This document shows positions 1 to 64,000 of a stretch of 64,000 nt of DNA, one piece after another. The notes beneath the pieces are model-generated. The model saw only the letters and a list, made by a program, of their open reading frames with translations. It did not search any database and had not been told where the DNA came from. The translations under genes were made by a program, and so were the position numbers. The DNA lies in assembly GCA_024655945.1 (NCBI GenBank), contig JANLFK010000008.1:1-64000 (forward strand). Reading direction: 5' to 3'. How positions within the stretch are numbered: position 1 is the stretch's first letter; each line of letters opens with the position of its first letter. The DNA comes from a candidate division KSB1 bacterium. GTDB lineage: Bacteria > Zhuqueibacterota > Zhuqueibacteria > JANLFK01 > Oleimicrobiaceae.

Positions 1-327
1 GTGTGGAGACGGCCGTTGTCGGAGATGATTACCTCAGTGAAAGGGCCCGAAACTGGCTTGCCGATTCATTTCAGTCTTGGTCAAAACTTTCCGAACCCGT
101 TTAATCCAGCGACGACTATTTCCTTTAGTCTTCCATCGAAGTCGTTTGTAATACTGAAAGTATTTGATGCTTTGGGAAGAGAAGTGTCGACTCTCATTTC
201 AGAGGAGTTGTCTGCTGGAATGTATGCACGACAATGGAATGCGGCAGGTTTGCCGAGCGGTGTGTATTTCTACCGTTTGCAAGCTGGTTCGTTTGTCGAG
301 ACGAAGAAACTTGTCTTACTGAGGTGA
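1..327 (+). CDS. C-terminal fragment of a secreted protein with type IX (Por) sorting domain
   Basis: Partial gene: the reading frame is open to the window edge, so the GTG at base 1 is probably not the true start. The visible 108 residues contain the motif QNFPNPFNPAT near residues 28-38. A beta-rich segment (ILKVFDALGREV, then GMYARQWNAAGLPSGVYFYRL) follows, and the protein ends KKLVLLR. This is the layout of the T9SS type A / FlgD-like C-terminal sorting domain, which is recognised in the periplasm and usually cleaved as the cargo reaches the cell surface. The catalytic or binding part of the protein is off the window. The stop codon lies 11 bp before an attC-like site, and the DNA is AT-richer than the neighbouring chromosome. 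The gene therefore probably sits in an integron cassette. Confidence 0.8.
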   Translation: MWRRPLSEMITSVKGPETGLPIHFSLGQNFPNPFNPATTISFSLPSKSFVILKVFDALGREVSTLISEELSAGMYARQWNAAGLPSGVYFYRLQAGSFVETKKLVLLR

Positions 328-338
328 TGGGCAAATGC

Positions 339-462
339 AACTAACAGCACAAACAATGTTGCTTCATTATGATGAATTATTGTGACTCAATATTTTTGCT
401 TACTTTCAATTCGGTTTTTATATGTTCGCAAAAATACTGCATTGTTTGTGCACACGTTAGGC
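339..462 (+). repeat. integron attC-like recombination site 1
   Basis: An imperfect palindrome of about 124 bp directly follows a stop codon. The right core site is GTTAGGC at 456-462, matching GTTRRRY. The left core is AACTAAC at 339-345, one mismatch from RYYYAAC. Next to the cores is a perfect 12-bp inverted repeat, GCACAAACAATG at 347-358 against its complement at 440-451. An inner 9-bp stem pairs 391-399 with 428-436. Core sites, inner stem and position between two same-strand genes are those of attC (59-base element) sites used by IntI. The expected recombination point is between G456 and T457. Confidence 0.75.
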
Positions 463-1498
463 GAAGCGGCGGCAAAGAAAGGAGGTGATGTTAAGACGGA
501 TGAGGGGAATCCAATCAGATGCGGAGCGTTTTATTGAGGGTGGGATAAAATCGCTCGGTTTGATTGGAGGAGAATCGGTGAATAACACCACCCAAAAACA
601 GAAGGAGGTAAGTCATGAAAGGCAAAATCGCAACAATAATGGTGGCATTGGTCACAATCGCAGTCCTTTTTCCTACTCTTGCTTTTAGTCAGGAGATACC
701 GCGTGAAAAGCCAGGTGCATGTTGGGTTAACTTTAAAGAAGGAAGTTGGGTGAAGTATAAGATGAGAATGGGAGAAATGGAAGCGGTAATAAAGAAAACC
801 TTGAAAAGCAAGACTGCAGAGGAGGTTGTAGTAGTAACAGAAACAGAAATACCTGGTATGCCTTCATCTTCAGTAGAAGAGCATCTTTCACTGAAACCCA
901 AGGAAGAAGAAGGGCAAATTAAGGTTATTAAGACATCTGAGGAAGATATAACCCTTGCTGGTAAAAAATTTAGATGTAAGGTTATTGAATATGAGGATGT
1001 AAAGGAAAAGTACACTGCGAAAATATGGCTTTCTGATGAGGTGCCGTTTTTGTTCGATCGCGGGGTTGTTAAAGCATCACAGCAAGATGAAGGAGAAAAA
1101 GAGGCAAAAGTGGTATGGGAGTATGCTGGAGAAAAAGAGTTTACTGTAGGAGATAAGAAGGTGAAGTGTACAATATTTACAATATTTAAGGGTGAAATAG
1201 ATGAAGAAGGGGACAAAGAATACTGGGTTTCTAAGGAAGTCCCCGGGATGCAAGTGAAACTGGGCGAGCTTCTTGAGTTGATTGATTTTGAGATAAAGTA
1301 AAAAGAGCAAGCCGCAAAAATTTTCTTGGCCGCCGTTTCGCCTAACACGGGCTTTGCGGCTCACTTCGTTCGTCCAAACCCAGCCCTCTAACCCATAAAC
1401 TATGGCTGAAAGGTAGAAATACGGTTATTGGTAAATTCGGTGGTTTAGAGGTAAAATCAAAACGAATAGAGGGCTGGGCTTCGCAAAGCTCGGGAACG
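457..1498 (+). mobile_element. complete integron gene cassette
   Basis: The cassette runs from the TTAGGC half of attC 1 to the G of the right core of attC 2 and carries a single gene on the same strand. Its first bases after GTTAGGC (463-480) are the near-perfect inverse of the bases just before GCCTAAC at 1340-1346. Excision as a circle would join these ends, so the cassette's own attC stem would be extended by about 18 bp. That is what a genuine cassette should show and is hard to explain by chance. The interior is clearly AT-richer than the flanking chromosome. No integrase or attI is visible; they should lie upstream, outside the window. Confidence 0.75.
615..1301 (+). CDS. unknown secreted protein, integron cassette gene
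   Basis: 228 residues. A strong AAGGAGG ribosome site lies 6 bases before the ATG. Residues 1-25 form a signal peptide (positive start, hydrophobic core VALVTIAVLFPTLAFS), so the product should be periplasmic or exported. The mature part is rich in Lys and Glu. It seems to contain two similar halves: one has CKVIEYEDVKEKYTAKIWLSDEVPF and the other has CTIFTIFKGEIDEEGDKEYW followed by VSKEVPGM. The arrangement resembles DUF3108-type lipocalin-like folds, but I cannot assign a family with confidence and do not propose a function. It is the only gene of the cassette bounded by attC sites at 339-462 and 1340-1505. Its AT-rich codon use differs from all chromosomal genes to the right, consistent with acquisition by transfer. 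Confidence 0.8.
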   Translation: MKGKIATIMVALVTIAVLFPTLAFSQEIPREKPGACWVNFKEGSWVKYKMRMGEMEAVIKKTLKSKTAEEVVVVTETEIPGMPSSSVEEHLSLKPKEEEGQIKVIKTSEEDITLAGKKFRCKVIEYEDVKEKYTAKIWLSDEVPFLFDRGVVKASQQDEGEKEAKVVWEYAGEKEFTVGDKKVKCTIFTIFKGEIDEEGDKEYWVSKEVPGMQVKLGELLELIDFEIK

Positions 1499-1505
1499 TT
1501 AGGGC
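1340..1505 (+). repeat. integron attC-like recombination site 2
   Basis: About 165 bp. The left core is GCCTAAC at 1340-1346, a perfect RYYYAAC match. The right core is GTTAGGG at 1498-1504, followed by C. Two paired segments lie between them: GCTTTGCG at 1351-1358 with 1482-1489, and a perfect 12-bp repeat CCCAGCCCTCTA at 1379-1390 with 1467-1478. Unpaired bases break the symmetry next to the outer stem (GGG and CGGG differ by extra bases), as in attC bottom-strand folding. It lies about 40 bp after the cassette gene's stop. To its right the sequence becomes GC-rich, so this is probably the distal end of the array. Confidence 0.78.
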
Positions 1506-1789
1506 GTAATCACTAATGGCCCCTCACTCAGATCTGCGCCGCATGCCACTTCTTCAGCCCGCCCTGAGGACCAGGGCCGTGAGCCAAGGAGCACCTCACG
1601 ACTCGGCTACGAATTGGCAACCGCTGCAGAAAAGTGCCGATGCTGCGGGCGCCACCTGGTAACCCCTGCGAAGTTTGGAGCCTCCCCGGAATTTCGAAAA
1701 GCGAGGCGCTCGCGACTCGCCCACTGGGTCAGGCCACGCATTCCCGTCGGCACTCGAGGACTATGAGCGCCCACTGAGAGTCAGGCACC
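1506..1789. other. non-coding junction between cassette array and chromosome
   Basis: 284 bp with no convincing gene on either strand and no further attC core pair. Base composition changes here from AT-rich cassette DNA to GC-rich chromosome. A short plus-strand open frame at 1675-1857 is Pro/Arg-rich, lacks a ribosome site and runs into the 3' end of the minus-strand thioesterase gene, so I do not count it. Confidence 0.5.
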
Positions 1790-2314
1790 TCATTCCTCCT
1801 CCCCCAAGAAGTCCCAGTCCCCCGGTGCAAAGGTCAGGTACTCGCGCACCTGTCTAGCCTTATCATCGGGCATGACGTAGAACTTGCCGGTTGCCTCGGC
1901 ATGGACCTTGCCATCCGGGCCGATGATTTCGCCTGCGGCCACCGAGTAACGCTGATGATGCGCCACCGGCCGACCGCGCACCGTGACCCGCAGTCCCACC
2001 GGCAAGGGGCGCAGGAAACGCACGTGCAGCTCGCCTGTGACAAAGTACTTCTTGCGCACCACGGCCACCGACCAGCCCATCGTTTCGTCCAGAAGCGCGC
2101 AGATGATGCCGCCATGCACCACCCCCTTGTAACCGGAGTATATCTCCGAGGGAACACACTCCACGTGCACCCCTTGCTCATCCGTCACAAACTTCAGTCC
2201 CAGCGTGGCTGCATTTGCCTGGCGGCTGCCGCAGACAATGCACCCCTCATAGGTCGGCAATGTCCTACCCGGTTCAATTTCCGCATGACAAGAGACTGAG
2301 CCTTCCTCTTCCAT
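1790..2314 (-). CDS. PaaI-family hotdog thioesterase
   Basis: About 174 residues from the ATG at 2314, chosen because GGAGG lies 9 bases upstream; the open frame extends further up to 2410 without a better start. The protein has the PaaI/4HBT hotdog pattern: KGVVHGGIICALLDETMGW, with the HGG turn and the acidic helix residue used by acyl-CoA thioesterases of this type, followed by beta strands (GELHVRFLRPLPVG). An N-terminal CxxC (GCIVCGSR) precedes the fold, as in one PaaI subgroup. The likely activity is hydrolysis of an acyl- or aryl-CoA in the cytoplasm; the substrate cannot be read from sequence. It is the last gene of the minus-strand cluster but is 211 bp away from the HAD gene and may have its own promoter. 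Confidence 0.85.
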   Translation of the reverse strand: MEEEGSVSCHAEIEPGRTLPTYEGCIVCGSRQANAATLGLKFVTDEQGVHVECVPSEIYSGYKGVVHGGIICALLDETMGWSVAVVRKKYFVTGELHVRFLRPLPVGLRVTVRGRPVAHHQRYSVAAGEIIGPDGKVHAEATGKFYVMPDDKARQVREYLTFAPGDWDFLGEEE

Positions 2315-2525
2315 CTTCGCTTTCCTCCGCAGCACACTCGTTAGCCATGGCACAAACGGGGAGAAGGGCCCCGGAAATCTCTGCGCCAGGATGTCGGCGG
2401 CCGAACACAATCGTTAGGCGCAGGGCCTGCCCGAAGTCAACCTCCCCCAGACTCAAGGCCTCTCAGGAGTCGGCCGCAGGAACAAGCATCAGCCAGTGTC
2501 TTGCACGCGAGCTCGCCAGGGCTCT

Positions 2526-3221
2526 TCAGTCCCTTTGACGAATATCATCGCCACCCTGCCTTCGGCGCAGGAGGCTGAAGAGCTCTGCGGCCCGGCTGAT
2601 GACAAAGTCCGGCCCGAGGGATTCCAACGTCGCGCGCGGCCCATAGCCCCAGGTCACCGCGCACGTGCGGGCCCCGGCGGCCTTGCCGGCAATGATATCG
2701 TTGTCGGTGTCCCCCACAACCAGGGTGGTTTCCGGAGTCGCGGCGGTGCGCGCCATGGCCGTCAGGATCATCTCCGGATGCGGTTTCAGATGTGTCACCT
2801 CCTCAGGACAGATCACCACGTCGAAGTAAGGCTCCATGTTCAATCCGGCAAGAATGCGCTTCGTGTACGGCCCCGGCTTGTTAGTGGCCACGACCAGACG
2901 ATGACCCTGCAGGCTTTGCAGCATATCCATAACACCGGGAAAAGGGCGCGTGCTGACCAGGCAGCGGTCACTGTACAGCTGGCGAAACAGCGCGATGAAC
3001 TCGCCGAACCGGTGCATGTTTTCTTCGCCGAGGGTGACGCGTGCAAAATTGTCCGGTCCAGGCCCGATGGATGCCCTCGCCTGCGCCAGGGAGATCTCCG
3101 GCAGTCCCATGGCGCGCAAGGCCAGGTTCGAGCAGAGGTGCACATCGGGCGCGGTGTCCAACAGCGTCCCGTCCAGGTCAAAGACGATGCTGGTGAAAGC
3201 CTTCGCCTTGTCGCGGGTCAT
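2526..3221 (-). CDS. HAD-family phosphatase, phosphoglycolate phosphatase-like
   Basis: 231 residues. All four HAD motifs are visible: FDLDGT (nucleophile Asp15 and acid/base Asp17), ATNKP for motif II, LKPHP with its Lys for motif III, and VVGDTDNDI for motif IV. A helical cap lies between motifs I and II. The overall pattern matches Gph/PGP-type phosphatases that clear 2-phosphoglycolate or a similar small phosphate ester in the cytoplasm. The ATG overlaps the stop of the upstream DUF6485 gene by 4 bp, indicating translational coupling at the end of a long minus-strand transcript. The exact substrate is uncertain, because this subfamily also includes pyrophosphatases and nucleotidases. Confidence 0.85.
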
Positions 3222-3412
3222 CGTTGCAGTGAGAGAAACCTGCGCAGCGACCGATCCCAGGTGCGTTCTACCTCATCAGGAAAGAAGCAGGCGGGCAACT
3301 CATTCATGCGGCGATGATAGAGAAGGCACTCGCAGCAGTAACCCTTGCGCGGGCACGGTTCATACGAACAGTTGCAGCGCTCCATATTCTTTGCAAAGTT
3401 CTTGCATTCCAT
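3218..3412 (-). CDS. small Cys-rich DUF6485-type protein
   Basis: 64 residues from the ATG at 3412, which begins MECKNF; the open frame starts 12 bases earlier. Eight cysteines at about residues 3, 13, 15, 20, 26, 27, 29 and 42 form a dense cluster ([17 protein letters not shown]). A conserved-looking ELPACFFP follows. This matches the DUF6485 family as I know it: short cytoplasmic proteins probably binding zinc or an iron-sulfur cluster, with no established function. Its stop overlaps the HAD phosphatase start by 4 bp, and it lies 60 bp after the thymidylate synthase-like gene. It is therefore part of the same transcript. Confidence 0.8.
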
Positions 3413-3472
3413 GGCATACCTCATCCTTGTTCGCCCTATCCGTCTCCATAGAAAGGCCTTTGCAGGCGGCTC

Positions 3473-4288
3473 CTACTTTTTCTCTGCGGCCAGGCGCCGA
3501 CGGGCCTCTTCGAACATTGGTTGGGCAAAATCCGAGTGCCAAGTGCGCTCGGCGAAGCTGCGCTCCTTGACGCTCCGCAGGAACCCGGCAAACTCCCAGA
3601 AATAGCTGCCGTAGATGTGGAAGCTGTCGGCAATGTCCACATAGCGCCCGACCTTGACCCGCCTGCCCAGCCTCTCCGCCAAGCGCTCGGCAATCGCGCG
3701 TTGCAGGTCCGTCAGCGCGAACATGTTCATGTAAGCCGCCTTGTAGGCGTCCCGCGAGCGCCAGTGGGTGTTCATGTTCAGCACCAGGTCACCGCCCTCG
3801 TCGGCCAGCATCCTGCACCATACCCTTTGCAGGCATGGCGGGTCGTAGGTGGGCGGGTCGGTCTTGGGGTTCCAGGTGATGGCCTGGGCCCGCCGAGAAT
3901 AGCCGACCGCAGCCAGCTTCTCGATCAGATAGTTGATCTGGTCGATAACCTCCCCTTCCATCTCATAGGCAAACAGGCGCTTGTGGTAGGTGTAGGTCCA
4001 CTTGCCCTCCTCTGGGCAGATCCAGTGGTCGTGCACGCCTTCCACCACTTCCTGACGATAGATCTCCAGGTCCTCCAGGCCGCCTGGGAAGGCGCGATGG
4101 ATACGTGGCTCGGCGAAAGGGTCCTCCACCACCATCACCATGGTGCAGTCCTTGCTGGGAGGGTCCTCGGGTTTGTCGTACTCGGTGCGGATGTCCACCC
4201 CGTCGTGCCAGCACTTCAGCACGGCGTTCTCCCAGGTCTCGGGCAAGGTCTTCGCCTGCACAAGGAAGGTCGGGATGTTTCCTGTCAT
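3473..4288 (-). CDS. thymidylate synthase-family protein (ThyA fold, divergent)
   Basis: About 271 residues from the ATG at 4288. GGGAG lies just upstream and the preceding gene's stop is one base away; the longer open frame upstream to 4546 overlaps another gene. The central part shows the thymidylate synthase/dCMP hydroxymethylase pattern: KWTYTYHKRL near residues 97-104, a catalytic Cys152 in YDPPCLQRVW, the region LNMNTHWRSRDAYKAAYMNMFAL that corresponds to the phosphate-binding Arg-Ser-xx-Asp segment, and DSFHIYGSY as the nucleotide-binding DxHIY motif. It should methylate dUMP to dTMP using methylene-tetrahydrofolate. It is divergent from Escherichia coli ThyA and closer in style to archaeal or phage enzymes. 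A related pyrimidine hydroxymethylase activity cannot be excluded. Confidence 0.8.
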   Translation of the reverse strand: MTGNIPTFLVQAKTLPETWENAVLKCWHDGVDIRTEYDKPEDPPSKDCTMVMVVEDPFAEPRIHRAFPGGLEDLEIYRQEVVEGVHDHWICPEEGKWTYTYHKRLFAYEMEGEVIDQINYLIEKLAAVGYSRRAQAITWNPKTDPPTYDPPCLQRVWCRMLADEGGDLVLNMNTHWRSRDAYKAAYMNMFALTDLQRAIAERLAERLGRRVKVGRYVDIADSFHIYGSYFWEFAGFLRSVKERSFAERTWHSDFAQPMFEEARRRLAAEKK

Positions 4289-4289
4289 G

Positions 4290-5015
4290 TCACTCCCTCG
4301 TTTTGCTGTCCAGCCTCGGCGCCTTCTTGGGGAGCCACACCCCAAGCGTGATGCCCAAGGCATGGTAAGGTTTGCCGTCAAGGTCAACACCCCCGGCCTG
4401 TGACCGACCACCCAGAGGGCGAGCGTAACGGAGCTCGAGGTGGTAGAAACCCCTCTTGAGACTGAGCCGTGCATGAGCCACGAATGTAGAGTTTTCCGCC
4501 GGGGAAAACAGCCTACCATCGTCCCAGACGTAATCCGGTAACACAACGGGCCTGCCGGTCAATGGGTCGTAGGAGTTGGGGATCTCCTGGGAGCGGAGCA
4601 CCTCCGTGTTGTCGTGCACTGCCAGCGCCAGCGACATGCCGCCGACCAATTGCCATTTCCACCTCGCCGATGGCTTGAGCTGAAACCGGCAGAGGAGGGG
4701 AAGCTCGACAAAGCCCATTGAGCAGACCTGCGAGCGCCACGTGAGCGGTGTGCCCACAGAGCAGGCTCCCACCAGTTTATCTCTGAAAAGGCCGCCCCGG
4801 GTCACATAGGCGATCTCCAGCGACAGGGAGGTGCGCGCGCGCAAGGACCATTCTTTCTCCACTGCCAGAACCACACCCGGATTGAGGGAGTGGTCGCGGT
4901 CGCGAAACGCCGAAACGCTCCACCCGGACTTGACCGTCATCCCGCTTTGTGCCTGCAGCAAGGCTGGCAAGCACAGGGCGAGTGCGCACATGGTGCAAGC
5001 CAGGCCGCTTCTCAT
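4290..5015 (-). CDS. outer-membrane beta-barrel protein
   Basis: 241 residues with a signal peptide (residues 1-22, CALALCLPALLQAQ). The mature chain has alternating amphipathic strands ending in GITLGVWLPKK, typical of the small 8-10 strand porin-like barrels (outer-membrane beta-barrel domain) common in Bacteroidota-type genomes. No enzymatic motif is visible. Its ATG overlaps the stop of the next upstream gene by 4 bp. The two genes are paralogs: SAFRDRDHSLNP and LEIAYVTRGGLFRDKL align with SAFRRHDTNKLCN and VNYTTMGGVLQDKAM. It lies in the same transcript as the thymidylate synthase-like gene. The function is unknown. Confidence 0.7.
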   Translation of the reverse strand: MRSGLACTMCALALCLPALLQAQSGMTVKSGWSVSAFRDRDHSLNPGVVLAVEKEWSLRARTSLSLEIAYVTRGGLFRDKLVGACSVGTPLTWRSQVCSMGFVELPLLCRFQLKPSARWKWQLVGGMSLALAVHDNTEVLRSQEIPNSYDPLTGRPVVLPDYVWDDGRLFSPAENSTFVAHARLSLKRGFYHLELRYARPLGGRSQAGGVDLDGKPYHALGITLGVWLPKKAPRLDSKTRE

Positions 5016-5739
5016 GGTCGGTTCCCCCGGCAGAAAATGCGGGCCAGGTCGCAGCGCACCATCAGGCGCAGACCATGTACCCGCCGGTCCACGCGGTAGA
5101 TAGAGGTCACCATGTCAGCGATCTCGCCGTCCAACTGGAAGTAGTCGGCCGAGAGCAAGCCTGCAGTGCTGCGGAGGCCAATGCCGATGTGGTAGCCCCA
5201 CCGCTTGCGGCGAAGCTCAAGAGGGCGGTACTCATAGAGCCATATGTACTCCCATCGCTCCCCGGGCTCCCACGGGTGCAGGTACTCTCCCTTGTGCATC
5301 CTGCACAGGTCACGCTGATACAGCAGCAGCGCGGGGCCAGAGAAAAACACGCCCTTCAGCCCCCTGGCGAGTGGCACCTCGAAGGCCAGCATCACCGGCA
5401 CCTCGATGAACGCCCAGCGCAACGTAAAATCGTAGGCGTATACGCCCTCGCTGCCGTACATGGCCTTGTCCTGAAGCACGCCCCCCATGGTGGTATAGTT
5501 CACCTCCAGAGCAGGGAAGCCAAGGGTGCCAGCCTCTTTTCTCCCCAGATGCCTGCGCTGCCGTTGCAGAGTTTGTTGGTGTCGTGCCGGCGGAAAGCGG
5601 ACATCAAGCCGCCTCCGCCAATGCCGCGCACGCCCAAGAGCAGACCGGCTAGGCAAGCAGGACAATCCGCCAAAGCAATGGCAATGGCCAGCGAACCGGC
5701 AGCCAGCACTCTTGAACAGGGCCCCGGCCCGCGCCTCAT
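5012..5739 (-). CDS. outer-membrane beta-barrel protein, apparently frameshifted
   Basis: The gene is read in two frames. From the ATG at 5739, which overlaps the GatD stop as ATGA, the first frame gives a signal peptide (LAAGSLAIAIALADCPACLA) and runs to a stop near 5500. The paralog-matching barrel sequence (VNYTTMGGVLQDKAM onward) continues in a second frame that is open from 5665 to 5012. Aligning with the neighbouring paralog at 4290-5015 places a one-base shift between about 5505 and 5550, near an AAAA run. This is either a sequencing or assembly error or a recently broken gene. If repaired, the protein would be about 240 residues, the same size as its paralog, and would be an outer-membrane barrel of unknown function. 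Confidence 0.65.
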
Positions 5740-7124
5740 TTCCTCACCCGACGGAGAAACTCTTCGACCTCCGGAATCCCACCCTGCAGGATGAGATAGC
5801 CGTTGATGGGCTCACGCTCGGTAGTTTCGTGGTTGATGGGCGTGAGCATCATCTGGCGGACCTTCTCCGGCTCGGTGGTGTGCGCCAACACCCAGCCGAG
5901 CTTGCAGTAGGCAGTCTCCGGCAACATATTGCCAAGCGGAATGATGCCCAAGTCCAGCAGGTCGCGGCCGGTGTCGTACACGTACATCTGCACGTAGCCC
6001 CACAACGTCTGCACGGTCATGACCACCGTGACTCCCTTGTCGATGGCCCGCTTGAGCGCCTGGTTGATCTTGCGGTTGACGTGCCCCATTCCGGTGCCGG
6101 CAATCACGATGCCCTTGTAGCCGTGGTCGGTGAGCGAATCGATGATGTCGGGCATCATGTTTGGGTAGTAGTACACGATGCTGACCTTCTCTTCGAACAC
6201 GGCGTCGATCAGCACCCCCCGATCCTGGCGGCGGCGTTGGTAGTCGTCGGTCAAGTACTGAAAGCGGGCCGGCCACACCATGGCCAAGGGAATGTCGCCA
6301 ATGGTGCGAAAGGTGTTGCGGTAGCTGGAGTGCATCTTGCGCACGCGGGTGCCGCGGTGGAGCAGGTCGTACTGGTCGCTGGTGGGGCCGAACATGCACA
6401 CCATCACCTCGGCGATGTCGCCATAGGCAGCAGTGCGCACCGCGTTGATCAGGTTGAGGGCCGCATCGCTGGACGGGCGGTCGCTGGAGCGTTGCGAGCC
6501 CACCATGACGATGGGCACGGGCGGCTTCTGCACCATGAAGGTGAGCGCAGCAGCCGTGTAGTGCATCACATCGGTGCCGTGGCCAATGACGATGCCGTCC
6601 ACCCCGTTGCGGATCTCCTCGCCGATGACATTGGCGATGGTGATCCAATGGTGCGACTCGATGTTTTCGCTGAACACACCAAAGAGCTTGGTGGTCTTCA
6701 AGTTGCAGATGTCGGCGAGCTCGGGCACGGCTCCGTAGAGCTCCCCGGGCGTGAAGGCTGGGATCACGGCGCCTGTGCGATAGTCCAGGCGGCTGGCAAT
6801 GGTACCGCCGGTACCGAGCAGGGTCACATCCGGTTTGGCGTCATCGTGCGGAAACTCCCGCTCCGGGATGCGATAGTGCGCCTCCTTGTAGCCGACCTCT
6901 TCGATGCTCACCACGTTGTCCACATGAATGCCGAGATTGTAGCCGCTGTGCAGCTTGAGCACGATATGCTCGTCGTCGGCATTTTCACTCCTGGGCAAGA
7001 TGATGCCCTTAAAGTCTCCTTTGGTGGAGTGAAGGACCACGTCGCTCCAGACGTGCACGTTGGTCTCCCGAAGCTTGGCGCGCGCCCTGCCCCGATATCC
7101 CTTCCACGCATCCGGCTGTTCCAC
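5736..7124 (-). CDS. gatD: archaeal-type glutamyl-tRNA(Gln) amidotransferase subunit D (GatD)
   Basis: 462 residues from a GTG preceded by GGGAGG. An N-terminal beta-barrel domain specific to GatD is present (GDFKGIILPRSENADD, GYNLGI; residues 35-75). It is followed by an asparaginase-like domain with both catalytic threonines: Thr105 in GTGGT, and Thr184-Asp185 in GHGTDVMHYT. The block SQRSSDRPSSDA, also conserved in GatD, follows. In archaea GatD releases ammonia from glutamine or asparagine for GatE, which amidates Glu-tRNA(Gln). GatD-type proteins are chiefly archaeal, so a bacterial copy suggests transfer or an uncommon lineage trait. No gatE is present in the window. Without GatE it might act simply as an L-asparaginase. 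It lies 36 bp after the SDR gene in the pterin cluster and is coupled to the next gene by a 4-bp overlap. Confidence 0.85.
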   Translation of the reverse strand: MEQPDAWKGYRGRARAKLRETNVHVWSDVVLHSTKGDFKGIILPRSENADDEHIVLKLHSGYNLGIHVDNVVSIEEVGYKEAHYRIPEREFPHDDAKPDVTLLGTGGTIASRLDYRTGAVIPAFTPGELYGAVPELADICNLKTTKLFGVFSENIESHHWITIANVIGEEIRNGVDGIVIGHGTDVMHYTAAALTFMVQKPPVPIVMVGSQRSSDRPSSDAALNLINAVRTAAYGDIAEVMVCMFGPTSDQYDLLHRGTRVRKMHSSYRNTFRTIGDIPLAMVWPARFQYLTDDYQRRRQDRGVLIDAVFEEKVSIVYYYPNMMPDIIDSLTDHGYKGIVIAGTGMGHVNRKINQALKRAIDKGVTVVMTVQTLWGYVQMYVYDTGRDLLDLGIIPLGNMLPETAYCKLGWVLAHTTEPEKVRQMMLTPINHETTEREPINGYLILQGGIPEVEEFLRRVRK

Positions 7125-7160
7125 AAGCCTCCCTTTCCCGTGCTGGCTCTGCGTAGTGGT

Positions 7161-7892
7161 CTACAGGTCACCCGGCACCGGCCGCAGCACAGTCTCTTCG
7201 GGCATGACGTCTGGAGGGGCAAAGCAAGCTGCCACTACTACCTGGGCCACGCTTTGCGGGCGCATCATCAGGGCCCGGCGCTCGTCTTCCGCCCCCCAGC
7301 CTGGCGTGTCCGTTGCCCCAGGAAAAACAGCCGTGACGCGTATCCCCTGCTTGCGCACCTCCATGCGCAGCACCTCGGTGAAGCCGAGCAGGCCATACTT
7401 TGCCGCACAATAGGCGGCACAACGCGCGTAAGGCCTCTTGCCCGCCACCGAGATGATGTTGATGATATGGCCGCTGCCCCGGCGAAGCATCCCCTCCAAG
7501 ACCGCCTTGGTGCAGAGAAATGCCCCGGTGAGGTTGACGGCAATCTGCTCCTGCCACTCCTCCAGGCTGGTCTTCGCCACCTCGGTAAAGCGCCAGACGC
7601 CGGCGTTGTTCACCAGGATGTCGATTTCCCCCCACACCTCGCGCACTTGGGCCACCAGCGCTGTGAGCTCATCGGGCTTGGTCACGTCTGCCGCAATGGA
7701 GAGCGCCTTTCCCCCCGCGCCGTTGATGGCGGCGGCCACTGCCTCAATCTGCGCCGCAGTGCGCGCCGAGAGCACAACGCGCAGGCCGCGCTGGGCCAAA
7801 GCTTCGGCCACCGCCCGCCCAATGCCTCGCCCTGCCCCTGTGACCCAGGCAATGCTCCCCTCACCGACTGCTCCAGACTCGCTACCCCTCAT
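7161..7892 (-). CDS. short-chain dehydrogenase/reductase, possibly sepiapterin reductase-like
   Basis: 243 residues with a complete classical SDR site: cofactor motif TGAGRGIG at residues 18-25, NNAG at 95-98, and catalytic Ser148, Tyr161 and Lys165 (YCAAK). Arg43 after the second strand (LSAR) suggests NADP(H). It begins 3 bp after GTP cyclohydrolase I, which itself follows a BH4-type PTPS. By position the natural role would be the third step of tetrahydrobiopterin synthesis, reduction of 6-pyruvoyl-tetrahydropterin. A PTR1/FolM-like pteridine reductase is also possible, since the cluster contains a thymidylate synthase-family gene whose normal product, dihydrofolate, must be re-reduced. The SDR family is too broad to decide from motifs alone. 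Confidence 0.85.
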   Translation of the reverse strand: MRGSESGAVGEGSIAWVTGAGRGIGRAVAEALAQRGLRVVLSARTAAQIEAVAAAINGAGGKALSIAADVTKPDELTALVAQVREVWGEIDILVNNAGVWRFTEVAKTSLEEWQEQIAVNLTGAFLCTKAVLEGMLRRGSGHIINIISVAGKRPYARCAAYCAAKYGLLGFTEVLRMEVRKQGIRVTAVFPGATDTPGWGAEDERRALMMRPQSVAQVVVAACFAPPDVMPEETVLRPVPGDL

Positions 7893-7895
7893 CGG

Positions 7896-8459
7896 CTATG
7901 CTCCGTGGCTGCGGATGAGCTCCATGAACTCCATGCGGGTGGCGCGCTCGCTCTGGAACACGCCGCGCATGGCGCTGGTGGTCATCACCGAGTTCTGCTT
8001 CTCCACACCGCGCATCATCATGCACAGGTGGCGCGCTTCGATGACCACTCCCACGCCATATGGCTCCAGATGCCTCCAGAGGGCATCGGCGATCTGCGTG
8101 GTCAGGCGCTCCTGCAACTGCAGCCGCCGCGCATACACGTCGACCACGCGGGGAATCTTGCTCACACCCACGATCCTCCCCTTGGGCAGGTAGCCCACGT
8201 GACATCGCCCGAAAAAGGGGAGCATGTGGTGCTCGCACAGGCTAAAGACCTCGATATCCTTGACGATGACCATCTCGTCGTAGCGTTCGTCAAAGATGGC
8301 CTTTTGTAAGATCTCCTCGGGATCCTGCGCGTAGCCCTGAGAGAGAAAGGTCAGTGCCTTCTCCACCCGCTCTGAGGTCCTTTGCAGGCCCGGGCGCGAG
8401 GGGTCTTCGCCCAATGCACGCAACATGGCATCCACCAGGTCCCGGATCCTCTCCGCCAT
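7896..8459 (-). CDS. folE: GTP cyclohydrolase I
   Basis: 187 residues from the ATG at 8459, which follows GGAGAG; the longer open frame upstream is a shadow of the PTPS gene. The zinc ligands Cys75 and His78 (CEHHMLPF) and Cys146 (RHLCMMMRG) are present. So are the conserved KIPRVVDVYARRLQLQERLT block and QNSVMTTSAMRG near the C-terminus. It converts GTP to 7,8-dihydroneopterin triphosphate, the entry step for folate, biopterin and queuosine precursors. It sits 4 bp after the PTPS gene and 3 bp before the SDR gene, so the three should be made together. Confidence 0.95.
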   Translation of the reverse strand: MAERIRDLVDAMLRALGEDPSRPGLQRTSERVEKALTFLSQGYAQDPEEILQKAIFDERYDEMVIVKDIEVFSLCEHHMLPFFGRCHVGYLPKGRIVGVSKIPRVVDVYARRLQLQERLTTQIADALWRHLEPYGVGVVIEARHLCMMMRGVEKQNSVMTTSAMRGVFQSERATRMEFMELIRSHGA

Positions 8460-8463
8460 GCAG

Positions 8464-8871
8464 TCACTCTCCTCTGTAGAATGCGCTATTGTGCTCGGAC
8501 TCGTGCACGCGCACCTCGTAGAGTCGGCCGCGCGGCAACTTGTCGCAGAGCACTTCCCAAAAGCGCTTTGCCAAATTCTCAGCCGTGGGGATGACTCCTT
8601 GCAGGAAGTCCACCTGATAGTTGAGAAACTTGTGGTCCACCTTCTTGATGAGCTCTTCCTCGACGAGGTGGCCGAGCGCGCCGAGGTCGAGCACCATGCC
8701 GTCGTGCGGATCTGGCTCACCGCATACCGTGACCTCCACCGTGTAGTTGTGACCATGCCCCATGGGGTTGTTGCACACGCCATAGACCTGCCTGTTTTCC
8801 TCGTCGCTCAGCTGCGGGTTATGCAACCGGTGCGCCGCGCTGAACGAAGCCTTGCGCGTAATGTACACCAT
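8464..8871 (-). CDS. 6-pyruvoyl-tetrahydropterin synthase family protein (BH4-type spacing)
   Basis: 135 residues. Zinc ligands are His14, His39 and His41. The catalytic cysteine Cys33 lies in CNNPMGHGHNY, which gives C-x5-HGH. That spacing is the one in tetrahydrobiopterin-making PTPS, whereas the queuosine enzyme QueD has C-x3-HGH. The later motif VDHKFLNY carries the catalytic His. It should remove triphosphate from dihydroneopterin triphosphate and rearrange the side chain. Its neighbours support a biopterin-type pathway: folE begins 4 bp downstream, then an SDR. A glycosyltransferase gene ends 3 bp upstream. Annotation pipelines would probably label it queD; the motif spacing argues against that. 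Confidence 0.88.
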   Translation of the reverse strand: MVYITRKASFSAAHRLHNPQLSDEENRQVYGVCNNPMGHGHNYTVEVTVCGEPDPHDGMVLDLGALGHLVEEELIKKVDHKFLNYQVDFLQGVIPTAENLAKRFWEVLCDKLPRGRLYEVRVHESEHNSAFYRGE

Positions 8872-8874
8872 AAC

Positions 8875-9558
8875 CTACACCTCGCCGGTCTTGGGGGCCG
8901 AAAGCGATTCCGGGGAACGGCGCACGATCTTGCACGTGCGGTCTTCTGGTTCCAAGTGGTAGCGGTAGGTCGGCCACTCCACCTTCACCACGCGGAAACG
9001 CTGTTCGGCGCGGGCTAAGAAGTCCGACTCAGAGGAGTACGGGAGCAATCTCAAGCCGCCGAGAGCGACGAAGACGCTCCTTTTGCCGAAAAGGGTGGCG
9101 CCGATGCAGCAGTCCCGCAAGTGAATGAGGCGCGATGGGTCGCGCGCGTCCACCACGTAGTGATCGCGTTCGTCTCCCAGCAGCTCCACGCCGCCATGGA
9201 GCAGGTCCACCTCCGGGTGCGAGACCAGGTAGGCGACGCGCACCGCCAAATGCTCGGGCAAGTACTCATCGTCGGCGTCGATGAAGGTGAGGAAAGGGGC
9301 GCTGCTGTGGGCAATGCCCGCGTTGCGCGCCTGCGCCAGCCCGCCGTGTTGCAGCGGCAGGTAGGCGATGCGCTCGTCCTCCGCGAGCAACGCCGCCATC
9401 AGGCGGCGCGTGTGGTCAGTGCTGCCGTCGTCTACCACCAGCAGCCGCCAGTGCCGATACGTCTGCCCGCGCACGGAGGCAATGGCCCGCTCGATGAGGT
9501 GGGCCCGGTTGTAGCTAGACAGCACAATGTCGACCTGCTCTGGCACTCCTCTTCTCAC
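8875..9558 (-). CDS. GT2-family glycosyltransferase
   Basis: 227 residues with the GT-A fold. The N-terminal strand is VDIVLSSYNR, the nucleotide-sugar motif VVDDGSTD is near residues 40-47, and the metal-binding DADDEY is near residue 95. The single acceptor domain is compact (GGLRLLPYSSESDFLAR). No membrane segment is present, so it acts in the cytoplasm. It is the first gene after the promoter at 9588-9616 and ends 3 bp before the PTPS gene. GT2 enzymes usually build surface polysaccharides. A pterin substrate would fit the known occurrence of glycosylated pterins in cyanobacteria and green sulfur bacteria. That function is inferred only from position. Confidence 0.85.
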   Translation of the reverse strand: MRRGVPEQVDIVLSSYNRAHLIERAIASVRGQTYRHWRLLVVDDGSTDHTRRLMAALLAEDERIAYLPLQHGGLAQARNAGIAHSSAPFLTFIDADDEYLPEHLAVRVAYLVSHPEVDLLHGGVELLGDERDHYVVDARDPSRLIHLRDCCIGATLFGKRSVFVALGGLRLLPYSSESDFLARAEQRFRVVKVEWPTYRYHLEPEDRTCKIVRRSPESLSAPKTGEV

Positions 9559-9587
9559 CCACTCTCACAGTGACCTTTGCCAGCTGC

Positions 9588-9616
9588 AATATAGCAAAAT
9601 CCCCTGAGGACGACAA
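9588..9616 (-). promoter_or_regulatory. promoter of the pterin/GatD operon
   Basis: Read on the minus strand: TTGTCG (9616-9611), a 17-bp spacer, then TATATT (9593-9588). It lies 30 bp before the glycosyltransferase start and is the only good candidate between that gene and the M14 gene. Confidence 0.6.
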
Positions 9617-9657
9617 GGCCAAAGTCCGCTCATAAGCGGCAGTTTCGGGTTTGCGCC

Positions 9658-11415
9658 TCAGAGCACTATCTGCTTCTCAGCGATGCCAGCCTTCAGGCCT
9701 TCAAAGCGAATGACTGCGGTGCCTTTGCCCTGCACGACCCATTCAATCTGCACGTCATCGTACCCGCCGATGCCGGAGGTGAGGCGCACCTTCTCCGGAT
9801 GGCGTGGCACCGGCTCCACCGGCCCCAAGTAGCGGTCGCGCACAAAACCGGCAGAGATGACCTTCAAACCCTTGCCGGAAATAGTCACCCAGTCGGGGCG
9901 CTGCAGCTTGCGCCGCGCTGCTTGCTGGGAGATGGTAGGAATGGCGCGCGTGTTGGCCAGCGTGACGCGCACTCTGTGCAGACCCTCGCCCAATGAGCTC
10001 CGCTCCACCTCGCGGATTTCCACCAGTGGCAGCTGATCGGCATGGTAAAGGGTGAAGGCACAGTTCCTGTGACAGAGCTCTTCCAGCAAGAATCCCGGGT
10101 TAACGCGGCTGCTCCACTTGCGCCACCCCCCGATCTCGATGTCACCGTAGGTGGGGTGTTTGTAGGGATGCCACGGGACAAACATCGCACCTAACTCCAC
10201 AAGGTCGTTGAACTCCAGACGGCGTTTGTCGGCTTCTGCGCCCCGACGCCGCGGCCTCTGCTCGTCCCCTTGTTCCGCCTCCCCGAAATACGGCCTGGTG
10301 CTGAACAGCTCATTGGTGAACGAAAAGATGCCCAGCCCTTCGTAGGTCCAGTTCACGAAGCCGCCGTGCACGGTGTACAGGTCTTTCCAAATGGTGAGGT
10401 AACGATAGAACGGGAGGATCTTCTCGCCCTTCTGGCCGATGAGGTCATAGGTGCGCAGGTCGGCGCCGGGCGGGTCACCGCGCTCCTCGGCGCCGGGGCC
10501 ACGCAGGATCATCCCCCCGGAATTGTGATAGGCTTGCACGCCCGCGATGTTGGGGTGGGCCAGAACAAACTCAGCCACAGCCCGGCTCTCCGGCAGGGAA
10601 AGCGGATAGTCGCCTGCGCCGCTCTGAATGTAGTTGGGCTGCCAGTCGGTAGGCCAGTTGCGGTTCGGGTCGTACCCGCCTGGTCCGTCCTCGTTGATGC
10701 GTCCGTCGCCGTCATTGTCGATCCCTTCCAGGCCCAGCATGATATAGTCCCCCACTTGCCCAGGCTCGACTCGCTCCATGAGTCGCGGATCCTGCGAGCT
10801 GACGCGGTAGTCGCCGTAGGGCACCTTCTTGCGCATTTGCAGGATTTCCCCGTCGCCGTCCAGGTCGTCATAGCCGTCCTCATCGTACAGGCCATCGTTG
10901 TCGTTGTCGGTGGGCTTGAGGCCGCTGCGCGAAGAGCTGGAGGTATTGGGCTGGTCGAACCACCATGCCCGGCCGTCTGGGTTCACCGTGGGGAGAATGT
11001 AAAAGACCCGGCGGTCCACCAGTCCGGTCACCTTGTCGAGAGCGCCATAGTTCTCCATGAGGTACCAGATGGTGTACAAGCAGACTTCGCCGCCCTGGAT
11101 CTCGTTGCCGTGGATGTTGCCATCGATGTACATGGCCGCCTTGGCCATCTCCGGGCCGGTGTCCGGGTTGTTGATGGTCATCGCCCAGATATCCCGCCCC
11201 TGATAGCTCTTGCCGATGGATTTCAGGGAGAGGAATTTGGGGTAGGCCTTTTGCAGTGTCTTTAGCGCCTCCGTCAACTGCTCGTAGCTGTAGTACCGGT
11301 TAAACGCAAGGTTCACCTTGTGGGCCTTGGCTTGCCCAAACACGAAAGTCACGGGGGATGCCCCCCAGAAGAGGGCAGCACAGATGAGCGCCGCCAAAAG
11401 ATTCGGTCTTCTCAT
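9658..11415 (-). CDS. secreted M14 zinc carboxypeptidase
   Basis: 585 residues with a signal peptide (residues 1-27). The M14 site is complete: zinc ligands His102 and Glu105 (NIHGNE) and His297 (QAYHNSGG), substrate-binding Asn251-Arg252 (YDPNRNWP), and general base Glu369 (SFTNELF). Between strands there is an acidic insert (about residues 168-244) with DNDNDGLYDEDGYDD, DGDGE and GIDNDGDGRINEDG. These look like dockerin or thrombospondin-3-type calcium-binding loops. A beta-rich C-terminal domain (about residues 430-585) follows the catalytic part. It should trim C-terminal residues from peptides outside the cytoplasm. Thirty-two bases upstream is a paralog lacking these active-site residues. 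No type IX sorting domain is present. Confidence 0.9.
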   Translation of the reverse strand: MRRPNLLAALICAALFWGASPVTFVFGQAKAHKVNLAFNRYYSYEQLTEALKTLQKAYPKFLSLKSIGKSYQGRDIWAMTINNPDTGPEMAKAAMYIDGNIHGNEIQGGEVCLYTIWYLMENYGALDKVTGLVDRRVFYILPTVNPDGRAWWFDQPNTSSSSRSGLKPTDNDNDGLYDEDGYDDLDGDGEILQMRKKVPYGDYRVSSQDPRLMERVEPGQVGDYIMLGLEGIDNDGDGRINEDGPGGYDPNRNWPTDWQPNYIQSGAGDYPLSLPESRAVAEFVLAHPNIAGVQAYHNSGGMILRGPGAEERGDPPGADLRTYDLIGQKGEKILPFYRYLTIWKDLYTVHGGFVNWTYEGLGIFSFTNELFSTRPYFGEAEQGDEQRPRRRGAEADKRRLEFNDLVELGAMFVPWHPYKHPTYGDIEIGGWRKWSSRVNPGFLLEELCHRNCAFTLYHADQLPLVEIREVERSSLGEGLHRVRVTLANTRAIPTISQQAARRKLQRPDWVTISGKGLKVISAGFVRDRYLGPVEPVPRHPEKVRLTSGIGGYDDVQIEWVVQGKGTAVIRFEGLKAGIAEKQIVL

Positions 11416-11447
11416 TGCTCTCTGCTCCTATTGCCTTGCTCCGCCTG

Positions 11448-13295
11448 TTAGCGGACGATGATGTCCTGATATGCCTGACCAGCTTTTTCCGAGATCACCT
11501 CGAGGCGAGCCTTACTGCCTGGCGTTGCCTTGACCAGCCATTCGTAGCGTTCTCGTTTGCCGGAGCCTTCCAGTGTCGGCAACCTCACCACGCCAGAGCC
11601 GGTGAGGAGCTCGCCTTTTTCCAGGGTGAGCTTGACCAAGGTGGGCTTCACCCCTAGGCAGCGCACCCCTTGTGTGAGTGCAGTGGGGAAAAAGCCCTTG
11701 TTCTCCACCTCCGCCTTGATGGTGAATACGCCGCCGCCATGGGCCTTCACTTCCGTCTTGGCAATGGCGATCTCCGGGCAAAGCTCAGCCAGGCACATGG
11801 CGAACTTGGCGTGCGTGCGTCCCAATTCGGCGATGCGCGCCGGTGGCGGATTGATTTTCAGGAGCGGGTCCAGACCACCTATCTCGACCTCACCCAAAGT
11901 CGGATGTTTGTAGGGCGTCCAGGGGACGAATCCTTTGCCGCCGAGCTCCTTGTCCGCCCACTTCAGCCATATGACATCGTCGCTTTCCTCGCTTCGCCGC
12001 TCCCGGCCGCGCGGCCCCAGCGGCTCGCCCATGAGTTCGCGCCTCCGCTCAGGCCGGCGCATGCTATCGGGGGCCGCCTCTCGCTGGCGAGCAGGACGCT
12101 CCTCCTTCATCTCCGGCAGCGTCCACACCTTCGCCGAGAAGGAGGGCACGCCGTACTGGAAATAGCCCCACTCGTAGAAGGCACCCCGTGGCTTGGGCTT
12201 CTCCTTTGCCCGATCCTCATCGATGCCCACCAGCTCCTTGTACCGCCTGCTCACCTCCTGGAAGTAGGGCACGTCCTGGCTCAGCACTGCGGTGGGCGCC
12301 TTGCGCTCGAACATGCGGCGCATCTGCCCGCGAGTCATCCCGGAGGGAAACTCAAAGCCGCGGCGGCCGCCGGCGAATTGCGCAAAGTCTGGCTCCTGTT
12401 CCCGTTCTCCGGTGGCACGCGCCTGCGGTGGCGTGAGCAGATTGTCGTAGGCTCCGTAGGCAAGAATCACGGCGATGTTGCGGTGCGCTAAGACAAAGTC
12501 GACAAGCGCTCTGCTTTCCACCTCGCTGAGGGCATGCAGCCCGGCGCCCAGGGTATGTTCCGGATAGGCGTGGGGGAAGTTCATGTCGAGGTCAACGCCG
12601 CCGGCAGCATCCTCGTTATACTGCTCGTCGCCGTCGTTGTCCACTCCTTCGGTGTACACCTTGTAGACTCCCCTCTCACCCTTTGCCCGGTCGGCCACCT
12701 TGAGCAGCCGAGGTTCTGCCGGATCAGGGAGATAGTCCCCCTCCGGGTCTTTGACCCGCATCAGTGTGATGAGCCCATCGCCGTTCAGGTCCTCTGGGCC
12801 GTCTTCATCGGCCACATCATCAAAGTCGTCATCCCAGGGCGTGGCGTTGGTGGTGCGCGCCCACACCGCTTTGCCGAACAGCGTCTCGGCACCGTCGGGG
12901 TTCAGGCGCGGCACCAGGTAGAAGGTCCGCTTCTCCAGCAGGGAACGGACCGAGTCATTCCCCGCACAGGTGGTTACCAGATGCTCGATCGTGTAGAGGG
13001 CCACCTCACTGCCGACGAGGTGGTTGGCCTCCATGTTGGCGACCACCAGCACTGCTGGCCGGCGGTCTGGGTCGCCACCCTTGGCCGCCAGCCGCACCAC
13101 CCACAGCTCGCGCCCCTCCCTGCTGCGGCCGATGCTCTGCAGCTCGACGAGGTCGCGATGGGTGGCTGCCAGTTGCTTCAGGCTCGTGGTGAGCTCGTCG
13201 TAGTTGTGGTAGCGCTCGAACGAGATGCCCCCTGCCAGCACAAAGGCTGGAAACAGGCCCAGCGCCGCCATCGCCATCCAGACTTTCACACGCAT
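11448..13295 (-). CDS. M14 carboxypeptidase paralog with destroyed active site (probable pseudoenzyme)
   Basis: 615 residues with a signal peptide (residues 1-21). It aligns along its length with the next gene. The zinc motif NIHGNE is NMEANH here, so His and Glu are exchanged (Glu89, His92). The third ligand His is Gly281 (LAYGAYD). Substrate-binding Asn-Arg is Asp237-Met238 (VDLDMNFP). The general base Glu is Lys389 (SFSAKVW). The acidic calcium-like loops (DDDFDDVADEDG, NGDG, GVDNDGDEQYNEDA) and the C-terminal beta domain are kept. An Arg/Glu-rich insert occupies about residues 395-440. The reading frame is intact and the fold appears maintained, so it is not an ordinary decaying gene. A binding or regulatory role beside the active paralog is an inference. 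Confidence 0.85.
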   Translation of the reverse strand: MRVKVWMAMAALGLFPAFVLAGGISFERYHNYDELTTSLKQLAATHRDLVELQSIGRSREGRELWVVRLAAKGGDPDRRPAVLVVANMEANHLVGSEVALYTIEHLVTTCAGNDSVRSLLEKRTFYLVPRLNPDGAETLFGKAVWARTTNATPWDDDFDDVADEDGPEDLNGDGLITLMRVKDPEGDYLPDPAEPRLLKVADRAKGERGVYKVYTEGVDNDGDEQYNEDAAGGVDLDMNFPHAYPEHTLGAGLHALSEVESRALVDFVLAHRNIAVILAYGAYDNLLTPPQARATGEREQEPDFAQFAGGRRGFEFPSGMTRGQMRRMFERKAPTAVLSQDVPYFQEVSRRYKELVGIDEDRAKEKPKPRGAFYEWGYFQYGVPSFSAKVWTLPEMKEERPARQREAAPDSMRRPERRRELMGEPLGPRGRERRSEESDDVIWLKWADKELGGKGFVPWTPYKHPTLGEVEIGGLDPLLKINPPPARIAELGRTHAKFAMCLAELCPEIAIAKTEVKAHGGGVFTIKAEVENKGFFPTALTQGVRCLGVKPTLVKLTLEKGELLTGSGVVRLPTLEGSGKRERYEWLVKATPGSKARLEVISEKAGQAYQDIIVR

Positions 13296-13379
13296 GTTCC
13301 TTTCACCTCCCGTTTCCGTTCAACTCCTCAGCACTCTTGTCTCTCGAAACGCCGCCCTGGTGTTGCGCAAGGCAATTTC

Positions 13380-14255
13380 TCATCTCAGCACAGTGAGAAC
13401 CCCCTGCCGGCGCTTGAAGGGCAATTTCAGGTAACTCACCCCCGGCGTGGACGTGACGCCAAGACTCGCCAGCAGCTCATCGGGGAGCGAGCTTTGCGGG
13501 ACGAGCACATAGGGCACCACTTCGTACCTTCCTGCCGGCAGGGCACCTTTGGCCAGGTAGAACCCTCCGCTCCAGGAGCGCCCCTCAGGGGTGATTGTAT
13601 CCGGAACCAACGGCGCCAGCAGGGCCCCAAGGCTCTCCTGCGGGATGAGCTGCACATTGCTTCCAGGGTCAAGCCCCCGGATGAGAAGCAGCGCCGCCGG
13701 GCCAGCCCGGCGGTTGGGCAGCAGCACCGGCAGGCTGTCCATATCGGCGCGCAGCGTCACGGTGACCACAATTGTCGTGCCCTGAAAGCTTCCCGGAGAG
13801 ACATCGCCTCCGACAGCCGGCGGAAAGGAGTCCGGCTGCACCTCGGTTGTCACGCTCAACAACCTGGGCAGGATCACGGGCCGCCGCAGGGCCCCCTCCG
13901 CGTCGATGTCCCCATATCCCGGCACTATCATGCCGTTGCGGAGCACCACCTCAGCCGTCCGCAGCGCGTAGTTGCCGAGGTAGAAGAAAAGGCGAAAGCT
14001 CCCGGTCACCCCTGTGCCGGCTTGCGCGCCCGTGGTCGACAGAAAAAGGCGAAATTCCCCCCGCCCGTCTGTCCAGGTACCTGCGGCAAAGTGCTCAAGC
14101 CACACATACACGCCTTCTGGCGAGGAGCCATCCTGGAGCAATACCTGCCCCCGGATCTCCGCACCGGGCGCCTCTATCTGGTCGTCCCCAAAGGGATTGT
14201 GCGTACAGCTACTTGCCACTGCACACACGAGAAGGAAAAGGCGCCATTGCCGCAT
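13380..14255 (-). CDS. lipoprotein with carboxypeptidase-regulatory-like domain
   Basis: About 291 residues from the ATG at 14255, chosen because it gives a lipoprotein signal (MRQWRLFLLVCAVASSC); the frame is open to 14342 and overlaps the receptor gene. After the lipidated Cys comes IRGQVLLQDGSSPEGVYVWLE followed by GTWTDGRGEFRLFL, the pattern of a CarboxypepD_reg-like beta sandwich. This is the same type of domain as at the N-terminus of the TonB-dependent receptor beside it. The remaining 200 residues are beta-rich and unrecognised. It follows the receptor gene by about 80 bp and may be its surface or periplasmic partner. No SusD-like features are present. Confidence 0.65.
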   Translation of the reverse strand: MRQWRLFLLVCAVASSCTHNPFGDDQIEAPGAEIRGQVLLQDGSSPEGVYVWLEHFAAGTWTDGRGEFRLFLSTTGAQAGTGVTGSFRLFFYLGNYALRTAEVVLRNGMIVPGYGDIDAEGALRRPVILPRLLSVTTEVQPDSFPPAVGGDVSPGSFQGTTIVVTVTLRADMDSLPVLLPNRRAGPAALLLIRGLDPGSNVQLIPQESLGALLAPLVPDTITPEGRSWSGGFYLAKGALPAGRYEVVPYVLVPQSSLPDELLASLGVTSTPGVSYLKLPFKRRQGVLTVLR

Positions 14256-14331
14256 GGGCCGAGGCCTTTCACCCTCCCCTGCTCTCACGAAACAACAGAA
14301 GCTGGCCATTACTCGGCGGCGGCTCTGCATG

Positions 14332-16560
14332 TTAGTACTCAACCGCAGCGGTGAGATAATATCGCCTGTCGCGAAGGGCCAGGCCCTCCAGTACGACTCG
14401 GTCGTTGAGCAGGTTGCGCAGGCTCACCGACAGGGACAACCGCACGCGCCACAACTGCCAGGTCTTGCTGGCGTGCAGGTCGAGGTCGGTGCGTGCGGGC
14501 AATATGAGCTGCGCCATGCCTCCACTGCCATCGCGGATCCAGCCTTCCTGTTCCCCTTCGGCAAACCAGCGCACGCGCACCGCATAGCCGGCGTGATGCA
14601 GCTCTGCCGCAAGGCTGCGGGTCGCCTCGGAATGGAACGGAAAGGCAGCTCGCTCCGAGATAAAGTACTGGCACGCCTGCCCTTCAACAGTCAACTTCTT
14701 CCGCAGGAGGTAGAGCGCCGCTCGGCCTTCGAACCCCGCGATGCGCGCCGTAGGCACGCTGTCGTAAAAGGCCAGCGGCATGCCGACGGTGACATACTCG
14801 CGAATCTTCTCGGTGTAGTCATTCTGGAAATAGCTGATGGCCATCTCCCAGCCATGTGCCAGCGGCCCGACGCCCATGTCGCGGGCCACATTCAGACCAA
14901 GCTCCATGCCGCGGTTGCGCTCAGGTGCGAGGCGCTCACTTTGCCCCGGCAGGCGCGCCCTACTGATGAGCTGCGCCAACGAGGGGAAGCGCACGTTGTT
15001 GCCAATGTTCATGAAAACACCGTAGGCGAACTGGCCGTGGCGACCTGCGAAGCGACTGCCAAACCGTATGGTGCTATACGTGAAAGTGCCCAAAGAAAGG
15101 CTCTGCCCCACCATTGCCACCTGCCAGCGGTCATACACATGGTCGTGGCGGAGAGCTACGTCGAAATCGACGCGTTCCAATCGCTCAGAGCCGCCAGGGA
15201 GCCGAAATCGGGCAATCGCTACGCCGCCGTGGCGTGTGCGCACCAAAGCCGCCGTCTCCTGACGCGAAGAAGGAGTCGCCAAGCTCTCTCTGCGGTCGGC
15301 AAAATCCAACCAGTCTTGCTCCCGCTGATATGCTATGGTTGCGTCCCCGCCACCAAAGCTCCACTTCTTCTGCACATGGAGATGGAGTGCGCGGTCCTGC
15401 ACCGTGCGCCGCAACGCGCTGCTCACCTCGGCAATCTCTTGGGTCTGCTCCAAGGCATGGTGGGCAGCCGTCAGGTCGAGCCCATGCAGCGCCCCAATGG
15501 GGCCGTTGTAGTGGAAAGCCAGGAGCTGGTTCCGCTGCCCCAAGGCCTCGCCGGTGGGCATATTGGCATAGTCGGCCCGCGCGTTCAGGTAGAGGGCCAA
15601 GAGGAGATTCTCGCCTTCTCCCGCCGTGGCCGGCGAGAAGCCGTAGCGCCCGTGCACGGTCAGTTGCTGGCCGCTGTTCTCCAGCCGGTCGCGGGGTGCC
15701 ACGCTCCCCTGAAGGTGCCTTGTGGCTGCCGAGGCGCGGTAAATCCCAGCCAGCCGCGCGCTGCCTCGCCGCCCGTAACCGGCTAAGCCCCAGGTGCCCG
15801 AATCGTAGGTGCCCACCCGCTGGAAGAAGCGCACATTGTGGTCCTCCTCAAGGCGAGGCACCAGATTGATGACCCCGGAAAAGGCCTCGGCGCCGAGCAA
15901 CGCCGCGTTGCTGCCCTTGATAAGCTCCACCTGTTCGACGTCGGCCAGGTCCAGAAGCGAGAGGTCGAAGGTGTTGTCGAAGCCACTGTTCAGCTTAACG
16001 CCGTGGTAGAGGATGGCCACATCGTCGGCGTTGCCCCCACGGATGGAGACCCTCTTGCGACCGCTGAGCACCTCGTCCACCTGCACGCTCTGCACCGTGT
16101 GCAAGAGGTCGCCGGCGTCCACAAACCCCCTGAGGTCAAACTGCTGGCGCAGGATACGTGCGGTGGCCAAGGGAAGATCAGCAGTTGCTGCCAGCCGTTC
16201 CCGCGGTGCCTGCACCTCCACTGCCGGCAACGGGATGACCCTGGGCTGCAAGTAGACCTGCGGCGTGCGCAGCAGGGCGTCGGCCGACAACTCCAGCACT
16301 TCGTAGTTGATGTGCCGAAATACCACCACCGCAGTTGCCTCGGGCACCGAGAGCACGAACCTGCCAGCCGCGTCGCTGCTCACGCCCACCGGCCTGTCCT
16401 TGAGCATGACGTTGACATAGGGCACGGCGCGCTGCGAGTTGGCGTCGACAATCTGGCCGCGAATCACTATCTGGCCAACGCACGCCTCAGGCGCAAATGC
16501 CAGGCCCACGACCAGACCGAGCGCGAGGACGGGTAATCGAACTTTGCTCACCAATTGCAC
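14332..16560 (-). CDS. TonB-dependent outer-membrane receptor
   Basis: 742 residues. The signal peptide (LPVLALGLVVGLAFAPEACVG) starts from GTG 16560 or GTG 16551. A CarboxypepD_reg-like domain follows (VIRGQIVDANSQRAVPYVNVML, DAAGRFVLSV; about residues 30-110). Next is a plug domain (about 115-225) with VSIRGGNADDVAILYHGVKLN and VELIKGSNAALLGAEAFSGVINLV, and then a 22-strand-type barrel ending in YYLTAAVEY with a C-terminal aromatic residue. It imports an unknown ligand across the outer membrane using TonB energy. The substrate cannot be assigned: no SusD partner is present, and the leader at 16561-16751 shows no recognisable cobalamin-riboswitch core. Upstream lies a GH127 gene in the same direction, so a plant-sugar ligand is one possibility. 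Confidence 0.85.
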   Translation of the reverse strand: MQLVSKVRLPVLALGLVVGLAFAPEACVGQIVIRGQIVDANSQRAVPYVNVMLKDRPVGVSSDAAGRFVLSVPEATAVVVFRHINYEVLELSADALLRTPQVYLQPRVIPLPAVEVQAPRERLAATADLPLATARILRQQFDLRGFVDAGDLLHTVQSVQVDEVLSGRKRVSIRGGNADDVAILYHGVKLNSGFDNTFDLSLLDLADVEQVELIKGSNAALLGAEAFSGVINLVPRLEEDHNVRFFQRVGTYDSGTWGLAGYGRRGSARLAGIYRASAATRHLQGSVAPRDRLENSGQQLTVHGRYGFSPATAGEGENLLLALYLNARADYANMPTGEALGQRNQLLAFHYNGPIGALHGLDLTAAHHALEQTQEIAEVSSALRRTVQDRALHLHVQKKWSFGGGDATIAYQREQDWLDFADRRESLATPSSRQETAALVRTRHGGVAIARFRLPGGSERLERVDFDVALRHDHVYDRWQVAMVGQSLSLGTFTYSTIRFGSRFAGRHGQFAYGVFMNIGNNVRFPSLAQLISRARLPGQSERLAPERNRGMELGLNVARDMGVGPLAHGWEMAISYFQNDYTEKIREYVTVGMPLAFYDSVPTARIAGFEGRAALYLLRKKLTVEGQACQYFISERAAFPFHSEATRSLAAELHHAGYAVRVRWFAEGEQEGWIRDGSGGMAQLILPARTDLDLHASKTWQLWRVRLSLSVSLRNLLNDRVVLEGLALRDRRYYLTAAVEY

Positions 16561-16751
16561 CTGCTACACCATCAGGTGGTGGAGCACAGGGAACGCCTCC
16601 TGGTCCACCACTCCTATCCAAACCGTTACCAAACGAAGGTGAGGTCTTCCCTCACTGGACCGGCACCCCCGGGCTGCACTCGCCGGGTGGCGCGCCGGAA
16701 ACAAAGACCTCTACGCCGCGAAGTCGAGCCCCGCATTGTGCCGGACACGCC
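16561..16751 (-). other. structured leader region upstream of the TonB-dependent receptor
   Basis: 191 bp without a gene. Two inverted repeats are visible: 8 bp GTGGTGGA at 16576-16583 with its complement at 16604-16611 (20-nt loop), placed just before the receptor start; and GAGGTCTT at 16639-16646 with AAGACCTC about 60 bp further. A GC-rich segment between them can also fold. I could not match it to a cobalamin, TPP or other known riboswitch consensus. No U-tract follows, so it is not an ordinary terminator. Confidence 0.35.
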
Positions 16752-18677
16752 TCATTTCCGGCGGATCCACACGCTCATACTGCCATCGGCGCGATTTGCC
16801 CAGGCGAAGTAGGGGATGGCCGTGAGCATGACCTCGCGCGCCTTCCCCTCCCCGACCAGGCCCCGTGCCCGCACGACGACAACTTCGCCGAGGAGCTCTG
16901 GGCGGAACTGGCTGGTCAGCTCCGCATCATCGGGCAAGGCGAGGGAAGAGACTTTGGCACCGTTGTCCACTTCCTCCAGGCAGTACACCACCGGCCCGCG
17001 CTCGATGGCCACCAGTCCCACATCGGCGCGCACCTGCGGGTGAGCCAGCACGCGCCGCACCGGCATGGCGATGTGCAGTTCCACCACGTCGCCGGGCGCC
17101 CACGTCCGATCAATCACCGCAAAGCCCTGCCGCAACTCGCCTACCCAGGGCTGCCCATTCACTTTGAGCGACAGACCCGCCGGCCTTTCCTCCAGATAGC
17201 GATAAAGGTCACTGGGCACCGGCTTACTGCGCGCCCATCCTGGTACCCGGACCTGCAGGGCAAAGTGCGTCTCCTTCTGCACGCCCACCTTCAAAGTGAG
17301 GTCGCCCTGCCACGGATAGTCCGTGTCTTGCTCGATCGTCACCAGATCCTGACCCAGCTCCACGCGCGCCACACTCGGCAGCAAGAGGTTCACATAGAGG
17401 GACCGCCCGCGCGTGGCATAAACAAAGCCGGGGATTGACGGCAAAAAGCGCGTCACATTGCTCGGACAGCAGGCGCACTCGAACCACAGGCTGCGTCGGT
17501 ACCCACCGTCGGAGGCAACGGGGTTCGGGTAGAAGAAAAGATCGCCGCCGAGAGAGACACCGGGGAGAAAACCGTTGTAGAGCACGCGCTCCAACACGTC
17601 GATATACTTGGCGTCGCCATGGAGCAGGAACATGCGGTGATTCCACAGGGCGTTGGCAATGGCGGCACAGGTCTCGTTGTAGGCCTCCTTGTTGGGGAGC
17701 TCATAGTCATCGCCGAAGCTCTCGCCGTGACGACGCGCCCCGACGCCGCCGGTCATGGAGAGTTTCTTGCCCACGACGTTTTCCCAAAGACGTTCGAGCG
17801 GTGGCAAGTAGGCACTGTCGCCGGAGAGCGCGGCCACATCCGCCATGCCCGCGTACATGTACTGGGCGCGCACCGCATGCCCGACCGCCTGGTATTGTTG
17901 CAGCACCGGCAGATGGTCTTGGTAGTAAGTGCCGTATAACGCGCGCCCTTCTCCCCTGCCACGCTGCTCGAGGAAGAACTTGGCAAGTTCCAGGTACTTG
18001 CGCTCACCGGTCACGCGGCAGAGCTTTGCCAGGCCGATTTCCACCTCCTGGTGTCCGGGGACCTGGTGTCTCCCGCGGGGACCAAAGGTTCTGACCAACA
18101 GGTCGGCATTCTTGAGCGCCACGTCGAGCAGCGTGCGCTTGCCTGTGGCCTGAAAATGCGCCGCGGCTGCCTCGTAGAGGTGTCCGACGTTGTACAGCTC
18201 ATGGCTATCTTTGAGATTCGACCAACGCGTTGGGCCGGCGACCTCCGGCGGGTTTTCCGGGTCAACCGTGCGGGCGGTGTACAGATAACCGTCCGCTTCC
18301 TGGGCAGCGGCGATCTTGGCGATGAGCTCATCAAGGTAGCGTTCCAGCTTCTCGTCGCGCTGCACGGCCAGGGAGTAGGAGGCGCCTTCGATCACCTTGT
18401 ACACGTCCGAGTCGTCGAAATGCAGGCCGCGGAATGGGCCAGGCATCTGTCCTGCCGCCTTCACAAAGTTGTCGATGCGCCCGGTCTCCTGGCAGTGGCG
18501 GAATGCCAAGGGAATGGTGACCGTGCGGTTGATCTCCAGGCGTTTGCCCCAGAAGCCACCCTTGACCTGCACCTGGCTAAACGGCACCGGCCGGATGGGG
18601 TAGTCTGCACGCATGAACGGCTCCTCTTCTCCACTTCCTGCAAGCGTGAGGAGGACGAAAGCCAACAGCCAGCTCAT
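16752..18677 (-). CDS. GH127 beta-L-arabinofuranosidase-like glycoside hydrolase
   Basis: About 641 residues from the ATG at 18677, which follows GGGAGG and starts a short signal sequence (MSWLLAFVLLTLAGSG); the frame is open to 18797. The family's zinc-cysteine site is complete: Glu335 and Cys337 in NETCA, and Cys403 and Cys404 in ECACCPSN. One of the paired cysteines is the nucleophile in the characterised Bifidobacterium enzyme HypBA1. The alpha/alpha barrel region (about 60-420) and C-terminal beta sandwiches have the usual lengths. It should remove L-arabinofuranose from plant cell-wall glycans or glycoproteins in the periplasm or outside. The neighbouring receptor and the GH3 and GH31 enzymes elsewhere in the window fit a plant-polysaccharide degrader. 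Confidence 0.9.
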   Translation of the reverse strand: MSWLLAFVLLTLAGSGEEEPFMRADYPIRPVPFSQVQVKGGFWGKRLEINRTVTIPLAFRHCQETGRIDNFVKAAGQMPGPFRGLHFDDSDVYKVIEGASYSLAVQRDEKLERYLDELIAKIAAAQEADGYLYTARTVDPENPPEVAGPTRWSNLKDSHELYNVGHLYEAAAAHFQATGKRTLLDVALKNADLLVRTFGPRGRHQVPGHQEVEIGLAKLCRVTGERKYLELAKFFLEQRGRGEGRALYGTYYQDHLPVLQQYQAVGHAVRAQYMYAGMADVAALSGDSAYLPPLERLWENVVGKKLSMTGGVGARRHGESFGDDYELPNKEAYNETCAAIANALWNHRMFLLHGDAKYIDVLERVLYNGFLPGVSLGGDLFFYPNPVASDGGYRRSLWFECACCPSNVTRFLPSIPGFVYATRGRSLYVNLLLPSVARVELGQDLVTIEQDTDYPWQGDLTLKVGVQKETHFALQVRVPGWARSKPVPSDLYRYLEERPAGLSLKVNGQPWVGELRQGFAVIDRTWAPGDVVELHIAMPVRRVLAHPQVRADVGLVAIERGPVVYCLEEVDNGAKVSSLALPDDAELTSQFRPELLGEVVVVRARGLVGEGKAREVMLTAIPYFAWANRADGSMSVWIRRK

Positions 18678-18780
18678 CTTGCCTCCCCTCCTTTTTGACC
18701 TCGCCTGTGCGCAACATTCTACGAAATGCGCGCGAGAAAAGCAAGGAGAAACTTGTCGCGCGAGCCTCAGGAATTTTCGC

Positions 18781-18809
18781 TTGCCAACACCAGGCAAATT
18801 GCGTATATT
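18781..18809 (+). promoter_or_regulatory. promoter of the RNase R gene
   Basis: TTGCCA at 18781-18786, 17-bp spacer, TATATT at 18804-18809. It is about 100 bp before the GTG start of RNase R and divergent from the GH127 gene. Confidence 0.6.
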
Positions 18810-18911
18810 TATTCGAGCAGGTAAAGGTTTGGGGCGTCTGTGTATACCGCATCGAGGCGCAACAATGGCGCTACCCCCTCACCAAGCACACACGGAAGAA
18901 GAGGCTTAATC

Positions 18912-21092
18912 GTGACCAATCAAGACAGTATCACCGCTCAGGTCGAGGCATTGCTCGGCCAGGAGCTACAACGCACATTCAAAGCGAAGGACATTGCGAA
19001 ACGGCTCGGGGTGACCCAGGACCGCTATCACCTCCTGCGTGCCGCTCTACGCCAACTGGTGGCCAACGGCACCATCGTCAAATACCCACGGAACCGTTAT
19101 GGCCGCGGGCGAGCAGCGCAAGAGGCAGTTGGCGTGCTGCGCGTCAAGACGCAGGGTTATGGGTTCGTCGTCCGGGACGACGGCGGCGAAGACATCTTTG
19201 TCAGCGAGCGCAATATGGGCCTGGCGTTGCACCAGGACAGGGTCAGAGTGCGTCTGTTTGCGCAGAGCAGCGGCCGCAGCCCAGAAGGCAAAATCGTGGA
19301 GGTCTTGTCGCGCGCGCGCCAGAATATCGTCGGCACCTACAAACGGGGGCGCAAGTTGGGGTTCGTGGTTCCTGACGAGCTGAAAATCCCCCACGACATC
19401 TTCGTGCACGACTCGGACGCGATGGGAGCGCAGCCAGGGCAGAAGGTAGTCGTGCAAATCACCAATTGGGAGCACGAAAAGCTCAATCCGGAGGGAAGGA
19501 TCGTCGAAGTGCTTGGCTTCCCCAATGAGAAGGGCGTCGATGTCCTCTCTGTGGCGCGCGCCTTTGACCTGTCCGAGTCGTTTCCGCCTGAGGTGGAACA
19601 AGAAGCGGCTGCGCTTCCCGCCCGCATACCCGAGGCGGAGATAGCTCGTCGCCGTGACCTGCGCGGGACCGTGCTCTTCACCATCGACCCGCCAGATGCC
19701 AAGGACTTTGACGATGCCGTCTCGTTGGAGAAGCTGGAGAACGGCCACCTGTTGCTGGGCGTGCACATTGCCGACGTGAGCTGGTACGTGCGCCCAGGAG
19801 GGGCCATTGACCGCGAGGCGCGCCGCCGCGGCACCTCGGTCTACCTGGTGGACCGCGCCATCCCCATGCTGCCAGAGCGTCTTTCCAGCGAGTTGTGCAG
19901 CTTGGTGGCCGACCGGGACCGCTTGGCCTACAGCGTCCTCATGGAGCTCACCCCTGCCGGCGATTTGGTGCGCTACCAGTTTCACGAATCGGTAATCCGC
20001 AGCAGGCGGCGCTTCAGTTATGAGCAGGTGCAGGAGCTCTTGGACGGCCGGGCAACCGACCCATTAACACCGGTGCTGCAGGAGATGCGCGCCCTGTCCC
20101 ACGCCCTCATCGCCAAACGCCAGCGCCGTGGCAGCGTCGACCTGGATGCGCCCGAGGTGCAGGTGATCCTGGATGAAGCCGGCCGACCAGTGGAAATTCG
20201 CCCGCGGCCGCGCCTGGATAGCCACCGCCTCATCGAGGAGTTCATGCTCCTGGCCAACGAGACGGTGGCCCGCCATGTGGGCGTGTTCCTCCGCCGACAG
20301 GGCGACCACGAGGTTGACCCGCCCTTTGTCTACCGCATCCATGAAAAGCCCGATCGCCAGAAGATGAGCGAGTTCCTGAGCTTTGCCGCCGCCTTTGGCG
20401 TGCTCGCCCAAGAGCCGACACGGTTGACGCCACGCTTCTTCCAGAAGCTCTTGGCGCAGGCCACAGGCCTGGAGGCGGAACCCATCATTCGCGACGCCAT
20501 GTTGCGCGCCATGATGAAGGCCCGCTACTCCACCGAAAACATCGGGCACTTTGGACTGGCCTATCAGCACTACACCCATTTCACCTCGCCCATCCGTCGC
20601 TATCCGGACCTCATGGTGCATCGCCCGCTTAAGGACTACCAGCGCCGCCCGGTGCCAGAAGTGATGGCCAGCATCGATCGCACGGCCTTGGAGGCCGACT
20701 GCCGTCTGGCTTCGGAGCGCGAAGTGGTGGCGCAAGAGGCAGAGCGCGAATCGGTGAAGATGAAGCAGGTCGAGTACATGGCCGAGCACGTAGGCGAGAC
20801 CTTCAAGGGTGTCGTGTCGCGCATTGTACCGTTCGGCGTCTTCGTGGAGCTGCCTGACCTGTTGGTGGAGGGCCTGATTCATGTCACGGAGCTCGGCGAC
20901 GACTACTACGTGCACGACACCACGCGCCACGCCATGATCGGCCAGCGCCAGGGACGTGTGTTCCGCGCCGGCGACGTGCTCATGGTGCGCGTGGCCAGAG
21001 TGGACCAGAACCAGCGCCTGGTGGACTTTACTCTGGTGGAACCGGCGCCCAAGCGGCCTCGTCGACACAGGACCGGCAGGCGCACACTCTGA
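18912..21092 (+). CDS. rnr: ribonuclease R
   Basis: About 726 residues from the GTG at 18912, which follows AAGAGG; an alternative GTG at 18840 has no ribosome site. Domains in order: winged-helix N-terminus (QRTFKAKDIAKRLGVTQDRYHLLRAALRQL), two cold-shock domains (GYGFVVRDDGGEDIFV and LGFVVPDELKIPHDIFV), the RNB catalytic domain with the metal-binding aspartates in DPPDAKDFDDAVS, HTHFTSPIRRYPDLMVHR near its end, and a C-terminal S1 domain (GVVSRIVPFGVFVELPDLLVEGLIH). A basic tail follows. It degrades structured RNA from the 3' end in the cytoplasm. The gene is transcribed alone from the promoter at 18781-18809. Confidence 0.95.
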   Translation: MTNQDSITAQVEALLGQELQRTFKAKDIAKRLGVTQDRYHLLRAALRQLVANGTIVKYPRNRYGRGRAAQEAVGVLRVKTQGYGFVVRDDGGEDIFVSERNMGLALHQDRVRVRLFAQSSGRSPEGKIVEVLSRARQNIVGTYKRGRKLGFVVPDELKIPHDIFVHDSDAMGAQPGQKVVVQITNWEHEKLNPEGRIVEVLGFPNEKGVDVLSVARAFDLSESFPPEVEQEAAALPARIPEAEIARRRDLRGTVLFTIDPPDAKDFDDAVSLEKLENGHLLLGVHIADVSWYVRPGGAIDREARRRGTSVYLVDRAIPMLPERLSSELCSLVADRDRLAYSVLMELTPAGDLVRYQFHESVIRSRRRFSYEQVQELLDGRATDPLTPVLQEMRALSHALIAKRQRRGSVDLDAPEVQVILDEAGRPVEIRPRPRLDSHRLIEEFMLLANETVARHVGVFLRRQGDHEVDPPFVYRIHEKPDRQKMSEFLSFAAAFGVLAQEPTRLTPRFFQKLLAQATGLEAEPIIRDAMLRAMMKARYSTENIGHFGLAYQHYTHFTSPIRRYPDLMVHRPLKDYQRRPVPEVMASIDRTALEADCRLASEREVVAQEAERESVKMKQVEYMAEHVGETFKGVVSRIVPFGVFVELPDLLVEGLIHVTELGDDYYVHDTTRHAMIGQRQGRVFRAGDVLMVRVARVDQNQRLVDFTLVEPAPKRPRRHRTGRRTL

Positions 21093-21181
21093 CCCAGACC
21101 TCAGAAGCGGAGGTTCGCGAACAACTCCCCGCGCGGGCCTGCAACCACACCGACACGGGGAAGCACAGGGAGGAAGCCCCA

Positions 21182-21970
21182 ATGACCATTGTCGAACTCA
21201 GCGAACGATTCCTGCCCAGTCACCTCTGCTGCTTGGAGGATTGGTTGGAGGAGATGGCGGAGGCGGGCCCGCACAAGGCCACATGATACGCGCGCATGCG
21301 CCCCAAGGAGCTGGGGGTGAAACTGGCACTGGAAGGCGACCAGGTGGTGGGCATGGTGCAGTATCTACCCATCGAGCACACTTGGGTGGAGGGCAGCGGC
21401 CTCTACTTCATCCCGTGCATTTGGGTGCATGGCTACAAGGACAAGGGGGTGGGCAACTGGCAGCATAAGGGCATCGGCAGCGCGCTATTGGGAGCTGCAG
21501 AGGAGGAAGCGCGGGCTAAAGGCGCACAGGGGACGGCCGCCTGGGGTTTGGCTCTCCCCTTCTGGATGAAGGCCTCGTGGTTCAAGAGGCATGGCTATCG
21601 ACCCGCAGATCGCATGGGCCTGCAGACGCTGCTATGGAAGCCGTTTGCGCCTGAAGCCACGCCGCCCCGCTGGTTGCGCAAGAGAAAAGAGCCAGTCGCT
21701 GGTAGCGATCGGGTAGAGGTTGTGGCGTTCCTCAGCGGCTGGTGCCCGGCGTACAACCTCACCTACGAGCGCGCGCGGCGGGCGGCGGCCGCTTGCGGCG
21801 AAGCCGTCAACTTCGTCACCATCGACACTTCTGAGCGCCCGGCCCTGCTGGAATGGGGGATCAGTGACGCGCTGTACATCGATGGGAAGAGAGTCCGAAC
21901 GGGTCCTCCCCCGTCCTACCAGGCGATTTGCAAACGTATGGCCAGGAGGGTACAACACTTGCAACGTTAG
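21182..21970 (+). CDS. GNAT acetyltransferase with thioredoxin-like C-terminal part, interrupted by in-frame UGA
   Basis: Reading starts at the ATG at 21182, which has GGGAGG 7 bases upstream. It begins MTIVELSERFLPSHLCCLED and meets TGA at codon 35 (21284-21286). The same frame then continues without break to 21970. The next Met (21296) has no ribosome site. The GNAT domain follows (VVGMVQYLPIEHTWVEG, acetyl-CoA loop HKGIGSALLGAAEEEA). The second part is thioredoxin-like: VVAFLSGWCPAYN, IDTSERPALLEWGISDALYIDGKRV, TGPPPSY. The UGA sits in HKAT-stop-YARM. A single TGG-to-TGA change (Trp) is the simplest explanation, a sequencing error is next, and selenocysteine is least likely. Other genes here use TGA as a normal stop. 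Confidence 0.75.
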
Positions 21971-22087
21971 CAGAGGGGAAACGTGCTGCGCCAGCAGCCA
22001 TGGTCCTGCCGGTGTGGCGAATGCTCTTGAGACGCCGGTCTTTTCACCCCGGAACGGAACGGCTGGAGCAGAATGGAGCGCGTAAGG

Positions 22088-22133
22088 AAAGCCCGAACGT
22101 CGGAGCGGCAAAGTAGGTACGTTCGGGCTTTTG
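22088..22133 (+). terminator. Rho-independent terminator
   Basis: A 13-bp stem, AAAGCCCGAACGT at 22088-22100, pairs with 22119-22131 and is followed by T-rich TTTTGTTTG. It lies 120 bp after the acetyltransferase gene and 90 bp before the next start. Confidence 0.8.
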
Positions 22134-22220
22134 TTTGTGATGCTCTCACTTGACCGGCAGCCGAAAGTCGCAAGTGTCCGGACGCCGGGTGAGGGCTGTG
22201 GAAGAAAGGAGGGTATCGTC

Positions 22221-24380
22221 ATGAGACGTGGAGTGCTTCTCCTCCTGTTCAGCCTCTTTGCTGCCACCTCCTGCATGGCGGGCTTCTACGCGCGGCATCT
22301 AACGGAACCTGTTGGGTGGGGCGACTTTGAGCTGCGCCTGCTGTGGGTGGATGTGGAGTTGCAAGGGCTGTTCTACCGTGCGACCATCGAGTTCTCCCTG
22401 GAACTGACGCCCTACATCGGCTACAACTACTACCGGGCTCCCCGTCCAGGATACTACGAAGTAGAATGGGACTTTGACCTGGAGGCGGACGCGGTGATTG
22501 TGGACTGCCAGATGCAGCCGGTAGACTCTGCGGCAGGGCACTACATTAGGGCAGAGGTGGTTGATATCACCTCGGCGGAGGAGGCTTACCGCGCGCACCC
22601 TGGCACGCGACCGCGCCTTCTTCTGCGCGAGCGCCGCTACCGCGACTGGCGTGGCACAGAGTATCGGGGCTTCAACATGCGCTTTTCGCCGGTGCGCTAC
22701 TCCCCAACGGAGACCCCGGTCATCAAGATGGTCTACTTAGCTCCGTGCCTGCCGCGTCTAGCCGCAAGACGAGTGCAACTCCCGCTTAGTCTATTCAACA
22801 TGTACAAAATGACACAGGCTCGTGTCCGTCTCTACGACCCGGACAACCCAGACGCACATCCCTGGGGAGTCACGGGCTTAGAGAACATCTCAGGATGGCG
22901 AGAGGACAACCAGTGGTGGGCAACCTGGGTTAAGCCCCCCTTCGCAAGCCCAGCCATTGTAGCAGTGGCGCCGGAAAACAAGGCGCGCAGCTATCTACGC
23001 ACCGCCGCTGCCGATGGTGCCAGCTTCTACCAGCTGGCCCTTGTGCCACCCCTGCCCCCCGAGCGGCGCACGGCCAAGAGCATCCTCTTGGCCATCGACG
23101 CGACCGAGGAGGGTTACAACGTTCTGGCTTTCTCAGCGCTCCTGGGAACCTTCATGCAGGCGGTTCGCCTCTCCCTCAGCCCTTACGATTCGGTGGCGCT
23201 CTTTTACTCGCAGTTCACGCCGGTGGCCCGCGACAGCTGCTTCCGGCCTGTAACCCCTGCGGTGCTGGATGATATCTACCAGACCGTTCAATTGGCACCG
23301 CTGCCGATGCTCAATACCCTGCCGCACATGCTGCGCAGTGCCGTCTCCTTCTTCAACCGCCACAACCGGGGGGGTGAAATCTGGCTGGTGACCAACGCGC
23401 GCACCCACGCCAGCCCGCAGGCAACGGCGATGGAGATCATCAACCAGAGCTACGGCATTGCCCGGCATCCCATCGCATTCAAGATCATCAGCAACGACGG
23501 GAGGTGGAGCTACTACTCTGGTTACGTGGGCAACGATTATCTGTACGAAAACCTGGCGCGGCTGTCGCGGGGCAGCTTTGTGCGCCTGCGCACTGCGCCC
23601 GCCTACGACGCGCTAGACCTCATGCTGGACTGTATTGCGCCCATGGCTGCCACGGTGGAGCTGGATCCGGAGCCCCAGAGTGGCCTGACCTATTCACGCT
23701 TTCCCCTGAACCGGGGAAGGTCCAACTTTCCCATCACCCTGCCGTACTACGAAATCGGCCTCTTTGACGGCGAGCCTCCTTTCAACGTCCATTTCTACGC
23801 CAGCGTGGACCGGGCCCTCTACCGCAACGACGCCCTGGTCTACCCCCAACACGCAGACCCAGGCTGGCAGAGCATTGTCACTTACTGGTACGCGTGCTAT
23901 GTGTTAGAGCGCCTCAAGCAACCGCAGAGCTACGCCACGATCAAATACATCGAGGCCATCAGCACCGGGCAGCGCCTGCTGACCCCGTACAGCGGCTTTG
24001 TCATCCCTGGGCCTGATGGGCTCTGCGCCTTTGAGCGGCTGGCCGAGACAACCACTGCCGTGCCTGCACTGCCGGAGCAACCGTGCCCTGCTCCGCGCGA
24101 GTTAACACTCTCGGCCTATCCGAATCCGTTCAACCCTGCGACGACCTTGAGCTGCGACCTGTCTGCTCTTGGGGAGGACGAAAAACTCACGGTGCGCATC
24201 TTCAACTGCCTGGGACAGGAGGTGCGTCGCTTTGAGATCGCGCTGCAGCCGGACCAGCGCGTCACCATCCACTGGGATGGCCGCGACGAGGCGGGCAACC
24301 AGCTGACCTCGGGTGTGTACCTGGCGGTGGCCGCCTCAGGCAGCCTGAGGAAAACCTTGAAACTAACCATACAGCGGTAA
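22221..24380 (+). CDS. secreted VIT/vWA-like protein with type IX sorting domain (copy 1)
   Basis: 719 residues from the ATG at 22221, which follows AAGGAGGG; the frame is open upstream but only this start gives a signal peptide (MRRGVLLLLFSLFAATSCMA). The N-terminal region (about 20-260) resembles a VIT domain. A vWA-like region (about 290-480) begins KSILLAIDATEEGYNV, where the canonical metal site DxSxS is missing. The sequence LLTPYSGFVI, typical after vWA in inter-alpha-trypsin-inhibitor-like proteins, is near residue 590. The C-terminus carries SAYPNPFNPATT, ASGSLRKTLKLTIQR and GVYLAV, the type IX sorting domain. It should be exported and displayed on the cell surface. The second copy starts 17 bp downstream. 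Confidence 0.75.
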   Translation: MRRGVLLLLFSLFAATSCMAGFYARHLTEPVGWGDFELRLLWVDVELQGLFYRATIEFSLELTPYIGYNYYRAPRPGYYEVEWDFDLEADAVIVDCQMQPVDSAAGHYIRAEVVDITSAEEAYRAHPGTRPRLLLRERRYRDWRGTEYRGFNMRFSPVRYSPTETPVIKMVYLAPCLPRLAARRVQLPLSLFNMYKMTQARVRLYDPDNPDAHPWGVTGLENISGWREDNQWWATWVKPPFASPAIVAVAPENKARSYLRTAAADGASFYQLALVPPLPPERRTAKSILLAIDATEEGYNVLAFSALLGTFMQAVRLSLSPYDSVALFYSQFTPVARDSCFRPVTPAVLDDIYQTVQLAPLPMLNTLPHMLRSAVSFFNRHNRGGEIWLVTNARTHASPQATAMEIINQSYGIARHPIAFKIISNDGRWSYYSGYVGNDYLYENLARLSRGSFVRLRTAPAYDALDLMLDCIAPMAATVELDPEPQSGLTYSRFPLNRGRSNFPITLPYYEIGLFDGEPPFNVHFYASVDRALYRNDALVYPQHADPGWQSIVTYWYACYVLERLKQPQSYATIKYIEAISTGQRLLTPYSGFVIPGPDGLCAFERLAETTTAVPALPEQPCPAPRELTLSAYPNPFNPATTLSCDLSALGEDEKLTVRIFNCLGQEVRRFEIALQPDQRVTIHWDGRDEAGNQLTSGVYLAVAASGSLRKTLKLTIQR

Positions 24381-24396
24381 CTGGGAGAGACAAGCC

Positions 24397-26574
24397 ATGA
24401 AACTGAAGACTTTGTTCCTCGCCACAGCCCTGCTGCGGCTGACTGCGCTGCATGGCGCTGACTTTTGCGTCTACGAGGCTAACTATCCGGGTGTCCGCGA
24501 CTACAACGTGAAAGTGGACACGGCAATCCTCAGCATTCGCCCGCAGGGGGCATACGTGGAGATGGAATTGGAACTGGCGGTGTCGTATGCCTTCCAGAGC
24601 TGGTTCTTCAAGAACTACACGGAGCTAGAGTTTCTCTGGAGCTTCGTGCTCCCTGATCAGGCTACGGTAGACGATTTTGCGTTGTGGGTGGGGGATTCCT
24701 TGATCCACGCCACCATGTTGGACCGCTGGACAGCAGAGCTCTTGTTCAGCGAGGTAAGCAGCCCAGTGCGCCACCCCGGTCTGCTCACCCAGGGCTTTCC
24801 CGACCGCGAAGGGCAAGTGGGCCACAGCCTGCGCATCTATCCCATCGTGCGCAACCAGAGTCGGCGCTTCAAGATCCACTACCTTCTGCCTGTGCGTCCG
24901 ACCAATGAGACCTTGAGGGTCTGGCTCCCCATCTCCCAGCTCACCTCAAGGCGCAGCCCAGGGGCCGAGACCCTGGCGATGGTCTTCTATGGCGAACAGA
25001 TGCCCACCCTCATCGGGGCTGAGCCCGGCAACCCTTATCGCACTCCCCAACATGGCGCGTGGCGCTTTACCATCCCCCTTGGCTACGACCGCGTTGTGGA
25101 GCTGGTCTACCCGTCGCCCATTTCGGGCAAGTACTTGTTCAGCTCCTATGCGGACAGCGCCACCTGCTTCTACCAGCTGGCCGTGTACCCACCGGAGTTG
25201 CCGCAAGAGCGAACACCCCGCAACTTCCTGCTGCTGGTGGATTTCAATCGCTTCAACACCTCGGACATCGACGGCGAGCTTCTGCTGCTTCTTCTCAAAG
25301 AAATCATGCAACAGGCGCTCACCGCTGCCGACTCCGCCAACTTGCTGGTCGCCTATGAGGATATCGCTCATGGCGCAGATAGCTTGGTCGCCTGTACGGA
25401 GGGCAACCTGGACCTCCTCTTTGCCGGTGTGCTGCAGCGTTCCTTCCCGTCGTATAGCAATCTGCAAGTGCTAATGCGGGCGGGCGCCGATCATCTTGCC
25501 GGCCGGTATGACAGCACTGATGTCGTCCTTTTCACCAACACGGACGAGATTATGCTGTCCGCTCCTTCCAAAGAGCTTCTTGCCGACCAGATCATTGCCA
25601 TGTTTAGCCCAGGCACCAAGATCCATGTGGTTGACCTTGACAACACCTCCAGCCTGGTCTACAACTGGGAGACAAGCCGCTACGAGACGCAGCTGCAGAG
25701 CTTCTTTGGACGGCTTGCCTATAAGAGTAGCGGCAATCTCTTTTTCTTGCGCTACCATGCCATTCGCACGATTCTGTCCGCCCTGTTCTATGAGAAGGTC
25801 AGCCATTTCGAGGAAGTTGAGACCCAGCTCCGCTTTGCTACGGGCTATGCATTCGGCAAGCACTTCCTGGCCTTGCACGAAGGCTACTACCCCTTCAGGT
25901 TCCCAATCATGCAGATTGGCCAGTACGCTGGCACACTGCCAATTGACGTGACTGTCTTGGGCAAGGTTCGCCTGAACAAAGCCCAGGATCGCTTCACCAT
26001 CACCGAAGAGGGCGTGGTGCCGGGCACGGTAACCTTGGCCAGGGCCTGGTACGGAGACCATGTTCATGCGCTCTTAAAGAAGCCGCAGACGAATGCCACG
26101 GTGGTGGAGATCATGGACATCAGCCTCAAGCAGGGCATTCTCACCCCGTATTCCGGGCTGTTGGTCTTCCGCCCGGAGGAGAATCACGGCTATGAGCCTG
26201 AGGAGCAGAATGCGCCTGCCGGTGGACCTGAAGAACCAGGAGGCTGGCAGGGAGATCCTACGTCTGTGGCAGAAGAGCTGGTGGATTCGCTCGGCGTTTC
26301 TGTAGACCTGGCGGCGTACCCGAACCCCTTCAACCAATCCGTGCGCCTCACAGTGCGACTCCCGGTGGGCGTGGGGGAAATGCGCCTGGTCATCTATAAT
26401 GCGGCTGGCCAGTGGGTGCGCCAGCTGTCGCTAAGCACTCAGCCCTCCGGGGCGCAGGAGGTGCGATGGGATGGGCTCGATGACTCCGGGCAGGCGGTGG
26501 GTTCGGGTGTGTATATTGCAGTCCTAGCCGGCGGCCGGTGGAAAAAGACCTTGAAACTGATGCTCATACGCTAA
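24397..26574 (+). CDS. secreted VIT/vWA-like protein with type IX sorting domain (copy 2)
   Basis: 725 residues. Signal peptide MKLKTLFLATALLRLTALHG. It is a diverged tandem paralog of the preceding gene with the same order: VIT-like region (VEMELELAVSYAF; WTAELLFSEVSSPVRHPGLL), vWA-like region starting FLLLVDFNRFNTSD (again no DxSxS), DISLKQGILTPYSGLLV near residue 580, and C-terminal AAYPNPFNQSVRL with KKTLKLMLIR. Seventeen bases separate the two genes and a terminator follows at 26603-26648, so they form a two-gene operon. The vWA fold usually binds protein partners through a metal. Loss of that site in both copies suggests a metal-independent surface adhesin or scaffold, which is speculative. 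Confidence 0.75.
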   Translation: MKLKTLFLATALLRLTALHGADFCVYEANYPGVRDYNVKVDTAILSIRPQGAYVEMELELAVSYAFQSWFFKNYTELEFLWSFVLPDQATVDDFALWVGDSLIHATMLDRWTAELLFSEVSSPVRHPGLLTQGFPDREGQVGHSLRIYPIVRNQSRRFKIHYLLPVRPTNETLRVWLPISQLTSRRSPGAETLAMVFYGEQMPTLIGAEPGNPYRTPQHGAWRFTIPLGYDRVVELVYPSPISGKYLFSSYADSATCFYQLAVYPPELPQERTPRNFLLLVDFNRFNTSDIDGELLLLLLKEIMQQALTAADSANLLVAYEDIAHGADSLVACTEGNLDLLFAGVLQRSFPSYSNLQVLMRAGADHLAGRYDSTDVVLFTNTDEIMLSAPSKELLADQIIAMFSPGTKIHVVDLDNTSSLVYNWETSRYETQLQSFFGRLAYKSSGNLFFLRYHAIRTILSALFYEKVSHFEEVETQLRFATGYAFGKHFLALHEGYYPFRFPIMQIGQYAGTLPIDVTVLGKVRLNKAQDRFTITEEGVVPGTVTLARAWYGDHVHALLKKPQTNATVVEIMDISLKQGILTPYSGLLVFRPEENHGYEPEEQNAPAGGPEEPGGWQGDPTSVAEELVDSLGVSVDLAAYPNPFNQSVRLTVRLPVGVGEMRLVIYNAAGQWVRQLSLSTQPSGAQEVRWDGLDDSGQAVGSGVYIAVLAGGRWKKTLKLMLIR

Positions 26575-26602
26575 CAACTCCTACTGGGCGGAAAATGATA
26601 CC

Positions 26603-26648
26603 AGGCCTTCCAGGGCTGCAGGTCATCGCCCTGGAAGGCCTCATTTTT
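26603..26648 (+). terminator. Rho-independent terminator
   Basis: A 14-bp perfect stem, AGGCCTTCCAGGGC at 26603-26616, pairs with 26628-26641. An 11-nt loop lies between the arms, and TTTTT follows at 26644-26648. It closes the VIT/vWA-like operon. Confidence 0.85.
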
Positions 26649-26682
26649 CTGCACCCTCCCCTTTCCGTCACGAATATTTCCC

Positions 26683-26712
26683 TTGCGCAATTGCCCCGAT
26701 TCTGCGTACATT
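26683..26712 (+). promoter_or_regulatory. probable promoter of tldD-tldE
   Basis: TTGCGC at 26683-26688, 18-bp spacer, TACATT at 26707-26712, 38 bp before the tldD ATG and after the preceding terminator. The -35 element is weaker than at the other promoters in this window. Confidence 0.45.
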
Positions 26713-26749
26713 TGTCCCCAACCAGAAGGAGCACGTTTCGGAGGACGAA

Positions 26750-28237
26750 ATGCACAGCTTCGACAACCGTGGGAGTGCCGGCTCAGCGCCGCCCCCCTCA
26801 CAGGGGCCGCCGCCAAGTCCGGTGCCTGCCTCTCTTGTTGCCTACGACTTTGGCCTCCCCCCGCGCGCCATAGAACGGGTGCTCGCCGTCGCCCTTGACA
26901 AAGGTGGCGAGTTTGCTGAGCTCTTTTGCGAGTACCGGATAGGCACCTGGATCTTCATGGAAGAGGAGATCATCAAGAAAACCGCGGAGAATGTGTCCTT
27001 GGGGGCTGGCGTGCGCGTCTTGGCTGGCGACAAGACCGGCTACGCTTACACGAACGACCTCTCCGAAGGCGCTTTGTGCCACGCGGCGCGCACCGCGGCG
27101 GCCATTGCCACCAGTGCCGCGGCCAAGCGCGTTGTCTCCCTCACGGAAAGCTCGCCAGGGAGACAGGTCTACGACTTGAACCTCACGCTAACCTTGCTGC
27201 CCTTGGAAATGCGCCTCGACTTGGTGCGCCGGGCCTACGAGGCGGCTACAAGCTACGACCGTCGCATCAGCAAGGTGCAGGTCTCTTTCGGTGATGCATT
27301 GCGTCATGTGCTCATCGCCAACTCTGAGGGGCTGCTGGTCACCGACGTGCGGCCCCAGGTGCGTCTGGCTGTGTCGGCGCTGGCCGAGCACAACGGCACC
27401 GCCGATCTCGGCTTCTTCACTGGTGGCGGGCGCGTGGGGCTGGCCTACTTCCGGGACATACTGCCTCCGGAGCAGATTGCCCGCACCGCCGCCGCAGAAG
27501 CCATCATCCTGCTCGAGGCCGTGCCACCGCCTGCCGGTGCGCAGCCTGTGGTGCTGGGCGGCGGGCAGAGCGGCGTGATGATTCACGAAGCAGTGGGCCA
27601 TCCCCTGGAAGCCGATGGTAATCGGAAAGGGACCTCCATCATGACCGGCCGCCTGGGCACGATGGTGGCCGCCCCTCAGGTCACCGTTTACGACGATCCC
27701 ACCATCCCCCACCTGCGCGGCTCTTTGAGTGTGGACGACGAAGGCACTCCCACGCAGCGCACCATGCTCATCGATCGGGGCAAGCTGGTTGGCTACCTGC
27801 AGGATCGCCTCTCGGCGCGGCTGCTGGGCATGCCGCTCACAGGGCACGGCCGCAGGGAGAGCTACCAACACTACCCCATCCCGCGCATGACCAACACCAT
27901 CCTGGCGCCAGGCCCGCACACCCCGGAAGAAGTGATCGCCTCCGTGAAAAAAGGGTTCTACGCCAAGAGCTTCCGGGGCGGACAGGTGGAGGACTCGGGC
28001 AAGTTCGTCTTCTCGGTCAACCTGGGCTACCTCATCGAGAACGGGCGCCTTACCCGTCCGGTGAAGAACGCCGCCCTGATCGGCACCAACGTGCAGGTGC
28101 TGAAGAGCATCGCCATGGTGGCAAACGACATGGGATACTTTCTCGGCACCTGTGGCAAAGAAGGGCAGTCCGCAGCAGTCACCTCTGGCACGCCGACATT
28201 CCGCATCGACAGCATCACAGTGGGAGGGCGCAAATGA
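26750..28237 (+). CDS. tldD: TldD metalloprotease subunit
   Basis: 495 residues; CGGAGG lies 6 bases before the ATG. The zinc-binding motif HEAVGH is at about residues 279-284 in GVMIHEAVGHPLEADG, and the C-terminal zinc-region pattern SFRGGQVEDSGKFVFSV is present. TldD and TldE form a cytoplasmic heterodimer that degrades unfolded peptides and matures some peptide products, for example microcin B17 in Escherichia coli. The tldE gene overlaps by 4 bp (ATGA). The first 30 residues are Pro/Ser/Gly-rich and look like an unstructured extension not typical of the family. No peptide-precursor gene is visible nearby, so a housekeeping role is likely. Confidence 0.93.
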   Translation: MHSFDNRGSAGSAPPPSQGPPPSPVPASLVAYDFGLPPRAIERVLAVALDKGGEFAELFCEYRIGTWIFMEEEIIKKTAENVSLGAGVRVLAGDKTGYAYTNDLSEGALCHAARTAAAIATSAAAKRVVSLTESSPGRQVYDLNLTLTLLPLEMRLDLVRRAYEAATSYDRRISKVQVSFGDALRHVLIANSEGLLVTDVRPQVRLAVSALAEHNGTADLGFFTGGGRVGLAYFRDILPPEQIARTAAAEAIILLEAVPPPAGAQPVVLGGGQSGVMIHEAVGHPLEADGNRKGTSIMTGRLGTMVAAPQVTVYDDPTIPHLRGSLSVDDEGTPTQRTMLIDRGKLVGYLQDRLSARLLGMPLTGHGRRESYQHYPIPRMTNTILAPGPHTPEEVIASVKKGFYAKSFRGGQVEDSGKFVFSVNLGYLIENGRLTRPVKNAALIGTNVQVLKSIAMVANDMGYFLGTCGKEGQSAAVTSGTPTFRIDSITVGGRK

Positions 28238-29559
28238 ACAAGAGCGAGGACCTGCTTGCCCTGGCAGAGTCGTTGGTGGAGTTCGGCCGTCGCGCCGGCG
28301 CCGAGCAGATTGAGGTGGGCATCCACCGCGGGGTCGAGTTCACGGCGCGCGTGCGCAATGGTCAGATCGAGCACCTGGTGGAGGCCGGGGCGCGCAGCAT
28401 AGGGGCGCGGGTGATCGTCGACCACCGCGTGGCCACCACCTCCTCGTCTGACCTCAGGCCGGACACCCTCCAGCGCTTGCTCACCAACGCCGTGAGCCGT
28501 GCCCGCCTGGTGAGCGCTGACCCCTATGCCGGCCTGCCCGAAAAGGAAGAGCTGGCCGTCGACATTGCCTCCCTCCGCCTCTATGACCCTGCCATCGCGT
28601 CTCTTGGCGCGGAGGAGAAGATCCAAATGGCGCTGGATACCGAGGAGCTCTGTCTTGCTGATCCGCGCATCAAGAGCTCCTACGGCGCCACCTGCGCCAC
28701 CAGCGTCGGCCAGTTCTTTCTCGCCAACTCGCTGGGCTTCAGCGGCTGGTACGAAGGCACCAGCATCTCCTTGGGCGTTTACCTGCAAGCCGGGCGAGGT
28801 GACGAGCTTGTGGAGGACGGCTGGTACGAGGGAGCGCGCCATTTGGCCGACTTGCCCCCGCCAGAGGCCATTGCCGAGAAGGCCCTGCACCGGGTCACGC
28901 GCATGATCGGACCGCGCAAAATAGCGACGCAGAACGTGCCTGTAGTCCTGGAGCCAGACCTCACGGGTGAGCTGCTGTATATGCTTTTCACCTGTGTCAA
29001 CGGGGAAGCCATCTACCAACGGCAGTCGTTCTTGGTGGACAAGTTGGGCGAGAAAGTGGCCTCCGACAAGGTGAACGTTGTGGACGACGGCCTGTTTTCG
29101 GCCGGTCCGGGCACAAGGCCGTTCGATGGCGAAGGGGTGCCGACCCGCAAGACGGTGGTCATCGAACAGGGTGTGCTCCGCAGCTACCTGCTCGATACCT
29201 ACAGCGCGCGCAAGTTAGGCATGCAATCTACGGGCAACGCCTCTGGGGTGAACAACTTCCACATGGCGCCTGGCCCACATGCCCCGGGGGAAATCATCGC
29301 CTCAGTGGACAAGGGTCTGCTGGTCACGGGCACCATGGGCTGGGGCTTCAATCCGGTGACCGGCGACCTGTCGCGCGGCGCCTTCGGCCTGTGGATCGAA
29401 CGCGGCCAAATCGTCCACCCCGTGGCGGAGGTCACCATCTCCGGCAATTTGGCCAGCATGCTGCGCAATGTGGAGATGGTCGGCAACGACTTTCGCTTGC
29501 GGCGCAGCATCATCGGCCCCACCATCAAGATCGCCGAAATGACCGTGGCAGGCGCGTGA
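28234..29559 (+). CDS. pmbA: TldE/PmbA, non-catalytic partner of TldD
   Basis: 441 residues. It has the TldD/PmbA fold but lacks HExxxH, as expected for the TldE subunit: the equivalent place reads VVLEPDLTGELLYMLF. The C-terminal pattern GVNNFHMAPGPHAPGEIIASVDKGLLVTGTMGWGFNPVTGDLSRGA is the family's hallmark, here cited only as a region near residues 340-390. It starts inside the tldD stop codon region (ATGA overlap), so the two subunits are translated in coupled fashion. It acts in the cytoplasm with TldD. Confidence 0.92.
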   Translation: MNKSEDLLALAESLVEFGRRAGAEQIEVGIHRGVEFTARVRNGQIEHLVEAGARSIGARVIVDHRVATTSSSDLRPDTLQRLLTNAVSRARLVSADPYAGLPEKEELAVDIASLRLYDPAIASLGAEEKIQMALDTEELCLADPRIKSSYGATCATSVGQFFLANSLGFSGWYEGTSISLGVYLQAGRGDELVEDGWYEGARHLADLPPPEAIAEKALHRVTRMIGPRKIATQNVPVVLEPDLTGELLYMLFTCVNGEAIYQRQSFLVDKLGEKVASDKVNVVDDGLFSAGPGTRPFDGEGVPTRKTVVIEQGVLRSYLLDTYSARKLGMQSTGNASGVNNFHMAPGPHAPGEIIASVDKGLLVTGTMGWGFNPVTGDLSRGAFGLWIERGQIVHPVAEVTISGNLASMLRNVEMVGNDFRLRRSIIGPTIKIAEMTVAGA

Positions 29560-29607
29560 ACATGGTCAAGCCACAGAAGAGCCAAGCCAGGAGCAGCGAT
29601 TTGCCTT

Positions 29608-29636
29608 TTGACATTGGCAGGAAATTTCTGTATATT
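29608..29636 (+). promoter_or_regulatory. strong promoter of upp
   Basis: Perfect -35 TTGACA at 29608-29613, 17-bp spacer, -10 TATATT at 29631-29636. It lies 48 bp before the uracil phosphoribosyltransferase ATG. Confidence 0.8.
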
Positions 29637-29683
29637 GGGGCGCCCCACAGCAAGGGAATCAAGGGCCACATCCTGGAGAGGCT

Positions 29684-30307
29684 ATGCAGACTGTAGTGGT
29701 GGTGGAACACCCTCTCATTAAGCACAAGTTGGGCCTGGTGCGCATGAAGCAGACCGAGCCCTGGCTATTCAGGGAGCTGGTCAACGAAATCACCTACCTG
29801 ATGCTCTACGAAGCCACCCGCAGTCTGCGCACCCGCACCATCGACATAGAGACTCCCCTTGTGCCCACCACTGCCGAGTGGTTGGATGACGACGTCGTGG
29901 TGGTGCCGATTTTGCGGGCAGGTCTGGGGATGTTAGATGGCTTTCTTCGCCTCATTCCGCTGGCCAAGGTTGGTTTCTTGGGCATCTACCGAGATCATGA
30001 GACATTGCAGCCGGTGGAATACTATTGCAAAGTGCCGGAGCTGACTCAGAGTCAGGTTTTTGTCCTCGATCCCATGTTGGCGACGGGAGGCTCAGCAGTG
30101 GCGGCAGCCGCCGCGCTCAAGGCACGCGGGGCCAGGCGCATCAAGCACCTCTGCTTGCTGGCCGCGCCGGAAGGAATTGAGGCCCTGCACGCCGCCCACC
30201 CGGATGTGGACGTGTTCTGCGTGAACATTGACGAAAGGTTGAACGACCAGGGCTACATCGTGCCAGGCATAGGCGACTGCGGCGACCGCTTGTACTGGAC
30301 GAAGTGA
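29684..30307 (+). CDS. upp: uracil phosphoribosyltransferase
   Basis: 207 residues, the usual length. PRPP-binding segment VFVLDPMLATGGSAVAAAAAL is near residues 125-145. The uracil-binding C-terminal block YIVPGIGDCGDRLYWTK is complete. VVVPILRAGLGMLDG, an early conserved segment, is near residue 70. It salvages uracil to UMP with PRPP in the cytoplasm. The gene has its own consensus promoter (29608-29636). The following metal-exporter gene is 120 bp away and probably separate. Confidence 0.95.
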   Translation: MQTVVVVEHPLIKHKLGLVRMKQTEPWLFRELVNEITYLMLYEATRSLRTRTIDIETPLVPTTAEWLDDDVVVVPILRAGLGMLDGFLRLIPLAKVGFLGIYRDHETLQPVEYYCKVPELTQSQVFVLDPMLATGGSAVAAAAALKARGARRIKHLCLLAAPEGIEALHAAHPDVDVFCVNIDERLNDQGYIVPGIGDCGDRLYWTK

Positions 30308-30427
30308 ACAAGCAGCGCTTCCGCCGCCAAGGCAGAACGGAGACATTCTGAGGATTGGTGTGCGCGGACGTGCGACGAGGCATCTCAACACAGGGAGTTC
30401 CTCAAAGCGAAAGACCTGCCCGCGGCC

Positions 30428-31354
30428 ATGGTGGCGAGTTTTCCCATGCAGAGCTTACCGGAAATAGACCGCTGCTGTGCGGAGTCCGTGCCCTCTCACG
30501 ACACGGGCAACCTCCGCATTGCCTTCTTCCTCAACTTGGCTTTCACTGTGGTGGAGGTGGTGGGAGGCCTGCTCACCAACAGCCTGGCCATTTTGTCCGA
30601 CGCCCTGCATGACTTGGGCGATAGCCTGTCCTTGGGCCTCAGCTGGTATCTGGACAAGCTTGCCAGCCGCGCGCGTAGCCGGCGTTTTACCTTCGGCTAC
30701 CGGCGCTTTTCCCTGCTCGGTGCGGTGACCAACTCCTTAGTGCTCTTGGTAGGCGCGGTAGTGGTGCTGTGGCGCGCCGTGCCCCGCCTGTTCGCCCCGC
30801 AGGAGGTGCACACCAGCGGCATGGTGGCGCTGGCGGTGCTCGGGGTGGCCGTTAATGGCCTTGCCGTCTGGCGTCTGCACGGCGGTCAGCGCCTCAGCGA
30901 GCGAGTGGCCATGCTGCATCTGCTGGAGGACGTGCTGGGCTGGGCAGCAGTGCTGGTGGCAAGCGTGGTCATGCGCTTTACCAAGGCGCTATTTCTCGAC
31001 CCGGCTCTTTCTGTGCTCATCATCGTCTTTGTGATGTGGCGGGTGGCGGTCAACTTGCGCAAGACGGTGCGCATCTTCTTGCAGTCCGTGCCCGAGGCCA
31101 TGGACGTCACCGCCGTGGAACAGGCAGTGCTGGGCGTGCCTGGGGTCTGTGGCGTGCACGACCTGCACCTCTGGTCCATGGATGGCCAGTACCATGTGCT
31201 CACCCTGCACGTGGTCGTGGGCAAAGGCACCTCTTCAGAAGACATGGTGCGCATCAAGCAGCAATGCCGACGGGCGCTGCATGCCCACAACATCCAGCAT
31301 AGCACCATCGAAATAGAAGTAGCCGACGAGAGCTGCGAACTCCAGGGGTGTTGA
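30428..31354 (+). CDS. cation diffusion facilitator family metal exporter
   Basis: 308 residues with six predicted membrane helices. The metal-site motifs are SDALHDLGDS in helix 2 and HLLEDVLGW in helix 5. A cytoplasmic C-terminal domain carries VHDLHLWSMDGQYHVLTLHVVV, and GKGTSSEDMVRIKQQ follows. The pattern is closest to CzcD/ZitB-type zinc and cadmium exporters, which swap metal for protons across the inner membrane. The start is uncertain: ATG 30428 lacks a clear ribosome site, and a second ATG 18 bases downstream is equally possible. No metal-regulator gene is next to it. Confidence 0.88.
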   Translation: MVASFPMQSLPEIDRCCAESVPSHDTGNLRIAFFLNLAFTVVEVVGGLLTNSLAILSDALHDLGDSLSLGLSWYLDKLASRARSRRFTFGYRRFSLLGAVTNSLVLLVGAVVVLWRAVPRLFAPQEVHTSGMVALAVLGVAVNGLAVWRLHGGQRLSERVAMLHLLEDVLGWAAVLVASVVMRFTKALFLDPALSVLIIVFVMWRVAVNLRKTVRIFLQSVPEAMDVTAVEQAVLGVPGVCGVHDLHLWSMDGQYHVLTLHVVVGKGTSSEDMVRIKQQCRRALHAHNIQHSTIEIEVADESCELQGC

Positions 31355-31555
31355 ACGGGGCGCTGCAAGGCCGGACTTTTATTGGGCCGTGCGGGCGGGA
31401 AGCGGCATAGGCCCGCGGCCAGCGCACAAAGCACTCCTATGCCGGCCTGGCAGGAAAAGGGCATCGAAGAGTGACGAACCCAAGACGGGATGAAAAATCG
31501 CCACGGCAAGTCGACGGAGGCCAGTATGTTCACCGACCTGTGCAAGGAGGGCGCC

Positions 31556-34213
31556 ATGATGCTAAACTCAAAAGGGCTGTTGCTCTCGTGGCTCAGCCTG
31601 CTCACGGCAGGCTGCTGGTTGCTCGCCACCGTTGCCCACGGGCAGTCGCGGGGGAGCACGCCGGACTACAAGAACGCTAAGCTGCCCATCGAACGCCGCG
31701 TGGAAGATCTGCTCTCCCGCATGACTCTCGAGGAGAAGGTGGCGCAGCTGCAATGTCTCATCCGCGAGGTGGAGGGCACCGATTTCATCAAGGAACAGGG
31801 CATTGGCAACTTAGGGTGCATCCTCCGCCAGTACAAAGCAAAGGAGGCTGCCGAGAAGCTCAATCGCATCCAGAAGTTCATGCTGGAAAAGACCCGCCTG
31901 GGCATCCCGGTGATCATGCACGACGAGGCACTCCATGGGCTGGTGGCCAACGGCGCCACCAGTTTTCCCCAGGCCATCGGCTTGGCGGCCACCTGGGACA
32001 CAGAGCTGATGGGACGGGTGGCTCATGCCATCGCCGTGGAGACCAAGAGCCGCGGCATCCGTCAGGTGCTGTCGCCGGTGGTCAACATCGCCCGTGACGT
32101 CCGCTGGGGGCGCGTGGAAGAGACCTACGGCGAGGACCCCTACCTCACGGCGCGCATGGGCGCCGCCTTTTGCAAGGCCTTCGAGGAGATAGGCGTCATC
32201 ACCACGCCCAAGCACTATGCGGCCAACCTCGGCGATGGCGGACGCGATAGCAACCCGGTTCACTTTAGCGAGCGTCTGATGCGGGAGATCTACTTTCCCG
32301 GCTTCAAGGCCTGCTTCCAGGAAGGAGGGGCCACCTCGGTGATGGCGGCGTACAACTCCTACGACGGCACACCATGTTCTTCAAACCGCTGGCTCCTCAC
32401 CCAGGTGCTGCGCAACGAGTGGGGCTTTACCGGCTTTGTAGTATCGGACTATGGCTCCGTGGCCGGGATCCTCGACATGCACCACACAGCGGCCACCGAG
32501 AAAGAGGCCGCTGCGCAGGCGCTCAATGCCGGGCTTGACGTGGAGTTGCCGAACATCTACATCTATGGCGAGCCGTTGCTGCAGGCCGTGCGCGAGCGGT
32601 TGGTCTCCGAGGAAACGCTCAACGAGGCGGTGCGGCGAGTGTTGCGGGCCAAGTTCAAACTCGGCTTGTTCGAGAACCCCTTTGCCGATGCCAAAGAGGC
32701 AGCCCGGGTGAACGACTGCGCCGAACATCGCGCCCTGGCCTTGGAGACCGCGCGCAAGGCCATAGTGCTGCTGCGCAACGAAGGGGCGGTGTTGCCGCTC
32801 AAGAAGGAGACAAAGACCGTGGCACTCATCGGCCCCCTGGCCAATGAGGTGAAGTTGGGCGGCTACAGCGGCTATGGGATGAAGACCGTCTCCGTGCTCG
32901 AGGGGATGAAAAAGGTGCGGCCCGATGGCCGCGTGCTCTATGCGCAGGGGTGCGTGCTCTCGCATCCAGTGCTGCCGGCGATCCCCAGCGAGTACCTCAT
33001 TCCCGCAGGCGGTAAGCCGGGAGAAAAGGGGTTGCGCGGTGAGTACTTTGCCAACAAAGAGTTGGCAGGCGACCCGGCTTTGGTGCGCATCGATCCGGTG
33101 CTGCACTTCGACTGGGCGGGCGACGGTCCCGACCCCTCGCTGCCTACTGACTGCTTTTCGGCCCGGTGGACCGGCAAGCTCATCTCGCCAGTGAGCGGCC
33201 GTGTGCGCCTCGGCATCTCCACCGACGACGGCGTGCGCCTCTACCTCGATGGCAAGCTTCTCGTGGACATGTGGGTCGACCGCAGCGTGACCACGGACAT
33301 GGTCACCGTCACCTTGGAGAAAGGGCGGGCCTACGACCTGAAGATTGAGTACTACGAGAACCTGGGGTATGCGTTCGCCAGCTTGGGTTGGGACTTACAG
33401 CCCGAGGAGAACAAACCGCTGGAGGAGGCGGTGGCCGCCGCCAAACAGGCGGAAGTGGCAATCGTGGTGGTGGGTGTAGTTGAGGGGGAGGGCCGCGATC
33501 GCGCCAGTCTCGACCTGTCCGTGGAGCAGGAGAACCTCATCAAGGCGGTGGCTGCTACGGGCACGCCCACGGTGGTGGTGCTGCAGACGGGCAGCGCAGT
33601 GACCATGCGCAACTGGCTGGACCAGGTGCCTGCGGTGGTGCAGACGTGGTACGCCGGCGAAGAGGGCGGCACCGCAGTGGCCGAGGTGCTCTGGGGCGAG
33701 GTCAACCCCGGCGGCAAGTTGCCCATCGCCTTCCCGGTGTCTGCGGCACAACTGCCCCTCTACTACAATCCCAAGCCTACAGGGCGCGGCTGGGACTATG
33801 TGGACCTCACCGGGAGGCCGCTCTTCCCCTTCGGCCACGGGCTCAGCTATACCACATTCGCCTACAGCAACCTGCGCATAAGCCCTGAGCGCATAGAGGC
33901 GACTGGCGCAGCCACCGTCAGCGTCGACGTGCAGAACGTGGGCAGCCGCGCCGGCGACGAGGTGGTGCAGCTCTACATCCACGACGTGGTGGGCAGCGTG
34001 GCCCGGCCGGTGAAAGAGCTGAAGGGCTTCCGCCGCATCACCCTCAAACCGGGCGAAAACACCACCGTCACCTTCCGCCTGGGACCACCAGAGCTTTCGA
34101 TGCTCGATCGCGACCTGAAGGAGGTGGTGGAGCCTGGCACCTTCGAGGTGATGGTCGGCAGTTCTTCCGAAGACATCCGTGTGCGCGCGAACTTGGAGGT
34201 GGTGAGCCGGTAG
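31556..34213 (+). CDS. secreted GH3 beta-glucosidase with PA14 domain
   Basis: About 885 residues from the ATG at 31556, which follows AAGGAGGG; the frame is open to 31490. Signal peptide residues 1-30. The N-terminal TIM-barrel domain contains VEETYGEDPYL, TTPKHYAANLGD and the catalytic nucleophile Asp298 in FVVSDYGS. The second alpha/beta domain is split by a PA14 insert (about 490-620) with GLRGEYFANKELAG, STDDGVRLYLDGKLLVD and YENLGYAFASLGW. A C-terminal fibronectin-III-like domain begins around residue 770. GH3-PA14 enzymes remove terminal beta-linked glucose or xylose; the PA14 part shapes substrate choice. The product probably acts in the periplasm. A sugar isomerase-like gene follows. 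Confidence 0.93.
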   Translation: MMLNSKGLLLSWLSLLTAGCWLLATVAHGQSRGSTPDYKNAKLPIERRVEDLLSRMTLEEKVAQLQCLIREVEGTDFIKEQGIGNLGCILRQYKAKEAAEKLNRIQKFMLEKTRLGIPVIMHDEALHGLVANGATSFPQAIGLAATWDTELMGRVAHAIAVETKSRGIRQVLSPVVNIARDVRWGRVEETYGEDPYLTARMGAAFCKAFEEIGVITTPKHYAANLGDGGRDSNPVHFSERLMREIYFPGFKACFQEGGATSVMAAYNSYDGTPCSSNRWLLTQVLRNEWGFTGFVVSDYGSVAGILDMHHTAATEKEAAAQALNAGLDVELPNIYIYGEPLLQAVRERLVSEETLNEAVRRVLRAKFKLGLFENPFADAKEAARVNDCAEHRALALETARKAIVLLRNEGAVLPLKKETKTVALIGPLANEVKLGGYSGYGMKTVSVLEGMKKVRPDGRVLYAQGCVLSHPVLPAIPSEYLIPAGGKPGEKGLRGEYFANKELAGDPALVRIDPVLHFDWAGDGPDPSLPTDCFSARWTGKLISPVSGRVRLGISTDDGVRLYLDGKLLVDMWVDRSVTTDMVTVTLEKGRAYDLKIEYYENLGYAFASLGWDLQPEENKPLEEAVAAAKQAEVAIVVVGVVEGEGRDRASLDLSVEQENLIKAVAATGTPTVVVLQTGSAVTMRNWLDQVPAVVQTWYAGEEGGTAVAEVLWGEVNPGGKLPIAFPVSAAQLPLYYNPKPTGRGWDYVDLTGRPLFPFGHGLSYTTFAYSNLRISPERIEATGAATVSVDVQNVGSRAGDEVVQLYIHDVVGSVARPVKELKGFRRITLKPGENTTVTFRLGPPELSMLDRDLKEVVEPGTFEVMVGSSSEDIRVRANLEVVSR

Positions 34214-34536
34214 TCGGTCAGCCCGCGTCCAGGTCTGTGATTGGTGCGCGCGTGCGCCTGGACAGCGTGCGCACTCTGCGTAAACTGCCCATGGAGCTGC
34301 AGGGAGGCATTTCCTCTCTGCGCAACGCCCAGAGGGAGCTCCACGCACGGCCTCGGTCAATGCGGGCACGGCCCACGAAGCCCTGTCTCTATCGTTGCGC
34401 TCTGTGGGTGTAAAGGGTCCTCGCTGCCTTCTTCACGAGTGGGGGAAAGTCGCGCCCGACTTGAGGGTGAGCATCGGCATGTGGCGGCGCATGAGCCGCG
34501 CTTTTTTGCAAAGGAACAGGTGGAAAGGAGAGTGCG
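34214..34536 (+). other. intergenic region between GH3 and isomerase-like genes
   Basis: 323 bp without a gene I can support. Near its right end is the short hairpin with a T-run listed separately (34484-34507). The ribosome site GGAAAGGAG for the next gene lies at its very end. I see no promoter match as good as the others in the window. Confidence 0.4.
34484..34507 (+). terminator. weak Rho-independent terminator candidate
   Basis: A short stem, GCGGC at 34484-34488 with GCCGC at 34495-34499, is followed by GC and TTTTTT at 34502-34507. The stem has only 5 bp and the site is 30 bp before the next ATG. It may act as an attenuator or only partly end transcription. Confidence 0.4.
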
Positions 34537-35643
34537 ATGAGCTATCGTTTGCCTGATATCCGCTTTCAGCGGGAGGCTGTGGACCCCCAGGTAATGCTCG
34601 CCAACTTGGCGAAGGATTTGGAGATCAAGCCCTCGGTGGGCATCTGGTACTTCACCCCTGGGGGTGGGCGCTTTCACGAGCGATTTGTGCCGGAGGCTTC
34701 CATCCCCGAGCGCATCGAGATGGCTGCACAGATGGCCAAGTTAGGTGTGAAGGGGATCGAGGCACACTATCCGGCAGAGGTCAACGAGGAGAACGCCCAT
34801 CTCTACCAGCAATTGGCCAAGGAGACCGGCATTCGCCTGGTGGGGGTGCCGTTCTGCCACTTTTACGACAAGATCTTTGAGTTCGGCAGCATGTCCAATC
34901 CTGATGCGGCCGTGCGCGAGCGGGCCAAGGAGATCGCCGTCGGCGGCCTGAAGCTGGTCAAAGAGCTCGGTGTGGACCTGGCCATCTCCTGGCCCGGCAT
35001 GGATGGCTACCGCTACCTGCACGGCACGCCGTTCATGCGCATGTGGGACCTCTTTGAGACGACCCTCGCCGAGGCGATGGACGAGGTACCAGGGGTGCGC
35101 GTGGCTATCGAGCCGAAAGGCTACGAGCCCGCGCCCAACAACATCTACCGCACCACGGCCGAAGGTATCCTGGCCGCGCAACGCATTGAGAAAAAGCTGC
35201 GCCATCCGGAGAACCGCCGCCTGCTGGAGCAGGGGCACGCCTTGGTCGGCCTCAATCCCGAGGTGGGGCATGTGAAGATGAGCTTCGAGATCCTGCCTGC
35301 CGCCTACTCGCTGGTGGCCATGGAAGGGCGCTTAGCGCACACTCATTGGAACAGCCAGCCCGACGGCAACTACGACCAGGACAACAACATCGGCGTGGTC
35401 AATCCACACGAGGCTGAGGCGCTGCTGTACGCCCTATGGGCCATCGGCTACAACGGTTACTTCGGGATCGACATCAACCCGGAGAACATGCCGGTGCACA
35501 AGGCGGTGGAGCTCAACATCAAGGCCCTGGAGAAGATGAAACAGTGCGTGGCAAGGCTGCCGCACGAGCGCATCATGGAGTGCCACCTCAATCCGGCCAA
35601 ACACCGCGGCGAGTTAGAGGAGATTCTCATCGCCAACTGGTGA
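34537..35643 (+). CDS. xylose isomerase-like TIM-barrel sugar isomerase/epimerase
   Basis: 368 residues; GGAAAGGAG precedes the ATG. It has the AP-endonuclease-2/xylose-isomerase barrel pattern. Putative metal ligands are Glu in VRVAIEPKGYEP, Glu/His in LVGLNPEVGHVKMSFE, Asp/His in RLAHTHWNSQPDGNYDQDNNIG, and Asp in GYFGIDINPENM. The length and the HWN and DQD motifs are those of L-rhamnose isomerase/xylose isomerase relatives rather than classical XylA. It should interconvert a ketose and an aldose or epimerise a sugar in the cytoplasm using a divalent metal. Its position after a GH3 enzyme suggests it handles a released sugar, but which one is unknown. Confidence 0.8.
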   Translation: MSYRLPDIRFQREAVDPQVMLANLAKDLEIKPSVGIWYFTPGGGRFHERFVPEASIPERIEMAAQMAKLGVKGIEAHYPAEVNEENAHLYQQLAKETGIRLVGVPFCHFYDKIFEFGSMSNPDAAVRERAKEIAVGGLKLVKELGVDLAISWPGMDGYRYLHGTPFMRMWDLFETTLAEAMDEVPGVRVAIEPKGYEPAPNNIYRTTAEGILAAQRIEKKLRHPENRRLLEQGHALVGLNPEVGHVKMSFEILPAAYSLVAMEGRLAHTHWNSQPDGNYDQDNNIGVVNPHEAEALLYALWAIGYNGYFGIDINPENMPVHKAVELNIKALEKMKQCVARLPHERIMECHLNPAKHRGELEEILIANW

Positions 35644-35795
35644 GGCGCTCATCGGGCGCTGGGGCCCTGCGCTGCTCCCGGCGCCCTTTCGCCTGCTCGG
35701 GGGACTCGCAGAGAACACGGCCTGCATGGCCGAGGGTGACTTGTCCCTGCGGCTCGCTCACACAGCGGGCCATGGTGTCGACCCCCAGAGGCGCG

Positions 35796-36302
35796 CTACT
35801 TCCCTTTCAGCGCTGCGGCTATGCTTTTTGCCCACGCCGCGATTGCCTCCCAGTCGCGGAAATCGCCGACCTGCGCCTTCATGAGGCGGAGGATAGTGCG
35901 CTCCAGCCGGTTGAGCTTGCTCTCATCCAGCGCGCCGTGAAAGACGGCGATATCCCGCGGCGCCACCTGCTGCACGGCCGCCTGCAGTGCCTTCGGGATG
36001 CGCCAGCCGCGGAGGAGGGTCACCGGATCGCCCTTGCCCAAGGGGCCGCTGGAAAAGATCCAGACCGGCAGGGCGCTAAGCTCACGCTCGTACTTCCGCA
36101 CGAAGGCAGCGGCTTCCTTGCGCCACTGTCCGGCGTAGACCGCGCTGCCGATGACCGCCGCGCCAAAGGAGCTCAGGTCGCCAGCCTCACCTGCTGCGCG
36201 CACCTCGGCCTGCACTCCGGCATCTCGCAACACCTGTCCGATCTTCTCGGCGATCTCTTTGGTGGCCCCGTACTTGCTCCCATAGGTAACAAGCACTCGC
36301 AT
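35796..36302 (-). CDS. flavodoxin-domain protein (HemG-like)
   Basis: About 168 residues from the ATG at 36302, which follows AGGAGG; the open frame extends to 36356. The FMN phosphate loop is TYGSKYGATKEIAEKIG (residues 6-22), preceded by strand MRVLV. GSAVYAGQWRKEAAAFVRKYERELSALPVWIFSSGPLG matches the flavodoxin/menaquinone-dependent protoporphyrinogen oxidase (HemG) pattern. It binds FMN and carries electrons or oxidises a tetrapyrrole; no heme genes are nearby, so I only call the fold. It has no membrane segment. Confidence 0.85.
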   Translation of the reverse strand: MRVLVTYGSKYGATKEIAEKIGQVLRDAGVQAEVRAAGEAGDLSSFGAAVIGSAVYAGQWRKEAAAFVRKYERELSALPVWIFSSGPLGKGDPVTLLRGWRIPKALQAAVQQVAPRDIAVFHGALDESKLNRLERTILRLMKAQVGDFRDWEAIAAWAKSIAAALKGK

Positions 36303-36440
36303 AGGCTCGCCTCCTGAGCAATGATGTGGCTCGCTTCTCGACGCTTGGTTGATCACTCCGTCCCTTCATCCCTGCCGTGCGGCCCCGGCACCACTTCCGA
36401 AGGCCTGACGCGGCTTGTGTCAGGGCGACAGGCCTACGCG

Positions 36441-37058
36441 TCATGCGCCGAGCGGCCCACCCATGGGTTGGCGCAGCACTGTCTTGAGCCTCTCTGGGGC
36501 GGTCCTTTGTGGGTCACTGAGGTAGATTTCGTGATGCTTCCCCCGTAGCCCATGGCCGCTTGCTCGGATAAAGTCGTGGAGCTTTGCTATCGTCGGCCCT
36601 TCCGCATCGTACGGGCCGAGATGCATGATCTGGGCGGCCAAGCCCTCGTGGTAGCACTCGAACCGCACCTGGTCCAAGGGAGGCAGGCCTTTCTTGTCCC
36701 TGACGACGCGGAGCGCTTCGGCCACCATGTCCGGGGTGACCCATTCTGGCTGCATGATCATTGCCGTCCACTGCCACAGGCTCTTGTCGGTCCACTGCGT
36801 GGGATCGGCTGTCCACCACAGGTCCTCCAAGGGCATCACACCGTAGTCGACGCCTTTCCCTTTCTTGGCCACAAACTTGAGTGTGTAGGACAGCGAGAAG
36901 AGTGCTTCCACGGCCTGCTGGTAGCCAGGGGAGACGTTGGGATCGCCGGCACCATCGATCATCAGAAAGTTGAGCGGCGGGACGTCGACGATGGCCACTT
37001 TGTGGGGCGAGGGATTGTAGAGGTGCGCGAGCTCTCTTTTTAGGTCAACTTTGCCCAT
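36441..37058 (-). CDS. GyrI-like small-molecule-binding protein
   Basis: 205 residues from the ATG at 37058, which follows GGGAGG; the frame is open to 37244 but the upstream part is low-complexity and has no ribosome site. The sequence VAIVDVPPLNFLMIDGAGDPNVSPGYQQAVEALFSLSYTLKF and the later FECYHEGLAAQIMHLGPYDAEGPTIAKLHDFIRASGH place it in the GyrI-like (SHS2-fold) family often annotated COG4832. These stand-alone proteins bind small hydrophobic molecules. They lack the DNA-binding domain of regulators with the same fold. The cellular role is unknown. Confidence 0.85.
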   Translation of the reverse strand: MGKVDLKRELAHLYNPSPHKVAIVDVPPLNFLMIDGAGDPNVSPGYQQAVEALFSLSYTLKFVAKKGKGVDYGVMPLEDLWWTADPTQWTDKSLWQWTAMIMQPEWVTPDMVAEALRVVRDKKGLPPLDQVRFECYHEGLAAQIMHLGPYDAEGPTIAKLHDFIRASGHGLRGKHHEIYLSDPQRTAPERLKTVLRQPMGGPLGA

Positions 37059-37197
37059 GGCCGTATTCCTCCCGTCAGGGTGCGCAGCGGAAAAGCCTGG
37101 AACGCCAGCAAGACAACGCGCGGCGGCGGCAGGCAGTCGCTGCGTGCAGCGCGCGGCCGCCAGCGGAACAGCCCAGGTCGAAGCGGTCCCGCCTTGC

Positions 37198-37611
37198 TCA
37201 AGCCCGACTGCGGCCGAGCTGCCCGCCGAGCCATCCTCCGCCAACTGCCAAAGCGGCCCCTATCGCGGTCCACAGGTCGGGACCTGACGACAGGTCGATG
37301 ATCAGGCCAACGATGGCCGTCAGCACGCCCACTGCCACGCCATTGTTGACTGCGGCCGGTCGCCCTTTGCGCGCCGCCAGCAGTCCTCCCAGCAGCGTGC
37401 CAACGCCCATCAAGATGGATGCCAGCCCAGGTGAGATCCTGGCGGCGAAGAGGTTGATCATCTGCTGATCTGGCGCTCCCCTGGCTTGGAACGCCAAGTG
37501 GAAAGCATACCCTGTAACCACTACACCCACGCCGACAATGACAATTGCCACGGCGATGACTACCCCCAGGAGCACCCACCCCCACTTGATTCCTGACAGC
37601 GGTCGTGACAT
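37198..37611 (-). CDS. small four-helix membrane protein
   Basis: 137 residues. Four hydrophobic segments lie at about 12-36, 60-80, 88-108 and 112-130, with a short polar linker (LAFQARGAPDQQMINLF) after the first. The glycine-rich last helix (AIGAALAVGGGWLGGQLG) and the small size fit uncharacterised inner-membrane proteins such as those grouped under TIGR04086-like or DUF families. I cannot assign one. The gene is separated by 140 bp from the GyrI-like gene in the same direction. No function is proposed. Confidence 0.65.
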   Translation of the reverse strand: MSRPLSGIKWGWVLLGVVIAVAIVIVGVGVVVTGYAFHLAFQARGAPDQQMINLFAARISPGLASILMGVGTLLGGLLAARKGRPAAVNNGVAVGVLTAIVGLIIDLSSGPDLWTAIGAALAVGGGWLGGQLGRSRA

Positions 37612-37931
37612 GTTTAGCCCTCCTCGCTAAACATCCAGGCCCAATCGCCCTGTTCGCAACCTCGTACCCGACCGCCCACTGGCCGACCAGCGCGCGCGGC
37701 CACGCCCCGAGGCGAGTTCCTCTGGATGTGGCAGCGATGGCTGCCGGTCAATTTTCCCGGACAAGCGCAGCAGCCTCCTCCGACTGGGCAGCCCACCAGG
37801 GGAAAACTCGCGACTTGAGGGATGGCGCCGGGCACGGGCGCCAGCGACGCGAATCGACGCCGCAGCCACGTCGGAAGGTGCCAATGTGATGCAGGCGTCC
37901 CTTGGCCCATCAGGATTCGGCCGTGTGCTCT
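37612..37931. other. intergenic region without identifiable content
   Basis: 320 bp, GC-rich. Open frames on both strands are fragments with Arg/Ala/Pro-rich translations and no ribosome sites. I see no hairpin with a T-run, no promoter consensus and no repeat. Confidence 0.4.
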
Positions 37932-38471
37932 CTACCGCGCAGACTTTCTGGCTCCCACAGAACCGCCGCCGGCAGTCGGGCCGGCAAAGCGGAACGCGTC
38001 GATCCTCTCCCTGCAGATGGAATAGACCTCCATCCGGTTGGCGCGCGCCGGGAGGTAGAGGGCACGGCGCAGAGGTTGCCGTGGTACCAGGCGCACGCCG
38101 TTCTCGTCGTATACACATCCGCCAAATTGCCGCCACAGGGCGTATGTTCCTCGGTCGCTCGATTTGCCCTCAGAAGGCTGCACCAGGACTCCCTGTTCGA
38201 AGAGGGTGAAGACTCCATTGCGGCGCGCCCGCGCCAGGTAAGCATAAAGCCCCGGGAGGAGCAGGAGCACGATCGTCTGCACCGTGCCGCCGAGCCGCCG
38301 CAGCCAAGGGAGAAAGTGCCCACCGTAGGCGATCCCCATGAGGAGCAGCGTCACCATTATGCCGAGGGCCCATATCAGCGCCTTCTGCTTCGCTGCCGGT
38401 TGATACACCCACGAGGTCAACGAGCGCCCTAAGTCGCGCCCATCGTATGTCCTAGTCGAGGAAAGAAGCAT
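37932..38471 (-). CDS. uncharacterised membrane protein with two helices
   Basis: About 179 residues from the ATG at 38471, which follows GGGAGACAAGG; the frame is open to 38507. Two adjacent hydrophobic helices (ALIWALGIMVTLLLMGIAYGG and TVQTIVLLLLPGLYAYLA, about residues 32-85) are followed by a soluble domain. That domain has FTLFEQGVLVQP, LWRQFGGCVYDENGVRLV and NRMEVYSICRERI, and looks like a small PH-like beta fold. The helix pair followed by a beta domain resembles the bacterial PH (DUF304/YdbT-like) membrane proteins. That assignment is tentative. A good promoter lies at 38552-38580. Confidence 0.6.
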   Translation of the reverse strand: MLLSSTRTYDGRDLGRSLTSWVYQPAAKQKALIWALGIMVTLLLMGIAYGGHFLPWLRRLGGTVQTIVLLLLPGLYAYLARARRNGVFTLFEQGVLVQPSEGKSSDRGTYALWRQFGGCVYDENGVRLVPRQPLRRALYLPARANRMEVYSICRERIDAFRFAGPTAGGGSVGARKSAR

Positions 38472-38551
38472 GACCCTTGTCTCCCACTTGCCTGTTTGTC
38501 TGCGCACAGCCCGGCGCTTGCCCTCGCTTGGCGACCCTGCGAGGCCAAATT

Positions 38552-38580
38552 ACATAACTGGGCCCAGAAAATCAAGTCAA
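38552..38580 (-). promoter_or_regulatory. promoter of the two-helix membrane protein gene
   Basis: Minus strand: TTGACT (38580-38575), 17-bp spacer, TTATGT (38557-38552). A second overlapping option is TTGATT-17-TAATTT, shifted by 5 bp. It is about 80 bp before the start at 38471 and after the outer-membrane protein gene that ends at 38673. Confidence 0.6.
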
Positions 38581-38672
38581 AAACGCCGCCGCCGGCTCCC
38601 CATGATTTTTCTACCACGGCAGGCGTGGTGGAGCCGATCGGCCCCAGGAACCAACCCGTCGCTCGACGAGGC

Positions 38673-39728
38673 TCAAAAGCGGCGCTCAAGAGAAAGACTC
38701 ATGGTTGACTTTTCGTAGTACCAGCCCCGCACGAGTGACTCGTTGTCGTACCAGGCCAACCGCAAGATTGCGGTAAGGCGGGCCGAGAGGGGCCGCGAGA
38801 AGTCAACGACCAGCACGTTACTTTGCTCCCGCTCCGTGTCCAGGCCCATGGGCACAGTTGGTCCCACCTCTTCCGCGTACCGCTTCCGCTGCAGGAGACC
38901 GTAGAGGCGGAGGAGCACCTTCTCGTGTAGGCGCACAGCGCCCAAGAGTGAGACCTTGTGCCGCAAGAATCCGTAGCCGTAGGAGTTGGAGCTGGTGCGT
39001 TCGTAGAGGTAGGCAATGGCCCACTGCCCTCTGCGGTGCACCTCCAGGCGAGCGCCACCGTGAAAGGAACGGTCTCGGTGCCGGTCGGGGAGTGTGCTCC
39101 ATCGATCCGTCGCCCGATCGTAAGTGTAGGCCGGCCTGTCCAGGGACCCCTGCTGCCCGCCCATCGTCGCGCCTACTCTCAGCCAGGCGGCAACGGGGCG
39201 GCTAAGCACGAGCTCCGCACCCCAGCCCTGTGAGTCGTACTCGGAAGAGCCGCTGTAGTCCAAGGATTCGCCAGAAAGAGAGGCGGTGGCGGAGATTTTG
39301 GCCGGCAGCTGCGTGTGCGCAAACGCGGTGACCGTGGACGCCAGGTAGGTCAGGCCGCCGTTGAGAAAAGTCTTGAGCCTGAGCGAGCCCCGCCCACCCA
39401 AGGACCATCGTTGGCTGGCGAACCACGTACCCCCCGCTGCCAGCTCGCCCACAGCCTTGTTCTCTTCCAGGTGCTGCCAGTACCCCTGGCACACCAATTG
39501 CAGGGAGAAATCCGCTGCCGTCTTGCCGTGCTGCCCTTGCCCACGACAGTGGAGCAAAAAGCGAAGCGAAGGTGCGCCTTCCGGCTGCGTGGGCGATTCC
39601 TTTATGTTGTTGTCCTGCTCCAGGGCAAGTTGCACCCTGGTGCTGCGCTGCCAGAGCGGCTGTTCGGCAAAGTTCACGCCAGCCGCGCAACCGATGAGCA
39701 GCGCGATGCCCAGGCGTTGCAGGTTCAT
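38673..39728 (-). CDS. outer-membrane beta-barrel protein
   Basis: 351 residues with a signal peptide (MNLQRLGIALLIGCAAGVNFA). The rest is a run of amphipathic beta strands with aromatic girdles (GGRGSLRLKTFLNGGLTYLAS, WAIAYLYERTSSNSYGYGF, AILRLAWYDNESLVRGWYYE) and ends in a strand finishing with Phe (MSLSLERRF), the outer-membrane insertion signal. No family is recognised. It overlaps the coiled-coil protein gene by 4 bp and is the last member of the operon headed by the sensor kinase/NtrC-type pair. Its expression is therefore probably controlled together with theirs. Confidence 0.75.
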   Translation of the reverse strand: MNLQRLGIALLIGCAAGVNFAEQPLWQRSTRVQLALEQDNNIKESPTQPEGAPSLRFLLHCRGQGQHGKTAADFSLQLVCQGYWQHLEENKAVGELAAGGTWFASQRWSLGGRGSLRLKTFLNGGLTYLASTVTAFAHTQLPAKISATASLSGESLDYSGSSEYDSQGWGAELVLSRPVAAWLRVGATMGGQQGSLDRPAYTYDRATDRWSTLPDRHRDRSFHGGARLEVHRRGQWAIAYLYERTSSNSYGYGFLRHKVSLLGAVRLHEKVLLRLYGLLQRKRYAEEVGPTVPMGLDTEREQSNVLVVDFSRPLSARLTAILRLAWYDNESLVRGWYYEKSTMSLSLERRF

Positions 39729-40756
39729 CGGGGGGATGGAGCTCGCTGGGCGCGCAGCGCCTCGGCTCTTTTCGTCAACTCTTGCGAGCGGGCGGTGAGC
39801 GTGTCTGCCATGGCCAGGAGGTGTCCCTTCTCTGCCTCCAGCTCACGCATGAAGAGCCTGGCCTCGGCGGTGGAGAGCTGCGAGGGATCTGCAGACCACA
39901 GCCTGCCTGCAGGTGCCACTACTCCTGAGCGGCCTGCGGTACCTTCGGCCGTGTAATCGCTCACGCCCCGGCCAGGGCCCGTTTCCAGGGATGCTCTGCT
40001 GGCCCCTTGGGTCATTGGCCTTGCTGTCTCGTCACGTTGATCGAAGAGCGCCACCTCGCTGGCCAGCTCATTGAGGCGCTCGCGGAGCGCCACCTCGTCG
40101 CGCAGCTGTTTGAGCCGTCTGTCGGCACTGGCTGCCTCCTGACGCAGTCGCGCCGCGCGATCGAGCAGCAGCGCCGCCTTGTCCTCCAGGCGCCGATAGT
40201 CCTCCTCCGGGCCCAGCGCCCAGCGGGGCAGACTATCCAGCAAGGCCGGCACCACGGCAATGCGACCGGCTACCTCTGCGCGCTTGCGCCGGAGCATGGC
40301 CAAGGCGCGCATCTTTTCTTGCCGCGCATCCTCGGGCAGCCCCGTTTCCAAGATTTCCGCCAAGCGGGTGACCTCCGCATCATAGTGCAGCCACAAGGCA
40401 GCCAGCGTCGTGTCGAGCGCAGTTTTCAGCTGTTGCTGCTGCCGTTCCAAGCTCTCGGTTTTCTCTGCCAGAACCTGGAGCTCCCTGAGCGCCCGTTCGA
40501 GGCGGCGCCTCTGCAGAAAGTTCTGTGTCTCCACCTTCAGGCGATTGACCTTCTCCGCGGCTTTGTCAAACCGCGCGGCCGCGTTCTCGCGCTCCTTCTC
40601 GACGACGGCCAGCCGCTGCTCGTAGGTGCGGGCCAGTGTCTCCAGGCTGTCGGCCCTTGTCTGCGCCCATGCTTGCGGCGCGCCGATCGCGCTAAGAGCT
40701 ATCGCTGCCCCGAGCGCGAGCAGCCCGGCCGGGTGAGATGTATACTTGTTCAACAT
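39725..40756 (-). CDS. exported coiled-coil protein
   Basis: 343 residues. Signal peptide to about residue 32 (GAAIALSAIGAPQAWAQ). Residues 35-235 are almost entirely predicted coiled coil, rich in Glu, Arg, Leu and Ala (LERALRELQVLAEKTESLERQQQQLK). A linker follows, then a final coil (STAEARLFMRELEAEKGHLLAMADTLTARSQELTKRAEALRA). No known domain is visible; the layout resembles periplasmic coiled-coil spacers that link inner- and outer-membrane machines. It overlaps the response-regulator gene by 7 bp and the barrel gene by 4 bp. A shared role with that barrel is likely but unproven. Confidence 0.7.
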   Translation of the reverse strand: MLNKYTSHPAGLLALGAAIALSAIGAPQAWAQTRADSLETLARTYEQRLAVVEKERENAAARFDKAAEKVNRLKVETQNFLQRRRLERALRELQVLAEKTESLERQQQQLKTALDTTLAALWLHYDAEVTRLAEILETGLPEDARQEKMRALAMLRRKRAEVAGRIAVVPALLDSLPRWALGPEEDYRRLEDKAALLLDRAARLRQEAASADRRLKQLRDEVALRERLNELASEVALFDQRDETARPMTQGASRASLETGPGRGVSDYTAEGTAGRSGVVAPAGRLWSADPSQLSTAEARLFMRELEAEKGHLLAMADTLTARSQELTKRAEALRAQRAPSPR

Positions 40757-42159
40757 TTCCTCCTTGGGCCCTCGTCACTCTTGTGCGGCAGCCCGTATTT
40801 GGCCAACTTGTAGTAGAGGGCACTGGGCTTCAGCCCGAGCAGCCGGGCCGCTTCGGTCTTGACGCCACTGGCCATAGCCAGCGCCCGTTCCAAGTAGGCC
40901 CGCTCAATGCGTTCCAGCACCGGCTCCAGCTCGAGGCTGCCCTGCGTATCAGGCCCCACCGCGTCTGCCTCAGGCACGGCAAGCAGCGGCAGGTCCGCGA
41001 CGGTAATCGTGTCCCTTTCGGCCAGCACCGCCGCTCGCTCCAAGACATTCTCCAATTCGCGCACATTGCCTGGCCAGTGATAGCGGCACAGCTGCGCCAT
41101 CGCCGCCTCGTCCATGCTTAGGCCTGGTTTGCCCAGCTCTTTGGCCAGCCGGCCAAGGAAATGGTAGGCGAGGGCAGGGATGTCCTCCCGCCGGGCGCGC
41201 AGTGGTGGCAGGAAGATGGGAACTATGTGCAGTCGGTAGTAGAGGTCCTCGCGGAACCCTCCCTCCCTGACCAGCTGCGCCAGGTCGCGATTGGTGGCGG
41301 CGATGATGCGCACGTCCACGGTGAGCGTCTCCTCGCCGCCCACGCGTTCAAACTCCTTCTCCTGGAGCACGCGCAGCAGTTTTAACTGCGTTGCCTGGGG
41401 GATGTCGCCTACTTCATCGAGAAATATGGAGCCGGTGTGGGCCAGCTCGAAGCGGCCTCGCTTCCGGCGCAGTGCCCCGGTGAAGGCGCCGCGTTCGTGG
41501 CCGAATAGTTCTGATTCCAGCACCCCCTCTGCCAAGGCGCCGCAATGCACGCGTACGAAAGGTCGCTCCCGTCGCCGACTGGCGCGGTGAATGGCGCGCG
41601 CAATCAGCTCCTTGCCTGTCCCGCTCTCCCCGTAGATCAGGACAGTGGCGTCGGTTGGCGCGACCTTCTCCACCGTGGCGTACACCTCTTTCATTTTCTG
41701 CGACTCGCCAATGATCTCCCCAAAGTTAAGGCGCCCCTCAAGCTCCTGGCGCAAGTAGAGATTCTCGGCGGAAACGCGTTCCAGTTCCCGTCGCTCTTCC
41801 AGGCGCCGGAGGGTCTTTTCCACCTTCACGCGGAGCTCTTCGTGCGAGAATGGTTTGGTGATAAAGTCCGCCGCTCCCTCCTGCATCGCCTGCACTGCCA
41901 AGCCAATGGTGCCATACGCCGTAATGACGACGACCTCACTGGCCGGGGCATGGAGCTTCACCTGCTGCAGGAGCTCAATGCCGTCCAAGCCCGGCAGCCG
42001 GTAGTCAGTAATCACCAAGTCACATGGGCGAGCCAAGGCCATTTCCACCCCCTGCTGGCCGTCCTCAGCTTGCAGGACTTCATGCCCCATCTTGGCCAGC
42101 ACCTGGGCTATGCCTTCGCGCATGGTCTGGTTATCTTCCACCACCAAGATGCGACTCAC
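40750..42159 (-). CDS. NtrC-family sigma-54-dependent response regulator
   Basis: 469 residues. Receiver domain 1-120 with phospho-acceptor Asp52 and Lys102. AAA+ domain about 148-380 with Walker A GESGTGKE (177-184), an intact GAFTGA loop (224-229) for contact with sigma-54, and FLDEVGDIP as Walker B. The C-terminal Fis-type helix-turn-helix is VKTEAARLLGLKPSALYYKLAKYGL. It activates sigma-54 promoters after phosphorylation by the kinase encoded immediately upstream (4-bp overlap). The presence of GAFTGA means the genome must contain rpoN. Its target promoter is not evident in the window. Confidence 0.95.
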   Translation of the reverse strand: MSRILVVEDNQTMREGIAQVLAKMGHEVLQAEDGQQGVEMALARPCDLVITDYRLPGLDGIELLQQVKLHAPASEVVVITAYGTIGLAVQAMQEGAADFITKPFSHEELRVKVEKTLRRLEERRELERVSAENLYLRQELEGRLNFGEIIGESQKMKEVYATVEKVAPTDATVLIYGESGTGKELIARAIHRASRRRERPFVRVHCGALAEGVLESELFGHERGAFTGALRRKRGRFELAHTGSIFLDEVGDIPQATQLKLLRVLQEKEFERVGGEETLTVDVRIIAATNRDLAQLVREGGFREDLYYRLHIVPIFLPPLRARREDIPALAYHFLGRLAKELGKPGLSMDEAAMAQLCRYHWPGNVRELENVLERAAVLAERDTITVADLPLLAVPEADAVGPDTQGSLELEPVLERIERAYLERALAMASGVKTEAARLLGLKPSALYYKLAKYGLPHKSDEGPRRKC

Positions 42160-43628
42160 TGTGCCTCACCCTCGTCTGCTTTGGGGAACCTCAGGACGAA
42201 CGCGGTACCGGAACTGTCGCTGTGCTGCAGGGTAATACTCCCCTGGTTTGCCTGGCACAGGCTACGGGCGATGGCCAGCCCCAGGCCTGTCCCGGTCTTG
42301 CGGGTGGTGAAGAATGGTTCAAACAAATGCCCTTGCGCATCGGGTGGGATGCCACACCCAGTGTCGGCAAAGAGCACCTCAACCTGCCGACCCACCGTCC
42401 GGGCACTGACCCGGATGACTCCTGGGTCAGAGATGGCTTGCACGGAGTTGCGGGCCAAGTTCAAGAAGATCTGCTGGGCATGCTGTGGGTCGACAAAGAT
42501 CGCCAAGCCATCCGTGTGCCAGCTGAAGTCTGTCCCCTTGGCGCTGAGTTCTTCGGCCAGCAGGCTATGCACCTCCTTGAGAACCTCTTCCAAGGGGCAT
42601 GCCCTCCTTTGCGGCGAAGGCGGCCGTGCATAGTCGAGAAAGTCGTTGACGATGGCCTTGAGGTGTTGCACCTCTCGGACGATCTTGGCCGCACGCCCCT
42701 CTTGTTCGCCGCCGCGCAGTTCCTCTGCCAACAGGCCCGCAAAAAGCTCGATGCCGCCCAGGGGATTGCGCAGCTCGTGAGTAATGCCGGCGAGCATGGT
42801 CTTCAGGCGCGTGTCGCGTTCCACGACGTTGCGCCGCATCTCCTCCATGGTCTGCGCCAAGAAGCCGATTTCGTCATGCCCGCTTTGGGGAACAGGCACC
42901 TGGTAGTCGCCTCGGCCGATAGTCTCCGCTGCCTTGCGCAGGCGCGCCAGCGGCCGCGTGATCTGTCTGGCCAAAGCCACTCCCAGCACCAGAGCGATGA
43001 GCGCTCCGGCAGCGCCCAACCGCAGCAGATATGTGCGCAGGCGAACGATGGCCTGCAGGCTCTGGGCGCTGCCTTCCACTACCACGACCGCTCGCGGCTG
43101 GCCCCCCAGGCGCAAAGGTGCATAGGCCGACTTGTAGAGGCGGCCATCCACGCCGCCGAAGAGCACCGAGCTGGCTGGTGTACCTGCTAAGGCGCGACTA
43201 ATCTCCGCCCGGTCCATCTCCAAGCGCCGCCATCTCTGCCCGATGGACACGGAGCTGTCGGCAGCGGCGAGAATGGCCAAGTCGGCATCCACTGCATAGA
43301 GTCGTTCCATGCCCGTGTCGCGCCGCACCTTGTCCAGTTGCCCGCGCAGGTGACGGTAGGTCCGCGTCTGTTCATCGCCGGGCCGGAGGGCGAGCACCAG
43401 CTCCGCATCCAACTGCGCCGCCGTAGCGACCGCAGCCACCGTTAGCTTCTCACCGAGCTCTGCCTCCAGCAGGTCGCGCACCCGCCATTCAAGCAACAGG
43501 CCGACGAGCGCAAGCATGGCCACCAGCAGCGCCACCATCGCGGCTGCTAACCGGAAGCGGATCGATTGTCGCGCAAAGCCGTGCCTCACTTTTTCTGCTA
43601 CCCTCGCAATCCCCGTGCCATCGTGCAC
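42156..43628 (-). CDS. sensor histidine kinase with HAMP domain
   Basis: 490 residues. First membrane helix about 28-48, a periplasmic sensing domain of about 155 residues (50-200; CACHE-like in size), second helix about 204-222, HAMP linker (RQITRPLARLRKAAETIGRGD), dimerisation domain with phospho-acceptor His284 in GITHELRNPLGGIELFAGLL, and an ATPase domain with NLARNSVQAI, ADTGCGIPP and TGTGLGLAIARSL. It overlaps the response-regulator gene by 4 bp (ATGA), so they form a cognate pair. The GTG start at 43628 has no strong ribosome site and a later start before the first helix is possible. The stimulus is unknown; genes behind it encode envelope proteins. Confidence 0.92.
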   Translation of the reverse strand: MHDGTGIARVAEKVRHGFARQSIRFRLAAAMVALLVAMLALVGLLLEWRVRDLLEAELGEKLTVAAVATAAQLDAELVLALRPGDEQTRTYRHLRGQLDKVRRDTGMERLYAVDADLAILAAADSSVSIGQRWRRLEMDRAEISRALAGTPASSVLFGGVDGRLYKSAYAPLRLGGQPRAVVVVEGSAQSLQAIVRLRTYLLRLGAAGALIALVLGVALARQITRPLARLRKAAETIGRGDYQVPVPQSGHDEIGFLAQTMEEMRRNVVERDTRLKTMLAGITHELRNPLGGIELFAGLLAEELRGGEQEGRAAKIVREVQHLKAIVNDFLDYARPPSPQRRACPLEEVLKEVHSLLAEELSAKGTDFSWHTDGLAIFVDPQHAQQIFLNLARNSVQAISDPGVIRVSARTVGRQVEVLFADTGCGIPPDAQGHLFEPFFTTRKTGTGLGLAIARSLCQANQGSITLQHSDSSGTAFVLRFPKADEGEAQ

Positions 43629-43795
43629 TGCGGCGGGACACGAGGTAGGGGTGACTGCCCGGTTTTCCCCCTTGCTTCAACCTTGCTCATCGCACCGTAG
43701 GCGACTCATCTCCAGACCCGTGGGCGCGAAAGCACCCGTTTCGACAGGCTTCCTCGCCAAACTGCCCTTGCCCCGCCTTGTCCTCCTTGGCCAAT

Positions 43796-43813
43796 GCCTC
43801 AGAATTCTGAGGC
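43796..43813. promoter_or_regulatory. 18-bp perfect palindrome between ppx and the sensor-kinase operon
   Basis: GCCTCAGAATTCTGAGGC is identical on both strands. It lies 168 bp upstream of the kinase start and 44 bp beyond the ppx/gppA stop. No T-run follows on the minus strand, so it is not a standard terminator. Its position fits an operator or enhancer site for the NtrC-type regulator. Confidence 0.45.
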
Positions 43814-43856
43814 TGCCACTCAGAAAACTGTGGGGCAGCCCGTGTCTTAGGGTCGC

Positions 43857-44804
43857 TCATTCTTCGTGAGCGCCTCCAGCCGGCCGGCCGCTCTCGGCCA
43901 CCAGCAGGCCGTGGCGCAACCCCCGCGTAGTCACTTGTAGCGCGTCAAAATCCAGCGCACTCATCAGCGCCTCGAAGATAGCCGCACCCGCCACGATCAC
44001 GGGGGCGCGCGCTGGCGCCAAGCCGACCACCCGCACCCGGGCGGCCAGCGGCAGTTCTTGGAGCTGCTGCCGGAGGGCCCGCACCCGCTCCACGCTCAGC
44101 ACATGCCCCTCGATACGCGCCGCCTCGTAGGAGGCCAACCGTTGATCGATGGCAGCCAGGGTGGTGATCGTTCCGCCGACGCCCACCAGCTCCTCGCCTG
44201 CCTGACGACCCTCGATGCCGGCTTCGAGCACCTCTTGCCGCACGCACTCCTTGAGCTCCGTCACCTCGCACGCGCGCGGCGGGTCATCGGCCAGAAAACG
44301 TTCGCTCAGTCGCAGGTGACCCACCTCGAGGCTCCTCTTGCGCAAGATTCTCTTCCCACACCCCTGGATGAACTCCGTGCTCCCTCCGCCAACATCCACC
44401 ACGCGCAGCAGTCTGTCTCCTGGCAGGTCCGTGCTGGTCACTCCGAGGAATGTAAGCTCGGCCTCCTCGTCGCCAGCCAGGACCCGCAGCGGCAGTCCCG
44501 TGCTCCTTTTGAGCTCGGCTGCCAACTCCGCCGCATTGGCCGCATCACGCGCGGCACTGGTGGCGGCCAGGCGAATCTGTTCAGCACCCATCTCTCTGGC
44601 CTTCGCCACGAAGCCACAGACAGCCGCCACCGTCTCCTCAATCGCCCTCGGCTCGAGTGCGCCTGCCTTCTGCAAGCCGCGTCCCAGGCGTGTGATGCAC
44701 TCGTCCTCGACGAGCACCCGGCCAATGCTGCCCTCAGCGACTTCTGCCACGAGCAACAGGAGCGAGTTGGTGCCGATGTCTATTGCCGCTGCAACCTTGC
44801 CCAT
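43857..44804 (-). CDS. Ppx/GppA-family phosphatase
   Basis: 315 residues, the single-domain-pair length of short Ppx/GppA proteins. The ASKHA-fold ATPase phosphate loops are AAAIDIGTNSLLLLVAEV (residues 5-22) and VVDVGGGSTEFIQG. ATSAARDAANA and VGVGGTITTLAAI are also conserved in the family. It hydrolyses long-chain polyphosphate or the pppGpp 5'-phosphate in the cytoplasm and so adjusts the stringent response. Activity cannot be divided between the two from sequence. The gene has its own promoter at 44832-44860, divergent from the RNase gene. Confidence 0.9.
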   Translation of the reverse strand: MGKVAAAIDIGTNSLLLLVAEVAEGSIGRVLVEDECITRLGRGLQKAGALEPRAIEETVAAVCGFVAKAREMGAEQIRLAATSAARDAANAAELAAELKRSTGLPLRVLAGDEEAELTFLGVTSTDLPGDRLLRVVDVGGGSTEFIQGCGKRILRKRSLEVGHLRLSERFLADDPPRACEVTELKECVRQEVLEAGIEGRQAGEELVGVGGTITTLAAIDQRLASYEAARIEGHVLSVERVRALRQQLQELPLAARVRVVGLAPARAPVIVAGAAIFEALMSALDFDALQVTTRGLRHGLLVAESGRPAGGAHEE

Positions 44805-44831
44805 GGAGTTGCCTGCCCCTTGCCGTGAAGG

Positions 44832-44860
44832 ATGTTAGGAAATTCGCCGCACACTATCAA
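44832..44860 (-). promoter_or_regulatory. promoter of the ppx/gppA gene
   Basis: Minus strand: TTGATA (44860-44855), 17-bp spacer, TAACAT (44837-44832), 27 bp before the ATG. It is back to back with the plus-strand promoter at 44875-44903. Confidence 0.6.
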
Positions 44861-44874
44861 GAGAAAAAAAAGGC

Positions 44875-44903
44875 TTGACTATGCCGCAGAAAATAGCTAA
44901 GTT
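44875..44903 (+). promoter_or_regulatory. promoter of the beta-CASP RNase gene
   Basis: TTGACT at 44875-44880, 17-bp spacer, TAAGTT at 44898-44903, 18 bp before the ATG at 44922. Confidence 0.55.
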
Positions 44904-44921
44904 CGCAAGCAAAGGAAAGTG

Positions 44922-46331
44922 ATGCGGAGGTCTGCTGTGCACATTGCATTCCTGGGAGCAGCGCGGTCAGTTACGGGGTCCAAGCACTTGCTTTCGGTCA
45001 ACGGTCAGTTCATCCTGCTCGATTGTGGCTTAGTGCAGGGTCATCGCCAGGAGGCCGACCACCAGAACCGCAACTTGCCGTTTGACCCGGCCAGCATAGA
45101 TTGCGTCATCCTGTCGCATGCCCACATCGACCATAGCGGCAACCTGCCGCGCCTGGTTGCGCAAGGCTTCTCAGGGCCCATCTACTGCACTCCTGCCACG
45201 CGCGACCTGTGCAGCATCATGCTTCCGGATTCGGCGCACATTCAAGAGAAGGACGTCGAGTACGTCAACAAGCGGCACAAGCGCAAGGGGCTCCCTCCGG
45301 TGCGTCCCCTGTACACCCTTGAAGAGGCCATTGCCGTGCCTGGCCGCATGGTTTCGCTCAGCTACGGCCGCCCCATGACTGTTGTCCCCGGCGTGAAGTT
45401 GCACTTCGTTGATGCCGGGCACATCCTCGGCTCGGCCATCACCCTCTTGGACATTTCGGAGAACGGGCGCAGCGTGCGTCTGGCGTACACCGGCGACTTG
45501 GGGCGACCGAACATGCCTTTACTGCGCGATCCGCAACAGATTCGCGATGTTGATGCGCTCATCACCGAGAGCACCTACGGCAACCGCCTCCACAAGAAGC
45601 TCGCCGAGATACCCCAGCGCCTTGCCGACATCGTCAACCGTACCTACGAGCGCAAGGGCAAAATCATCGTCCCTGCCTTCTCTGTGGAAAGGACGCAGGA
45701 AGTCGTCTACTTCCTCAATCAGCTCTGGCGGGAGCGGAAGATCCCCGACCTGCCGGTGTTCGTGGACAGCCCCCTGTCGACCAACGCCACCGCCATTTTC
45801 CGTATGCACCCGGAGTGCTTTGACCTGGAAACCTACCAGTTCATGCAGGAGCACGAAGATCCGTTCGGGTTTGACCGGCTGCACTACGTGCGCGACGTAC
45901 AGGAGTCCAAGAGGTTGAACACCCTCAATGAACCCTGCATCATCATCTCCGCCTCGGGCATGTGTGAGAGTGGCCGGATCTTGCACCACCTCAAGAACAA
46001 CATCGAGAACCCGGCCAACACCATACTCATCGTAGGCTACATGGCGGAAAACACCTTAGGGCGTCGCCTGGTAGAGCGGCATGAATGGGTGAATATCTTT
46101 GGGGAACCGTATCGCCTGCACGCGGAGGTGGCGGTTTTGAACGCCTTCAGCGCCCACGCCGATCGCCAGGAGCTTCTGGCCTATCTGCGCGGCATGAATG
46201 TGGAGCGCCTGAAGCACGTGTTTGTCGTGCACGGCGAGCCGTCCCAGGCCGAGCCCCTGGCCGAGGCGCTGCGCACCATGGTGCAGTGCGAGGTGCGAAT
46301 CCCAGAGCTCGGCGAGGCGGTTGACATTTAG
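44922..46331 (+). CDS. metallo-beta-lactamase/beta-CASP ribonuclease
   Basis: 469 residues from the ATG at 44922 (AAAGGAAAG just upstream; a GTG 3 bases earlier is the longer option). Zinc motif SHAHIDHSGNLP near residues 68-75, DAGHILGSA with the third His, and YTGDLGRP with the bridging Asp. The beta-CASP motifs are STYGNR, VPAFSVERTQEVVYFL and FSAHADRQEL with its His. The C-terminal RMM-CASP part (VFVVHGEPSQAEPLAEAL) is complete. This family (YsnB/CPSF73-like) includes cytoplasmic RNA endonucleases and 5' exonucleases. No partner gene is adjacent; its end meets the next minus-strand gene within 12 bp. Confidence 0.92.
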   Translation: MRRSAVHIAFLGAARSVTGSKHLLSVNGQFILLDCGLVQGHRQEADHQNRNLPFDPASIDCVILSHAHIDHSGNLPRLVAQGFSGPIYCTPATRDLCSIMLPDSAHIQEKDVEYVNKRHKRKGLPPVRPLYTLEEAIAVPGRMVSLSYGRPMTVVPGVKLHFVDAGHILGSAITLLDISENGRSVRLAYTGDLGRPNMPLLRDPQQIRDVDALITESTYGNRLHKKLAEIPQRLADIVNRTYERKGKIIVPAFSVERTQEVVYFLNQLWRERKIPDLPVFVDSPLSTNATAIFRMHPECFDLETYQFMQEHEDPFGFDRLHYVRDVQESKRLNTLNEPCIIISASGMCESGRILHHLKNNIENPANTILIVGYMAENTLGRRLVERHEWVNIFGEPYRLHAEVAVLNAFSAHADRQELLAYLRGMNVERLKHVFVVHGEPSQAEPLAEALRTMVQCEVRIPELGEAVDI

Positions 46332-46343
46332 CGGAGACTGGCC

Positions 46344-47207
46344 CTATTCGGGAGCTACTTTGAACACCTTCGCCGTGACAGAGTCGACCTTGGCCAGACG
46401 CTCCAGCACTACAGAATCCGGAGAATTGGCAAAGACGGCGATGAGCTCCCGCCGGTGGGCATCGAGGAACTTGTTGGCGTGGTCGTTCTTCGGGTCTTCA
46501 GTCAGGATCTTGACCAGAAGGTTCACGGCCTCGGCGCAGTACTTGCGCGCCTGGGCGTCGTCCTCGCCCACCAGGGACAGGCCGTAGAAGTAGTAATCGA
46601 CCATCTCGCGGAAGGGACGGTGGGCATCGCTGAGCAGTTGTTTGACGAGCTTCTCGCGGAGGTCCCAGCCTTCCACGAAGCGGCCCAACCCATAACGGGC
46701 ATGCTGGGCAATGTCACGCGCCTTCTCGTAGAAGGGCGTGCCCTCTAAGGTGCCGCGCTTGTCGAATTCGCCACCGAGGATGAGGTAGACGTAGAAATCG
46801 ATGAGATTGGTCAGGGGGAGCTGCTCTGGGTCGTTGACCGTAATCTGCTCGCCGTGAGTGTATTTGAACCGGCCGCGCTTGTCAAAATATTGCAGATCTG
46901 CGCCGTTGGACACCAAGAGGTTAACGCTGTACCGTTCCTCTGAGCTGGTGCTGTTGTCCTGCAGGAGGAATTCCATGTAGACATGGATTTCCCCGCCATA
47001 GTTTTTGTCATGCCAATCGCGCGCGCGGATATAGTTCTCCACGCGCTCGTGGAAATCACGCATCCACTCCTGCTTTTCCAAGGGGAGGGTATGCAGGATG
47101 GTCTTGACGCGCGGCACGATCTTTTGGGCAGAGGCCGGCATTACCCCGATCATCACGCTGGCAAGGAGGACTGCCAAGGGCACAACAAGCTTCTGCACTG
47201 CCTTCAT
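46344..47207 (-). CDS. DUF4835 (PorD)-like secreted protein
   Basis: About 287 residues from the ATG at 47207, which follows GGAGAACGAG; another ATG lies 15 bases upstream. Signal peptide to about residue 27 (LAVLLASVMIGVMPASAQ). The middle matches the DUF4835 pattern: FHERVENYIRARDWHDKNYGGEIHVYMEFLL, then LTNLIDFYVYLILGGEFDKRGTLEGTPFYEKARDIAQHAR, GWDLREK and FREMVDYYFYGLSL. DUF4835 includes PorD, required for type IX secretion in Porphyromonas. The classical outer strand SRPVY-type motif is not obvious, so call it a distant member. It is divergent from a PorV-like gene, and its promoter is at 47282-47310. Both points support a role in type IX export. Confidence 0.7.
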   Translation of the reverse strand: MKAVQKLVVPLAVLLASVMIGVMPASAQKIVPRVKTILHTLPLEKQEWMRDFHERVENYIRARDWHDKNYGGEIHVYMEFLLQDNSTSSEERYSVNLLVSNGADLQYFDKRGRFKYTHGEQITVNDPEQLPLTNLIDFYVYLILGGEFDKRGTLEGTPFYEKARDIAQHARYGLGRFVEGWDLREKLVKQLLSDAHRPFREMVDYYFYGLSLVGEDDAQARKYCAEAVNLLVKILTEDPKNDHANKFLDAHRRELIAVFANSPDSVVLERLAKVDSVTAKVFKVAPE

Positions 47208-47281
47208 GCTCGTTCTCCTCATCTGCTCTGCCAGAATCGCCGTCTAAAGAGCTGCAATCGGCTGTCAGTTAGCGACCTTGA

Positions 47282-47310
47282 AAGTTACCAGATTTTGAGG
47301 ACAATGTCAA
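47282..47310 (-). promoter_or_regulatory. promoter of the DUF4835-like gene
   Basis: Minus strand: perfect TTGACA (47310-47305), 17-bp spacer, TAACTT (47287-47282), 75 bp before the start at 47207. Confidence 0.7.
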
Positions 47311-47323
47311 GCGGTTAGTTGCC

Positions 47324-48145
47324 ATGCGCCACACGCGAAGATTTGGGATGCTGCTGGTGCTCTTGCTGGCCGCTGAGCGCGCCTTCCCTGCGTTCGAGCG
47401 CCTGACAGTTGGCGCACGTCCCGTGGGCATGGCGGGGGCTTACGTCGGCCTTGCCCAAGGACCAGAGGCCCTCCTCATCAACCCGGCGGGTATTGCCACC
47501 GCCTCGGGCATTACCGGAGCGGCGTTCTATGGCCGACCCTTTGGCCTGAAGGAACTGGACGCCAGCGGGGTCAGCCTCTTCTACCCGCTGCGCTATGGTG
47601 GCCTTGGCGGCGCGGTACGTCTGTTCGGGCGCTCCCCATACCAGGAACAGGTCTTCTCGCTCGGTGCCGGGATGGTGGTCTTGCCCCATCTGTACGTCGG
47701 CGCCGCTGCCCACCTCTACCACTTGTGCATTGCTTCCTACGGCTCGGCCTCTACCGCCGGGGCAGACCTCGGCCTGTTGATGAGCGTCGCCTACAACGTC
47801 CGCTGGGGGGTAGTGGTTTCCAACCTGAACCGTCCGCGCATTGGAGACTGCAGGGAGCAGCTGCCACAGGTCTTTGCCACGGGGGTGAGCATCACTCCTG
47901 CGCCGCCGCTGGTGGTGACGGTAGACCTGCACAAGGATGTGCGGTATCCTGCGGAGGTGCGCATCGGCACTTCCTACCGCCCGCTGGCCCCGCTCGCCCT
48001 GCGCTGCGGCCTGCAAACGAATCCCGGGCGCTTTGCCGCCGGCATCGGCCTGTGGGCAGGCATCGTGCGCATGGACTATGCGGTGTCCTACCACTACGAC
48101 CTCGGCCTTAGCCACTCCGTCTCCGTAACCGTCGGGATCGAGTGA
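47324..48145 (+). CDS. PorV/PorQ-family outer-membrane protein
   Basis: 273 residues. Signal peptide MLLVLLLAAERAFPAF is near residues 8-24. The mature start FERLTVGARPVGMAGAYVGLAQGPEALLINPAG is the family's signature (FadL-like barrel; PorV and PorQ of the type IX system, also UPF0164). The rest is a 14-strand-type barrel ending VSVTVGIE. PorV shuttles cargo with the C-terminal sorting domain; PorQ helps surface attachment. The window contains three such cargo proteins, so the assignment is coherent. Which of the two roles applies is unknown. The stop overlaps the possible start of the next gene. Confidence 0.75.
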   Translation: MRHTRRFGMLLVLLLAAERAFPAFERLTVGARPVGMAGAYVGLAQGPEALLINPAGIATASGITGAAFYGRPFGLKELDASGVSLFYPLRYGGLGGAVRLFGRSPYQEQVFSLGAGMVVLPHLYVGAAAHLYHLCIASYGSASTAGADLGLLMSVAYNVRWGVVVSNLNRPRIGDCREQLPQVFATGVSITPAPPLVVTVDLHKDVRYPAEVRIGTSYRPLAPLALRCGLQTNPGRFAAGIGLWAGIVRMDYAVSYHYDLGLSHSVSVTVGIE

Positions 48146-48153
48146 GAGGTGCT

Positions 48154-50202
48154 ATGGCGCGGTGTGGTGCCTGGGCGAGTGCTGACGTGCACCCCATGGA
48201 CGGAGTGCGCCCTGGCCTCATGTTTGTGCTTCTCGCCCTCGGAGCCATTTTGCTCCTCATGCCTGCGGGCCAGGCACGTGCGCAGGTGGAGCCCGAGCAG
48301 GTGTTGGAACAGGAAGAGGAGGGCTCAGACAGTTCCGAGCTCGCGGAACTCCTGGCCGACCTGCGGGCGCGTCCTCTCGATATCAACCGCGCCACGGTGG
48401 CCGAGCTGCAGCAGCTTCCCTGGATTACCCCGCTGTTGGCGGCCAAAATTGTCGCCTTCCGCCGCATGCGGGGAAGGATTCAGAGCATCGAGGAGCTCTT
48501 GGAGGTGCCCGAGATCGACGAGGCTCTCCTGGAAACCATTGCTGACTACCTGCTGGTGGTTCCGCCGGCCCCCGCACTTTGGTGGGGGGAAGCACGCCTG
48601 CGCGCCGCAGGCCGCTTGGAGCGCTCCCGCGGCTTCAACACAGGGGCATACCCAGGGTCCCCGCTCAAGAGCTACGCTCGGCTCAAGTGGGGAGTCGGGA
48701 ATCACGTCGCGGGCGGAGCGCTGCTGGAGAAGGACGCAGGCGAGCCACGCGTCGACGACTATGGCAACTACTTCGTTTCTGCTTCCTTGCCGAGTTCCTC
48801 GACCCAGGTAGTATTGGGACATTATCAGCTTGAGGCAGGACAGGGCCTGGTGCTCTGGAGCCCCTACGGCCATGGCAAAGGGAGCGAGCCGGCAGTGGCC
48901 GCGGTGCGCAAGGCTCGCGGGCTGCGACCGTACACTTCGGCCACTGAGTACGGCGGCCTGCGCGGCGCGGCAGTGGAGACCATGCTGGGGCCGTTCGCGG
49001 TGACCGCCCTCGCCTCCGACCTCCTGCTGGACGCTACCCTCGACGAAAAGGGCGCGGTCACCTCATTCTACGAAAGTGGCTATCACCGCACGGCCACCGA
49101 ACAGGCCAAGCGGCACGTGCTGCGCGAGAGGCTGGCCGGAGGTCGCCTGGCTTACAGGGACAATCCACTGCTCAAGGCAGGCATCACTTGGTATGCCTCG
49201 GAATTCGACCGCAGCGTCGACCCGCCGGATTCGGTGCGCAGACGCTTCGTCTTTCGGGGGAGGCACAACGGCGTGGTGGGGATAGACCTCGGCGCCTCTT
49301 TCGGCTCCGCCCTCTTCTTCGCCGAGGGGGCGCGTTCGGCAAGTGGTGGCCTGGCAGCAGTGGCGGGTGTCTTGGTGGAGCTCCCCCGCGTGAAGGTCGT
49401 TGCACACTATCGACACTATGACAAAGATTTCTACAACCGCCACGCATTGCCTTTCGCCAGCTCCACAGGAGTCGCCAACAACGAGCAGGGTTTCTATCTC
49501 GGCGCACAGTGGCGGCTGCGCCCGGGGAGCCGCGTAGCCTTCTACTACGACACTTCCAAGCGGCCGTGGCGCACCTACTCATTCCCCATGCCCACAGGTG
49601 CGGAGGACGGTTTAGCGCAACTGGAGCAACGACTCCTGCGGGGCGTGGTGGCCCTGCTTCGGGTGCGCTGTGCGCGCAACAGCGACCTCATGACAGTGAC
49701 CGACCCGCTGTCCAGGGATGTGTCCGTGGTGGCACAAAGAAGCAGGCTAGTCGCCCGAGCGCAGGTGCAGTACGACCCCGCCAAGAGCCTTTCCCTGCGG
49801 GGACGAGTGGAGAAAAGCTACGTGGTGATGCGCCCGGTGGGCACCAGCTGGTGGCTTGGGCGCAGGTCGCACGGCCTGCTCCTGTCCCAGGAGGCCGTTG
49901 CCCGCTTTGCACAGCGGCTGCAGTGCCAGTTTCGCGTCGTCCAGTTCGACACGGACGATTACGAGTCCCGCATCTACGCCTACGAAAGTGACCTGCCCGG
50001 GGTGCTCACCAACCGTCTGTATGCCGGCAGGGGTTCGTCCTGGTACCTCCTGGTGCGCGCGAGGGTGGGCAGGGCCGTCTTTCTGGGGGCAAAATTCACG
50101 AGCACTTACTACGACGACCGTGCGACGGTGGGCTCGGGCCTCGATGAGACGGAGGGTCCGCTCGCTCGCACCCTGTCGGTACAACTGGACCTCGGGCGGT
50201 GA
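48154..50202 (+). CDS. helix-hairpin-helix protein fused to an outer-membrane barrel
   Basis: About 682 residues from ATG 48154; GTG 48142 and ATG 48196 are alternatives. The signal-like segment FVLLALGAILLLMPAGQARAQ is near residues 20-40. A ComEA-type HhH unit follows: LDINRATVAELQQLPWITPLLAAKIVAFRRMRGRIQSIEELLEVPEIDEALLETI. The remaining 540 residues are beta-rich with many aromatic strands and finish LARTLSVQLDLGR, consistent with an outer-membrane barrel (the helical unit would face the periplasm). It follows the PorV-like gene with almost no gap. Comparable HhH-barrel proteins occur in related phyla without a known function. Double-stranded DNA binding is the usual role of such helix-hairpin-helix units, so DNA uptake is one idea. 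Confidence 0.7.
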   Translation: MARCGAWASADVHPMDGVRPGLMFVLLALGAILLLMPAGQARAQVEPEQVLEQEEEGSDSSELAELLADLRARPLDINRATVAELQQLPWITPLLAAKIVAFRRMRGRIQSIEELLEVPEIDEALLETIADYLLVVPPAPALWWGEARLRAAGRLERSRGFNTGAYPGSPLKSYARLKWGVGNHVAGGALLEKDAGEPRVDDYGNYFVSASLPSSSTQVVLGHYQLEAGQGLVLWSPYGHGKGSEPAVAAVRKARGLRPYTSATEYGGLRGAAVETMLGPFAVTALASDLLLDATLDEKGAVTSFYESGYHRTATEQAKRHVLRERLAGGRLAYRDNPLLKAGITWYASEFDRSVDPPDSVRRRFVFRGRHNGVVGIDLGASFGSALFFAEGARSASGGLAAVAGVLVELPRVKVVAHYRHYDKDFYNRHALPFASSTGVANNEQGFYLGAQWRLRPGSRVAFYYDTSKRPWRTYSFPMPTGAEDGLAQLEQRLLRGVVALLRVRCARNSDLMTVTDPLSRDVSVVAQRSRLVARAQVQYDPAKSLSLRGRVEKSYVVMRPVGTSWWLGRRSHGLLLSQEAVARFAQRLQCQFRVVQFDTDDYESRIYAYESDLPGVLTNRLYAGRGSSWYLLVRARVGRAVFLGAKFTSTYYDDRATVGSGLDETEGPLARTLSVQLDLGR

Positions 50203-50231
50203 GGCCGATGCGCCCGGGGTCAAAATAGACG

Positions 50232-50260
50232 TTGACTAGTTCACAGGCTATGTGTACATT
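50232..50260 (+). promoter_or_regulatory. promoter upstream of the GT9-like gene
   Basis: TTGACT at 50232-50237, 17-bp spacer, TACATT at 50255-50260, 33 bp before the ATG at 50294 and after the preceding gene's stop at 50202. Confidence 0.65.
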
Positions 50261-50293
50261 TAACCTGACAAGAGCAGCGAGGAAAATGAGCAC

Positions 50294-50863
50294 ATGCTGA
50301 CAAAACTGTTGCTTGCCTATTTGCGCTTCCTTGCCCGCAGGAGTGTGGCTGAGGAGCCCATTCAGTTCTGGGATGAGTTGCGCCAAGCTACGAAGGCGAC
50401 AGTGGCCCTCCCCTGCTCGCCTGAGGACCTCAAGGCTCTTCGCCGCGTAGTAGGCCGCCTTAGCCAACTTTTTGCCCCGGAAAATCTCTGCTTTGTGGTG
50501 CGGCAAGGGGAGTTGCCGCCTCCCGGGCTCATCCAGGGTCGGCTCATCGAGGTGGGCCCTGACATGCTGCGCTTTGGGCACCTTCCCACAGCCCGCCTCC
50601 GCCAGCGGCTCCGTGCCCAGCACGTTGACGCCTTCATCGACCTGCACCATGAGTTTGACCTGCTCAGCGCCGCCTTGGCGGTGGCAAGCGGTGCGCGCAT
50701 CCGCGTCTGCTTGGCTCACCGGCTGCGCGAGCCATTCTACAACCTGGAGGTGCGCACCGCGGCAGGCGTTTCGCCTGCCAAGCGGTACGATCGACTGCTT
50801 GCCGTTCTTGAGGCAGCTCGGGCCAGCAAGGATCCTGAGGTCCTGCCAAGCGCGAAGACGTGA
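50294..50863 (+). CDS. unknown protein with a GT9-like segment
   Basis: 189 residues, no signal peptide or membrane helix beyond a short hydrophobic start (MLTKLLLAYLRFLA). The middle and C-terminal part (RLRQRLRAQHVDAFIDLHHEFDLLSAALAVASGARIRVCLAH, then EPFYNLEVRT) resembles the first Rossmann-like half of heptosyltransferase-type (GT9) proteins, in which a statement like DLN/DLH precedes loss of binding of a sugar nucleotide. The second half with the donor site is absent, so it is not a complete enzyme. The gene follows its own promoter and is followed by a 427-bp stretch and a diguanylate cyclase. I do not propose a function. Confidence 0.55.
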   Translation: MLTKLLLAYLRFLARRSVAEEPIQFWDELRQATKATVALPCSPEDLKALRRVVGRLSQLFAPENLCFVVRQGELPPPGLIQGRLIEVGPDMLRFGHLPTARLRQRLRAQHVDAFIDLHHEFDLLSAALAVASGARIRVCLAHRLREPFYNLEVRTAAGVSPAKRYDRLLAVLEAARASKDPEVLPSAKT

Positions 50864-51290
50864 GCAGTCAGCAGTTCGGGCCGCAGGTTGGTGCGGGATC
50901 GGAGTTGTGCTGGCACTCTTACGGGAACAAGGAAGGCGCCGGGCCTAACTCCTGTGAGACTGGCGAAAAGGGAAGTTGCAACGGAGATGAAAAGCTTGGC
51001 CGCCCCTGCACAAGGCCCTTAGCTGAAGGCGAGGAGCGAGACTTTCCCCCATTGAGCGCGAGGGTCTTGCTCCCACAAGGCGCCTCACCGCCAAGGAACG
51101 AAGTCTTGCCTTGCCCTGGCACGATGAGTGCATCCCGGCTGGTGAACGAGGCAGAGCAAGTCGCCAGAGACGAGCGGTCTCTGCGTGAGAACGACAACTG
51201 GGGGCGCCAGGTGCTCCCAACCAGAGGAGACCAGGATCACCCGATCGTGCCAGCGGATGCAGCGCACAGATTTCAGCCAGAAGGACAGCA
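50864..51290 (+). other. 427-bp stretch with one doubtful open frame
   Basis: An open frame of 144 codons runs from a GTG that overlaps the preceding stop (GTGA) to a TGA that overlaps the next start (ATGA). The translation is Gly/Glu/Pro-rich without hydrophobic core periodicity, matches nothing I recognise, and has no ribosome site. The reverse strand is also open. I see no terminator or promoter consensus. A small RNA or a leader for the diguanylate cyclase gene is possible but unsupported. Confidence 0.35.
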
Positions 51291-52382
51291 ATGACCGAGT
51301 CGACGAGCCACCCAGCCTCGCAGATTGACCTCCTCGCGGCGCGCATGGTCGAGCTCGAACAGGAACTGGCCAATCTGCGCCACCGCCTGTGGAAACTGGA
51401 GGTTGTGCACGCGGGTGCCACCTCACTGAGCGATGATCTGGAACTGGCTCCGACCTTGGATGCCTTTTGCAGCCGTCTGGCCGCTCTCCTGCCCAGGGTG
51501 GCGCTGGCGGTCGCCCTTGGCACAGCAGACGGCTCTGTCCACTTCCCCAGGGCCAACGGAGCTCTGGCACGCCTGGCAACCGGCGACGACCCCGGCAACA
51601 GCGCAGCATTTGCCCAGGTCTTGTGCCAGGACAAACCCCTTCTGCTGCAGAGAAAGGACGCGGAGCTCCTTGCTCCGAGCCTGGCGTCGGAGGAACAGGC
51701 GCTTTTCCTGGCGCCGCTGCGGGCAACGGGCGACGCCAGCCTTGGGGTGCTGATTGCAGCCCGCCCTGCTGCCCTCGGCTTCTCGCCAGAGGAGCAGGAG
51801 CTGCTCTGCGCGGCGGCCGGCGCGTTTGCCTCCGCGCTGCACAAAGTGACCCTGTTCCAGCAGACCAAGGCGCTGGCCATCACCGACCCACTCACGAAGC
51901 TCTACAACCGCCGCCACTTGCAAGAGCGCCTGGACCACGAGGTGGCAAGGGCCTTGCGCTACTCGCACGCACTCAGCGTGCTGCTCATCGACATTGACAA
52001 TTTCAAGCTCTACAACGATCTGAACGGCCATCTGCAAGGCGATGCTGCGTTGCGCGAGCTGGCCGCGCTATTGCGGCGCCACACCCGCCAGGCAGACTTG
52101 CTGGCGCGCTTCGGCGGCGAAGAGTTCGTGGTTCTTCTTCCCGAAATTGACGCCGCAAGCGCCAGGGCAGTGGCCGAGAAGCTCCGTCAGACCGTGGAGC
52201 AGACCCCATTCAAAGGCGAGGAGGTGCTGCCCGGCGGGAAGCTGACCATCTCCGCGGGGCTGGCCACTTTGCCCAGCGATGCGTGCGAATCAGTTGAACT
52301 CCTGGACCTGGCCGACCGGGGCCTCTATTTGGCAAAGCGGTGGGGACGCAATCGCGTCTGCCACTTCCTGGATGAGGAGTGA
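51291..52382 (+). CDS. GAF-GGDEF diguanylate cyclase
   Basis: 363 residues. A short coiled coil (residues 10-40) precedes a GAF-like sensing domain (about 45-190). The GGDEF domain (about 200-360) begins ITDPLTKLYNRRHLQERL. The active-site motif is GGEEF at about 274-278, so catalysis should be intact. The product-inhibition site RxxD (RQAD) lies five residues before it. It makes cyclic di-GMP from two GTP in the cytoplasm, probably in response to a small ligand or partner bound by the GAF domain. It has no membrane segment. The ATG overlaps the end of the doubtful open frame upstream. Confidence 0.93.
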   Translation: MTESTSHPASQIDLLAARMVELEQELANLRHRLWKLEVVHAGATSLSDDLELAPTLDAFCSRLAALLPRVALAVALGTADGSVHFPRANGALARLATGDDPGNSAAFAQVLCQDKPLLLQRKDAELLAPSLASEEQALFLAPLRATGDASLGVLIAARPAALGFSPEEQELLCAAAGAFASALHKVTLFQQTKALAITDPLTKLYNRRHLQERLDHEVARALRYSHALSVLLIDIDNFKLYNDLNGHLQGDAALRELAALLRRHTRQADLLARFGGEEFVVLLPEIDAASARAVAEKLRQTVEQTPFKGEEVLPGGKLTISAGLATLPSDACESVELLDLADRGLYLAKRWGRNRVCHFLDEE

Positions 52383-52496
52383 CGTTCACTTGCATAGATT
52401 CATCAGGGCGCCACTTGTGATTGACGCCGCCTGGGTTGCGCGATGGTCAGCTGCCCGGGCACGCGGCACAATTCTCACTTTCGGTGGGAGGACACC

Positions 52497-53030
52497 ATGC
52501 GCATATGTATCGATGCCGGACACGGAGGCCGCGATTCCGGCGCGGTGGGAACCAAGCCTTTCGTGCTCGAAGAGAAGGCGGTGAATCTGGCCATCGCGCT
52601 CCTTCTGGAAGAGGAGCTGCGCGCCAAGGGGCACCAGGTGGTGATGACGCGCCGCCGCGACTGGTACGTCAGCCTGGAGGCGCGTGCCGACTTTGCCAAC
52701 CGCCTCGGCGCCGACTTTTTCGTCAGCATTCATGCGAATGCTTCCTACGACCCGGCAACCCAGGGGATGGAGGTCTTCCATTTCCCGGGAGGGACCATCA
52801 GCAACCGCTATGCGCGCAGCATCCTCAACAGCATGTTGCGCCAGTTTCCTGACCACCTCAATCGAGGCGTCAAGGAGGCAAACTTTGCGGTGCTCCGTCT
52901 CACGGACATGCCGGCGGTGCTGGTGGAGTGCGAATTCCTGACCAACCCGCAGCAGCTGCGCTTTCTGGCTTCTCCGGACAAGCAGGCTGCCCTGGCCCGG
53001 GCCATAGCCACAGGAATCGACACGACCTGA
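52497..53030 (+). CDS. N-acetylmuramoyl-L-alanine amidase (Amidase_3)
   Basis: 177 residues from the ATG at 52497, which follows GTGGGAGGA. The complete zinc site of Amidase_3 is visible: His9 (DAGHGG), Glu25 or Glu26 (LEEKAVNL), His79 (SIHAN), and catalytic Glu144 (LVECEFLTN). The enzyme cleaves the bond between muramic acid and L-alanine in peptidoglycan. No signal peptide or wall-binding domain is present, unlike AmiA/B/C or CwlM-type proteins, so export is unexplained. It could be a lysis-type or cytoplasmic recycling enzyme, or be exported by an atypical route. Flanking genes do not look like a prophage. Confidence 0.9.
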   Translation: MRICIDAGHGGRDSGAVGTKPFVLEEKAVNLAIALLLEEELRAKGHQVVMTRRRDWYVSLEARADFANRLGADFFVSIHANASYDPATQGMEVFHFPGGTISNRYARSILNSMLRQFPDHLNRGVKEANFAVLRLTDMPAVLVECEFLTNPQQLRFLASPDKQAALARAIATGIDTT

Positions 53031-53070
53031 GCCGCCAACAGACCTGCCACAAGGGTGTGCGACAAAATCC

Positions 53071-53099
53071 TTGACTTTTAGCAAAGACTTTGGTACATT
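53071..53099 (+). promoter_or_regulatory. promoter of the outer-membrane protein / CpoB-like operon
   Basis: TTGACT at 53071-53076, 17-bp spacer, TACATT at 53094-53099, 48 bp before the ATG at 53148. Confidence 0.7.
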
Positions 53100-53147
53100 T
53101 TTCTGGCAATAAGCCGTGCAAAGCATGTCACTTAGCAAGGGGGTGCC

Positions 53148-54341
53148 ATGCGCACCACAGCCAAGCTCTCCGTTGCCGTGGCCGTGCTGACCGTTGCCGC
53201 CTTGCCCACACTGGCGCAAGAGGGTGGGTGGGGGAGCGTCAGCTTTGGGCTGCAGGCAGGCTTCAGCAAGCTGGAAGGGGACCTGGAACATCCCCGCTTA
53301 TGTCCCACCATCGGCGGCCAGGTTGAGTACGCTCCTGTACCGTATTTCGGCCTCCGCGTGGCTGCCTCATACGCCATTTTGAACAGCCGCGATTATGCCG
53401 AGCGCGCCGCGCTGCAGTGGGACAAGACGATTGCCATGCCGGTGGACGGGGAGATGGTTTTCCGGCTTTTCCCCCTGAAATCGGTGACCCCGTACGCGAG
53501 CCTCGGTGCGGGAGCACTTTACTGGCGCTCCACGCAGGCGGGCACGGGTACCATCAGGAAAGGGTGGGACGCGTTCGGGAAAGTCGGAGGCGGCCTGCAG
53601 TTCCGCCTCGCTGAGGTGCTGGCCTTTTCCATCGGCACCGACGTGCGGGTAATTGCAGTGGACGCGCTTGAAAACCGGGAGAGCGGCGACGAGACTGACG
53701 GCATCCTCTTTCCGCACGCCCGCTTGAGCTTTTCCTTCCCCACGCGCGACAGGAACGACCGTGACCACGACGGCGTGCCCCGCGAGCTGGACCTCGACGA
53801 CAGCATCGCGGAGGACGACGACGGCTACCTGGACCACGACGGCCTGCCGGAGGAAAATCCTGACTTTGCTCGCTACTACCACGGCAAGATGAAGCTGGTG
53901 GAAGAAGCGCGCGAGATCGCCCGCCAGGAAGCGGTACCGCAGAACAAGCCGGTGGTCATCCACCACCCGATCCGCCGGGCAGAGTGGCACCACTCCTTGA
54001 AGCTGGTCGCAGACGTGTACGCAGACAGTCTCATGCTGTGCGCCGCCCTGTACCGGCCAGAGCCAGACGCCAAGTGGTCAGTGGTGCCCATGCTCCCTCA
54101 TCCTTCCGTGCCTTTCCGGTATGAGGCTTCCCTGCCGGACAGCGTCGTGCACAGCGGGCTTAGCTACCTTGTGGCAGCGGTAAATGCGGATAAGACCAGC
54201 ATCGGCTATTCAGGTTTGCCGCGACGGCCATTGCAGGTAAAAGTCTTCTCCCACGCGTCGCGGTGGCGGAGAGTGGGTGGAACCGTAGCGGCGCTCGGTT
54301 GGAGCGCAGCCGGTTTCTGGGTGCTGAGGAGGCAAAAGTAG
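53148..54341 (+). CDS. outer-membrane barrel protein with acidic Ca-binding-like linker
   Basis: 397 residues. Signal peptide to about residue 23 (VAVLTVAALPTLAQ). Residues 28-200 form a small barrel of the OmpA/porin-like type (VSFGLQAGFSKLEGDLEHP, PYASLGAGALYWRS, FGKVGGGLQFRLAEVLAFSIGTDVRV). It is followed by an Asp-rich stretch (DRNDRDHDGVPRELDLDDS, DDDGYLDHDGLPEENPD; about 203-245) like thrombospondin type-3 calcium loops. The last 120 residues are a beta domain ending in a short hydrophobic helix (VAALGWSAAGFWVL). It has no OmpA peptidoglycan-binding domain. It is followed by a CpoB-like lipoprotein gene 10 bp away, so the two probably form an operon for envelope structure. Confidence 0.7.
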   Translation: MRTTAKLSVAVAVLTVAALPTLAQEGGWGSVSFGLQAGFSKLEGDLEHPRLCPTIGGQVEYAPVPYFGLRVAASYAILNSRDYAERAALQWDKTIAMPVDGEMVFRLFPLKSVTPYASLGAGALYWRSTQAGTGTIRKGWDAFGKVGGGLQFRLAEVLAFSIGTDVRVIAVDALENRESGDETDGILFPHARLSFSFPTRDRNDRDHDGVPRELDLDDSIAEDDDGYLDHDGLPEENPDFARYYHGKMKLVEEAREIARQEAVPQNKPVVIHHPIRRAEWHHSLKLVADVYADSLMLCAALYRPEPDAKWSVVPMLPHPSVPFRYEASLPDSVVHSGLSYLVAAVNADKTSIGYSGLPRRPLQVKVFSHASRWRRVGGTVAALGWSAAGFWVLRRQK

Positions 54342-54350
54342 GGAGGAACT

Positions 54351-55145
54351 ATGAAACGGACGCTCAACTGCCGCTGGTTGGTTGTGCTCGCGCTGGCCGC
54401 GGCGTTCTTGGCGGGCTGCGCATCCACCAAGGCCAAGAAGGAGCCGGTCACCGAGGAACAGTTCAACCTGGACGAGCTGTTGGGGGAAAAGAAACCTCAG
54501 GCGGAGACCACCGCCAAAGCAGAGGACGAGGCGGAAGTACTGAAGCTGCTCGGGGTGACCAAGGAAGAGAAGGCAGCCCCTGCTGCCGCCAAGGCAACGA
54601 CCCCGCCTGCTGAGGCGGAGGCCTCCGCGCTGCAGAAACAGCTGGAGAGCAAGGACCTCGAAATCGCTGCCCTCCGCTCGGAAGTAGCCAGGAAGGCAGA
54701 TCGCATCGACGAGTTGCAGCGTGAACTCCGCGAGCTGAAGACAGCCCAGGCCGCCACCGGCGGCCCCACGGCCACCGGCTACGAAGGAAAGTACCAACAG
54801 GCTCTGCAGACCTATGAGAGCAAGGAGTACCGTGAGGCGATCGCCATGTTCGAGTCGCTCCTGGCTGCTCAGCCCAATCACAAGCTCGCCGATAACTGCC
54901 AGTACTGGATTGGCGAGTGCCGGTATGCCCTGGGCGAGTACGAGCAAGCCATAGCTGACTTCCAGAAGGTATTTGGCCTGGGCGACGGCAACAAGAGCGA
55001 CGCGGCCCAGCTCAAGCTCGGCTTGTGCTACTTGCGGCTGGGCGACAGGTTACGCGCCAAGGAGGAGTTCCAACGCCTTCTGGTGGAGTACCCGAAGAGC
55101 GAGTTCGCGCCGCGCGCCCAAAGCTACTTGGATAAGCTGCAGTAG
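54351..55145 (+). CDS. CpoB/YbgF-like TPR lipoprotein
   Basis: 264 residues; GGGAGG lies 5 bases before the ATG. Lipobox LAAAFLAGC puts the lipidated Cys near residue 23. Residues 25-90 are low-complexity (Ala/Lys/Glu). A coiled coil (about 90-135, LEIAALRSEVARKADRIDELQRELRELK) is followed by three TPR-like repeats (YQQALQTYESKEYREAIAMFESLLAAQP, WIGECRYALGEYEQAIADFQKVF, LGLCYLRLGDRLRAKEEFQRLLVEYP). The order coiled coil then TPR is that of CpoB/YbgF, which works with Tol-Pal at division sites. No tol/pal genes are adjacent. A terminator follows at 55214-55250. Confidence 0.85.
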   Translation: MKRTLNCRWLVVLALAAAFLAGCASTKAKKEPVTEEQFNLDELLGEKKPQAETTAKAEDEAEVLKLLGVTKEEKAAPAAAKATTPPAEAEASALQKQLESKDLEIAALRSEVARKADRIDELQRELRELKTAQAATGGPTATGYEGKYQQALQTYESKEYREAIAMFESLLAAQPNHKLADNCQYWIGECRYALGEYEQAIADFQKVFGLGDGNKSDAAQLKLGLCYLRLGDRLRAKEEFQRLLVEYPKSEFAPRAQSYLDKLQ

Positions 55146-55213
55146 CAAGTTCAGGTGCCAATAGCGGCTCGCCTTTGCGCGGACCGCATGGCTGTTGTTT
55201 GCCGGTAGTCCTG

Positions 55214-55250
55214 GTCCGGGTGGACTCTTGTGTCCACGCCGGACTTTTTT
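55214..55250 (+). terminator. Rho-independent terminator
   Basis: GTCCGGGTGGAC at 55214-55225 pairs with GTCCACGCCGGAC at 55232-55244 (one bulged base) across a 6-nt loop, followed by TTTTTT at 55245-55250. It closes the outer-membrane protein/CpoB-like operon. Confidence 0.85.
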
Positions 55251-55290
55251 GCATGGTGGTCTTGCCACCCTCACGAGCTGAGAAGCCTTC

Positions 55291-56511
55291 ATGCGACAGG
55301 AAGCACAGCCATCCTCTGCCGAGGGGGGGCGCCCGGCGCGCCGTGCCTGGTTGACGCGTAATGTGGCAGCCCTCAGCGGCGTCAGCCTGTTGAATGACGT
55401 CAGCAGCGAGATGATCTACCCGCTGCTTCCCCTGTTTCTCACCAGCGTGCTCGGCGCCGGGCCTGCCTTTCTCGGCCTGGTGGAAGCAATTGCCGAGACG
55501 ACAGCCAGCCTGCTTAAGCTTTTCTCTGGCTGGCTTTCCGACCGCCTGCGCCGGTGCAAGCTCCTGGCCGTGTGCGGCTACGGTGTCTCTTCCATAGTGC
55601 GTCCGCTCACGGCCCTGGCTGCTGCCCCCTGGCATGTGCTGGTGGTGCGCTTTTGGGATCGCGTGGGCAAAGGAGTGCGCACGGCTCCCCGCGATGCGCT
55701 CCTGGTCGCCTCCTCTCCCCCGGCAAGTCGGGGCAAAGCCTTTGGCTTGCAGAGGGCCATGGACCACCTGGGAGCAGTACTCGGACCGCTCATTGCCACC
55801 TTCATGTTGGCCGCCTTGACCACCAACGTCCGCACGGTCTTTTGGTGCGCCGCGATCCCGGCGGCGCTGAGCATGGCCCTGCTCATCGCCGCGGTGAAGG
55901 AACAGGTGGCCGACAAGACGGCCACTGAGGTACCCAGGATCAGCTGGCGTCAATTCGATCGCCGCTTCCTGTCCTACGTGGGCATCGTCTTCCTGTTCGC
56001 CCTGGGCAACTCCAGCGACATGTTCCTATTGCTGCGAGCCAGCAACCTCGGCGTGCCAGCGGCTCTGGTGCCCACCTTGTGGATGGTGCATCATCTGGTC
56101 AAGTCGACGACCTCGCTCCCCGGAGGGAGCTTGTCAGATCGCATCGGGCGCAAGAGGGTAATCGTCGCGGGCTGGTTGGTGTACGCGTTGACCTACGGCG
56201 GCTTTGCGCTCGCCCACCGCACCTGGCACATCTGGGGCCTGTTCGTGCTGTACGGGCTCTACTTCGGCCTCACCGAAGGCACCGAAAAGGCACTGGTCGC
56301 CGACTTTGTCAAGGCGGAACAACGCGGCACTGCTTACGGCTTGTTCAACTTCGCCGTGGGAATAGGGGCCTTGCCGGCCAGTGTGCTCATGGGACTCCTG
56401 TGGCAAAAATTCGGGCCGACGGTCGCCTTCGGCCTCAGCGCTGCCCTGGCGGCCCTTTCGTGCCTGCTCCTCTCAGTGCTGCGCGTGCCCAAGCTGGCTC
56501 ACCAACATTGA
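55291..56511 (+). CDS. MFS-family transporter
   Basis: 406 residues with 12 predicted membrane helices. The conserved loop after helix 2 reads GWLSDRLRRCK, and the equivalent in the second half is GSLSDRIGRKR; both match the MFS motif GxxxDRxGRR. The N-terminal helix NVAALSGVSLLNDVSSEMIYPLLPLF is characteristic of a subgroup often annotated as MFS transporter without a substrate. It moves a small solute through the inner membrane by proton symport or antiport. The GH31 gene starts 18 bp downstream, so an oligosaccharide or glycoside is a plausible cargo, but drug export is equally possible from sequence alone. Confidence 0.88.
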   Translation: MRQEAQPSSAEGGRPARRAWLTRNVAALSGVSLLNDVSSEMIYPLLPLFLTSVLGAGPAFLGLVEAIAETTASLLKLFSGWLSDRLRRCKLLAVCGYGVSSIVRPLTALAAAPWHVLVVRFWDRVGKGVRTAPRDALLVASSPPASRGKAFGLQRAMDHLGAVLGPLIATFMLAALTTNVRTVFWCAAIPAALSMALLIAAVKEQVADKTATEVPRISWRQFDRRFLSYVGIVFLFALGNSSDMFLLLRASNLGVPAALVPTLWMVHHLVKSTTSLPGGSLSDRIGRKRVIVAGWLVYALTYGGFALAHRTWHIWGLFVLYGLYFGLTEGTEKALVADFVKAEQRGTAYGLFNFAVGIGALPASVLMGLLWQKFGPTVAFGLSAALAALSCLLLSVLRVPKLAHQH

Positions 56512-56529
56512 AAGGGAAATCGGTGCTCT

Positions 56530-59500
56530 ATGGTGCGATTCACTTTGCTCTCGCCGACGCTGGCTCGTTTAGAGTACTCCCCCACTGGCGCCTTTATCGA
56601 TCAGCCCTCCGTGGTGGTCATCAATCGGAAGTGGCCACATGTGCCGGCCAAGCAGTACGAGGCTGATGGGTATCGCTGCTTGGATGGGGAACGGCTGCGC
56701 ATCCGCTACCGCGAAGGCTCCGGGCCCTTCGCACCGGAGAACCTGCAGGTCGCTTACCGCCACGGCGATCGCTGGCGCACCTGGCGGCCAGGCGAGCACG
56801 ATCCCCACAACTTGGGCGGCACGCTGCACAGCCTGGATGGCGTCTCAGAAAGCAGTTTGCCCCCGCTGCCTGCCGGCATCCTCAGTCGCAGCGGCTACTA
56901 TCTGCTCCAAGATGAACACCATACCTTGCTGACCGCAGATGGCTGGCACACGCCACGCAAAGGGGCCAACGCGCAGGATTGGTACTTTTTCGCCTACGGC
57001 GATGACTATGCCCTGGCCCTGAGGGAATATGCGCAGCTCACTGGCCCTGTGCCGATGCTCCCCCGCTGGGCGTTTGCCGCGTGGTACTCCCGGTACTGGC
57101 CTTACAGCGACCGCGACCTGCAAGAGGTCGTCATGCGCTTCCGCCGGGAAAATCTTCCACTGGAGGTGCTGGTCATCGACGTCGACTGGCACCTGCATGG
57201 CTGGGAGGGCTATGACTGGAACCCTGAGCTCTTTCCCCACCCGGAAGAATTCTTGGCGTGGCTCCACGCGCAAGGCCTGAAGGTGACGCTCAACAATCAC
57301 CCCGGCTTGCTGCCGCCAGAGGAGAGCGCCTACCAGGAGGTAGTGGCCAGATTGGGCACGGCGCACCTGGGGCCTGATGGCTCATTCACGTTCAATCTCG
57401 CGCTCCGTTACCACGCGGAGGTCTTTATGGACCTGTTGCACAAGCCCTTGCACGCGCAGGGAGTCGACTTCTGGTGGATTGACGGGGCAGCAGCCTCGGC
57501 ACCGGGACTGAACGGGCAGATGTGGACCAACAAGGTCTACTACGACAAGACCCAGACGTACACCGGCAAGCGGGCGCTCATCTTCAGTCGCTATGGAGGC
57601 CACGGCTCGCACCGCTACCCCATCTCCTTTTCTGGCGACACTTACTCGGACTGGGGCGTGCTCCGTTATGAGATTGCCTTCACACCCACTGCCGGCAATG
57701 TCTTGGTCCCTTATTGGACACACGACATAGGCGGCTTCTTCGGCAACAGGCTGGATGACGAACTCTACGTGCGGTGGGTGCAGTTCGGGGCTTTCAGCCC
57801 ATTTCTGCGCTTGCATAGTGACCATGGCATTCGCGAGCCGTGGCGGTACAGCCGCGCTGCACAGCGTGTCGTACGCGCCTTCTTCCATTTGCGCTACCGG
57901 CTACTCCCTTACATCTACACTTACTCCCGGCAGGTCCACGAGCAAGCCTTGCCTCTGTGCCGGCCTCTCTACCTCGAGTGGCCCCACCTCCAGGAAGCGT
58001 ACGCTTACCGTCACCAGTACCTCTTCGGGCGCGAGCTGCTGGTAGCTCCCATTGACGAGCCTGGAGAGTTCGGCGTGGCCGCCAAGGAGATCTACTTCCC
58101 GCCGGGCACATGGGTGGACCTGTTCACCGGCAGGCGAATTGGCGGACCCAAGGTGGCGGTCTGGCGTACGCCTTTGGCACGGATGCCCCTTTTCGCCCGC
58201 GCGGGGGCCATCGTGCCCCAGGCGCCCCTGGACATGCCGCGCGAGATGCTGGTCGTCGACGTTTACACCGGAGCCGAGGGCGAGTTCGAACTGTACGAAG
58301 ACGACGGGGAATCCCTCGGCTACCGCGACGGTGCATACCGCACAACGCCAATACGCTATTCGATGGTAGCTGGCCAGCACTGCGTGGATGTGGGCCCTGC
58401 GCGGGGAACGTACCAGGGCGCTCCTGCAAGTCGCGCGTACCTGATCCGGCTACTTTCCCTTCCTCGACCAAAGGTGGTCGAGCTCGATGGCCAGCCCCTC
58501 CGGCACGTGCGAAGCAAGAAGGCCCTGTCCGCGAGCCAAGGGGCCTGGCGTTATGACAGGGCCAGGCACTGCATCGAAGTCAAAACGCCACTCCGCGACT
58601 CCTCGGCGCCCGTCAAGCTCGCCGTGCACACGCATGCGGATGCCGCTTACCTCGATCTCCTGGCCGCGGCCGACCGGCACGTGCAGCTCCTTTCCGACCT
58701 TCGCCAAGCGGCTGGGCAGGTAGCCGCTCGCGGACCTCTTCCGGACAAGCTCGCCGCCTTGCTCACCCGGGCAGAGCAGCACCGGCTGCACGCCGGAGAA
58801 GGCACCGTGACCACGAGGCAGTTGCACGAGGCCCTGGCAGCCGTGGAACAGGACTTGCGCGCCCTGGCGGGCGAAATTGCCTGCCAGGACACAGTGCAGA
58901 GCCGACGGCGAGTGCTCGAGGCGCTCTTTGAGTTGGTGGTCTGTGCCCGCGCCGGCGAGATGCATGGCGACCAGGCAGTTCTGCCCATCGTCTGCACCTT
59001 TGCCTCCGGCGAATTAGCGCCCCCGCTGCGGGTCACCAGCACCTTGCGCGCCCCCCAGGAATGGCTGCAAGGGCTGCAGGGGCCAGCGGTCATGAGCGGG
59101 GAACTTGCCCCCGGTGGTGTGTTCACCGCAAAGTTTCTGCTGCTGGCGCCATCTCGTTTCCCGGTGGACAGAACCACCTTCAAGGTGGACAATCGCCTGC
59201 ATTGGAACGGCAACGACTTTCAGTACCCGGCAGTCTTCGAGTTCCCCGCCACCTTCCTGCAGGCCTACCACCTCATTGGGCCGTTCGACAACGCAGATCA
59301 TCAGGCCCTTGACCGCGCAGACCCGCCGGAACGGGAGATCGACCTTGCTGCCTGCTACCCTGGCAAGTCAGGACCGGTGCACTGGCAGAAGTGGCAGTGG
59401 TGCCCGCCGCGGCGCACCACCGGCTCAGTGTTCATCAACTTGCGTAACACCATCTACTCCGGCCACGACGTGGCAGCCTACGCGGTGACCGATCTGCACA

Positions 59501-59763
59501 GCCCGCAGGACATGGAGGTCCTCTTCGCGCTTGGCTCAACTGGCGGCTACCGCCTGTGGGTCAATGGCGAGCTCGTCCATGTGCATCGCCAGCAGCGCTC
59601 CGCAGTGCCAGGGCAAGACAAAGTCCCGGCCCGACTGCGCGCTGGGCGGAATCGGGTGCTCATCAAGTCCGTGCATATTGGTGGGAGCTGGGGCTTCTTC
59701 CTGGAGGTGACCGACCTGGCAGGGAGGCCTGTCCCCCCCTTGGTAAACGCCTACGTGGAGTGA
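56530..59763 (+). CDS. large GH31-family glycosidase with C-terminal extension
   Basis: 1077 residues, clearly longer than usual GH31 enzymes (about 650-850). N-terminal beta sandwich to about 170. The barrel (about 175-470) carries the nucleophile Asp318 in FWWIDGAA and the likely acid/base Asp370 in SFSGDTYSDW; VLVIDVDWHLHG, NNHPG and HDIGGFFG are conserved segments. Two proximal beta domains follow (to about 690; EGEFELYEDDGESLGYRDGAY). Residues 700-880 are mostly helical and 890-1075 form a jelly-roll with YRLWVNGELVHVHRQQR and LRAGRNRVLIKSVHIGGSWGFFLEV, like a carbohydrate-binding PA14-style module. No signal peptide, so it acts in the cytoplasm on imported alpha-linked sugars. It follows an MFS gene by 18 bp. 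Confidence 0.9.
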   Translation: MVRFTLLSPTLARLEYSPTGAFIDQPSVVVINRKWPHVPAKQYEADGYRCLDGERLRIRYREGSGPFAPENLQVAYRHGDRWRTWRPGEHDPHNLGGTLHSLDGVSESSLPPLPAGILSRSGYYLLQDEHHTLLTADGWHTPRKGANAQDWYFFAYGDDYALALREYAQLTGPVPMLPRWAFAAWYSRYWPYSDRDLQEVVMRFRRENLPLEVLVIDVDWHLHGWEGYDWNPELFPHPEEFLAWLHAQGLKVTLNNHPGLLPPEESAYQEVVARLGTAHLGPDGSFTFNLALRYHAEVFMDLLHKPLHAQGVDFWWIDGAAASAPGLNGQMWTNKVYYDKTQTYTGKRALIFSRYGGHGSHRYPISFSGDTYSDWGVLRYEIAFTPTAGNVLVPYWTHDIGGFFGNRLDDELYVRWVQFGAFSPFLRLHSDHGIREPWRYSRAAQRVVRAFFHLRYRLLPYIYTYSRQVHEQALPLCRPLYLEWPHLQEAYAYRHQYLFGRELLVAPIDEPGEFGVAAKEIYFPPGTWVDLFTGRRIGGPKVAVWRTPLARMPLFARAGAIVPQAPLDMPREMLVVDVYTGAEGEFELYEDDGESLGYRDGAYRTTPIRYSMVAGQHCVDVGPARGTYQGAPASRAYLIRLLSLPRPKVVELDGQPLRHVRSKKALSASQGAWRYDRARHCIEVKTPLRDSSAPVKLAVHTHADAAYLDLLAAADRHVQLLSDLRQAAGQVAARGPLPDKLAALLTRAEQHRLHAGEGTVTTRQLHEALAAVEQDLRALAGEIACQDTVQSRRRVLEALFELVVCARAGEMHGDQAVLPIVCTFASGELAPPLRVTSTLRAPQEWLQGLQGPAVMSGELAPGGVFTAKFLLLAPSRFPVDRTTFKVDNRLHWNGNDFQYPAVFEFPATFLQAYHLIGPFDNADHQALDRADPPEREIDLAACYPGKSGPVHWQKWQWCPPRRTTGSVFINLRNTIYSGHDVAAYAVTDLHSPQDMEVLFALGSTGGYRLWVNGELVHVHRQQRSAVPGQDKVPARLRAGRNRVLIKSVHIGGSWGFFLEVTDLAGRPVPPLVNAYVE

Positions 59764-59787
59764 GCGTCCCACTCCGGAGGCACGTCC

Positions 59788-62193
59788 ATGGTGATCCAAA
59801 CTCTGCGCTTACGCAACTACCGGCGATTCCGCACGCTGGAACTGGAGTTTCCGGAAAACGTGATCGGCATCATCGGCCGCAATGGCGTGGGCAAGACCAC
59901 CATCGTCGAGGCCCTGGGCTGGGCCCTGTATGGCAACCGCGTCAAACGCACCGACAAGACCGACATCCGCTCGCAGTTTGCCTCCCCCAAGGAGGTCTGC
60001 GCTGCGGAGTTGCTGTTCACCTGCGGGGGTGAGCACTACCGCATAGTGCGGCAGCTGCGGGGAAAGGACGCCATTGCCGAAGCGGCGGCATATCGCGGTG
60101 CAGCAGAGGCGCCGGTTGCCGTGCTAGACACCGGCGTGACCGAATTCATCGAGAACCTGCTCGGCCTGGACTACCAGTCCTTCTTCGCTTCGGTCTTTGC
60201 CCAACAGAAGGAGCTCGATGCTCTCTCCCGCCTGAAGACTCCTGCCGAGCGCCTGAAGTGCATCAACCGGCTGATCAACATCGACCTGGTGGATCGCGCA
60301 CGGGAGCTGGCACGCCAGGACTGGCGAGATCGCAGCAAATACGTTGAGGGCTTACGCAAAGGCCTCAAGGACGAGGCTCTGCTCCGCCAGAACCTTGCCC
60401 AGGCTGCGGCCGCCCTTCAGGAAAAGCGCCGATCAGAGGAAACGGCAAAGGCGGCACTCGCTGCGGCAAAAGAGGCCTTGCACCGCGCCAAGAACAAGCT
60501 CGACGCCCTCAGCGCCACGCGCGATCGCTTCATGCAGCTATCCTCCCGCCGCGAATCCTTGACTCAGCGACTGGCCGAGGCGGAGCAATCCCTGCGAAGG
60601 GCACGAGGTGACCTTGCCACCATCGACGAGGCAGCCGAAAAGCTCAGGAAGATTGCCCCGCTGTTCGACGAGATAGCACGCGTCCGTCCCGAGAAGGAGC
60701 GGATGGACAGCGCCGCAAGAGAAGCCGCCATGCTCCAGGCAAAGAAGGAGGAGCTCGCCCGCCTCCGCCCGCAGATGGCTGAACTCCAGCGAAAACTTGC
60801 CGATCTCCGGGAGAAAGCCGCCACTCTGCAGCAGTTGGGCACCGACCTCCAGCAGGCCCGCACAAAGATTTCCCACCTGGAGAAGGAAGTTGAGCAGGCC
60901 GAGGAGCAACTCCGCCAGGTGGCTGCGGACCGGGAGGCAATCGCTGCCAAGGGCCGGGAGGTGCGCGGCAAACGTGAGCAGGTAGAAAAGCTCGGCCCCT
61001 CGGGCCCCTGCCCGGTGTGCACCCGTCCCCTCGGTGAGCAGCACGCGGCCGTGTTGCACAGATACGATGAGGAGCTGAAGCAGCTCCGCGAGGAATACCA
61101 CGCTCGCCAACAACAGGAAGAGCTGGCCAAGCAAGGCCTTGCACAACTGAAGCGGCAACTGACGGAAATGCGGGAGGCCGAACGCGGGCTTGCGCTCCGG
61201 GAGCAATCTGCTGCAGAAGCGGCACGCCAGCTCCAGGAGGTTGAGCGACAACTGACACAGTGGGATCAGCACGGCGCGCGCTTGGAGGAGGAAATCGCCT
61301 CCTTGAGTAAAGTGCAGTACGACCAGACCACGCATCAAGCGCTCAAGCGGCGCCTGGATGAACTTCTCGAGGTAGAGAAAGAGGCATCCGCACTCCGTGC
61401 CGAGGCGCGGCGGCGCGAAAGGGTGGCGGCGGAAATCTCCCGCCTCGAAGCGAGCGTTCAGGACCTCACTGCACAACTTGCAGAAGTGGAACAAGACTTG
61501 GCCGGTGTCGCTTTTGACGAGGACCAGTACCGGCAGGCGCAACAGCTGGTCGAGCGGTGCTCACAGGAACAGGACCAACAGCAGGAAGCACACACCCAGG
61601 TGCGCGAAGAGCGGGCTGCCCTGGAGAAAGGACACAAGGACCTTGTTGCTGACCTCGAGGAGCACCGCCGCCAGGTACAAGAAATCGCAACCGCTGAGGA
61701 GGAAATGCACTACCTCGAGCTTCTGGACCACCACTTCGACTGCTTCCGGCAGGAGCTTGCCAACCGCCTTCGCCCCCTGATTGCCAGTCGCGCCTCCGAG
61801 CTCTTGCGCCTGACCACCGAAGGCCGCTATTCCCTCCTTGAGCTGGACGAGGACTACACCATCCGCCTTTATGACGGAACGACCCCCTACCAGTTGGAGC
61901 GCTTTTCCGGAGGCGAACAGGACCTCACCAACCTCTGCCTGCGCATAGCCATCAGCCAGGTTGTGGCCGAGCGCAGCGGGGTCACCCCGATGAACCTTAT
62001 GGTGCTGGACGAGATCTTTGGCTCCCAGGACGAGCAGCGCCGCCAGCTGATTCTCAGCGCCCTCAATCAGCTCTCCACGCGCTTCCGGCAGATCTTCATC
62101 ATCACCCACATCGAGGACGTGCGGGACAGCCTGCCCGTGGTCATCGGCGTTGAGCAAGAAAACGAACAGGAAAGTGTGGCCCGCTTCCTTTAG
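59788..62193 (+). CDS. Rad50/SbcC-like DNA-repair ATPase
   Basis: 801 residues; CGGAGG lies 8 bases before the ATG. Walker A GRNGVGKTT (about 31-39). Long paired coiled coils (about 180-400 and 420-660) surround a zinc hook CPVC near residues 409-412. The C-terminal ABC half has the signature FSGGEQDLTNLCLRIAIS and Walker B LMVLDEIFG, then D-loop SQDEQRRQ and the switch His in IITHIEDV. It should work with an Mre11/SbcD nuclease on broken DNA ends. No such nuclease gene is next to it, which is unusual. It overlaps the convergent gene's stop by 4 bp. Confidence 0.9.
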   Translation: MVIQTLRLRNYRRFRTLELEFPENVIGIIGRNGVGKTTIVEALGWALYGNRVKRTDKTDIRSQFASPKEVCAAELLFTCGGEHYRIVRQLRGKDAIAEAAAYRGAAEAPVAVLDTGVTEFIENLLGLDYQSFFASVFAQQKELDALSRLKTPAERLKCINRLINIDLVDRARELARQDWRDRSKYVEGLRKGLKDEALLRQNLAQAAAALQEKRRSEETAKAALAAAKEALHRAKNKLDALSATRDRFMQLSSRRESLTQRLAEAEQSLRRARGDLATIDEAAEKLRKIAPLFDEIARVRPEKERMDSAAREAAMLQAKKEELARLRPQMAELQRKLADLREKAATLQQLGTDLQQARTKISHLEKEVEQAEEQLRQVAADREAIAAKGREVRGKREQVEKLGPSGPCPVCTRPLGEQHAAVLHRYDEELKQLREEYHARQQQEELAKQGLAQLKRQLTEMREAERGLALREQSAAEAARQLQEVERQLTQWDQHGARLEEEIASLSKVQYDQTTHQALKRRLDELLEVEKEASALRAEARRRERVAAEISRLEASVQDLTAQLAEVEQDLAGVAFDEDQYRQAQQLVERCSQEQDQQQEAHTQVREERAALEKGHKDLVADLEEHRRQVQEIATAEEEMHYLELLDHHFDCFRQELANRLRPLIASRASELLRLTTEGRYSLLELDEDYTIRLYDGTTPYQLERFSGGEQDLTNLCLRIAISQVVAERSGVTPMNLMVLDEIFGSQDEQRRQLILSALNQLSTRFRQIFIITHIEDVRDSLPVVIGVEQENEQESVARFL

Positions 62194-63245
62194 CCCTTAG
62201 CAACCTCGGTCGCAGACTGGCCCGCGGCGGCAAGCTCCTCGCGATGCGACATGGTGGTTATGGTCACCCCTTCCTTCCAGGCGCATGCCATGCCGACCAG
62301 AGTGACGGTGAGCACGGCAGTGGCGTGCGCAACCACCGCAAAGCTCAGCGCCGTGCTCTTGTCCACGCCAAACAGGCTGAGCGAAAGCACCGCCAAGTAG
62401 TGGTAGGTGCCCACATACCCGGGCGAGGAGGGGACGACAATGCTGATGGTAGTGATTACCAAGACCACCAGCGCCGCAGAAAGTCCCACCCCGTAAGCCG
62501 ACAGACCGAAGGCGAGAATCACACAGTATAGGTTCACCAAATAGCCCGCCCACACCAGCCCAGAGGTCAGTGCCACCACGAGGTAGTCCGAGGGTCGCGC
62601 AAGGGGGACCAGGCCCGTGACAAAGTCGCGCAGCAGCCGCTGCCCCCGTTCTGCCAGTCGCCGACCCAATGGGCGCAGCGGCAGCCCGACAAGGCGTAAC
62701 GCGATCTCTGTCCTCATCTTGAGAAAGAGCAAGAAGGCAAAAAGCAGTGCGGTGGCGAGGAACATAAGGTAGCCGCTGGTGGTCACCTCGTCGGGTATGG
62801 CCACCGTGCGCGGAAACGGCTTGAGTGTCAAAGTGAGGGCGGTGATGAGCAGCAACGACAGCATGTCGATAACCCGCTCTAAGGCGATAGTGGCAAAGGC
62901 CGCGCTGCCGGAGATCTTCTCGCGGCGGCCGATGACGTAGGCGCGCACCAGCTCGCCTAGGTGGGCAGGCAGGAGCGTGTTGGCAAAATAGCCCACCATC
63001 AGCGCGGAAAAGAGTGGCCAGACGTGCACGCGCTTAATGGGATCCAGCAGGTAGCGCCAGCGCAGCGCCCGTAACCAATGCGCCACAAACAGCACCGCCA
63101 CCCCTGGCAGCAGGTACCAGTAGTCCGCCTCGCGAAAGGCCTCCTGCATCCTGTGCACATCGACCTTGCGAAAGGCCACCCAGAGAAACAGCACGCTGAG
63201 CGCCACGCCCACCAGCATCTTCCACCGATTTCCCGCGCGTGCCAC
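62190..63245 (-). CDS. flippase-like membrane protein (LPG synthase TM family)
   Basis: 351 residues from a GTG after AGGAGG. Seven or eight hydrophobic helices. The characteristic segment of the lysylphosphatidylglycerol synthase transmembrane/UPF0104 family is present: HWLRALRWRYLLDP, NTLLPAHLGELVRAYVIGRR, SIVVPSSPGYVGTYHY. The family includes the N-terminal flippase part of MprF and stand-alone proteins thought to move lipids or isoprenoid-linked sugars across the inner membrane. No aminoacyl-transferase domain is attached. Substrate unknown. Its stop codon overlaps the convergent Rad50-like gene's stop region by 4 bp. The gene directly upstream is ychF, 53 bp away. Confidence 0.88.
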   Translation of the reverse strand: MARAGNRWKMLVGVALSVLFLWVAFRKVDVHRMQEAFREADYWYLLPGVAVLFVAHWLRALRWRYLLDPIKRVHVWPLFSALMVGYFANTLLPAHLGELVRAYVIGRREKISGSAAFATIALERVIDMLSLLLITALTLTLKPFPRTVAIPDEVTTSGYLMFLATALLFAFLLFLKMRTEIALRLVGLPLRPLGRRLAERGQRLLRDFVTGLVPLARPSDYLVVALTSGLVWAGYLVNLYCVILAFGLSAYGVGLSAALVVLVITTISIVVPSSPGYVGTYHYLAVLSLSLFGVDKSTALSFAVVAHATAVLTVTLVGMACAWKEGVTITTMSHREELAAAGQSATEVAKG

Positions 63246-63298
63246 CTTTGTCCTCCTCTGCTCCTATCCTTGGGCGCTGCTGCCCGCTTGCTTCTCCT

Positions 63299-64000
63299 CT
63301 ACACGTGGAAGCGGAAGGTGATGACATCGCCATCTTGCACAATGTAGTCCTTCCCTTCCAGGCGCAGGAGCCCCAGCTCGCGGCAGCGGGCCAGAGAACC
63401 GTGCGCGTTGAGATCCGCGTAGCTGACCACCTCGGCGCGGATGAAGCCCCGCTCGATATCGGTGTGCACCGCTCCCGCGGCCAGCTTGGCGGTCGTGCCC
63501 CGGGGGATTGTCCAGGCGCGCACCTCCTCGCTCACATAGGTGAAGAACGTCACCAAGCGCAGCAGCTCGTATGACGTGCGCACCAGGCGAAACATGGCCG
63601 GCTCCTTAAGGCCCATTTCCTCTGAGAAGACCTGTGCATCTTCAGGCGCCAGCTGGGCAATCTCCATTTCCAGCTTTGCAGAGACTGCATCCATTGCGCA
63701 CCATGGCCCACCTGCCATGTCGGCATGGGAGGCGACGATGGCCTGAGCATCAGGTATCTGCTCTTCGCCGAGGTTGAGCACGATGAGGAGCGGCTTCAGG
63801 GTGAGGAATTGATAGGGCCGCGCCAGGCGCTCTTCTTCATGGCTCAGGATGAGGGCGCGCAAGGGGCGCTCATTTTCCAGCTCTTCGAGGCAGCGCTCCA
63901 TGAGCTGCAGCTCCTGTTGTTCTTCCAGGCTATGCGTCTTCAATACGCTCTTGCGAAGCTTTTCCAGGCGATGCTCCACGATGCTCAGGTCCGAAAGCAC
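63299..64000 (-). CDS. ychF: YchF/OLA1-type ATPase, C-terminal part
   Basis: Partial: the first residue visible is inside the protein and the gene continues past base 64000. The 233 visible residues start in the helical domain (LSDLSIVEHRLEKLRKSV, the YchF coiled-coil insertion) and include PLLIVLNLGEEQ, where NLGE stands for the modified G4 motif NxxE that gives YchF preference for ATP over GTP. They end with the TGS domain (VRAWTIPRGTTAKLAAGAVHTDIERGFIRAEVVSYADL, GKDYIVQDGDVITFRF). The nucleotide-binding P-loop lies outside the window. YchF is a ribosome-associated, redox-sensitive ATPase. Flanked downstream by the LPG-synthase-TM gene in the same direction. Confidence 0.92.
   Translation of the reverse strand: MLSDLSIVEHRLEKLRKSVLKTHSLEEQQELQLMERCLEELENERPLRALILSHEEERLARPYQFLTLKPLLIVLNLGEEQIPDAQAIVASHADMAGGPWCAMDAVSAKLEMEIAQLAPEDAQVFSEEMGLKEPAMFRLVRTSYELLRLVTFFTYVSEEVRAWTIPRGTTAKLAAGAVHTDIERGFIRAEVVSYADLNAHGSLARCRELGLLRLEGKDYIVQDGDVITFRFHV

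Follow-up and report, generated by a model that had tools for sequence, protein, structure and literature searches.

Two palindromic sites with the geometry of attC lie at the left end of the 64-kb window (the whole stretch of DNA analysed, base 1 of which is base 1 of contig C8 in a 3.94-Mb genome of 26 contigs), and their occurrence is a genuine observation, confirmed to be beyond chance. We favour, with moderate confidence, the reading of bases 1-1504 as the distal part of an array of integron cassettes, in which 457-1498 is a foreign, AT-rich, one-gene cassette that could enter such an array but would leave it poorly. The assembly would have truncated this array at base 1, and the unit at 457-1498 would be one cassette with an exported-protein gene of no known family (Table 1). 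The initial annotation had drawn attention to these sites and placed them directly after two same-strand genes in AT-richer DNA; their cores and stems proved correct on direct reading, they begin 12 nt past the stop of ORF 1-327 and 39 nt past that of ORF 615-1301, and the GC content of pieces of 1-1504 is 33-48%, against 62.8% in the remaining window.

Table 1. Features at the left end of the window (positions are those of the 64-kb window)
Feature	Position	Strand	Remarks
Exported protein, C-terminal portion, with a type IX secretion sorting domain	1-327	+	truncated by the contig start; upstream of site 1
attC-like site 1	339-462	+	R'' AACTAAC 339-345; L'' 347-358; L' 440-451; R' GTTAGGC 456-462
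Inverted-repeat left arm, 25 nt	456-480	+	first bases of the cassette, including the R' core; 92% complementary to 1322-1346
Proposed mobile unit (cassette)	457-1498	+	bounded by the G↓TT crossover points of both sites; deduced from where the cores lie and from start/R'' complementarity
Short ORF, 67 aa	485-688	+	very start of the cassette; strong Shine-Dalgarno-like AAAGGAGGTGATG; in a different frame from the main ORF, which it overlaps
Cassette gene, 228-aa protein with N-terminal signal-like hydrophobic stretch	615-1301	+	orphan
Inverted-repeat right arm, 25 nt	1322-1346	-	ends with R'' of site 2
attC-like site 2	1340-1504	+	R'' GCCTAAC 1340-1346; L'' 1348-1358; terminal stem 1379-1390/1467-1478; L' 1482-1492; R' GTTAGGG 1498-1504

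Read directly, site 1 consists of AACTAAC, A, GCACAAACAATG (347-358), a loop, CATTGTTTGTGC (440-451), ACAC and GTTAGGC, and the outer part of site 2 of GCCTAAC, A and CGGGCTTTGCG (1348-1358) on one side and CGCAAAGCTCG (1482-1492), GGAAC and GTTAGGG on the other, with an additional perfect 12-bp stem between CCCAGCCCTCTA (1379-1390) and TAGAGGGCTGGG (1467-1478). Inversely oriented attC cores of the RYYYAAC/GTTRRRY type are thus present at both sites, with AAC/GTT preserved and one mismatch in each (AACTAAC at 339-345, GTTAGGG at 1498-1504). That these two outer cores differ from GTTAGGC/GCCTAAC is what would be expected of attCs that are each common to two cassettes. Both sites also have the L''/L' inverted repeat and unpaired central spacer of an attC, with stems of 12-13 and 11 bp and core-stem spacers of 1/4 and 1/5 nt; the extrahelical bases that mark the L'' arm of an attC are absent from the L stems of both. 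On the bottom strand, site 1 folds with an unpaired spacer of 3/0 nt followed by an uninterrupted 12-bp stem, and site 2 with a 4/0 spacer, an 11-position L stem in which one pair is an A.C mismatch (G.T wobble when read on the top strand) and, beyond the L box, a long stem facing 17 unpaired nt of the R''-L'' arm. The z-scores were -3.6 and -3.9 for the folds of the bottom strand, and the top strand folds about as well as the bottom strand.

The chance expectation of such sites was assessed by a geometry scan of both strands of the 64 kb for RYYYAAC...GTTRRRY cores (at most one mismatch each) with a stem inside at spacers of 0-3 and 2-7 nt. Exactly two sites were returned, 339-462 and 1340-1504, with stems of 13 and 11 bp and one wobble each, and Markov shuffles gave 0.3 sites per strand with a stem of at least 8 bp and none with at least 10 bp. 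Elsewhere, sites with uninterrupted stems amounted to five weak matches in 1.24 Mb of mostly integrase-bearing sequence. Site 2 has no homology of note elsewhere in the genome, and an Rfam scan of window positions 1-4000 gave no matches. A lone core-like GTTAGGCGCAGGGCCTGC lies at 2400-2430, is 79% similar to the cassette start and has GCCGAAC on its 5' side; it reaches 4 bits only.

Further evidence for a mobile unit comes from the relation between its two ends. In a circular cassette, R' is built from the cassette's own first bases, which should therefore match its own R''. The unit in the window has this property, 456-480 and 1322-1346 being complementary at 23 of 25 positions (7/7 in the core and 16/18 outside it). 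Among the 36 testable start/R'' pairs per strand, this pair alone reaches at least 12/18 outside the core, and the best of 1,824 shuffled pairs reaches 12/18. For comparison, 63 cassettes between consecutive canonical attCs were collected from many phyla, their attCs having been called by the covariance model described below. Their matched start/R'' pairs agree at 6.5 of 7 core positions (mismatched pairs, 5.1) and at 5.9 of 18 positions beyond the core (mismatched pairs, 4.6), the agreement continuing to about position 12 (0.68, 0.68, 0.56, 0.41 and 0.38 at positions 8-12). None exceeds 11/18 outside the core, and the complementarity in the window, being longer than in any of the 63, is therefore odd in itself. 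When the circular form is joined and folded, the bottom strand would gain a long extra stem below the core. The unit also resembles a cassette in its economy, with its ORF running in the direction of the attC-like sites and stopping 39 nt before R''.

The unusual length of this repeat is the starting point of the main rival to the array reading, which we consider unlikely: 456-1346 would be a non-autonomous element with 25-bp terminal inverted repeats starting GTTAGGC and a passenger gene, mobilised by a transposase in trans, and the adjoining hairpins would be unrelated to it. A 25-nt, 92% inverted repeat enclosing a gene, a complementarity exceeding that of all 63 canonical cassettes and a possible 2-bp AC repeat flanking both arms speak for such an element. 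It does not explain, however, why the outer ends of both arms abut correctly spaced stems with second cores (339-345 and 1498-1504), an arrangement that the scan found nowhere else in the 64 kb, and neither 1-480 nor 1300-1520 has a second copy in the genome, gene paralogues aside.

The two sites were also compared with attC sites proper. An attC covariance model, for which 15 sites came from class 1 plasmids and 10 from class relatives, with none from the genome itself, recovered 87 sites at E ≤0.01 (24-71 bits) in 55 integrase-bearing loci of other organisms. Site 1 scored 6.7 bits (E 1.8 in 5 kb, filters off), which is background, and site 2 gave no full-length match to the model. This check had been named in advance by the initial annotation, and its outcome went against the expected score above background; because of it, both sites are termed attC-like here, by geometry and cassette logic, and not canonical attC. 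The proposal of an integron cassette end accordingly stands in part: a one-gene cassette lies between two attC-like sites, in a genome with integrase genes and canonical attC arrays, and its boundaries are not canonical attCs. Compared with the attC sites of class 1 integrons, Vibrio (VCR) and chromosomal integrons, those in the window share the RYYYAAC/GTTRRRY-type cores, the L''/L' inverted repeat, the asymmetric unpaired spacer (3/0 nt in site 1, as in a canonical site of the class relative G056), a variable terminal part of 80-120 nt, the location directly after an ORF and the complementarity of cassette start and R''; they differ in an 11-12-bp L stem without extrahelical base, in the missing canonical L-box sequence, in the background covariance score and in a start/R'' complementarity that reaches 25 nt. 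The stretch likewise resembles a CALIN, defined by IntegronFinder as an attC cluster without integrase, in having two or more sites separated by less than 4 kb and no integrase, which the contig break may have removed; it differs in that IntegronFinder calls attCs with a covariance model, and the window sites fail the model built here. Neither intI nor attI was found on the stretch of contig in the window, which begins where the contig begins. Together with the background scores and the 25-nt complementarity, this lack of intI and attI, the rarity of such sites and the equal folding of the strands count against the array reading.

A further alternative is that both sites are ordinary attCs decayed by mutation, the CALIN-like remnant of an abandoned array that has lost its extrahelical bases and L-box. 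Several IntI copies in the genome are indeed split or shortened pseudogenes, broken by frameshifts or deletions, and the IntI matches of same-genus genomes are broken or fragmentary. Random decay, however, should have left mismatches in the stems and in the start/R'' match, whereas the stems are uninterrupted over 11-13 bp, with one wobble each, and the start/R'' match holds at 23 of 25 positions; decay is therefore disfavoured, and we give it little credence. That the palindromes arose by coincidence beside unrelated genes is scarcely credible, since the cores, although only 7 nt long and with GTTRRRY common, enclose stems of a length that shuffling does not produce (none expected at 10 bp or more), and no shuffled start/R'' pair comes near the match in the window (12/18 at best against 16/18).

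If the array reading holds, the missing bulges acquire a mechanistic meaning. Integron integrases normally recognise bulged (extrahelical) bases in attC sites, and the cassette may be locked in place because both of its sites lack them. Insertion would have been performed by an integron integrase cutting G↓TT in the R' of the folded bottom strand of an attC-like site. Both flanking sites retain the cores, the inverted repeats of R and L and a central spacer that is unpaired and asymmetric, and their L stems are devoid of extrahelical bases. In published work, deletion of all three extrahelical bases from VCR2/1 reduced attC x attI recombination by a factor of only 6.2 and strand choice was lost in part; in attC x attC deletion the loss in one site cost 130-490-fold and the loss in both abolished the reaction (PMC2727003). 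The VCR2/1 and attCaadA7 mutants of that study resemble the window sites in being folded sites with core boxes, an unpaired spacer and no extrahelical bases; they differ in being laboratory-made, whereas the sites in the window are natural, AT-rich and of other sequence. By analogy with these mutants, integration at attI would proceed at a modestly reduced rate, and attC x attC excision would hardly be possible, leaving the cassette locked. We infer its mobility and foreign origin as well; its AT-richness, and the absence of homologues of its protein from the other genomes of a phylum search, suggest an incoming cassette. Positions lining the pocket for the first extrahelical base are described for VchIntIA (PMC3053210), and in the integrase fragment on contig C9 of the genome, a proline and two adjacent histidines are kept at what appear to be these positions (alignment matched by eye); the host integrase is therefore expected to prefer canonical sites.

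A more far-reaching proposal, offered as speculation that is rather unlikely to be correct, is that a natural class of attC without extrahelical bases lets cassettes enter and not leave, so that integrons acquire permanently fixed genes; such sites might be recognised by a divergent integrase whose source organism is AT-rich, the 25-nt outer complementarity lengthening the hairpin of the circular form. Should the sites work, they would be natural counterparts of the laboratory mutants that separate cassette entry from exit and would show gene fixation by integrons; moreover, covariance-model searches for attC would miss one type of array end.

Regarding the genes, the truncated ORF at 1-327 matches Por_Secre_tail (PF18962; 38.6 bits, E 1.3e-9), and its DNA is 73-76% identical to that of two neighbouring loci on contig C13 of this genome; it may be what the preceding cassette carried, or else a host gene. 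The 228-aa cassette protein has sub-threshold matches only, to DUF3108 and Polyketide_cyc2. Homologues were found neither in other genomes (a phylum search of 82 genomes) nor in viral contigs or plasmids, the best sequence matches in the PDB had E-values of 0.76-0.83, and a single-sequence AlphaFold model, with a mean pLDDT of 40, was unusable. The short ORF at 485-688, which has no Pfam match, is possibly a leader ORF. To the right, the same-genus genomes G001 and G002 show homology to the window from about 1729 and 1799 rightwards only; left of these points the DNA of each is unrelated to the window, and a clean empty site is therefore not demonstrable. In G002, a gene with a type IX secretion tail lies left of the syntenic point, and its orthology to 1-327 was not clear enough for it to be accepted as the orthologue.

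Elsewhere in the genome, IntI fragments occur on C9, C5, C10 (two places), C13 and C19, that on C9 scoring 243.7 bits over half of TIGR02249, and other contigs start or stop inside intI or near attC sites. C9:385-439 and C19:1-55 have 55 identical bases within intI in common, which is probably one reason why the assembly broke there. The clearest array is on C19, where canonical attCs of 44.6, 36.7 and 54.4 bits (3594-3662, 4209-4333 and 5419-5478) follow the 3' end of intI; canonical attCs are also present on C15 (48, 25 and 23 bits) and C5 (33 and 21 bits), and single ones lie on C1 (31 bits), close to the right end of C8 (34 bits) and close to that of C17 (17 bits). The C8 and C17 right-end arrays seem to have a cassette in common, and the assembly may have broken there for that reason; the attC-like sites at these ends (L083 3325-3388 and L169 7248-7325) are preceded by nearly identical sequence.

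The integron on C19 (L020) occupies 1-5478, with the 3' end of intI (1-118) oriented like the cassettes, which carry a ParE-like toxin with a likely partner, a membrane protein, a DUF4258/YgiT-type pair and an entire magnesium-translocating P-type ATPase (about 2.7 kb if this cassette begins at 903). A repeated element, GGCTCCTCACGCGAATTTGTGCACG..., probably a decayed insertion sequence, adjoins intI remnants or attC sites in several places (L015 541, L017 8277, L082 5082, L085, L167 and L084 3640-3815). The two best-kept IntI C-termini (L015 3-500 and L020 1-118) read LLEHKD, against the consensus LLGHKD, at the catalytic histidine motif.

The expectation of the initial annotation that the host lineage is not one with common cassette arrays has to be abandoned. 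A survey of 60 genomes (the genome itself and relatives of the same genus or class) gave TIGR02249 matches above the NCBIfam cut-off in 27, all of the host's class, in which integrons are common; a literature search on integrons in Calditrichaeota or KSB1 returned nothing relevant. Independently of the sites in the window, integrons thus occur in many members of a class that has received little study, and a single genome often holds several integrase remnants. A clean example is the class relative G056, with four attCs next to a full intI; its chromosomal integron (L049 12900-20000) has these four canonical attCs and a first cassette region that resembles a restriction-methyltransferase gene pair.
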